Source: Gammaproteobacteria bacterium TMED226 (GTDB lineage Bacteria > Pseudomonadota > Gammaproteobacteria > Magnimaribacterales > D2472). Taken from it: DNA of 33,522 nt. Positions 1 to 33,522 of the stretch are shown one piece after another. The stretch is taken from the NCBI GenBank assembly GCA_002169105.1, contig NHJX01000008.1, positions 20,656 through 54,177 of the forward strand, in the 5' to 3' direction. The notes beneath the pieces were generated by a model. The model was not told the DNA's origin. It saw only the letters and a program-made list of their open reading frames with translations, and searched no databases. Positions within the stretch are counted from its first letter, which is position 1, and each line of letters starts with the position of its first letter. Position numbers and translations under genes: made by a program.

Positions 1-2
1 AT

Positions 3-704
3 AGCCTAATATTTATAGATGAATTCCAAGTTGAAGATGTTGCAGACGCAATGATAGTTGGAAGTCTTTTAAAAAAAATTTTAGAATCAGGTACAAAAAT
101 TATTCTTACGTCTAATTCTCATCCACATGATCTATACAAAAATGGGTTGCAAAGACAAAAATTTATTAATTCCATTGATGTTTGTCTAGAAAAATTAGAA
201 ATTTTTGAACTAGACGGAGAAATTGACTATAGAACAAAAAATATTATTGAATTAGATAAAAATGAAAAAAAATTTTTCTCAGAAAAAGATATATTTGAAT
301 TAATAACTTTTAATTTTGGCTCTACTTTCAATAATACCAATGAGATCATAATCAATGAGCGTAAATTTAAATGTAAATTATCTTATAGAAATATCCTATG
401 GATAGAATTTAATAATTTTTTTAGCGACTCTACCGGCACTAGTGATTATAAAGATATTTCAAGAAGGTTTGATTGGATATTTATTAACAACTTTATAGTT
501 TGCGATGATGACTCAGCAGATATTATAAGAAGGTTTATTTCATTTATTGATATTGCCTATACTGAAAAAGTTAAAGTCAGATTCTTTTTTAATGATATAG
601 ATATAGAAAATATCTACACAGGTACTAAATTAGATCTTTTGTGGTCTAGGTGTGCTAGTAGACTTGAAGAAATGAAGACCTATGACTATTTGTCTGATGA
701 TTAA
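3..704 (+). CDS. zapE: ZapE (AFG1-like) cell division ATPase, 3' part
   Basis: Partial gene: the reading frame is open from base 3 and the N-terminal part, including the Walker A motif, lies outside the window. About 233 residues are visible. They begin at the Walker B region (IFIDEFQVEDVADAM, bases about 12-56), followed by a sensor-like TSNSHPHDLY and GLQRQKF, all typical of the AFG1/ZapE family. The C-terminus (SRLEEMKTYDY) also fits. In E. coli ZapE is a Z-ring-associated ATPase that acts on FtsZ during constriction; that role is family knowledge. An internal ATG at base 51 exists but lies after the Walker B motif and cannot be the true start. In Pseudomonas a gene of this family also lies a few genes upstream of rplM, so the context agrees. 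Confidence 0.9.
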   Translation, partial: SLIFIDEFQVEDVADAMIVGSLLKKILESGTKIILTSNSHPHDLYKNGLQRQKFINSIDVCLEKLEIFELDGEIDYRTKNIIELDKNEKKFFSEKDIFELITFNFGSTFNNTNEIIINERKFKCKLSYRNILWIEFNNFFSDSTGTSDYKDISRRFDWIFINNFIVCDDDSADIIRRFISFIDIAYTEKVKVRFFFNDIDIENIYTGTKLDLLWSRCASRLEEMKTYDYLSDD

Positions 705-729
705 ATTTAATAAAAATGCATATAAATAT

Positions 730-738
730 TGCTATATT
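730..738 (+). promoter_or_regulatory. Putative extended -10 promoter of rplM-rpsI
   Basis: TGCTATATT in the 75-base gap before rplM fits the extended -10 pattern TGnTATAAT with one mismatch. No convincing -35 box lies 17 bases upstream. It would start transcription about 35 bases before the rplM ATG. The call rests on the motif only. Confidence 0.4.
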
Positions 739-779
739 TTCAACTAAACATTAATATTCGTTTCTCAAATTAAATGAAT

Positions 780-1211
780 ATGAAAACTTACTCGCTAAAA
801 AAAGAAGAAGTGGAAAGAACATGGTATGTGCTAGATGTCACTGATCGTATTCTTGGAAGAGTTGCAACTAGAATTGCTGATAGAATTAGAGGCAAAGACA
901 AGCCTACCTTTACTCCACATACTGATGGTGGAGACTATGTAATTGTTATAAATGCAGAAAAAATTAAAGTTACTGGATCAAAATACACAGATAAAAAATA
1001 TTATCGTCATTCGCTTTATCCTGGTGGCCTGAAATCACAAACATTTAAAGAGTTAAGTAATAAAAATCCAGAAAGAATTATTGAGGAGGCTGTGAAAGGT
1101 ATGATGCCAAAGAACAAGCTTGGAAAGTCAATGATAAAAAAACTTAAAGTATTCAAGGGTCCAAACCATGATCATGATTCACAAAAACCAACTGAGTGGA
1201 AGCTAAATTAA
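780..1211 (+). CDS. rplM: 50S ribosomal protein L13 (uL13)
   Basis: Encodes uL13, an early-assembling protein of the large ribosomal subunit. The 143 residues align along the whole E. coli protein: WYVLD near the start, [28 protein letters not shown], a PGGLKSQTF block, and [12 protein letters not shown] followed by KLKVF. I chose the ATG at 780 because [19 protein letters not shown] matches E. coli from its first residue; an ATG two codons earlier (774) is also possible. There is no clear Shine-Dalgarno. The TAA stop overlaps the rpsI ATG by one base (TAATG), so the two genes are translationally coupled as in most bacteria. Confidence 0.97.
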
Positions 1212-1603
1212 TGAGTGCAGAAACCCACTATGCAACAGGAAGAAGGAAAACATCTTCTGCGAGAGTCTATCTAAAGAAAGGTGGCGGCAATATAGTAGTT
1301 AACAATAAGAAATTAGATGAGTATTTTGGACGAAAAGTTGCTCAAATGCTTGTAATGCAACCATTAGAACTTGCCGAACTTTCTGAAAAAATTGATGTAG
1401 ACATTAAGGTTAAGGGTGGAGGCAGTTTTGGACAGGCTGGTGCAATAAGACACGGCATATCTAGAGCATTAATAATGTTTGATGAAGATCTAAGACCGCA
1501 ACTAAAAAAAGCTGGGCTCTTAACTAGAGATCCAAGAAAAGTTGAAAGAAAGAAACCTGGTCTTGTTAAAGCAAGAAAAAGCAAACAATTTTCTAAAAGA
1601 TAA
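1211..1603 (+). CDS. rpsI: 30S ribosomal protein S9 (uS9)
   Basis: Encodes uS9, whose C-terminal tail reaches the tRNA binding site of the small subunit. The 130 residues match the family end to end: [13 protein letters not shown] at the start, [48 protein letters not shown] and the invariant C-terminal QFSKR. The ATG at 1211 is chosen because [13 protein letters not shown] fits the family N-terminus; an in-frame ATG at 1196 would add five residues inside rplM. Co-transcribed with rplM. Confidence 0.97.
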
Positions 1604-1659
1604 TTCATTATTTTTCTTACTTATTTTCAATTATAACTAAATTTTATATTGCTTAAATA

Positions 1660-1668
1660 TGTTATAAT
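1660..1668 (+). promoter_or_regulatory. Putative extended -10 promoter of petABC
   Basis: TGTTATAAT is a perfect extended -10 element (TG, one base, TATAAT) in the 96-base gap between rpsI and petA. Transcription would start near 1675, about 25 bases before the petA ATG. The -35 region (about 1640-1645) is poor, as expected for an extended -10 promoter. No terminator hairpin was seen in the gap. Confidence 0.6.
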
Positions 1669-1699
1669 TTCAATGAAATTTGACTAGCACACAGCCTAA

Positions 1700-2281
1700 A
1701 TGCAAGAGAAAGATAAAACAAGAAGAAAGGTATTAATTGGCCTAACAAGTGCTGTTGGTTTATCTGGACTACCTTTTGCAGCAACCCCGTTTATTGCTGC
1801 TTGGAATCCAAGTGCTAAAGCTAAAGCAGCTGGTGCGCCTGTAAAATTAGATGTTTCAAAAATGCAATATGGACAACAAATACAAGTCGCCTGGCGAAAG
1901 CAACCAGTCTTTATAGTAAGGCATACTGAAGAAAGTCTTAATAGTCTTGAGCTTGCCTTGCCAAAATTAGCTGATCCCAACTCAGATGAAATAACAGAGC
2001 CCTATAAAGGTCTTTACCCTACAAGATCAAAGAGCTCAGAATATTCAGTCATGTCTGGCGTTTGTACCCATCTAGGATGCTCGCCTAAATATTTTCCAGA
2101 GGTTGAGCCCAAGCCATGGGATGCTTCATGGAATGGAGGGTTTTTTTGTCCCTGTCATGGGTCAATGTTTGATATTGTTGGAAGAGTTTTTAAAGGTGTT
2201 CCAGCGCCAACAAACCTAGTAGTACCCCCTCATATGTTTGAAGGAAGTATATTAACAATCGGAGAGGATAAGGAGTTATAA
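1700..2281 (+). CDS. petA: Ubiquinol-cytochrome c reductase Rieske iron-sulfur subunit
   Basis: The [2Fe-2S] subunit of the cytochrome bc1 complex (complex III), which takes an electron from ubiquinol and passes it to cytochrome c1 on the periplasmic side. The 193 residues contain both cluster-binding motifs, CTHLGC (122-127) and CPCHGS (150-155). The N-terminus has a twin-arginine sequence (TRRKVLIG, 7-14) followed by a hydrophobic segment, as expected for a Tat-exported, membrane-anchored Rieske protein. First of three adjacent bc1 genes; its stop codon directly abuts the petB ATG (no intervening base). Confidence 0.97.
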   Translation: MQEKDKTRRKVLIGLTSAVGLSGLPFAATPFIAAWNPSAKAKAAGAPVKLDVSKMQYGQQIQVAWRKQPVFIVRHTEESLNSLELALPKLADPNSDEITEPYKGLYPTRSKSSEYSVMSGVCTHLGCSPKYFPEVEPKPWDASWNGGFFCPCHGSMFDIVGRVFKGVPAPTNLVVPPHMFEGSILTIGEDKEL

Positions 2282-3499
2282 ATGAGTGAAATCGCTGGCA
2301 GACTATTTTCTTGGGTTAATGATAGACTACCTATAGTCAACACTTTTGAAAGACATCTTTCAAAACACCCAGTTCCATCAAAGGTAAATTTTTGGTATTT
2401 ATTTGGAGCGTTAGCAGCAGTTACATTAATTATACAAATAGTATCAGGCATTTGGTTGATAATGCCTTATTCGAATACTGAAGAAGAAGCTTTCTCTTCA
2501 ATAGAATATATAATGCGAGATGTAGACTATGGATGGGTTATTAGATATATCCATACCACAGGAGCATCTTTATTTTTTGCTGTAGTCTATTTACATATGT
2601 TTCGAGGCCTTTTATATGGCTCTTATCAGAAACCAAAAGAACTAGTGTGGATATTTGGTTGTACCATATATTTAGCGATGATGGCTGAAGGCTTTTTAGG
2701 ATATGTTTTACCCTATGGACAGATGTCTTATTGGGGAGCACAAGTAATTATTTCTCTTTTTGGAGCCATTCCATATATTGGAGAATCTCTAGAATTATGG
2801 GTAAGAGGAGATTATTATATTTCAGGAATTACGGTTTCTAGATTTTTTGCATTGCATGTTGTAGCACTGCCATTAGTTTTAATTGCGCTAGTTTTTCTCC
2901 ATTTAGTAGCACTTCATGAAGTTGGTGCTGGAAATCCTGAAGGTGTAGATATTGAAGAATTTCTTGATGATGATGGCATTCCTCTCGATAGCGTACCATT
3001 TTTTCCATATAAGGTTTTGAATGCCATGGTTGCTATAGGAGTCTTTGGTGTAGTTTTTTCAATAATTATGTTTTTCTTTCCTGAAGGTGGCGGTTATTTT
3101 ATCGAAATGGCTAATTTTCAAGAAGCTAATCCTCTTGTGACTCCAGATCACATAGCGCCTGTTTGGTATTATGCGCCTTTTTATACAATGCTAAGAGCAA
3201 TACCTGATCCTCTTGGCGGTCTTATTGTTATGGCCTCAGCTGTAGCAATTTTCTTTGTTGTTCCATGGCTTGATAGGAGTAAAGTTGCTTCAATTCGATA
3301 TAAAGGTATCTATAGCAAAATTGCTTTAACTTTATTTGGAGTAAGTTTTCTTACTTTAGGTTATCTAGGAACTGTAGGTGTAACTGAAATAAGGAAAACT
3401 ATGAGTATTATTTGTACGATAATATACTTTGCATATTTTTTACTAATGCCTATATATACAAAATATGAAACTACAAAGGAAGTTCCAAAAAGATTATGA
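2282..3499 (+). CDS. petB: Ubiquinol-cytochrome c reductase cytochrome b subunit
   Basis: The membrane core of the bc1 complex, carrying hemes bL and bH and both quinone sites. The protein has 405 residues with about eight hydrophobic helices. Likely heme ligands are H91 and H105 in helix B and H192 and H207 in helix D; the helix D pair is 15 residues apart. The conserved GYVLPYGQMSYWGAQVI lies near 140-156. The Qo-site motif usually written PEWY reads PVWY here (293-296). This is a single polypeptide, not split into b6 and subunit IV. The gene overlaps petC by four bases (ATGA). Confidence 0.97.
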   Translation: MSEIAGRLFSWVNDRLPIVNTFERHLSKHPVPSKVNFWYLFGALAAVTLIIQIVSGIWLIMPYSNTEEEAFSSIEYIMRDVDYGWVIRYIHTTGASLFFAVVYLHMFRGLLYGSYQKPKELVWIFGCTIYLAMMAEGFLGYVLPYGQMSYWGAQVIISLFGAIPYIGESLELWVRGDYYISGITVSRFFALHVVALPLVLIALVFLHLVALHEVGAGNPEGVDIEEFLDDDGIPLDSVPFFPYKVLNAMVAIGVFGVVFSIIMFFFPEGGGYFIEMANFQEANPLVTPDHIAPVWYYAPFYTMLRAIPDPLGGLIVMASAVAIFFVVPWLDRSKVASIRYKGIYSKIALTLFGVSFLTLGYLGTVGVTEIRKTMSIICTIIYFAYFLLMPIYTKYETTKEVPKRL

Positions 3500-4323
3500 T
3501 TTTTACCTCAAAAGATCTTAGAATTTTTATTAATGCATTATGTCTTTTAATTGCAATATTTTTTGTAAATGAAATATATGGTGCTGAGGGTGGACCATGC
3601 AAAGAATATGGGGAATGCGATAAGTTTCAATACTCTTTAAACGATATGGAATCATTGCAAAGAGGTGCTGCTACCTATATTAATTATTGTTATGGCTGTC
3701 ATTCTCTTAAATATTCTAGATGGGGAAGAGTTGCAAAAGATTTACAAATTCCTGAAGATATTTTTTTTGAAAATTTAGTTTTTGATAAATCAATAAAGAC
3801 AGGAGACTTAATGACCGGAGCAATGTCAGAAGATTCTGTAAATTGGTTTGGGGTTGAGCCACCAGATTTATCATTAGTATCTAGATACAAAGGAGATGAT
3901 TGGATTTATTCATATCTTAGAGCTTATTATGAAGATTCATCAAAACAATATGGAGTGAATAACTTGGTATATCCTGGAACTGCGATGCCCAATGTTCTTT
4001 TATCACTTCAGGGTAATCAAAGACTAATATGTAAAAATATTCCTATTATCGCCCTGAATGGTGGTGAGAAAAGAGATGAATCAGGTAATTCTCTTTTGAA
4101 AGAAAAATGTGGTTTCCTTGAAGTAGAAGAGGGAACTGGTATGTTAAGCAAGGAAGAATTTGATACTTTAATATATGACTTAACAAATTTTTTGGTCTAT
4201 GTTGGAGAGCCAAGTAAGGCTACTAGAGAAAGAATTGGATGGTATGTTATATTCTATTTTTTAATTTTTACTGCATTAGCTTCTCTATTATATAGAGAAT
4301 ACCATAAAGACTATAATAAATAA
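3496..4323 (+). CDS. petC: Cytochrome c1, heme subunit of the bc1 complex
   Basis: The c-type heme subunit that receives electrons from the Rieske protein and passes them to soluble cytochrome c. The 275 residues start with a Sec-type signal (hydrophobic stretch about 9-24). The heme attachment site is CYGCH (65-69), and the probable axial Met is M164 in PGTAMPN. The C-terminus has a transmembrane anchor (about 248-267) followed by a charged tail, the usual c1 topology. It overlaps petB by four bases and ends the pet operon. Only 12 bases separate it from sspA, so sspA may be read through from the same promoter. Confidence 0.96.
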   Translation: MIFTSKDLRIFINALCLLIAIFFVNEIYGAEGGPCKEYGECDKFQYSLNDMESLQRGAATYINYCYGCHSLKYSRWGRVAKDLQIPEDIFFENLVFDKSIKTGDLMTGAMSEDSVNWFGVEPPDLSLVSRYKGDDWIYSYLRAYYEDSSKQYGVNNLVYPGTAMPNVLLSLQGNQRLICKNIPIIALNGGEKRDESGNSLLKEKCGFLEVEEGTGMLSKEEFDTLIYDLTNFLVYVGEPSKATRERIGWYVIFYFLIFTALASLLYREYHKDYNK

Positions 4324-4335
4324 TTAGGGGAAAAA

Positions 4336-4947
4336 ATGATTTTATATTCAGATAGAGACGACCACTACAGTCAACGGGTTAGAATAGTTCTTGCAGAGAA
4401 AGATATTGCTGCAGAAATAAATGAATCAAAACAGGATGAAACTCCTGATGAAATTCTTTCAATAAGCCCTTATCACAAATTACCAATCTTAGTTGATAGA
4501 GATCTTGCTATTCATGATCCTTCAGTAATGATGGAGTATTTAGATGAAAGATTTCCTCATCCTCCTCTACTGCCGGTTTATCCTGTTGAAAGAGCTAACA
4601 GCAGAACACTGATGCTAAGAATTGATAGAGAATGGTGCCCGCTAATAGACCTATTAATAGAAGGCAAGAAGGCTGAGAAAGAACTTATGAAGATTAGAGA
4701 AGAACTATTACATGAAATATCATCAATAGCGCCTACATTTAAAGAGTTTAAATATTTTATGAGTGATGAATTTACACTTGTTGATTGTTGTTTCGCACCA
4801 ATATTATGGAGACTTTCTTCAGTTGGAATAAAACTTCCAGTAAATAGGCATCTCAAACCTCTACTTGATTATCAAAAAAATGTTTTTGAGAGACCTGGAT
4901 TCCTTGACAGTCTTTCCTCGCTAGAAAGAGACCTTAAGAGCGATTAG
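4336..4947 (+). CDS. sspA: Stringent starvation protein A, GST-fold RNA polymerase-associated factor
   Basis: SspA has a glutathione S-transferase fold but no GST activity. In E. coli it binds RNA polymerase and acts in starvation and acid survival. The 203 residues keep VRIVLAEKDI near the start, the central signature MEYLDERFPHPPLLPVYPV (about 65-83) that is nearly identical to E. coli, and FTLVDCCFAPILWRL near the C-terminus. A strong Shine-Dalgarno AGGGGA (4326-4331) sits just before the ATG. In Pseudomonas and E. coli sspB follows directly; here it is absent and the next gene is on the opposite strand, with a 14-base tail-to-tail overlap. Confidence 0.95.
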   Translation: MILYSDRDDHYSQRVRIVLAEKDIAAEINESKQDETPDEILSISPYHKLPILVDRDLAIHDPSVMMEYLDERFPHPPLLPVYPVERANSRTLMLRIDREWCPLIDLLIEGKKAEKELMKIREELLHEISSIAPTFKEFKYFMSDEFTLVDCCFAPILWRLSSVGIKLPVNRHLKPLLDYQKNVFERPGFLDSLSSLERDLKSD

Positions 4948-5869
4948 TAATACTATTTGAAGATATTTTCCAAATGGGAAGATTTCTGTTGATGCATTGA
5001 TTTTTTCTGATTTTAGTTGGGCCTGTTTCAAGCATAATATTACTTTTAAAAAGGTTATTTTGATAAATTTTTTCGATGGTGAGGAAGTCTGAAATTAGTA
5101 ACTTTTCAAATTCATTTTCAATGCTGTCGATTTTTTTCTTATTTGAAATATTGTCAATTATTTTTTTTGATAAAGGTATATAGGTATTCTCAAAATCAAC
5201 TAGTTTCTTAAGATTATTTGCATTATGAAATATTTGTGTTGATGAATAGAAGTCTATATTTAAAGCAGAACTTCTGAAGATAGGAACAATTGTTTTACCT
5301 AGATCATAGTTTATAAGAAAATACATTTTTGAAATATCATTTCTGATTCTTGGCGAATGTTCAATGTTTATATTTCTATCAATGCTAGACATATTTGAAT
5401 GTTTTTCAATACTTAAATCACGCCCTAATATTTTATCTATCTTATTTTTATAATTTTCTTCATCAATTAAAAAATATAGTTCCAAGGGATATTTATTTTT
5501 TAGATTTTGAGCTATTTTTTTAAATTCATCAGAATAGACTATTAATATTTTTTTGTTGCTATCTCTTGATGAGTTAAATACTACAGATTCTAAAAAGATA
5601 TTTTGCTCTTCAATAAAACTATTACAAAAATACTTTAAATCTGATTTCAAGATATTATTTCCTAGTTTGTACGAATCTGTTTTATCAAAATCTACAGCAA
5701 ACTGAAGATCTTCTTTTAATAAGTATTCAATGATCATTTCTTTATTTTTATTAGATGTCTGAAGATCTAAGTTAAGAACTAATTGTTCTTTCTGTTGTAT
5801 TGATGTGGTTGTACATGAGGCCAAGAAAAGCATCACAGGGAATAAGATTGATGTTAAGCTAAATCTCAT
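4934..5869 (-). CDS. lpoA: LpoA-like outer membrane lipoprotein (PBP1A activator), reduced
   Basis: A 311-residue predicted lipoprotein: basic start, hydrophobic stretch, and a lipobox LASC with the lipidated Cys at residue 19. Thr at +2 suggests outer-membrane sorting. LpoA of gammaproteobacteria reaches through the wall to activate the peptidoglycan synthase PBP1A. The assignment rests on position, because divergence from rsmI is conserved in E. coli and Pseudomonas, and on local similarity to the LpoA C-terminal domain: RIRNDISKMYFLI followed by IVPIFRS and IDFYSSTQIF, and a terminal INRNLPIWKI. LpoA usually has about 570-680 residues with an N-terminal helical repeat domain, which seems to be missing. 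The protein is rich in Lys, Asn and Ile. The neighbours yraN, diaA and dolP are absent. It could also be an unrelated lipoprotein. Confidence 0.65.
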   Translation of the reverse strand: MRFSLTSILFPVMLFLASCTTTSIQQKEQLVLNLDLQTSNKNKEMIIEYLLKEDLQFAVDFDKTDSYKLGNNILKSDLKYFCNSFIEEQNIFLESVVFNSSRDSNKKILIVYSDEFKKIAQNLKNKYPLELYFLIDEENYKNKIDKILGRDLSIEKHSNMSSIDRNINIEHSPRIRNDISKMYFLINYDLGKTIVPIFRSSALNIDFYSSTQIFHNANNLKKLVDFENTYIPLSKKIIDNISNKKKIDSIENEFEKLLISDFLTIEKIYQNNLFKSNIMLETGPTKIRKNQCINRNLPIWKISSNSITNRS

Positions 5870-5885
5870 AATTTATTAAAATTAA

Positions 5886-6701
5886 ATGTTATATTTTATT
5901 TCTACACCTATTGGTAATTTAAATGATATATCACTTAGGGCTATAGATGTTATTAGATCTTCTGATTATTTATATGCTGAGGACACTAGAACAACTAAAA
6001 AGCTTTTAGATTTCATTGATTGCAATAAGAAATGCAAAAGTTTTCATGAGCACAATGAAGATAGAACTTCCATAGAAATAATTAAATACATTAAGGATAA
6101 TAAAACTGTTTCTATTGTCTCAGATGCTGGAACTCCAGCAGTATCTGATCCAGGATATAAGTTAATAAGAGAATGTTCTAAAGAATCAATTAACTATACT
6201 CTTATTCCTGGACCTTCATCTGTTTTAAGTGCACTTGTGATGTCTGGACTGCCTACCGATAAATTTTCTTTCTATGGGTTCATGCCTAGAAAAAAAAGTG
6301 AACAACAATTATGCTTTGAAAATTTAAAAAATGAGAACAAGACTGCAATATTTTTTGAATCATCTAATCGAGTTAAAAAAACTATTTCTCATATGTTGAG
6401 GTTTTTAGATCCAACTCGCAATATTTCAATTTGCAAAGAAATGACTAAATTGCATGAACAAATATTAAGAGGTAATTTGGTAGATATATTAGAAGATATA
6501 AAAAATGAGAAAATACTCCTAAAGGGTGAAATAGTTATTGTAATTGAAGGCTCTAAGAAATATATGAAAAGCATTGCGCTTGATATCAAAACAAAAAAGG
6601 AATTTTTGAAAAAGATGTCTGCTTCTGATGCTGCTAAACTTATTTCTTTGGTGACTGGTGAAAATAAAAGAGATATTTATAAATATCTTATAGAAACTTA
6701 A
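5886..6701 (+). CDS. rsmI: 16S rRNA (cytidine1402-2'-O)-methyltransferase RsmI
   Basis: RsmI 2'-O-methylates C1402 in the decoding centre of 16S rRNA using S-adenosylmethionine. RsmH, encoded at 8746-9639, N4-methylates the same base. The 271 residues show the tetrapyrrole-methylase fold signatures: STPIGNLNDISLRAI (6-20), AEDTRTTKKLL (31-41), SDAGTPAVSDPGY (79-91), PGPSS (108-112), and GEIVIVIEG near 214-222. The ATG at 5886 gives MLYFISTPIGNL, which fits the family if the variable N-terminal extension is absent. Only 16 bases separate it from the divergent lpoA-like gene, so the promoters must overlap coding sequence. The 3' end contains the likely rnpB promoter. Confidence 0.95.
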   Translation: MLYFISTPIGNLNDISLRAIDVIRSSDYLYAEDTRTTKKLLDFIDCNKKCKSFHEHNEDRTSIEIIKYIKDNKTVSIVSDAGTPAVSDPGYKLIRECSKESINYTLIPGPSSVLSALVMSGLPTDKFSFYGFMPRKKSEQQLCFENLKNENKTAIFFESSNRVKKTISHMLRFLDPTRNISICKEMTKLHEQILRGNLVDILEDIKNEKILLKGEIVIVIEGSKKYMKSIALDIKTKKEFLKKMSASDAAKLISLVTGENKRDIYKYLIET

Positions 6702-6712
6702 AAAAAATCATT

Positions 6713-6718
6713 ATAATA
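6713..6718 (+). promoter_or_regulatory. -10 element of the rnpB promoter
   Basis: A perfect TATAAT lies seven bases before the first base of the RNase P RNA (6725), the expected distance from -10 box to transcription start. A weak -35 candidate TTATAG (6689-6694) lies 18 bases upstream, inside the end of rsmI. Confidence 0.65.
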
Positions 6719-6724
6719 ACTCTC

Positions 6725-7054
6725 GAGTTGGTTGGATGATCGCTAATTTAATTAGAGGAAAGTCCGGACTTCATAGAGCAGGGCGCCAGGTAACACCTGG
6801 GAAGCGTGAGCTTACGGATAGTGCAACAGAAAATATACCGCCAATTCATTTTGGTAAGGGTGAAAAGGTAAGGTAAGAGCTTACCGCTTAAATGGTAACA
6901 TTTAGGGCATTGCAAACCCCAGCCTGAAGCAAAACCAAATAGAAATCCAATAAAGTTGCTCGCTTTGGATTTGGGTAGGTTGCTAGAGTATTATGGCAAC
7001 ATAATATCGAGATAGATGATCGTCAATTACAGAATCCGGCTTATAAACCAACTC
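6725..7054 (+). ncRNA. rnpB: RNase P RNA, bacterial type A (M1 RNA)
   Basis: The catalytic RNA of RNase P, which trims tRNA 5' leaders. The conserved core is clear in order: GAGGAAAGTCCGGAC (about 6753-6767), CAGGGCGCCAGGTAAC, a TAGTGCAACAGAAA block (about 6819), GTAAGGGTGAAAAGG (about 6856), AAACCCC, GCAAAACCAAATAG, and the 3' ACAGAATCCGGCTTATA (7030-7046). The ends pair as helix P1: GAGTTGGTT (6725-6733) with AACCAACTC (7046-7054). A P2 helix can form between GATGATC at about 6736 and GATCGTC at about 7018. Its length of about 330 bases is slightly below E. coli (377). Position between rsmI and the dcw cluster is the same as in Pseudomonas. The 3' end is set by P1, and no separate terminator hairpin is visible. 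Confidence 0.95.
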
Positions 7055-7071
7055 AAATTTATTGTTTAATA

Positions 7072-7077
7072 TATACT
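7072..7077 (+). promoter_or_regulatory. Putative -10 element of the mraZ/dcw promoter
   Basis: TATACT lies between rnpB and the AAAGTGT repeat array. If real, transcription would start near 7084, just ahead of the repeats, which would place them in the earliest transcribed region. No good -35 is seen at 17 bases (7049-7054 belongs to the rnpB 3' end). Weak, motif only. Confidence 0.35.
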
Positions 7078-7087
7078 TTTTTTCTTA

Positions 7088-7127
7088 TAAGTGTGAAAAA
7101 GTGTGTAAAAGTGTTGCAAAGTGTGCA
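7088..7127 (+). promoter_or_regulatory. MraZ operator: four AAAGTGT boxes at exact 10-bp spacing
   Basis: Four consecutive 10-mers read TAAGTGTGAA, AAAGTGTGTA, AAAGTGTTGC and AAAGTGTGCA, with GTG at 7091, 7101, 7111 and 7121. A degenerate fifth unit (AAAAGTCTTT, 7128-7137) follows. They end 21 bases before the mraZ ATG. MraZ proteins bind short direct repeats about one helical turn apart upstream of their own gene; in mycoplasmas the reported box is AAAGTG followed by T or G and three free bases, which these units match. Autoregulation of mraZ and the downstream cluster is inferred. Confidence 0.8.
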
Positions 7128-7148
7128 AAAAGTCTTTATATTTTATAA

Positions 7149-7616
7149 ATGTTCGGATTTAACACAGTTTCTTTAGATGCTAAGGGAAGATTATCAATAC
7201 CTGCTAGATACAGATCTGATCTTAAGTCTCAAAATCAAAAAAAAATAGTTATAACAAAAGATCCGCAATATCCATCATTAAAGGTTTATCCGGCTCAAGA
7301 ATGGGATATCATTTCATCAAAATTAAAGTCACTTCAGGGCTTAGATCCAATAGTAAGAAACATTCAATGGACAATATTGGGCAATGCTTATCAAACAGAA
7401 ATAGATATAGATGGAAGAATGCTTTTAAGAATTCCAAATGATTTGAAATTATATGCTGAAATAGAGAGTGAAAAGCAAATCGCTCTGGTGGGTATGGGAA
7501 ATAAATTTGAAATATGGAATATTAATAGTTGGGAAATGAGACAAACTGGTGGATCTTTATCTACAGAAATTTTAGATGTTGTTCTTCCAGAGAGCATAAA
7601 GTCTATGTCATTTTAA
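7149..7616 (+). CDS. mraZ: MraZ, transcriptional regulator of the dcw cluster
   Basis: MraZ is a ring-forming DNA-binding protein that controls the division and cell-wall cluster from its own promoter. The 155 residues hold two AbrB-like half-domains, each marked by a DxxGR motif: DAKGRLSIPARYR (10-22) and DIDGRMLLRIPNDL (86-99). Length and spacing are normal for the family. The gene is directly preceded by AAAGTGT repeats that fit a MraZ operator. It normally precedes rsmH; here ftsZ is inserted between them, 15 bases downstream. Confidence 0.96.
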   Translation: MFGFNTVSLDAKGRLSIPARYRSDLKSQNQKKIVITKDPQYPSLKVYPAQEWDIISSKLKSLQGLDPIVRNIQWTILGNAYQTEIDIDGRMLLRIPNDLKLYAEIESEKQIALVGMGNKFEIWNINSWEMRQTGGSLSTEILDVVLPESIKSMSF

Positions 7617-7631
7617 TTAGGGGAAAGAAAG

Positions 7632-8744
7632 ATGGATTTGAGAGTTATAGAACAAGAAATAGAAAACGCTAAGATTAAAGTAGTTGGTGTAGGTGGTGGT
7701 GGGGGAAATGCAGTGATGCATATGATTAATCATAATATCAATGGAGTAGATTTTATTTGTGCAAATACAGACACTCAGGCTCTTAATGCTTCGAAAGATG
7801 CAATAATTTTAAAACTAGGAAATGGTCTTACAAAAGGCCTTGGTGCTGGTGCAGACCCTGATATTGGAAGACGGGCAGCTGAAAGCGATAGGATGGCAAT
7901 TGAAGAGTTATTAACAGGTGCAGATATGGTTTTTGTTACAGCTGGCATGGGAGGCGGTACTGGTACTGGAGCCGCACCAGTGATTGCATCAATTGCAAAA
8001 GAATTAGGAGCTCTTACTGTAGCAGTAGTTACAAAACCTTTTAAATTTGAAGGAAAAAAAAGGATAGGAGCAGCAGAAAAAGGTCTTGCAGCATTAGTTG
8101 AAGAGGTGGATAGTCTCGTAACTATCCCTAACCAAAAACTTCTTGAGATATTGGATCCAGATACTCTAATTGAGGATGCATTCGCTAAATCAGATGACGT
8201 TTTAAAAGGTGCTGTTCAAGGTATTTCGGATATTATTATGCAAAGAGGACGTGTTAATGTTGATTTTGCTGATGTTAGAGCTGTTATGTCGGAGAAAGGT
8301 ACTGCAATGATGGGAACTGGAATTGCAGCTGGTAATAATAGAGGTGAAGTAGCTGCAACCAAGGCAGTTAAAAGTGAGTTACTCGATGATATCAATCTTA
8401 AAAATGCTAGAGGTGTTTTAGTTAATATTACTGGCAGAAATCCTACTCTTAATGATCAGACCGAAGTAACTAATATCGTTGAAGAAATTGTCAGTGAAGA
8501 TGCGCTTGTCATTTACGGCCTTGTATTCGATGATAATTATAAAGATGATATTAAAGTAACTATCGTGGCAACAGGAGTAGATCAAAGAGCTCCCGCATTA
8601 GTAATCGATAATGAACCTACCATGACATTAAATCCAGTAGGCTTAAATAGAGAGACAACAAATCAAGAAGTTGGCACGTCATCTGCAGAGGACAATATGG
8701 AGTTCCTTGATGTGCCGACTTTTATGAGAAAACAAGTAGACTAA
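7632..8744 (+). CDS. ftsZ: Cell division GTPase FtsZ, in a displaced position
   Basis: The tubulin-like GTPase that polymerises into the Z-ring at mid-cell. The 370 residues include the nucleotide-binding GGGGGN (21-26), the tubulin signature GGGTGTG (107-113), the catalytic T7 loop NVDFADV (209-215) and the C-terminal peptide EFLDVPTFMRKQVD (357-370), which binds FtsA, ZipA and other partners. The linker before it (about 320-356) is short. A strong Shine-Dalgarno AGGGG (7619-7623) precedes the ATG. The 13 bases from the mraZ stop onward are identical to those from the petC stop to the sspA Shine-Dalgarno. One base separates the stop from rsmH. In nearly all bacteria ftsZ follows ftsA; here it sits between mraZ and rsmH, and ftsA is followed by rpsF. 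It is probably controlled by the MraZ operator. Confidence 0.98.
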   Translation: MDLRVIEQEIENAKIKVVGVGGGGGNAVMHMINHNINGVDFICANTDTQALNASKDAIILKLGNGLTKGLGAGADPDIGRRAAESDRMAIEELLTGADMVFVTAGMGGGTGTGAAPVIASIAKELGALTVAVVTKPFKFEGKKRIGAAEKGLAALVEEVDSLVTIPNQKLLEILDPDTLIEDAFAKSDDVLKGAVQGISDIIMQRGRVNVDFADVRAVMSEKGTAMMGTGIAAGNNRGEVAATKAVKSELLDDINLKNARGVLVNITGRNPTLNDQTEVTNIVEEIVSEDALVIYGLVFDDNYKDDIKVTIVATGVDQRAPALVIDNEPTMTLNPVGLNRETTNQEVGTSSAEDNMEFLDVPTFMRKQVD

Positions 8745-8745
8745 A

Positions 8746-9639
8746 ATGCTTCATTTTCCAGTTTTACTGGAAGAATCTGTTGATTTTTTAATTCAAAATA
8801 TTGATGGTTCTTTTATAGATGGTACATTTGGAAGAGGCGGCCACTCTAAATCAATTTTAAAAAAAATATCCTCTAAAGCATCTCTATATGCTTTTGATAA
8901 GGATCCAGAAGCAGTCAAATTTGCTGCAAACTTTAAAGAAAAAAATTTTCAAATCTTTCATGATTCTTTCAAAAATTTTCATAGGTATTTTGATAAGGAA
9001 AGCATAGACGGCATTATTTATGACTTAGGAACCTGCTCTACTCATTTTGATAATTCTCAGAGAGGGTTTAGCCTCAATAAAGATGGACCACTGGATATGC
9101 GTTTTGATAATACAAAAGGAACTCCATTATCTGAATGGATAAACAAAGCCAAGAAAGAAGAAATAATCGAAATTTTATATAAGTACGGAGATGAAAAGCA
9201 TGCTAAATTTGTTGCCAATGCAATAGATAAGGAAAGGAAAGGCAAACCAATAACTAAAACTATCCAACTCGCCAATATCATTAAAAATAATTTTCCTGAT
9301 AAAAAGAAGAAAATCCATCCTGCAACTAAATCTTTTCAGGCATTTAGAATATATATCAATAATGAGCTTGAAGAATTTGAAAGTTCTTTGCGTGTTACAA
9401 AGAAAATATTAAAGAAAAATGGAGTAGTCGTAACAATAGCTTTTCATTCGCTTGAGGACAATGTTATTAAAAATTTTTTTAAACCCTCCTTAAAATTATT
9501 CCCTAAAGATATACCTCTAAATAATGTTGAAGAGAGAAGTTTTAGGTGTATTGCTAAAAAAATTAGACCATCTGATGATGAGATAGAAAAAAACAATAGA
9601 TCTAGAAGTGCAATTATGCGAGTTTTTCAGAAAACATGA
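8746..9639 (+). CDS. rsmH: 16S rRNA (cytosine1402-N4)-methyltransferase RsmH (MraW)
   Basis: RsmH N4-methylates C1402 of 16S rRNA, the base also modified by RsmI. The 297 residues start with HFPVLLEESVDFL and carry the S-adenosylmethionine loop DGTFGRGGHS (25-34), the acidic end AFDKDPEA (about 49-56), an IIYDLGTCSTHFD block, GFSLNKDGPLDMRFD, and IAFHSLEDNVIKNFF near 236-250. Normal length is about 300-315. Its ATG lies one base after the ftsZ stop, and it overlaps ftsL by four bases (ATGA). Confidence 0.96.
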   Translation: MLHFPVLLEESVDFLIQNIDGSFIDGTFGRGGHSKSILKKISSKASLYAFDKDPEAVKFAANFKEKNFQIFHDSFKNFHRYFDKESIDGIIYDLGTCSTHFDNSQRGFSLNKDGPLDMRFDNTKGTPLSEWINKAKKEEIIEILYKYGDEKHAKFVANAIDKERKGKPITKTIQLANIIKNNFPDKKKKIHPATKSFQAFRIYINNELEEFESSLRVTKKILKKNGVVVTIAFHSLEDNVIKNFFKPSLKLFPKDIPLNNVEERSFRCIAKKIRPSDDEIEKNNRSRSAIMRVFQKT

Positions 9640-9908
9640 TTCAGAAAAGAATGTTTATAAATGTTTTTATATTAGTCTTTAGTATTTTTATTCTTAGTAT
9701 AGAAAAAATAAAGCTGGCATGGGAAATTACGACCTTGCACAATAATTATGCAAACTTAAGGGTGGAGAATGAGAATTTAAAGGATTTAAACTTAAAGCTA
9801 ATAACTCAATTTCATATAGAAAACTCTCCGGCTAACATTGAAAAGATTGCTAAAGAATCTCTTGGAATGGAAAAGAAAAAACCTATTAGAATATTAATCA
9901 ATGAATAA
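9636..9908 (+). CDS. ftsL: Cell division protein FtsL
   Basis: FtsL is a small bitopic membrane protein that joins FtsB and FtsQ and activates FtsWI. The 90 residues have a short cytoplasmic start, one hydrophobic helix (about 7-22) and then a coiled-coil region rich in Asn, Leu and Lys (WEITTLHNNYANLRVENENL onward), ending in the family-typical IEKIAKESLGM. The family is poorly conserved, so the call combines these features with the position between rsmH and ftsI. The start overlaps rsmH by four bases and the end overlaps ftsI by eight. FtsB is encoded at 30206 in this window. Confidence 0.88.
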   Translation: MIQKRMFINVFILVFSIFILSIEKIKLAWEITTLHNNYANLRVENENLKDLNLKLITQFHIENSPANIEKIAKESLGMEKKKPIRILINE

Positions 9909-11520
9909 TAAAAATATATTATTAAATTGGAGATTTGCTTTGATCTCTTTTAGTGTTTTTGTCGTTTTAGCTGCCATTATCTTTAAAATGTTCTCTATCT
10001 ATTTTTTTGACAGTAAATTCCTTAAAAATGAAGCTAATAAGAGATATGTATCATACAAAGATATTAATTCAGTTAGAGGGAGTATTTTTGATAGAAATAA
10101 TTTTCCATTAGCTGTATCAATAGTTAACTATGATTTATATGCCTTAAAAGGTTTCAAGAAGTCTCAACTCATGAGTCTATCAGAAGTACTAGACCTAGAA
10201 TCGGATGTAATAAAAGACTCTTTCAGCAGAAAAACTATTTTAAAAAAGAATTTATCTAATAAAGAAATATTAGATATAAAAATGTTAAATCTTAGTAATT
10301 TTGAGATTGAAATGAGACATAGCAGGCATTACCCTCTGGGTGAACAAATAGGGACATTGATAGGTTTTTATGGAACAGATGGGGCTCAAGAAGGCCTTGA
10401 GAAGAGCTATGATAATGTTCTTTCTGGTGTTAACGGAAGAGAGAAATTCTTTAAAAATGCAAAGCAAGAAATTATTTCTCAACCTATTGAAGTAATTAAA
10501 ACAGTTCAAGGTGAAGATGTTTATTTAACTATTGATGCAACCTTACAATTCTACTCATATAAATACCTTGTTGAGGCAATAAAAAGAAACAAAGCCAAAG
10601 CAGGCACAGTTATTATTTTAGATAATAAAAAAGGTGAGGTTCTTGCAATGGCTAGTTATCCTTCCTATAACCCAAACAACTCTCAAAGAAAAATCCAAAA
10701 AAATAGAGCATTAGTCGAAGCATATGAGCTTGGATCTGTTCTAAAGCCAATTGTTCTTTCCAAGGCGCTTGAAAATGGATTATTTTTGCCAGATGAATCT
10801 ATTGAAATTCCAAGAAGATTAAACTTGAATAATAAAATTATTGTAGATTCTAAAAATCATGAAAAGTTAACACCTAAGGAAATAATTGCTGTTAGTAGCC
10901 AAGTAGGAGCTTCAAAAATAGCTATAGAGCTTGGTTACGAAGAATTAAAGAAAAATTATTATGATTTTGGATTTACAAAGCCAATATCAATAAATTTTCC
11001 CTCTAGCTCTTTTGGATATATGAATATAAAAGAAAAAGTTTCAGATAAAGAACTGGCAAGTTTGGGTTACGGTTATGGAATAGAGATAACACCCTTTCAA
11101 TTAGCTTCAGCTTATTCTGTATTTGCAAATGGTGGAGAATTTAAAGATTTTCAGATATTTAAAGATCAAGAAGTTAGATCGCAAAAAATCATATCCAGTG
11201 ATTCTGCTTTACAAATCCTTGATGCTTTAAAGATGGTTGTAAAAGATGGAACTGGAAAAGCAGCAAATGTAAAAGGCTTTTCTGTAGGAGGAAAAACTGG
11301 AACTGCTCATCAAACTAAAAAAGGATCAGGATATGCAGAAAATTTATATATAGCCTCTTTTGTTGGTATTACTCCTATAAGCGACAAATCCCTCACTATT
11401 TTTGTTTCAATAGAAAATCCTGGATTAAATTCTTATACAGGTGGTGCAGTTGCAGCGCCTGTTTTTGCAAAGATTGCAGAAAGTTCTTTAAATCATTTAG
11501 GTTATTTTGAAGATGAATGA
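9901..11520 (+). CDS. ftsI: Peptidoglycan D,D-transpeptidase FtsI (PBP3)
   Basis: The septal class B penicillin-binding protein that crosslinks peptidoglycan with FtsW. The 539 residues have an N-terminal membrane anchor (about 13-36), a dimerisation module with VRGSIFDRNNFPLA (58-71), and a transpeptidase domain. The acyl-enzyme serine is S279 in SVLK (279-282), within YELGSVLKP where most homologues have YEPGS. KTGTA is at 465-469. The second active-site motif, normally SxN (SSNVG in E. coli), reads SSQVG (332-336), so the Asn is replaced by Gln. The rest of the domain is well conserved (GYGYGIEITPFQLA, YTGGAVAAPVF), so it is probably active. Overlaps ftsL and murE by eight bases each. Confidence 0.96.
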   Translation: MNNKNILLNWRFALISFSVFVVLAAIIFKMFSIYFFDSKFLKNEANKRYVSYKDINSVRGSIFDRNNFPLAVSIVNYDLYALKGFKKSQLMSLSEVLDLESDVIKDSFSRKTILKKNLSNKEILDIKMLNLSNFEIEMRHSRHYPLGEQIGTLIGFYGTDGAQEGLEKSYDNVLSGVNGREKFFKNAKQEIISQPIEVIKTVQGEDVYLTIDATLQFYSYKYLVEAIKRNKAKAGTVIILDNKKGEVLAMASYPSYNPNNSQRKIQKNRALVEAYELGSVLKPIVLSKALENGLFLPDESIEIPRRLNLNNKIIVDSKNHEKLTPKEIIAVSSQVGASKIAIELGYEELKKNYYDFGFTKPISINFPSSSFGYMNIKEKVSDKELASLGYGYGIEITPFQLASAYSVFANGGEFKDFQIFKDQEVRSQKIISSDSALQILDALKMVVKDGTGKAANVKGFSVGGKTGTAHQTKKGSGYAENLYIASFVGITPISDKSLTIFVSIENPGLNSYTGGAVAAPVFAKIAESSLNHLGYFEDE

Positions 11521-12982
11521 ATATGAAAACATTTTAGGCATTCAAATTCCAAAAGATACAAAAATCTCAAGTGTCACTAACTCATCAAAGAAAGTGATAA
11601 AAGATTCAATCTTTTTTGGACTGCAAGGAACAAAGACCCATGGTAGTAATTTTGCAGAAGAAGCCATTAATCTTGGAGCTTCTATTGCAGTTCATAATGA
11701 TCCAAACGTAATAATAAAAAATGAAAAGATTCTATATATAAAAAATTTAGAAGAAAAAATAATTAAATTTCTTGATGCTTTTTATAAAATTGACATTAAT
11801 AGTAATAATTTTTTCACATTTACAGGAACAAATGGTAAAACATCTACTGCTCATCTTTGCCATCAATTGCTAGTTAATATGGGATATGAATCAATCTATA
11901 TAGGCACTCTTGGATGTCAACATAATAATAATAAATTCCAAACATCATTCTCATCAAAGACAACTCCAGACATTTTTGAGTTATTTGAGATAATAAGTTC
12001 TTTAGATTGGGGTTTGGATTCGTTGAATATATGTTTAGAAATTTCTTCACATGCACTTGATCAGAAAAGACTTGGTGATATCTTTTGGCTGAACTCAGCA
12101 TCTATTTTAAATATCGCAGATGAGCATTTGGATTATCATAAAAATATATCTTCATACAGGGATGCAAAATTTGAAATCTTTAAAATTAATTCATCCATTA
12201 AGTTAATTGATGAAGGCTCTTTAAAATATTCTGAAAAATATAATTTTATAAAAGATAATGATCATGAGCTTACATGTATTAGTAATAAAAATGATTTTTC
12301 AGATATTTTTTATAAAATAACAAAAATATCAATAAGCAAATCTGAATTCGAAATATTAATCAATAATGGGCCTCAAGGATATGAAGATGACAACAACAAG
12401 AAGTATAAATTTTCATGTAAGCTCTTTCCAGAATTCAATGTCAGTAATCTAGTTTTTGCAATTTGCTCAATAGGATTTGATAAATTTTATGATGATTCAA
12501 TTAATGACCTTTCTTTCTTAAAACTTCCTAAAGGAAGATTAGATATTATAGAAGGTATTCCTGTTAATATTATTATTGACTTTGCTCATAATGAACATTC
12601 TTTTAATATTCTTTTAAATTCTATCAAAAGATACTTTGATAATTTAATTGTAGTCTTCGGTTGTGGCGGTGACAGAGACAAGATTAAACGTTCGAAAATG
12701 TTGAAAGTTGCTATAGAGAATGCGTTCAAAATAATTTTTACATCAGATAATTCTAGAAGTGAAAATTTTGAAGACATTTATGAGGATGCTAAATATGATA
12801 ATGATCTTAGGGATGTAATAGTTATTGAAGACAGAAAAGAAGCCATCATTCAAGGAAGCAAGTTAATAAATGATAATGACTGTATGTTAATTCTTGGAAA
12901 AGGACACGAAGAAACTCAAGAAATTAATGGAATAATTTCACATTTTAGTGATTATGAGGTGGTATATGAAATTTATAGCTAA
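11513..12982 (+). CDS. murE: UDP-MurNAc-tripeptide ligase MurE
   Basis: Adds the third amino acid, normally meso-diaminopimelate in Gram-negatives, to UDP-MurNAc-L-Ala-D-Glu in the cytoplasm. The 489 residues carry the P-loop GTNGKTS (105-111), LEISSHALDQKRL (175-187), DEHLDYH (203-209), the probable carbamylated Lys K219 (YRDAKFEIF), EFNVSN (307-312), FGCGGDRDKIKR (382-393) and GKGHEETQ (462-469). The substrate-specificity motif, DNPR in DAP-adding enzymes, is DNSR (412-415); the Arg that binds DAP is kept. I chose the ATG at 11513, overlapping ftsI by eight bases, over a TTG two codons earlier. Overlaps murF by 17 bases. Confidence 0.94.
   Translation: MNEYENILGIQIPKDTKISSVTNSSKKVIKDSIFFGLQGTKTHGSNFAEEAINLGASIAVHNDPNVIIKNEKILYIKNLEEKIIKFLDAFYKIDINSNNFFTFTGTNGKTSTAHLCHQLLVNMGYESIYIGTLGCQHNNNKFQTSFSSKTTPDIFELFEIISSLDWGLDSLNICLEISSHALDQKRLGDIFWLNSASILNIADEHLDYHKNISSYRDAKFEIFKINSSIKLIDEGSLKYSEKYNFIKDNDHELTCISNKNDFSDIFYKITKISISKSEFEILINNGPQGYEDDNNKKYKFSCKLFPEFNVSNLVFAICSIGFDKFYDDSINDLSFLKLPKGRLDIIEGIPVNIIIDFAHNEHSFNILLNSIKRYFDNLIVVFGCGGDRDKIKRSKMLKVAIENAFKIIFTSDNSRSENFEDIYEDAKYDNDLRDVIVIEDRKEAIIQGSKLINDNDCMLILGKGHEETQEINGIISHFSDYEVVYEIYS
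12956..12962 (+). promoter_or_regulatory. Ribosome binding site deciding the murF start
   Basis: GAGGTGG lies inside the murE 3' end and three bases before the ATG at 12966. It is one of few clear Shine-Dalgarno sequences inside this cluster and supports that ATG over the upstream GTG (12948) and ATG (12954). Confidence 0.6.
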
Positions 12983-14306
12983 TACAGCTGATTTAAGCAT
13001 ATTTCTTGGCATTCCTATTAAAAAGCACCAACCAATTAAAAGCATTTCATCAGATACAAGAGCTATAAAAAAAGATTCTTTATTTATTGCTATTAAAGGT
13101 AAAAATTTTGATGGCAATGATTTTGTTGAAGAGGCCCTAGCCAAAGGTGCTGTTGTTGTTATAACAGATCATCAGCGTTACAAAAATAACATAAATAAAA
13201 GAATTATTTATGTTGATGACACAATAAACGCATTAAAAAAAATATCCCAGAACATTATTAAAGATTATCAAGGTTCTGTAATAGCAATTACCGGAAGCAA
13301 TGGCAAAACCACCACCACTAATATTATTGCCAAAACATTAAGAAATAACTCAAAGACTTTGAAAAACTTTAATAATGAAATAGGAGTTCCTTTAAGCATT
13401 ATGAATGCATCTCCTAAATCAAAATATTTAGTTCTCGAAATTGGTGCATCCAAATTCAAAGATATCGACTATCTAAGCAGAATTATAAAACCATATATCG
13501 GTGTTATTACAAATATAGGGAATTCTCATTTAGAAATATTAAAAAATATTGATGGTGTATTTAAAGTAAAATCGGAAATTATTGAAAACATCCAAAAAAA
13601 AGGATTTTTAATTATCCCAGGTGATAATAGAAAACATCTTATAAAATGGAGGAAAATAAGATCTGATATCCAATTCATAACATTTGGAATAAATATAGAT
13701 TCAGATTTTTATGCAGAAAAAGTAAAAATTAAATCCAATGGACTGAGCTTTACAATTTCTTCAAAGCTATTAAAAAAATCTATTTTAATCAACACATCTA
13801 TAGAGGGAGAGCATAATATTAAAAATATTCTTGCTGCTTTTGCAGTTTATTTTTGTTTAGGGAAAGAACCAAATAATTTCTCTGAACTTTTAAGCAACAA
13901 TAGTTTTAATAATTTAAGGCAAATCAAATCAAAATGGATTAAAGGGTCGACATTAATTGATGATACCTATAATGCAAATCCTGACTCAACTAAGAAATCT
14001 ATTGATTTATTAAGTAATTATCAAAAAAATACTGTCCTATTATTAGGAGACATGTTGGAATTGGGAAGATACAAAAATAAATTCCATAAAGATATTGGCA
14101 AGTATGCTAAGAAGAAAGGAATAAATTTACTTCTTGGGTATGGCAATCTTACAGAGCATGCAATAAAAGGTTTTGGTGAAAAAGGTATTTTCTTTGATAA
14201 TGAAAGTGATTTAAAGAGATATTTAAAACAAAATATAACATCAAAAGATGTTATCTTGATTAAAGGTTCCCGAGGTATGAGAATGGAGAGATTCATAAAT
14301 GTTTGA
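12966..14306 (+). CDS. murF: UDP-MurNAc-tripeptide-D-Ala-D-Ala ligase MurF
   Basis: Joins D-alanyl-D-alanine to the muropeptide tripeptide, finishing the soluble precursor. The 446 residues contain ISSDTRAIKKDSLFIAI near the N-terminus, the P-loop GSNGKTT (110-116), NNEIGVPLSI, LEIGASKFKDIDYL, TNIGNSHLE, a probable carbamylated Lys in VFKVKSEI, GEHNIKNILAAF and DDTYNANPDS, the classic MurF set. The ATG at 12966 is supported by the preceding GAGGTGG and by the family start. Upstream murE overlaps by 17 bases and mraY by eight. Confidence 0.96.
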   Translation: MKFIANTADLSIFLGIPIKKHQPIKSISSDTRAIKKDSLFIAIKGKNFDGNDFVEEALAKGAVVVITDHQRYKNNINKRIIYVDDTINALKKISQNIIKDYQGSVIAITGSNGKTTTTNIIAKTLRNNSKTLKNFNNEIGVPLSIMNASPKSKYLVLEIGASKFKDIDYLSRIIKPYIGVITNIGNSHLEILKNIDGVFKVKSEIIENIQKKGFLIIPGDNRKHLIKWRKIRSDIQFITFGINIDSDFYAEKVKIKSNGLSFTISSKLLKKSILINTSIEGEHNIKNILAAFAVYFCLGKEPNNFSELLSNNSFNNLRQIKSKWIKGSTLIDDTYNANPDSTKKSIDLLSNYQKNTVLLLGDMLELGRYKNKFHKDIGKYAKKKGINLLLGYGNLTEHAIKGFGEKGIFFDNESDLKRYLKQNITSKDVILIKGSRGMRMERFINV

Positions 14307-15384
14307 GTATTTAGGCACAATTTTAGTATCAGTTGATCCTGGTTTTGATGTTTTGAGATATTTAACAGTTAGAACAATTGGAGGTACTGTAACAGCATTG
14401 TTAATCTCAATCTTAATGGGGCCATTAATAATTAATTTCTTAAAATCAATGCAATTTCAGCAATATGTTAGAGAGGATGGCCCTAAATCACATCATCAAA
14501 AAACAGGAACGCCCACCATGGGCGGACTATTAATCTTATCCTCTCTCATAATTTCAACCCTACTTTGGGCAGATCTAGGTAATAGATATATATGGGTTGT
14601 TATGGGTGTAACAGTAGGATTTTCAGTAATAGGATTCTTTGATGATTATTTAAAAATTAAATATAAAAGCTCTGATGGGTTATCTTCTAAACAAAAGATC
14701 CTCTTTCAATCTATTATTGCTTTCGTATCTATGTTCTATCTATATTATTCAGCTGAAATAATTCCTGAAACATCTTTTATTGTTCCATTCCTTAAAGATC
14801 TGGTAATTCCTATGTCACCCTTTATATTTATTTTTACTGGCATGTTTGTTCTTATAGGTTCATCTAATGCAGTAAACTTAACCGATGGTCTTGATGGTCT
14901 CGCCATTCTGCCATCAGTTCTAATAGGTGGAGCACTAGGCTTGATAGCATATGCAATGGGCAATCAGTTAATTGCTGATTATCTTTACTTACCTCATCTT
15001 CCTCTATCAGGTGAATTGATTGTATTCTGCGGAGCTCTTATAGGATCAGGGATAGGCTTTTTATGGTACAACACTTATCCAGCTCAAATATTTATGGGAG
15101 ACATAGGGTCCCTAGCATTGGGAGCTATTTTAGGAATAATTGCAATAATATTGAGGCATGAACTAGTCTTTGCAATTATGGCAGGAGTATTTGTAGTAGA
15201 AACATTAAGCGTTGCAATCCAAGTTGTATCATATAAGACTCGAGGCAAGAGAGTCTTTTTAATGGCACCAATTCATCATCATTTTGAATTAAAGGGTTGG
15301 GCTGAACCTAAAATTATTGTTCGTTTTTGGATTATTACTCTTGTTTTAATATTGATAGCTTTAGCAACACTAAAATTAAGGTAA
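14299..15384 (+). CDS. mraY: Phospho-MurNAc-pentapeptide translocase MraY
   Basis: Integral membrane enzyme that transfers phospho-MurNAc-pentapeptide to undecaprenyl phosphate, giving lipid I. The 361 residues (E. coli 360) form about ten hydrophobic segments. Signatures: GPKSHHQKTGTPTMGG (61-76), the metal-binding FFDDYLK (113-119), NAVNLTDGLDGLA near 191-203, MGDIGSLALG, and the C-terminal PIHHHFELKGW that binds Mg and UDP-MurNAc. The family N-terminus (EYLGTILV followed by FDVLRYLTVRTI) supports the start. Confidence 0.97.
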   Translation: MFEYLGTILVSVDPGFDVLRYLTVRTIGGTVTALLISILMGPLIINFLKSMQFQQYVREDGPKSHHQKTGTPTMGGLLILSSLIISTLLWADLGNRYIWVVMGVTVGFSVIGFFDDYLKIKYKSSDGLSSKQKILFQSIIAFVSMFYLYYSAEIIPETSFIVPFLKDLVIPMSPFIFIFTGMFVLIGSSNAVNLTDGLDGLAILPSVLIGGALGLIAYAMGNQLIADYLYLPHLPLSGELIVFCGALIGSGIGFLWYNTYPAQIFMGDIGSLALGAILGIIAIILRHELVFAIMAGVFVVETLSVAIQVVSYKTRGKRVFLMAPIHHHFELKGWAEPKIIVRFWIITLVLILIALATLKLR

Positions 15385-15387
15385 TCA

Positions 15388-16413
15388 ATGAAGTCTCTTA
15401 TATATGGTTATGGAGAAACTGGTAAATCTTTTGAAAGATATTTAAATAAAAAAAAACTAAATTTTGAAATATTTGATATAAATCATTCTAAATATAATAA
15501 GAATTATGACCTAACAGAATTTAACGAAATCTTATGTAGTCCGGGTATTCCAAGAAAGATATTCAATGAAATAATTAACATTAACAAAAATGTATTTACT
15601 GATATTGATATTTTTTTTAAGGAAGATAACTCAATAAAAATAGGAATAACTGGAACTAATAGAAAAAGCACAACTGCTTATCACCTTCAGCAGTTATTAG
15701 AAAATCATGATTCTTCAAATTTAATTGGAAATATAGGCAATACAATGCTTGATTTCATTAATAATGATAAGAAGTATTCAATTATTGAGCTATCTAGTTT
15801 TCAACTTGATAAAATGATAAAAAATGATTTAGATTATGGGGTTTTGCTCAATATTGATTTGGATCACTTAGACTATCATGGTAATTTTGAAAATTATAAA
15901 ACATCAAAAGAAAAGATCCTCTTAGCTAAAAATAGCATTTCAAATGAAATAAACCCATATAAGTTATTTGAGTGGATTACATCTTTTAAGGCAGATAAAA
16001 TTGAGTTGAAAAATCTCCCATACAGATTCCAAAAAATTTCAGAAAATATAATTAATGATTCGAAATCAACCAATTTTCATTCCTTATCATATGCTTTAAA
16101 TAAAGCTAATAGTTTATTTGAAAATTTAGAATACATTTTAATAGTATGTGGAGACCCTAGAAAAGAAGGATATAGAAAGATCACAATTGAAGGTCCTCGA
16201 GAGATTCTCATTTTTGGAGATCATCGCAGAGAGATAGATAGATGTATAAACCACCATAAAAAAACTATTTATAATTCTCTAGAGGATATATCGAACTCAA
16301 TAAAAGGAAATAAAAATATTCTTTTTTCACCAGGCTATCCAAGTGGTAATGATTACAAGAATTTTGTTGAAAGAGGAGAACACTTCAATCAACTTCTAAA
16401 AGTCCATCTATGA
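15388..16413 (+). CDS. murD: UDP-MurNAc-L-alanine:D-glutamate ligase MurD, shortened and with altered P-loop
   Basis: Adds D-Glu to UDP-MurNAc-L-Ala. At 341 residues it is about 100 shorter than E. coli MurD (438). Recognisable parts: an N-terminal nucleotide-fold start with CSPGIPR (50-56), NIGNT (115-119), IIELSSFQLD (132-141), DLDHLDYHGN (157-166), the carbamylated-Lys candidate K174, LPYRF (210-214), NDSKSTN (223-229), and SPGYPSGNDYKNFVERG (314-330). The ATP loop is GTNRKST (89-95), with Arg replacing the Gly before the catalytic Lys. Between K174 and LPYRF only about 35 residues remain where E. coli has about 100; the GxHN part of the GxHNxxN motif is lost, although NEIN (186-189) could be the remaining NxxN. 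The frame is intact and overlaps ftsW by four bases, so it is expressed in context. Active reduced enzyme or decaying gene cannot be told apart here. Confidence 0.88.
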   Translation: MKSLIYGYGETGKSFERYLNKKKLNFEIFDINHSKYNKNYDLTEFNEILCSPGIPRKIFNEIININKNVFTDIDIFFKEDNSIKIGITGTNRKSTTAYHLQQLLENHDSSNLIGNIGNTMLDFINNDKKYSIIELSSFQLDKMIKNDLDYGVLLNIDLDHLDYHGNFENYKTSKEKILLAKNSISNEINPYKLFEWITSFKADKIELKNLPYRFQKISENIINDSKSTNFHSLSYALNKANSLFENLEYILIVCGDPRKEGYRKITIEGPREILIFGDHRREIDRCINHHKKTIYNSLEDISNSIKGNKNILFSPGYPSGNDYKNFVERGEHFNQLLKVHL

Positions 16414-17519
16414 ATATTAATAAAAATGATATCTTAGTTATATTGCCTCTAATAGCCTTATTGCTTTTAGGAATAATTATGGTTGCCTCTTCAAGCATTT
16501 ATATCGCAGATGATATGAAATCAAATCCTTTTCATTTTGCACAAAATCAAAGTCTTTTTATTGCAATTGGAATTATCGCAATGGTAGTTTTTTTATTATT
16601 ACCTTCAAACTTTCTTTATAGAGCTGATTGGATATTTATGTTGATGAGCGTTATTTTATTGATTGCTCTTTTTATTCCTGATGTTGGATCAACTGTTAAT
16701 AACAGTACTAGGTGGATTCGATTAGGGCCTATCAACATTCAACCATCAGAAATATGTAAATTTAGTATTATTTTATATATATCAGGATATTCAGTTAGAC
16801 GAACTTCAGAAATTGACTCTTTGAGGGGTTTTGTAAAACCCTTAATTTTATTATTCATAATTTCAATTCTAATTATGTTTCAGTCAGATCTTGGTTCTAC
16901 AGCTATTATCTGTATGTTAGTAGTTGGAATTCTTTTTTATGCAGGCATATCGTATCTTCAATTAGGGCTCTTAATTTCATTAATTGCTCTTTTGGGTTAT
17001 TTGGCAATTATAGGTTCCCCAGAGAGATTTTCTAGAATATTAGCTTTTAGTGACCCTTTTGCTCCTGAAATAGCTCGAGATGCAGGATGGCAATTATCAA
17101 ATTCCTTACTTGGTATTGGTCAAGGAGGGTGGTTTGGAGTTGGATTAGGAAACAGTTTTCAAAAAATTCATTTTTTACCAGAAGCTCATACTGATTTTAT
17201 TTTTGCAATATTGGTTGAAGAATTAGGTATTATAGGAGCATTATTTCTAATATCATTATTTGTAGTTTTATTGATAGGATTGATATATATTTCATTTGAT
17301 TCCTTCAAAAAGAAAAGATTTTTTCAAGGATATGTTGTTTTTGGAGTATTTCTTTTGATTGCAATTCAAGCATTCTTTAATATTGCTGTAAATATAGGAT
17401 TAGTTCCAACAAAAGGCTTAACTCTTCCCTTTATTAGCTATGGAGGAACTAGCATGATAATAATGCTTTCATTAATAGGTATTGTATTAAGAATTAATAA
17501 TGAAAATAAATTATTTTAG
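16410..17519 (+). CDS. ftsW: Septal peptidoglycan glycosyltransferase FtsW
   Basis: SEDS-family polymerase that extends septal glycan strands together with FtsI. The 369 residues have about ten transmembrane helices. Signatures include STRWIRLGPINIQPSEICK, the long periplasmic loop with GWQLSNSLLGIGQGG and GVGLGNSFQK, FLPEAHTDFIFA containing the catalytic Asp equivalent, VNIGLVPTKGLTLPFISYGG and the C-terminal MIIMLSLIGIVL. E. coli FtsW has an N-terminal cytoplasmic extension that is absent here. Starts inside the murD stop (ATGA) and is followed by murG after three bases. Confidence 0.96.
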   Translation: MNINKNDILVILPLIALLLLGIIMVASSSIYIADDMKSNPFHFAQNQSLFIAIGIIAMVVFLLLPSNFLYRADWIFMLMSVILLIALFIPDVGSTVNNSTRWIRLGPINIQPSEICKFSIILYISGYSVRRTSEIDSLRGFVKPLILLFIISILIMFQSDLGSTAIICMLVVGILFYAGISYLQLGLLISLIALLGYLAIIGSPERFSRILAFSDPFAPEIARDAGWQLSNSLLGIGQGGWFGVGLGNSFQKIHFLPEAHTDFIFAILVEELGIIGALFLISLFVVLLIGLIYISFDSFKKKRFFQGYVVFGVFLLIAIQAFFNIAVNIGLVPTKGLTLPFISYGGTSMIIMLSLIGIVLRINNENKLF

Positions 17520-17522
17520 ATT

Positions 17523-18581
17523 ATGAAATTTTTAATTGTAGCTGCAAAAACTGGTGGACATGTATTCCCCGCTTCAGCAATTGCTAAATCATTAGTTAAA
17601 AATAATTATGAAGTTGTTTTCATTGGTACAGGTACTGAAATTGAAAAAAGTGCATACGAAGAAATAGATTCAAAAATATATAATCTATCTATTGAGGGTT
17701 TCCGTGGTAGTAACTTGATAATCAAATTTAAAGTTATTTACCAAATTTTTGTTAACATTTTCAAAGTAATTAAAATTATTAAAGAAGATCAAATAGATGC
17801 AATGATTGGTTTTGGAGGCTTTATAACTGTTCCATCCGGGATCGCATGTTGGCTAACTAGAAAACCAATATTTTTACACGAACAAAATGCCGTATTAGGT
17901 TCTGCTAATAAATTATTATCAAAAATATCTAAGATTAATTTTATTGGATTTCCTATAAAGGGTTTAAAAAAAGCTGTGCTTTCTGGAAACCCGATAAGAG
18001 ACTTCTTTAATGATAGTCAAAAGAATTACATCGGGAAAGATAATGAGGAAATAAAAATCTACATAACTGGTGGTAGCCAAGGCGCAGAATATATCAACCA
18101 AACTGTCCCGTTAATTTTTAAAAATCTTCCATATGAGCTAAAAATTAGACATCAATGTGGCAAAGACAAGCTAGAAAAAGTTAAAGATTTATACAAGTCA
18201 AACGAGATCAATGCTGAGGTGAATGAATTTTATAAAAATCCCAATGAGCAAATTATTTGGTCTGATTTCGTAATATCAAGAGCTGGTGCTATTAGTTTAT
18301 CAGAGATAACCTCGCTGAAAAGGGGTGTTGTCATGATTCCACTTCCCACATCAATAGATAATCATCAGTTATGGAATGCCAAAAGCATTGAGGGAATTAG
18401 CATGGGTATTTTGCATGAACAAAAGGAGCACATAAATCATCTTCAAAAGAAGGTAGAAACTCTGATTAAAAATAAAGTCTTTATTAGTTGGAAGAATACT
18501 GAAAACTTAGATCACATAAATTCAGCAAAAATAATTATTGCAAATATAGAAGATTTTTTTGAGAACAATGAAATTATTTAA
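17523..18581 (+). CDS. murG: UDP-GlcNAc:lipid I N-acetylglucosaminyltransferase MurG
   Basis: Peripheral membrane GT-B glycosyltransferase that converts lipid I to lipid II. The 352 residues carry KTGGHVFPA (9-17), HEQNAVLG (119-126), GNPIR (155-159), GGSQGA (183-188) and SRAGAISLSEI near 254-264. The first glycine-rich loop, normally GGTGGH, reads AKTGGH, so two glycines are replaced while the Thr, both following glycines and the His are kept. Otherwise normal. Overlaps murC by 14 bases. Confidence 0.95.
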   Translation: MKFLIVAAKTGGHVFPASAIAKSLVKNNYEVVFIGTGTEIEKSAYEEIDSKIYNLSIEGFRGSNLIIKFKVIYQIFVNIFKVIKIIKEDQIDAMIGFGGFITVPSGIACWLTRKPIFLHEQNAVLGSANKLLSKISKINFIGFPIKGLKKAVLSGNPIRDFFNDSQKNYIGKDNEEIKIYITGGSQGAEYINQTVPLIFKNLPYELKIRHQCGKDKLEKVKDLYKSNEINAEVNEFYKNPNEQIIWSDFVISRAGAISLSEITSLKRGVVMIPLPTSIDNHQLWNAKSIEGISMGILHEQKEHINHLQKKVETLIKNKVFISWKNTENLDHINSAKIIIANIEDFFENNEII

Positions 18582-19962
18582 AAAAGTAAAAAGAATTCAC
18601 TTTGTAGGTATCGGTGGTGCTGGAATGATTGGCATTGCAAGAGTGCTATTAAAAAAGGGTTATAAAATATCTGGCTCTGATATTATAGATTCTGATGATT
18701 TAAAGAAGCTAAGGGAGGATGGCGCCAAAGTTTCTATAGGACATTTAAAAGAAAATATTAAAGGTTCAAATTTAGTAGTAGTTTCATCAGCAATTGATAA
18801 GAGTAATCCAGAAATCATTAAAGCAAAAAAAGATTCGATAACGATTATTCCAAGAGCAGAAATGCTTGGAAGCATTATGATTGGCTATGAAAGTATTGCT
18901 GTTGCTGGAAGTCATGGTAAGACAACTACCACTAGCATGATTGCAAAAATTTTGAGTGTTGCAAATTTGAGTCCAACATATGTTGTTGGAGGAAAGGTTC
19001 TAAGTACTGATGAAAATTCTGATCTTGGCGAGGGTAAGTATCTTGTTGCAGAGGCTGATGAAAGTGATGGAACATTTACTCATCTTCAACCCGATGTAGC
19101 TGTTTTAACAAACATAGATGACGATCATTTAGTTCATTACAATAATATATTTGATAATCTTCTAGACTCATTTGTTTCGTTTTCTGAAAATGTTCCATTT
19201 TATGGCTATCTTTTAATTAATAGCGACGATAAGAATATAAAAAAGATTTCAAAAAGAATATCCAGAACACAAATAAGTTTTGGTGAATCAAAAAAAGCTA
19301 ATTATCAAATAATTAATATTGAACCTGTAAATGGTAGACAAAATTTTGAGATTTTTGATAAAAAGAATAATAAAAATCACAAGTTTAAATTAAATTTACC
19401 AGGTAGGCATAATGTTTTTAATGCAGCTGCTTCTATCGGTGTTGCCATGGAGGAAGGAATTCCAATTAGCGCTATAAAAAAAGGTATTTCAGAATTTTCA
19501 GGTGTAAGCAGAAGATATGAGAAGCATAATATAAAGATTAACCAAAAAAAAATTGTTCTAATAGATGATTATGGCCATCATCCTCTTGAAATAGATTCAA
19601 ATATTAATGCTTATAGAGAGGAATTCCCTAATAAAAAAGTTTGCATGATATTTCAACCTCATAGATTTTCTAGAACTGCACAACTCTTTGATGACTTTAT
19701 AAGAGTACTCAATAAAACAGACTCATTAATATTATTAGACATATATTCAGCCAGTGAAAAGCCTATTAGAGGAATTCATTCAAGAACAATTGCAGAATCA
19801 ATAAAACAAATGGGCCATAAAGATGTGACATATCTTAAAAGTCATGATGATGTGATAGATTTAATTATGAACAAGATAGATTCTTTTGACATTGTAGTCA
19901 CTCAAGGCGCTGGCAGTATTTCAAAAGTTTGTGAATCGATAAAAGATAAATGGGCAAAATAA
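18568..19962 (+). CDS. murC: UDP-N-acetylmuramate:L-alanine ligase MurC
   Basis: First of the Mur ligases: adds L-Ala to UDP-MurNAc. The 464 residues begin with IHFVGIGGAGMIGIA (10-24), then the P-loop GSHGKTT (114-120), EADESDGTF, NIDDDHLVHY, GRHNVFNAAASIG, FSGVSRRYE, DDYGHHPLEI, FQPHRFSRT and VTQGAGSIS, which identify MurC. The ATG at 18568 is chosen over the in-frame TTG at 18561-3 because MKLFKKVKRIHFVG matches the family start. murB, often next to murC, is not in this window. Overlaps murG by 14 bases and ddl by 13. Confidence 0.96.
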   Translation: MKLFKKVKRIHFVGIGGAGMIGIARVLLKKGYKISGSDIIDSDDLKKLREDGAKVSIGHLKENIKGSNLVVVSSAIDKSNPEIIKAKKDSITIIPRAEMLGSIMIGYESIAVAGSHGKTTTTSMIAKILSVANLSPTYVVGGKVLSTDENSDLGEGKYLVAEADESDGTFTHLQPDVAVLTNIDDDHLVHYNNIFDNLLDSFVSFSENVPFYGYLLINSDDKNIKKISKRISRTQISFGESKKANYQIINIEPVNGRQNFEIFDKKNNKNHKFKLNLPGRHNVFNAAASIGVAMEEGIPISAIKKGISEFSGVSRRYEKHNIKINQKKIVLIDDYGHHPLEIDSNINAYREEFPNKKVCMIFQPHRFSRTAQLFDDFIRVLNKTDSLILLDIYSASEKPIRGIHSRTIAESIKQMGHKDVTYLKSHDDVIDLIMNKIDSFDIVVTQGAGSISKVCESIKDKWAK

Positions 19963-20873
19963 ATAAAATAGCAGTCCTTTATGGAGGCTCATCCTCAGAA
20001 AGAGAAATATCATTGCAAAGTGGTATGGGCGTACATAGAGCAATATGTGATCTTGGATATGAATCAGATTTAATAGATTTTAAGAATCTAAGCAATTTAT
20101 ATGAACTAAAAGTTTATGATTTTGTATTTATCGCACTTCATGGTTTTGAGGGTGAAGGTGGAAAACTTCAAAAAGATTTGGATGATTTAAATATTTTATA
20201 TTCTGGATCAAACTCAAAGGCATGCAGAAATACTTGGAATAAACGATTAACAAAAGAAATATTAAAAAAAAATAACATTAGAACGCCAGTTTGGCTTGAA
20301 GTTAAATTCGACAAAACAATTGTTGATCATGGGCTTCGTGCATCACCTTATGACAGGTTCAGACCTTTTGAATATTTATTTCTAAAACCACAAGAAGATG
20401 GCTCAAGCGTAGATATTTTTAAAATTAGTGATGAAGAAAGCTTAAGAGCTGCATATAAAAAATGCACAAATCCTAACAGAGGTTTTTTGTTTGAAGAATA
20501 TATTCATGGAAGAGAGATCACAGTAACTATAATTGACAAAGAATGTTTCCCGCCTATAGAAATAATCACAAAAAACGAGTTTTATGATTATGATGCAAAA
20601 TATATCTCAGACGACACTTTGCACGTTGAGGCAAAATTAACTCAAAATGAATTAGATGAGATTAAATTAATAGCTATAAATGCGTTTGAAGCATTAGATT
20701 GTAAAGCATGGGCAAGAGTTGATTTAATTCAAGATAAAAAAGGTAATTTTTATGTAATAGAAATTAATACAGTTCCTGGAATGACAAGCCATAGCAATGT
20801 TCCTAAGTCAGGAAGTTTATTAGGCTTTTCTTATAATGAGGTTGTGGAAAAAATTATCGATGCGTCTTTATAA
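19950..20873 (+). CDS. ddl: D-alanine:D-alanine ligase
   Basis: ATP-grasp enzyme making D-Ala-D-Ala for MurF; the D-Ala comes from Alr, encoded at 25333. The 307 residues show VLYGGSSSEREISLQSG (9-25), HGFEGEGGKLQ (about 64-74, where HGRGGEDG is usual), LFLKPQEDGSSVDIFK, a central FLFEEYIHGREITV, YDYDAKYISD, and the C-terminal IEINTVPGMTSHSNVP with metal ligands. Position between murC and ftsQ fits DdlB-type genes. Overlaps ftsQ by 14 bases. Confidence 0.95.
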   Translation: MGKINKIAVLYGGSSSEREISLQSGMGVHRAICDLGYESDLIDFKNLSNLYELKVYDFVFIALHGFEGEGGKLQKDLDDLNILYSGSNSKACRNTWNKRLTKEILKKNNIRTPVWLEVKFDKTIVDHGLRASPYDRFRPFEYLFLKPQEDGSSVDIFKISDEESLRAAYKKCTNPNRGFLFEEYIHGREITVTIIDKECFPPIEIITKNEFYDYDAKYISDDTLHVEAKLTQNELDEIKLIAINAFEALDCKAWARVDLIQDKKGNFYVIEINTVPGMTSHSNVPKSGSLLGFSYNEVVEKIIDASL

Positions 20874-21486
20874 AAAAATATTTCTAGTAATATCATTAGT
20901 AATTCCTGTAAACCTAGCTGCAGAATATGAAATAAGTATAAATTATGAATCTGGATTTGAATTTACATCTCAAAAGCTACTGTTTGAGAGTCTTCAAAAA
21001 GAATCTTCTAGACAAGGTATCGAGAATTTGATTCAAAACCAAGACTGGATAAAAGATTATTCTATAACTTTTAGACCATTCAAGAAAAAGATATTCATTA
21101 GTATAAAGAATAGAGAGCCTATTTTTATTCTTAATGATGAATACTATTATGATAAAGATTTAATTAGATTTGGTTTTGACAAATCTAAAAAAAAGCTAAT
21201 TATGGTTCATGGAGATATAGATGATCTCAATGATATCCTTCTTTTAATAAATAATATGGAATTAAATAAATCAATAAAATTTAAAGTTGTAAGCATAAAT
21301 TATAGCTACGTAAATGGATGGGATGTGCAAACTGATTCAACCTTAATAAGATTTGGAAAAAATATTTCAGATAATAGACTTAAAAATTTTCATGATACTG
21401 TAAATTATTTATACGAGAATAGAAAAATACCTAGTATTATAGATATGAGATATAAAGATGGAGCTGCTCTAAGTTATGGCAAATAG
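20860..21486 (+). CDS. ftsQ: Cell division protein FtsQ (short form)
   Basis: FtsQ links the early and late divisome through FtsL and FtsB. Sequence conservation is low, but DWIKDYSITFRPFKKKIFISI (POTRA end), a REP motif (93-95 region), NGWDVQ, LIRFGKN, RLKNFHDTVNYLYE, and a final IIDMRYKDGAALSY match FtsQ, as does the position before ftsA. At 208 residues it is much shorter than E. coli FtsQ (276). The cytoplasmic tail is only about six residues, and the hydrophobic stretch (7-19) is short and followed by NLAAE, so it looks more like a signal peptide than a normal anchor. A start at the in-frame ATG 20836 would add eight residues. Overlaps ftsA by 11 bases. Confidence 0.85.
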   Translation: MRLYKKIFLVISLVIPVNLAAEYEISINYESGFEFTSQKLLFESLQKESSRQGIENLIQNQDWIKDYSITFRPFKKKIFISIKNREPIFILNDEYYYDKDLIRFGFDKSKKKLIMVHGDIDDLNDILLLINNMELNKSIKFKVVSINYSYVNGWDVQTDSTLIRFGKNISDNRLKNFHDTVNYLYENRKIPSIIDMRYKDGAALSYGK

Positions 21487-22702
21487 TATAAAAAATTCTA
21501 GCATGATTGTAGGTTTAGATATTGGTACTTCAAAAGTCGTTTGTATTGTTGGTAAATATAATGATGAAAAGAAATTAGAGATTATTGCCTTGGGCTCATA
21601 TCCATCAAGCGGGTTAAAAAAGGGCGTTGTTGTAAATATAGATGCAACGACAGATGCAATAGATAAGGCAGTTGAACAAGCCCAATCTATGATTGAAGAA
21701 AAAATTAAATCTGTATATGTTGGTATTGCTGGTAAACATGTCAAAAGTTTAAACTCTCATGGAGCTGAAGCAATAAAAGATAATGAAGTCTCATCATATG
21801 ATTTAGATAGGGTAATCGAATCTGCACAAGCGGTAGCAATACCATCTGATCAAAACTTATTACATGTTATACCTCAATCATTTATTATAGACGGACAAGA
21901 AGTTAGCTTGGATCCTCTTGGCATGTCTGGCACTAGATTGGAGACAAAAGTTCATCTTGTGACATGCGCAAATAGCGCTGTCAAAAATATTGAAAAGTGT
22001 ATAAAAAATTGTGGACTAAATGTTAATGGTTTTGTTTTAGAGCAATTTGCAAGTTCGCATTCTATATTATCTGATGATGAAAAAGAGTTAGGAGTTTGTT
22101 TGGTTGATATCGGTGGTGGCACCACCGATATTGCAATATTTAATTCTGGTTCAATAGTACATACTGGAGTTATTCCTATTGCAGGTGATAATGTTACGAA
22201 AGATATAGCAGAGGCGCTAAGAACTCCAACACCTCAAGCTGAGGACATAAAACAAAAATTTGGTTGCGCAGTAACTGAATTTACAAGAGATGAAGAAAAA
22301 TTTGAAGTTCTTGCTGTTGGTGGCAGATCTCCAAGAGATTGTTCTAGAAGTGCCTTGGCAGACATCATTCAGCAACGTTATTCTGAACTTTTTGATTTGA
22401 TAAAAACTGAAATTTCAAGAAATGGATTTAAAGAACACATATCAGCTGGAATTGTTCTTACTGGGGGTACTTCAAAAATGGAAGGCGTAGTTGAGTTAGC
22501 TGAATCCATATTTCAAACTTCTGTTAGATTGGGTATACCCACAAATTTTAAGGGTATGGAAACAATACTTCAAAACCCTATATATGCTACTTCAATTGGC
22601 CTAATTGAACATGGCTATAAACAAATTAACCATGAACTTTTGTCTGAGCAGAATAAAGGATTTTTCTCTAGGCTAATGAGCATAATAAAAAGCGAGTATT
22701 GA
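21476..22702 (+). CDS. ftsA: Cell division protein FtsA
   Basis: Actin-like ATPase that tethers FtsZ filaments to the membrane and recruits later division proteins. The 408 residues contain the phosphate-1 motif GLDIGTSKVVCIVG (13-26), YVGIAGKHVKSLNSHG, the second phosphate motif VDIGGGTTDIAIF (about 211-223), the adenosine motif GIVLTGGTSKMEG (about 324-336), and a C-terminal amphipathic helix (GFFSRLMSIIKSEY) for membrane binding. It ends the dcw cluster: the usual followers ftsZ and lpxC are absent, and a 78-base gap leads to rpsF. Confidence 0.97.
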   Translation: MANSIKNSSMIVGLDIGTSKVVCIVGKYNDEKKLEIIALGSYPSSGLKKGVVVNIDATTDAIDKAVEQAQSMIEEKIKSVYVGIAGKHVKSLNSHGAEAIKDNEVSSYDLDRVIESAQAVAIPSDQNLLHVIPQSFIIDGQEVSLDPLGMSGTRLETKVHLVTCANSAVKNIEKCIKNCGLNVNGFVLEQFASSHSILSDDEKELGVCLVDIGGGTTDIAIFNSGSIVHTGVIPIAGDNVTKDIAEALRTPTPQAEDIKQKFGCAVTEFTRDEEKFEVLAVGGRSPRDCSRSALADIIQQRYSELFDLIKTEISRNGFKEHISAGIVLTGGTSKMEGVVELAESIFQTSVRLGIPTNFKGMETILQNPIYATSIGLIEHGYKQINHELLSEQNKGFFSRLMSIIKSEY

Positions 22703-22747
22703 TAAAAAAAATTAATTCAATTAGAATGCTTTTTCCTTGGTTTTTAC

Positions 22748-22753
22748 TATAGT
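22748..22753 (+). promoter_or_regulatory. Putative -10 element of the rpsF operon
   Basis: TATAGT in the gap between ftsA and rpsF, 28 bases before the ATG; a -35 is not clear. A Shine-Dalgarno AAGGG (22771-22775) follows. The gap is the only break of more than 20 bases between 7631 and 23930, so a promoter here is plausible. Confidence 0.35.
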
Positions 22754-22780
22754 TAAAAATCTATAACCATAAGGGAAAAT

Positions 22781-23293
22781 ATGAAAAAATACGAAGCAGT
22801 AGTAATCCTTAACCCAAACCTTTCTTCAAAGGCTGATGATTTTATAAAAGATTTTGAAAAATTACTTATTGCTAATTCTTTCCGCGTTTTAAAATGCGAA
22901 GATGTTGGTAGAAGACAGTTATCATATTCAATAAATAATCACAATAAAGGGCATTATTTATTATTTGATATTGAGGGTGAAGCTCCTAAGTTAATAGAGA
23001 TTGAAAATAAGATCAAATACAATGAATCAATCATTAGACATCTCTTCCTATCCGTAAAAAATCATTCAGGACAAGATTCTCAGTTGCTTATAGATTCTAA
23101 AAATAAGAAACATGATTCAGAAGAGGTTACAACTAAAGAAGATAAGAAAAAAGTAAAAAGAGTTAAGCCTAAAGAAGACGGTGATAACGAAGATGAAAAG
23201 AAGAATGATAAAAAAGAAAAAGCAGATATTAAAGATAATGAACCATCATCAGCAGAAGCAAACATTGAAGACAAGGATGTAAAAGATGAATAA
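22781..23293 (+). CDS. rpsF: 30S ribosomal protein S6 (bS6) with long charged C-terminal tail
   Basis: bS6 binds the platform of the small subunit as a pair with S18. The globular part is normal: [13 protein letters not shown] at the start, [25 protein letters not shown] (40-64), ESIIRHLFL (82-90). From about residue 95 to 170 there is a 75-residue tail made almost wholly of Lys, Glu, Asp, Ser and Asn with no hydrophobic core, about twice the tail of E. coli S6. It ends in KDVKDE. In E. coli the S6 C-terminus is glutamylated by RimK; whether that occurs here is unknown. It overlaps rpsR by eight bases. Confidence 0.95.
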
Positions 23294-23480
23294 ATATGAA
23301 TTACCAGAAAAGTTTGACTATAAAGACATCAATATCTTAAAACAGTTCATAACAGAAACTGGAAAGATTATTCCAGCAAGGGTTACAGGAATATCAGCAT
23401 CTAATCAAAGAAAATTAACAAGATACATTAAGGTGGCTAGATTTTTAGCACTAATACCTTATACGGATATGCATAAATAA
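23286..23480 (+). CDS. rpsR: 30S ribosomal protein S18 (bS18), N-terminally short
   Basis: bS18 pairs with S6 on the platform. The 64 residues match E. coli S18 from its residue 20 or so onward: [28 protein letters not shown], then [21 protein letters not shown]. The basic N-terminal arm found in E. coli (RYFRRRKFCRF) is missing, leaving only [10 protein letters not shown]. The frame has a TAA stop two codons before the ATG (23280-23282), so no longer form can be encoded here. Confidence 0.95.
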
Positions 23481-23483
23481 ATT

Positions 23484-23930
23484 ATGAAGATTATATTACT
23501 TGATAAGATTCAAAGGCTTGGAGAAATTGGAGACATAGTTGATGTCAATTCAGGATATGCTAGGAATTTTTTAATTCCCCAAAAAAAAGCCGCTTTTGCT
23601 AGTGAAAAAAATATTGCCGAGGTTGAATCGAAAAAAGATGAACTAGCAGCAATGTCTGAAGATGCGCTTACAAAAGCACAAGCTAGGGCAAATGAGTTAG
23701 AAGGTTCTGAATGTGAAATCTTGGTTCCAGTAACTGAAGAAGGTGCTCTATATGGATCTGTTGGTACAAGAGAAATTTCTGAAGCTTTTATCAACAATCA
23801 AATTCAAATAGATAAAAGTGAAGTTCAGCTTCCCGAAGGCCCTCTAAAAGAAACAGGTGAACATAATATTGTTATTGGTGTTCATCCAGAAGTAAGTGTT
23901 GAAGTTTTAGTAAAAGTATCACCAGAGTAG
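23484..23930 (+). CDS. rplI: 50S ribosomal protein L9 (bL9)
   Basis: bL9 is the elongated large-subunit protein near the L1 stalk. The 148 residues (E. coli 149) start with the N-terminal domain MKIILLDKIQRLGEIGDIVDVNSGYARNFLIP, very close to the family consensus, followed by a long connecting helix (about 45-75) and the C-terminal domain (LYGSVGTREISEAF, GEHNIVIGVHPEVSVEV). Three bases separate it from rpsR. Confidence 0.97.
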   Translation: MKIILLDKIQRLGEIGDIVDVNSGYARNFLIPQKKAAFASEKNIAEVESKKDELAAMSEDALTKAQARANELEGSECEILVPVTEEGALYGSVGTREISEAFINNQIQIDKSEVQLPEGPLKETGEHNIVIGVHPEVSVEVLVKVSPE

Positions 23931-23943
23931 TTGTATATTTTGA

Positions 23944-23965
23944 AATATGATGTAAAAATCATATT
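23944..23965 (+). repeat. Perfect 8-bp inverted repeat just before dnaB
   Basis: AATATGAT and ATCATATT are separated by six bases (GTAAAA) in the 38-base gap between rplI and dnaB, ending three bases before the dnaB ATG. An RNA hairpin here would cover the place where a Shine-Dalgarno would be. It lacks the GC stem and U-tract of an intrinsic terminator. Role unknown; it may be chance in AT-rich DNA. Confidence 0.35.
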
Positions 23966-23968
23966 CCA

Positions 23969-25336
23969 ATGTCAGATATGCAAGTCAATCATAACGAGCA
24001 AACCAGAGAAGCAGAAAGAGCTGTTCTTGGAGGGCTGATGCTTGAAACTCATAGATTTGATACAGTAATTCAAGTAATAAAAGAAAAAGACTTTGATGGT
24101 AAAGATCATCAGATAATTTTTCAATCAATGGCTGAGCTTATTGAAGAAAATAAACCCCTTGATCCTATAACTGTATCTGAGAAATTAGATAATAAGAATT
24201 CTCTTAATAAAATTGGGGGGAAAGATTACTTAGTTGAATTAGCAACATCGACACCATCAGCAGCTAATTTAGATGCATATGCAGAGATCATTAGACAAAG
24301 ATCAATCACAAGAAAGCTAATGAAAGCTAATTTTGAAATATCTGAATTAATATCAAACCCTCAGGGACAAGAGGGTGCTTCATTATTAGATAAAGCTGAA
24401 AGCATGATCTTTGCACTTAATGATGAAACAAGTCAGAATGATCAAGGCCCTAAATCTATGAAAGATAATGTTAGAGATGCTCTTGATCAAATTCACGAGC
24501 TCTCCAACAGATCAGGTGGGCTAATAGGAGAATCAACGGGCTTCAAAGACCTAGATAATAAATTATTAGGAATTCAAAAAGGAGACCTTATTGTTGTTGC
24601 CGGAAGACCTAGTATGGGGAAAACATCTCTTGCAATGAATATTGCAGAGAATGTGCTCTTAAATGATGAGTCGGATGGTGCAGTCCTTATCTTCAGTCTT
24701 GAGATGCCTAGAACAGCTTTAACAACAAGACTTTTATCAAGCATGACTAAAATAAATCAACAGAATGTTAGATCTGGAATGTTAAAAGATGATGAGATGA
24801 AAGCTATATTTCAACAAAGTGAAAAATTAAAAAATATGCCTTTATGGATTGATGATAGTTCCTTATTAACCCCTATGGAATTAAGAGCAAAGGCTAGAAG
24901 ACTTGCGAGAACTGAAAATGGATTATCTTTAATAGTAGTAGATTACTTACAATTAATGCAACTTCCTATGTCTGCAGAAAACAGAGTTAATCAAATTTCT
25001 GAAATCTCAAGATCTCTAAAATCCCTGGCAAAAGAACTTAATGTTCCTGTAATAGCTCTATCTCAATTAAATAGAGCTGTTGAAAAAAGAGATAATAAGA
25101 GGCCCATAATGGCTGATTTAAGAGACTCAGGTGCAATTGAGCAAGATGCAGATGTAATATTATTTATATATAGAGACGAGGTCTATCATGAAGACTCTAA
25201 TGATGGTAATAAGGCTGAAATAATTATTGGCAAACAAAGAAATGGGCCTATAGGAAAAGTAAATCTAACATTCTTAAAAGAGTTCACTAGGTTTGAAAAT
25301 TTTTCGAATGATGGATATTACGATCATTCTGAATGA
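23969..25336 (+). CDS. dnaB: Replicative DNA helicase DnaB
   Basis: Hexameric 5'-3' helicase of the replication fork. The 455 residues have the N-terminal helical domain (AERAVLGGLML, 15-25; LDPITVSEKL, 64-73), a linker, and the RecA-like C-terminal domain with Walker A GRPSMGKTS (212-220), a FSLEMPR block, Walker B LIVVDYLQLMQ, SRSLKSLAKELNVPVIALSQLNR, and RDSGAIEQDADVILFIYRDE. The order rpsF-rpsR-rplI-dnaB-alr is conserved in Pseudomonas. No intein. The stop overlaps alr by four bases. Confidence 0.97.
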   Translation: MSDMQVNHNEQTREAERAVLGGLMLETHRFDTVIQVIKEKDFDGKDHQIIFQSMAELIEENKPLDPITVSEKLDNKNSLNKIGGKDYLVELATSTPSAANLDAYAEIIRQRSITRKLMKANFEISELISNPQGQEGASLLDKAESMIFALNDETSQNDQGPKSMKDNVRDALDQIHELSNRSGGLIGESTGFKDLDNKLLGIQKGDLIVVAGRPSMGKTSLAMNIAENVLLNDESDGAVLIFSLEMPRTALTTRLLSSMTKINQQNVRSGMLKDDEMKAIFQQSEKLKNMPLWIDDSSLLTPMELRAKARRLARTENGLSLIVVDYLQLMQLPMSAENRVNQISEISRSLKSLAKELNVPVIALSQLNRAVEKRDNKRPIMADLRDSGAIEQDADVILFIYRDEVYHEDSNDGNKAEIIIGKQRNGPIGKVNLTFLKEFTRFENFSNDGYYDHSE

Positions 25337-26391
25337 CTGCAATCAACTCAGAACTAATTATCGATGCAAAGATCCTTAGAAAAAATATTTCTTATATAAG
25401 AAATAAACTTCATAAGAAATCAAAATTCATGGCTGTAATAAAATCTGATGCTTATGGTCATAATCTAGAAAGTGTTGTTAAAGATATTGATGATCTTTCT
25501 GATGGATATGGAGTCGTTAGAATTGATGAGGCAAAAAAAATCAGGACCATATCTAATAAAAAAGTATTGTTAATGCAGGGTATATATACTCAAAATGAGT
25601 TCCTTGATGCTAAAGAAAATAATTTGGATATTGTTATACACAATCAAGACCAATTCGAAATTATTAAACAAAATAACAACTTTGAAAACTTATGGTTTAA
25701 AGTAAATACTGGTATGAATAGACTTGGATTTGAGATAGAAGACTTTATGAGAATATATAACAAATACCTTCGTGATAAGAAATTTACCTTAATGACCCAT
25801 CTTGCTGCATCAAATGATAAAGAATCTGTATCTAATAAAAATCAAATTAAACTATTTGAAGATTTATATAATAATCTTAATGATGATGTAGATAAAAGTA
25901 TTGCAAATACTGGATGCATTATGAATTTTCCAGATCAAGCCCATGATTGGGTAAGATGTGGAATTGGTATTTATGGGGGATATTTAAAAGACAAAGAGAT
26001 TAAAACAGCAATGACTCTTAGGTCACCAGTTGTAAATTTAAGACCAATCAAGAAAGGAGAAAAGGTAGGCTATGACGGAAGAGCTGTAGCTCTTGATGAT
26101 ATGCTTATTGCTTCTGTGTACCTTGGCTATGCAGATGGATTACCACTAAACATTAAAGACAACACGCACGTTATGATTAATAATCAAATAGCTAAAGTAT
26201 TTGGAAGGGTTAGTATGGATCTAACCACAGTAGATGTAACGAATATAGAAAATTGTTCTGTAGGAGATTGGTGTGAGTTTTTTTCACCAAATTTACCTAT
26301 ATCAAAAATTGTCAAGACAAATGATTTAATTTCATACTACTTAATGACAGGAATTAAATCCAGGGTCAGGATGGTATATAAAAAAATATAG
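25333..26391 (+). CDS. alr: Alanine racemase
   Basis: PLP enzyme that makes D-alanine for Ddl. The 352 residues carry the PLP lysine K37 in AVIKSDAYGH (34-43), NTGMNRLGF (125-133), DWVRCGIGIYG (205-215), the second catalytic base Y266 in LGYADGLP (264-271) and a later GRVSMDLTTVDVT. Length is close to E. coli Alr (359). The overlap with dnaB (ATGA) implies translational coupling. Confidence 0.95.
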   Translation: MTAINSELIIDAKILRKNISYIRNKLHKKSKFMAVIKSDAYGHNLESVVKDIDDLSDGYGVVRIDEAKKIRTISNKKVLLMQGIYTQNEFLDAKENNLDIVIHNQDQFEIIKQNNNFENLWFKVNTGMNRLGFEIEDFMRIYNKYLRDKKFTLMTHLAASNDKESVSNKNQIKLFEDLYNNLNDDVDKSIANTGCIMNFPDQAHDWVRCGIGIYGGYLKDKEIKTAMTLRSPVVNLRPIKKGEKVGYDGRAVALDDMLIASVYLGYADGLPLNIKDNTHVMINNQIAKVFGRVSMDLTTVDVTNIENCSVGDWCEFFSPNLPISKIVKTNDLISYYLMTGIKSRVRMVYKKI

Positions 26392-26433
26392 TTATTATAA
26401 TAAGTCATTATTGTTTAACTATTATTTTTAATC

Positions 26434-26442
26434 TGTTATTCT
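26434..26442 (+). promoter_or_regulatory. Putative extended -10 promoter of the pyrG-kdsA-eno block
   Basis: TGTTATTCT fits the extended -10 pattern in the 75-base gap between alr and pyrG, 25 bases before the pyrG ATG. The gap also holds a perfect 12-base palindrome TTATTATAATAA (26392-26403), whose centre contains TATAAT on both strands, and may hold a second start site. No -35 is convincing. Confidence 0.35.
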
Positions 26443-26457
26443 AATATCCCATCATGA

Positions 26458-28095
<1,638 letters not shown>

Positions 28096-28100
28096 TTTAT

Positions 28101-28931
28101 ATGAAACTAAGAAACTTCGAAATAGATAACAATAAACCAATGGTCTTAATGGGAGGAATGAATGTTCTTGAGTCTAGAGACCTAGCGATGGAGGTTGCCG
28201 AAAGATTTAAGGAGGTCAGCCTTAAACATAATATAAATTATATTTTTAAAGGTTCCTTTGATAAAGCTAATAGGAGCTCAATCAAATCATTTAGAGGCCC
28301 TGGGATGGAAGAGGGACTTAAGATTCTTCAAGAAATTTCCAATACTTTTGATATTCCTGTTATTACTGATATTCATGAGCCCAATCAAGCCGAGCCGGTT
28401 AGTGAGATTTGTGAAGTAATACAAATACCTGCCTTCCTAGCAAGACAGACTGATTTAGTAAATGCGGCGGCAAAAACAAAATCAATAATACAGTTCAAGA
28501 AGCCACAGTTCTTATCAGCCCCAGAGATGTCAAATATTGTTGAGAAGTGTTCATCGGCTGGCAATAGTCAGATAACATTATGCGAGCGAGGCAATAGCTT
28601 TGGTTACAATAATTTAGTTGTTGATACTTTAAATTTTCAAATTCTTAAAAAGCTATCCAAGCCAGTTATATTTGATGTGACTCATTCTCTCCAGTTACCA
28701 GGAGGATTAGGAAGTGCAACTGGGGGGAGAAGAGAGTATGTTTTAAGTTTAGCTAAAGCTGGAATATCTCAATCAATTGCAGGATTATTTCTTGAAGCCC
28801 ATCCAACTCCAGATAAGGCAATGTGTGATGGTCCATGTGCTTTACCTTTATCTATATTAGAAGAATTTATGAAACAAATAAAAGATCTAGACGAATTTGT
28901 AAAAAATCAAAATGATCTTGAGATAACATAA
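28101..28931 (+). CDS. kdsA: 3-deoxy-8-phosphooctulonate (KDO-8-P) synthase
   Basis: Condenses PEP with arabinose 5-phosphate to give KDO-8-P for the LPS inner core; its presence shows an LPS-bearing cell. The 276 residues show [16 protein letters not shown] (17-32), [72 protein letters not shown] and [15 protein letters not shown]. Asn21 in GMNVLES, rather than Cys, marks the metal-independent class as in E. coli. Confidence 0.96.
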
Positions 28932-28934
28932 AAA

Positions 28935-30209
28935 ATGTTAAAGATTTCTTCAGTTAAAGCAATACAGGTTTTTGACTCCAGAGGTTTTCCGACAATTTCT
29001 TGTAAAGTGGTTTTAGAAGATGGAACTTCAGCTTTCGCCATGGTCCCTAGCGGAGCCTCTACTGGTTCTAAAGAGGCTATAGAATTAAGAGATAATAAAA
29101 GTACTTATCACGGTAAAAGTGTTCTAAAAGCTGTTAGCAACATTAATAAAGAGCTGTCCTCAATTGTTATTGGTAAAGATCCAAATAATCAGCAAGAGAT
29201 AGACAAGTCACTAATAATGTTTGATGCTACACAGGATAAATCTAAGGTTGGAGCAAATGCTATACTCGCTGTATCTCTAGCTGTCGCTCATGTTGCCTCT
29301 AAAGCTAAAAATATTAATCTATATGAACATTTTTCTAGTATTTATGAAGATATTACTGGTATTGTTCTTAATTATTCTATGCCAATGCCCATGTTTAATA
29401 TTCTTAATGGTGGTGAGCATGCTGACAATAATATTGATTTACAAGAATTTATGATCATTCCAAGTGGAGCAAAGACATTTGTTGAGGTGATGGAATGGGC
29501 AACAACAATTTATCATAATCTTAAAAAAATATTACTGGTTAAAAAATGTTCTACAGCAGTTGGTGATGAGGGAGGTTTTGCACCAAATTTAAAGTCAAAT
29601 GAGGACGCAATAAAATTAATAATTGATGCTATAAAAAAGTCAAACTTGGAGCCAGGCGTTGATGTTAATATTGCACTTGATTGCGCAGCAAGCGAGTTTT
29701 ATGACGGAAAAAAATATATTTTACAAGGTGAGGATAAGAAACTTTCACCATCTGAATTTGTAGAATACCTTCATGATTTAGTATCAAAATACCCAATAAC
29801 TTCTATCGAAGACGGTATGGATGAAGATGATATTGCAGGATGGAAAATGCTAACAGAGAAATTAGGATCAAAATGCCAACTTGTAGGAGATGACTTATTT
29901 GTTACCAATAAAAAAATCCTAACAGATGGAGTTAAACAAAATATAGCAAATTCTATTTTAATCAAACCAAATCAAGTTGGCTCTATAACCGAAACAATTG
30001 AAACAATTAACTGCGCAAATGAAAATAATTTTAAGTCAATTATTTCTCATCGTTCTGGTGAAACTGAGGACACAACTATTTCAGATCTTGCAGTTGGCCT
30101 AGGGATAGGACAAATTAAAACCGGAGCTCCATGCAGGTCTGACAGAATTGCAAAATATAATAGATTACTTTGGATAGAAGAAGAAAGCAGTGATATTGTT
30201 TTTAAATGA
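28935..30209 (+). CDS. eno: Enolase
   Basis: Converts 2-phosphoglycerate to PEP in glycolysis and gluconeogenesis; PEP is also the KdsA substrate. The 424 residues show VFDSRGFPTISCKV, VPSGASTGSKEAIELRD, the flexible-loop and general-base regions, NGGEHADNNIDLQEFMI, GDEGGFAPN, EDGMDEDDIAGW, GDDLFVTN, the catalytic Lys in LIKPNQVGS, and SHRSGETEDTTISDLAVG. Slightly shorter than E. coli (432). Three bases after kdsA and four-base overlap with ftsB. Confidence 0.97.
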   Translation: MLKISSVKAIQVFDSRGFPTISCKVVLEDGTSAFAMVPSGASTGSKEAIELRDNKSTYHGKSVLKAVSNINKELSSIVIGKDPNNQQEIDKSLIMFDATQDKSKVGANAILAVSLAVAHVASKAKNINLYEHFSSIYEDITGIVLNYSMPMPMFNILNGGEHADNNIDLQEFMIIPSGAKTFVEVMEWATTIYHNLKKILLVKKCSTAVGDEGGFAPNLKSNEDAIKLIIDAIKKSNLEPGVDVNIALDCAASEFYDGKKYILQGEDKKLSPSEFVEYLHDLVSKYPITSIEDGMDEDDIAGWKMLTEKLGSKCQLVGDDLFVTNKKILTDGVKQNIANSILIKPNQVGSITETIETINCANENNFKSIISHRSGETEDTTISDLAVGLGIGQIKTGAPCRSDRIAKYNRLLWIEEESSDIVFK

Positions 30210-30514
30210 ATAGGCCATATTATTTTTTAGTTACTTTTCTTATTTTGCTTATAATTCTTCTTTCTAAAAGCATTTTTTTTAGTGAAAATAATTATTCAAA
30301 GAGAAATGATTTAATTAAGGATAATACCATTCAAGAAAAAAAGAACATTGAGTTAAACAAGGAAAATGAAATTCTTCAATTTGAAATTATGAATGCTCAA
30401 AACTCAAATGATCATGTTGAGAATTTTGCAAGAGAAAAACTAAATTTAACATATCCTGAAGAAGATTTTGTTTCTTTTAAAGAAGATAAAGAAAAAAATG
30501 ATGAAAAAAAATGA
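30206..30514 (+). CDS. ftsB: Cell division protein FtsB
   Basis: Small bitopic protein forming the FtsQLB complex with FtsL (9636) and FtsQ (20860). The 102 residues have one transmembrane helix (about 5-20), a coiled coil rich in Asn, Lys and Glu (about 30-65), and the DivIC/FtsB tail motif HVENFAREKLNLTYPEEDFV. A charged Lys/Glu/Asp end overlaps ispDF by 17 bases. The position between eno and ispD is the standard gammaproteobacterial one. Confidence 0.9.
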   Translation: MNRPYYFLVTFLILLIILLSKSIFFSENNYSKRNDLIKDNTIQEKKNIELNKENEILQFEIMNAQNSNDHVENFAREKLNLTYPEEDFVSFKEDKEKNDEKK

Positions 30515-31646
30515 TCTATTAGTTGTTATTGCTGCTGCTGGAGTTGGAGAAAGATTTGGACAGGATATTCCGAAGCAATATGCAAAGATAAATCACCAAA
30601 CGGTTATTGAGATGGCAACTTGGCCTTTTATAAATTCCAAATACGTATCTAAAATCATTATAGCTATCTCTAAAGAGGATGTTGAAATTGAGAAACAGAG
30701 TTTTTATGGGCAAGAAAAAATAGAATTTATTTATGGTGGAAAAACTAGACAAGAATCAATATATAACGCATTAAAAAATACTAATAAGAAATTCAACTAT
30801 GTCATAACTCATGATGCAGCGCGTCCAAATATATTTGAAGACGATATTAGAAATTTATATAAAGATATTAAGAAAACAAAATCAAGCTGTTCTTTTTTAT
30901 ACACTCCTGTATATGATTCTATTAAAAAAAATGGAGTAATTGAGGAAACTATAGATAAAAACAAATTTTATTTAGTTCAAACTCCTCAAATATCCCAATT
31001 TTCTGATTTGAAATTATCAATAAAGAAATGTATTGATAAAGATATATATTGTCCTGATGAATCCTCTGCTATTGAATATTCAAATCTGAAATTATCAAAA
31101 ATTAAAGGCAGAAGGTCTAATATCAAAATTACAGAACCTGATGACTTGGAGATACTTAATAAATTCTTAACAAGGACTGGAATGGGATTTGACCTTCATA
31201 AGTATGAAAGGGGCTCTGGAATAATTCTTGGAGGGTATAAGATTGAATGTGATTTTAGAATAATTGCACATTCCGATGGGGATGTTCTTCTTCATTCAAT
31301 TGCAGACTCAATTTTAGGTGCATCAGGCCTTGGTGATATTGGAAAGCACTTTTCAGATCAAGATAAAAAAAATAAGAACTTAGATAGCTCAAAGATAATA
31401 AAATTTTGCCTTATGAAATTAGATGAATTAAATTTAGAAATCTATAATGTCGACACTACTGTAATATGTGAACAACCAAAGATTAACCCCCACAGAGAGA
31501 AGATTTTAAAAAAGTTGTCAAAAATCTTGGGAATTTCAACTGCTCGTATAGGTTTGAAAGCTACCACTTCTGAGGGAATAGGCATTATTGGAAAAAACAA
31601 AGCAATTGCTGTTCAAAGTCTTGTAAATCTTAGAGATAAAAAATGA
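30498..31646 (+). CDS. ispDF: Bifunctional IspD-IspF enzyme of the MEP isoprenoid pathway
   Basis: One 382-residue protein combines two enzymes of the non-mevalonate pathway. Residues about 1-222 are IspD (2-C-methylerythritol 4-phosphate cytidylyltransferase): AAAGVGERFGQDIPKQY (12-28), GGKTRQESIYNAL, THDAARPN, PQISQF, and DESSAIEY. Residues about 225-382 are IspF (MECDP synthase): TGMGFDLHKY with metal ligands D232 and H234, AHSDGDVLLHSIADSILGA, GDIGKHFSDQD, and TTSEGIGIIGKNKAIAVQS. The join (DDLEILNKFLTRTGMGFD) has almost no linker. Starts at ATG 30498 or 30501 inside ftsB; an in-frame TTG at 30468 is unlikely. Pseudomonas and E. coli have two separate genes. Confidence 0.95.
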   Translation: MMKKNDLLVVIAAAGVGERFGQDIPKQYAKINHQTVIEMATWPFINSKYVSKIIIAISKEDVEIEKQSFYGQEKIEFIYGGKTRQESIYNALKNTNKKFNYVITHDAARPNIFEDDIRNLYKDIKKTKSSCSFLYTPVYDSIKKNGVIEETIDKNKFYLVQTPQISQFSDLKLSIKKCIDKDIYCPDESSAIEYSNLKLSKIKGRRSNIKITEPDDLEILNKFLTRTGMGFDLHKYERGSGIILGGYKIECDFRIIAHSDGDVLLHSIADSILGASGLGDIGKHFSDQDKKNKNLDSSKIIKFCLMKLDELNLEIYNVDTTVICEQPKINPHREKILKKLSKILGISTARIGLKATTSEGIGIIGKNKAIAVQSLVNLRDKK

Positions 31647-32401
31647 AAATACTATTAACAAATGATGACGGTTATGATGCTACAAATATAAAAAGCTTAC
31701 ACAGCAAGCTTTCTGAAAAACACGAAGTTTGGATTGTAGCTCCAAAAAACAATTGCAGTGGAATGAGCGCAGCAATTTCATATCTTAATGAAATAGAAGT
31801 TATCAAAATAGATGAAAAAACCTATGCTGTTGACGGAACGCCGGCTGATTGTTCTTATTTAGGGCTCTTGAGTATCGTAGATTTTGAATTTGATATCGTT
31901 GTATCAGGAATTAATCATGGTGCAAATATTGGAAATGATGTTCTGTACTCTGGAACAGTTGGGGCAGCAATCGGAGGTAGGAATTTAAAATATCCACCAA
32001 TAGCAATTTCTGTTGCGTCATATGATGCAAAAGATATAGATTTTATCACCAATAAGTCTTGTGAATTAATTGATAAAATTATCACCTCTGCTGGAAGTTT
32101 AAAAGGTAAAGTAATAAATATAAACTTCCCTGATATCTCAAAAAACGAATATAAAGGTATTAAAGCTACTGGGATTTCTAAAAGAGATATTCCTGGAAGG
32201 CCTATTAAAATTGAAACAAATTCATCAAAGCCTGATGTTTATAGATATAGATACAACCTTTCTGGAGAGCCTCTTGCAGAAAGTTCTTTTATTACAGATG
32301 CAGAAGCAATTAAGAATGGTTATGTTTCTTTTTCAATCCTTGACTACAGTCTTAATTCAGAAAATTTTATCAATGATGCAAATAAATACATAAATGAGTA
32401 A
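31643..32401 (+). CDS. surE: 5'/3'-nucleotidase SurE
   Basis: Metal-dependent nucleoside monophosphate phosphatase linked to stationary-phase survival. The 252 residues begin with KILLTNDDGYDA carrying the metal ligands D8 and D9, followed by VAPKNNCSGMSAAIS, VDGTPADCSYLGL, VVSGINHGANIGNDVLYSGTVGAA (with the metal-binding Asn), and VININFPD. Starts in the ispDF stop (ATGA) and overlaps pcm by eight bases. truD, between ispF and surE in Pseudomonas, is missing. Confidence 0.96.
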   Translation: MKILLTNDDGYDATNIKSLHSKLSEKHEVWIVAPKNNCSGMSAAISYLNEIEVIKIDEKTYAVDGTPADCSYLGLLSIVDFEFDIVVSGINHGANIGNDVLYSGTVGAAIGGRNLKYPPIAISVASYDAKDIDFITNKSCELIDKIITSAGSLKGKVININFPDISKNEYKGIKATGISKRDIPGRPIKIETNSSKPDVYRYRYNLSGEPLAESSFITDAEAIKNGYVSFSILDYSLNSENFINDANKYINE

Positions 32402-33074
32402 TTCAGGTTTTACTTTTAGAAGGGTAAGGGAAGATATGATTGAAAATCTTCTTGATCTAGGTATTAAAGACTTTAGGGTGCTGGACGCAATGTCTCAAAT
32501 TCCAAGACATATCTTTCTTGATGAGACATTTTGGTCCAGAGCATACGAGAATAGATCATGGACAATTGGATACAAACAAACCATCTCACAGCCATATATA
32601 GTTGCTAAGATGACTGAGCTTTTAATATCTCATACAAACTCTAGAGGTAAAATTTTTGAAAAAGTTTTAGAGATTGGTTCTGGGTGTGGCTATCAATCAG
32701 CTGTATTGTCTTTCTTTGCTGAAAAAGTTGACGCAATTGAGAGAATCAAACCATTAGTTCAAAAATCAAGAGACAATATGAATAAATTAAAAATTAATAA
32801 TGTAATATTTAAATATGGTGATGGATATCAAGACTGGGACAACTCAATTAAATATGATGGAATTTTATGTGCCGCATCTCCTAGGGAATATCCTAAGGAC
32901 TTAGTTTCAATTTTAAAAAAAGATGCTAAGTTGGTATTACCGGTAGGAGGAGCATCTCAAAAACTGAACGTTATAAAAAAATGTGAGAACGATGAGGTTG
33001 AAGAAAGTTTTTATGATGATGTCTCTTTTGTTCCAATGCTAGCTGGTAAATCAGATGATGGTAATGATGCATGA
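32394..33074 (+). CDS. pcm: Protein-L-isoaspartate O-methyltransferase
   Basis: Repairs isoaspartyl residues in damaged proteins using S-adenosylmethionine. The 226 residues contain VLDAMSQIPRHIFLDE, the family motif TISQPYIVAKMTELL, the cofactor loop VLEIGSGCGYQSAVLS, VDAIERI, and LKKDAKLVLPVGG. The surE-pcm pair is conserved in gammaproteobacteria. Overlaps the DUF368 gene by four bases. Confidence 0.95.
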   Translation: MSNSGFTFRRVREDMIENLLDLGIKDFRVLDAMSQIPRHIFLDETFWSRAYENRSWTIGYKQTISQPYIVAKMTELLISHTNSRGKIFEKVLEIGSGCGYQSAVLSFFAEKVDAIERIKPLVQKSRDNMNKLKINNVIFKYGDGYQDWDNSIKYDGILCAASPREYPKDLVSILKKDAKLVLPVGGASQKLNVIKKCENDEVEESFYDDVSFVPMLAGKSDDGNDA

Positions 33075-33522
33075 AAGATAAAATTAGATATTTCATTGCA
33101 GGTGTCTTTATAGGTTTATCTGAATTATTACCAGGAATATCCGGCGCTACTGTTGCATTAATGTTTGGTGTGTATGAAAAAATATTAATTTTTTTAAGCA
33201 AATTTAAAGAACTAGATTTAATAATTCCTCTTTTACTGGGAATGGTTTTGAGCGTATTTGCATTCTCTTCTTTAATTAATTTTTTATACGAAAACTTCAC
33301 AAATATTTTTATTTTTCTAATTGCTGTTTTAATGATTGGATATGGAATTTTCTTGGTAATAAATACATACTTAAAAGAAAATATTAGTAAGGGAAAATTT
33401 TTTTATATCAATATATTTTTTGCAATTTTAATCGGTCTTCACATAAATAGTTTTCATATTGATGGATATCAAGAACCACAAACTTTTTTATTAATATTAT
33501 TTGGTTTTATAGCATGCTCTTT
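33071..33522 (+). CDS. DUF368 membrane protein, probable polyprenyl-phosphate transporter, 5' part
   Basis: The gene runs off the end of the window; about 150 residues are visible, roughly half of a normal family member. It starts with MKDKIRYFIAGVFIGLSELLPGISGATVALMFGVYE (key residues: E18, the PGISG at 21-25, GVYE at 33-36), the DUF368 signature, followed by several hydrophobic segments. DUF368 proteins (PopT in Vibrio cholerae) have been reported to return undecaprenyl phosphate across the inner membrane. That is family knowledge and the substrate here is inferred. The ATG overlaps the pcm stop (ATGA). In E. coli nlpD and rpoS follow pcm instead. Confidence 0.82.
   Translation, partial: MKDKIRYFIAGVFIGLSELLPGISGATVALMFGVYEKILIFLSKFKELDLIIPLLLGMVLSVFAFSSLINFLYENFTNIFIFLIAVLMIGYGIFLVINTYLKENISKGKFFYINIFFAILIGLHINSFHIDGYQEPQTFLLILFGFIACS

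Follow-up and report, generated by a model that had tools for sequence, protein, structure and literature searches.

The reduced murD gene and its neighbours

The window, by which we mean the whole stretch of 33,522 nucleotides that was analysed, comes from a 775,625-base draft genome of Gammaproteobacteria bacterium TMED226 that is 63% complete. It carries a dcw cluster in the order ftsI-murE-murF-mraY-murD-ftsW-murG-murC-ddl, and the same gene order is found around murD in E. coli K-12 (Table 1). The murD gene is flanked by mraY and ftsW, the position expected of a MurD, and its product is 97 residues below the E. coli K-12 protein (438 codons), in good agreement with an earlier note on this DNA that had put the loss at about 100 residues. 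The frame is indeed open, as that note had it, its 341 codons being free of stops, and the nearby murC, murE, murF, murG, mraY and ftsW genes are open frames as well. The normal P-loops that had been read in MurC, MurE and MurF are there (GSHGKTT, GTNGKTS and GSNGKTT, respectively), and in family f1 of the SAR86 order the cell-wall genes adjoining murD are normal in size. A scan of the dcw region for promoters and terminators gave nothing above shuffle level.

Table 1. Coordinates in the window of the reduced murD gene, its parts and its neighbours.
Feature	Position	Strand	Remarks
murE	11507..12982	+	normal size and P-loop
murF	12948..14306	+	normal size and P-loop; structure-prediction control (from 12966)
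mraY	14299..15384	+	ends 3 bases 5' of murD; normal length
murD, reduced form, 341 aa	15388..16413	+	ATG start, no internal stop (ORF list)
P-loop GTNRKST	15652..15672	+	Arg92 codon at 15661-15663 (E. coli Gly114)
Kept central-domain landmarks	15730..15909	+	alignment, residue table
Shortened K174-R213 stretch	15910..16023	+	spacing 39 vs 104; GxHNxxN missing
C-terminal domain landmarks	16024..16374	+	alignment, residue table
ftsW	16410..17519	+	start overlaps murD stop (ATGA)
murC	18559..19962	+	normal size and P-loop

MurD was the best of 18 NCBIfam families for the window protein, which places it by descent among the MurDs. Its score against TIGR01087 was 178.2 bits (E 2.9e-52) and did not reach the curated cut-off of 211.95, so that a curated model can omit such genes; some reduced relatives of genus g5 came out narrowly above this cut-off (212.5-220.7 bits, both pieces summed). 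The 17 named relatives of the reduced MurD are SAR86-cluster records or Gammaproteobacteria MAGs. Elsewhere in the window, IspD and IspF (YgbB) domains occur within a single ORF (30468-31643), and a 311-aa ORF on the reverse strand (4934-5869), running opposite to the direction of its neighbours, had no Pfam match at E 0.001.

Residues lost and residues kept

The 97-residue loss is split between the stretch separating the equivalents of K198 and R302 (65 residues), the portion before the P-loop Lys (23) and the rest of the protein (9). The K198-R302 spacing is 39 in the window MurD and 104 in E. coli, the K115-K198 spacing is 81 vs 83, the P-loop Lys is residue 93 vs 116 (Met counted), and 129 residues remain from R302 on vs 136. 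The earlier note had located the loss in the second half of the central domain, which is correct for the 65 residues, but the other 32 of the 97 lie outside it. By analogy with the description of MurT, the last parallel strand and the antiparallel sheet would be missing from the K174-R213 stretch (window numbering). MurT, the Mur-ligase relative of MurT/GatD, is altered in its central domain between the sixth strand and the antiparallel sheet according to the accessible text of PMC6085368; however, it has a 50-residue insertion there and retains Asn270 and Asn273.

We compared 125 aligned MurD rows from fetched genomes only (124 from SAR86 and one from E. coli), of which 78 are reduced (66 from f1 and 12 from f4); the split copy of G003 and the genomes without a match do not enter, and f2 and f4 are represented by samples of 10 and 12 genomes. 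The role of K198 is described in the accessible text of PMC3060825. In the central domain, N115, E134, S136, N155, D159-H160 and K174 of the window protein correspond to N138, E157, S159, N178, D182-H183 and K198 (the carbamylated Lys), and in the C-terminal domain R213, D224, K226, T228, S319 and R329 correspond to R302, D317, K319, T321, S415 and R425, while Lys259 of GDPRKE is likely the equivalent of K348. Seventeen landmarks spanning the P-loop, the metal-binding and the substrate sites, namely the equivalents of N113, K115, S116, N138, E157, S159, D182, H183, K198, R302, D317, K319, T321, N322, S415, R425 and G426, are kept in all 78 reduced sequences, so that the catalytic landmarks of a MurD are present throughout. 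The N178 equivalent is found in 77 of the 78 (K in one), as is the Lys of GxPxK, which the alignment places one residue off K348. T36, R37 and L416 have given way to other residues in most or all of these sequences, the first two belonging to the UDP site. The segments SSFQL, DHLDYH, SKSTN and NFVERG, which had been listed as kept, are all present in the translation.

GxHNxxN is among the motifs that identify Mur ligases. In the reduced sequences, H267 and N268 are gaps in 78/78 and N271 is a gap in 77/78, and the motif is already degenerate in the long MurD forms of SAR86. The earlier note had seen the GxH part as lost, with the implication that the NxxN half survives. The first point stands, but the second does not: the SNEIN at 15940-15954 is variable among relatives (SYEMN, SFEMD, TKEAN, TKQSD), and since its letters are not conserved, we regard the entire motif as lost.

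The unusual P-loop was also read correctly, and GTNRKST together with a K198-R302 spacing of 39 is common to all 30 aligned sequences of the source genus, so that both the size and the Arg were borne out by comparison within the clade. Among the 78 reduced sequences as a whole, the position of Gly114 is occupied by Arg in 44, Lys in 5, Gly in 28 and Ala in 1, which by family gives Arg 44, Gly 17 and Lys 5 in f1 (66 sequences) and Gly 11 and Ala 1 in f4 (12 sequences). The Arg is found in genera g1 (30/30), g6 (3/3), g8 (1/1) and g9 (10/10), the Lys in g3 (5/5), and Gly in g2 (1/1), g4 (3/3) and g5 (13/13). Gly or Ala thus occurs in 29 of the 78 reduced sequences, and in the alignment the Acinetobacter MurD (PDB 7sir) has Ala there. 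Since this loop position varies among MurDs, the Arg would have arisen after the deletion or apart from it; judged by these sequences, it is lineage-specific and uncoupled from the deletion. Only Asp141, Leu161 and the presence of Phe244 covary with Arg92, a pattern confounded by descent.

Structure prediction with AlphaFold (14 rows; alignment A2, without L102 and L103, which have ambiguous bases, and without L107 and L108) gave mostly confident N- and C-terminal domains, with a mean pLDDT of 67.4 and a pTM of 0.47. The modelling that the earlier note had proposed was thus successful for these two domains only, the pLDDT falling below 50 at residues 80-133, 148-202 and 204-210, that is, over most of the central domain (about 80-210). 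As a control, the MurF of the window, predicted from 14 rows (13 from the same records; alignment A3, in which L107 replaces L105), reached a mean pLDDT of 83.0 and a pTM of 0.80. Low alignment depth alone therefore does not explain the failure with MurD, and the shrunken domain may be unusual to the predictor or may fold in a non-usual way. A Foldseek search of the PDB returned MurD in 33 of 34 matches at E <= 0.001, with rmsd values of 9.9-17.2; these matches probably arise through the other domains.

Distribution and descent of the reduced form

In the source genus, 31 of 34 genomes have a match and each of the six near-complete genomes has exactly one, the three match-less genomes being 71-80% complete. 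One copy (G003) is in two pieces, split by a TAA. The deletion is common to 48 more sequences, from seven further genera and a second SAR86 family. Across the SAR86 order, where 168 of 203 genomes match the MurD model (E 1e-30), the frames of the 124 fetched sequences measure, from stop to stop, 432-464 in f3, 398-430 in f2, 447-449 in f1 genus g10, 414-417 in f1 genus g7, 342-368 in all other f1 sequences and 355-388 in f4. The K198-R302 spacing is 65-68 in f2, 76 in g7 and 38-47 in the reduced clade. MurF is short too: from stop to stop it measures 385-389 aa in four f4 genomes (L189-L192) and 415-422 in four f2 genomes (L182-L185), whereas the f1 and f3 genomes used for comparison have 444-460.

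Searching more widely with a reduced profile, at cut-offs too strict for a highly diverged reduced MurD, we obtained matches in 32 of 369 genomes of the class (E 1e-25), with a full-profile match in one piece only in four, all SAR86, and in 34 of 398 genomes of the phylum (E 1e-28), where the source genome alone matched the full profile. Outside SAR86, the K198-R302 stretch is shortened to 67-70 residues in G259, G331, G443 and G538 and to 65 in G907 (phylum), while the spacing is 87 in G388, G492 and G250. The partly shortened MurDs (f2, G259, G331, G443, G538, G907 and G950) are thus intermediate forms that have lost residues in the same stretch but, where measured, exceed the window MurD there by 26 to 31 residues; f2 (10/10) and these four genomes of the class (G259, G331, G443 and G538) still have an Asn at the last place of HNxxN. 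The 401-aa MurD of G907 (L232:1471-2673), with its similar smaller loss, is encoded in a 1.2-Mb, 100% complete genome. In its order, 103 of 117 genomes match and two have the 401-aa form, the other frames listed being 422-494 besides two short ones (219 and 150). The 401-aa MurD of G950 is 90% identical to that of G907 and is likened to the shortened forms by this relatedness. As for viral copies, six stretches fit a pattern and none codes for a relative.

In a MurD tree of 28 rows and 327 columns, from which the deleted block was excluded, the 15 reduced rows, which sample all of the groups with the deletion, form one clade (100/100) with f4 inside and with a long stem of 1.38 changes per column. 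A quick-method tree of six neighbour proteins (28 rows, 2394 columns) instead keeps f1 together (SH-aLRT 100) with f4 as its sister (pair 100), and groups g5, g7 and g10 (97). Topology tests on MurD rejected a single f1 clade (p-AU 4e-06) and a g5+g7+g10 group (p 0.000126), but rejected neither the reduced f1 without f4 (p 0.073) nor f1+f4 (p 0.276). These results point to a single origin of the reduction, perhaps in an ancestor of f1 and f4, although the long branches weaken this, and would require that murD was replaced between lineages at least once, in g7 and g10 or in g5. According to the accessible text of PMC11582366, SAR86 comprises four families, with a common origin for two of them, Suzuki/D2472 and the fast-evolving CHAB-I-7; f1 and f4 would correspond to these two. 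In the close genomes G017 and G022 (L202/L203), dS is 1.31 for murE, 1.07 for murF and 0.49 for murG vs 0.16 for murD, which looks like an exchange of parts of the dcw cluster.

Function of the reduced enzyme and the source of D-Glu

The reduced MurD shares with E. coli MurD (PDB 1UAG, 2JFG, 1E0D and others) the gene order, the P-loop Lys, the Mg ligands, the carbamylated Lys, the hinge Arg and the Glu-site residues, and its best structure matches are MurDs. It differs from it in its missing residues and GxHNxxN motif, in the Arg before the P-loop Lys, in the changes at T36, R37 and L416 and in scoring under the TIGR01087 cut-off. Being single-copy, conserved across genera, under purifying selection and in possession of the catalytic landmarks, it suits the earlier suggestion of a minimal MurD, and we consider that it is very probably a real, conserved and working one, ordinary in role and unusual in build. 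Most probably it is the cell's only MurD and works as such, its stripped form having become fixed in one branch of SAR86. An active enzyme would follow the E. coli reaction, in which ATP serves to phosphorylate the L-Ala carboxylate of UDP-MurNAc-L-Ala for its coupling to D-Glu, and would rely for this on the Lys and Ser retained in the P-loop, on Glu and His as Mg ligands, on the carbamylated Lys and on the Glu site of the C-terminal domain. The P-loop, Asn155 and the C-terminal domain would together hold ATP, with no contribution from the HNxxN segment, which usually assists in adenine binding, and Arg92 would be a lineage-specific adjustment of the loop, neither a cause nor a consequence of the deletion.

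The central domain of MurD (residues 94-298) binds ATP, as stated in the accessible part of PMC3527612. In Mpl, His323, Asn327 and an Asn that precedes the metal His by five residues are thought to bind adenine (PMC3060825), and in MurT Asn132, Asn270 and Asn273 (PMC6085368), as far as the accessible texts of these papers go; from their spacing, Mpl His323/Asn327 and MurT Asn270/Asn273 would belong to HNxxN. The window MurD retains the first adenine Asn (N155) and HNxxN is gone. It is conceivable, if rather doubtful, that this is a Mur ligase without the standard adenine pocket, with the smallest working central domain of any MurD, in which the nucleotide would be held by its phosphates and the closing C-terminal domain and other NTPs could perhaps be used. 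If this were true, the trend in spacing from about 104 through 67 to 39 would make the stretch dispensable in MurD generally.

A search for MurI (TIGR00067) at E 1e-10 was negative in all 202 SAR86 genomes and positive in 9 of 14 control genomes, and a search for a divergent MurI via PF01177 gave weak matches in 14 of 56 genomes, none above the cut-off. The one match of these 14 that was read, on L154, was rejected as MurI, as it resembles PanB. With no MurI match in SAR86, the probable supplier of D-Glu is an enzyme resembling D-amino-acid transaminase. In the source genome, the likely source is the gene at L194:2865-3689 (contig C12), whose best NCBIfam matches are D-amino-acid transaminases and which lies directly 3' of a dacA-like gene (D-Ala-D-Ala carboxypeptidase matches). 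Of the 50 f1-f3 genomes searched with the D-amino-acid transaminase model, 43 have a 275-300 aa frame scoring 168-235 bits, all below the cut-off of 277; the frames of G068, G072, G081 and G085 (280-302 aa) score 144-161 bits, and G118, G124 and G163 have only a frame of 309-320 aa (144-148 bits). Each of six f4 genomes has one class IV aminotransferase frame (302-330 aa), and the two that were read are both above the IlvE cut-off; therefore no D-Glu source was found in f4 among the six genomes searched.

The absence of MurI and this lone, IlvE-type frame in f4 would fit another scheme, in which the reduced enzyme adds L-Glu, like the MurD2 of Xanthomonas, and a MurL epimerase then yields D-Glu. 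MurD2 (in Xanthomonas and others, with MurL) is likewise a MurD-like enzyme of genomes without a MurI found, and its L-Glu use is set by E197 and R358, in place of D182 and K348, according to the accessible part of PMC8788868. However, this Glu182/Arg348 signature is absent from the reduced MurD, which has Asp in 78/78 and, at the likely K348 place, a Lys (that of GxPxK) and not an Arg in 77/78. With D182 and K319 kept in 78/78 and this Lys near K348, D-Glu use is therefore indicated, by that part of PMC8788868, and the transaminase-like gene beside the dacA-like gene in the source genome, like those in most other f1-f3 genomes searched, also speaks against L-Glu, making the scheme very improbable. 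It is very improbable, too, that the reduced MurD is active only as part of a complex, with another Mur ligase or MraY, in which a second protein makes up for what is missing; such a partner would suit both the central domain that AlphaFold leaves unplaced when alone and the tightness of the dcw cluster, but among the adjoining genes no neighbour is consistently longer.

Constraint on the gene was estimated from Nei-Gojobori counts in 22 close pairs, not independent, from eight groups of relatives. The pooled dN/dS (sum dN / sum dS) was 0.123 for MurD, 0.098 for MurC, 0.149 for MurF, 0.205 for MurG and 0.219 for MurE, and lower for FtsW (0.075) and MraY (0.033), which are more constrained than MurD. 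The median was 0.121 for the reduced MurD (21 pairs) vs 0.205 for the long-form MurD of f3 (30 pairs), and in a separate run on 50 genus pairs it was 0.135 for MurD and 0.031 for MraY. Constraint on the reduced MurD matches that on the normal Mur ligases and is weaker than that on FtsW and MraY. Neither the genomes of the genus nor the assembled part of the source genome, which is 63% complete, yielded a second murD. The extra TIGR01087 matches of the source genome are the murC, murE and murF of the window and a 432-aa ORF on contig C12, which from its motifs we take to be Mpl. The earlier note had considered a first step of loss, which the dN/dS values and the single clade of reduced sequences do not support, and the full-length second MurD with relaxed selection that it had named as a refutation was not encountered in these genomes. 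That the gene has lost MurD function, with another role or in an eroding pathway, would agree with the cut central domain, the altered P-loop and the one split copy, but it is highly improbable given the landmarks kept in 78/78, a dN/dS like that of other Mur ligases, the open mur, mraY and ftsW frames beside it and the lack of any other MurD found. An assembly or sequencing error, conceivable in a 63% complete draft, has a negligible probability because independent assemblies, including named SAR86 SAGs and MAGs, share the reduced form, with the same loop and spacing in 30/30 aligned genus sequences, even though the G003 copy is split.

MurD is essential and a drug target. In the literature on SAR86 MurD, peptidoglycan, glutamate racemase and shortened MurD, we found no report of such a form among the matches listed, and the accessible part of the SAR86 isolate paper (PMC11582366) contains none of the terms 'peptidoglycan', 'cell wall' and 'racemase'. 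The missing MurI, together with the missing transaminase in the f4 genomes searched, raises the question of where D-Glu originates in these bacteria. A working minimal MurD of this kind, a natural enzyme without GxHNxxN, would put to the test which elements of the ATP site a ligase requires, and, being under normal constraint in a very common ocean lineage, it would define a minimal ligase core.
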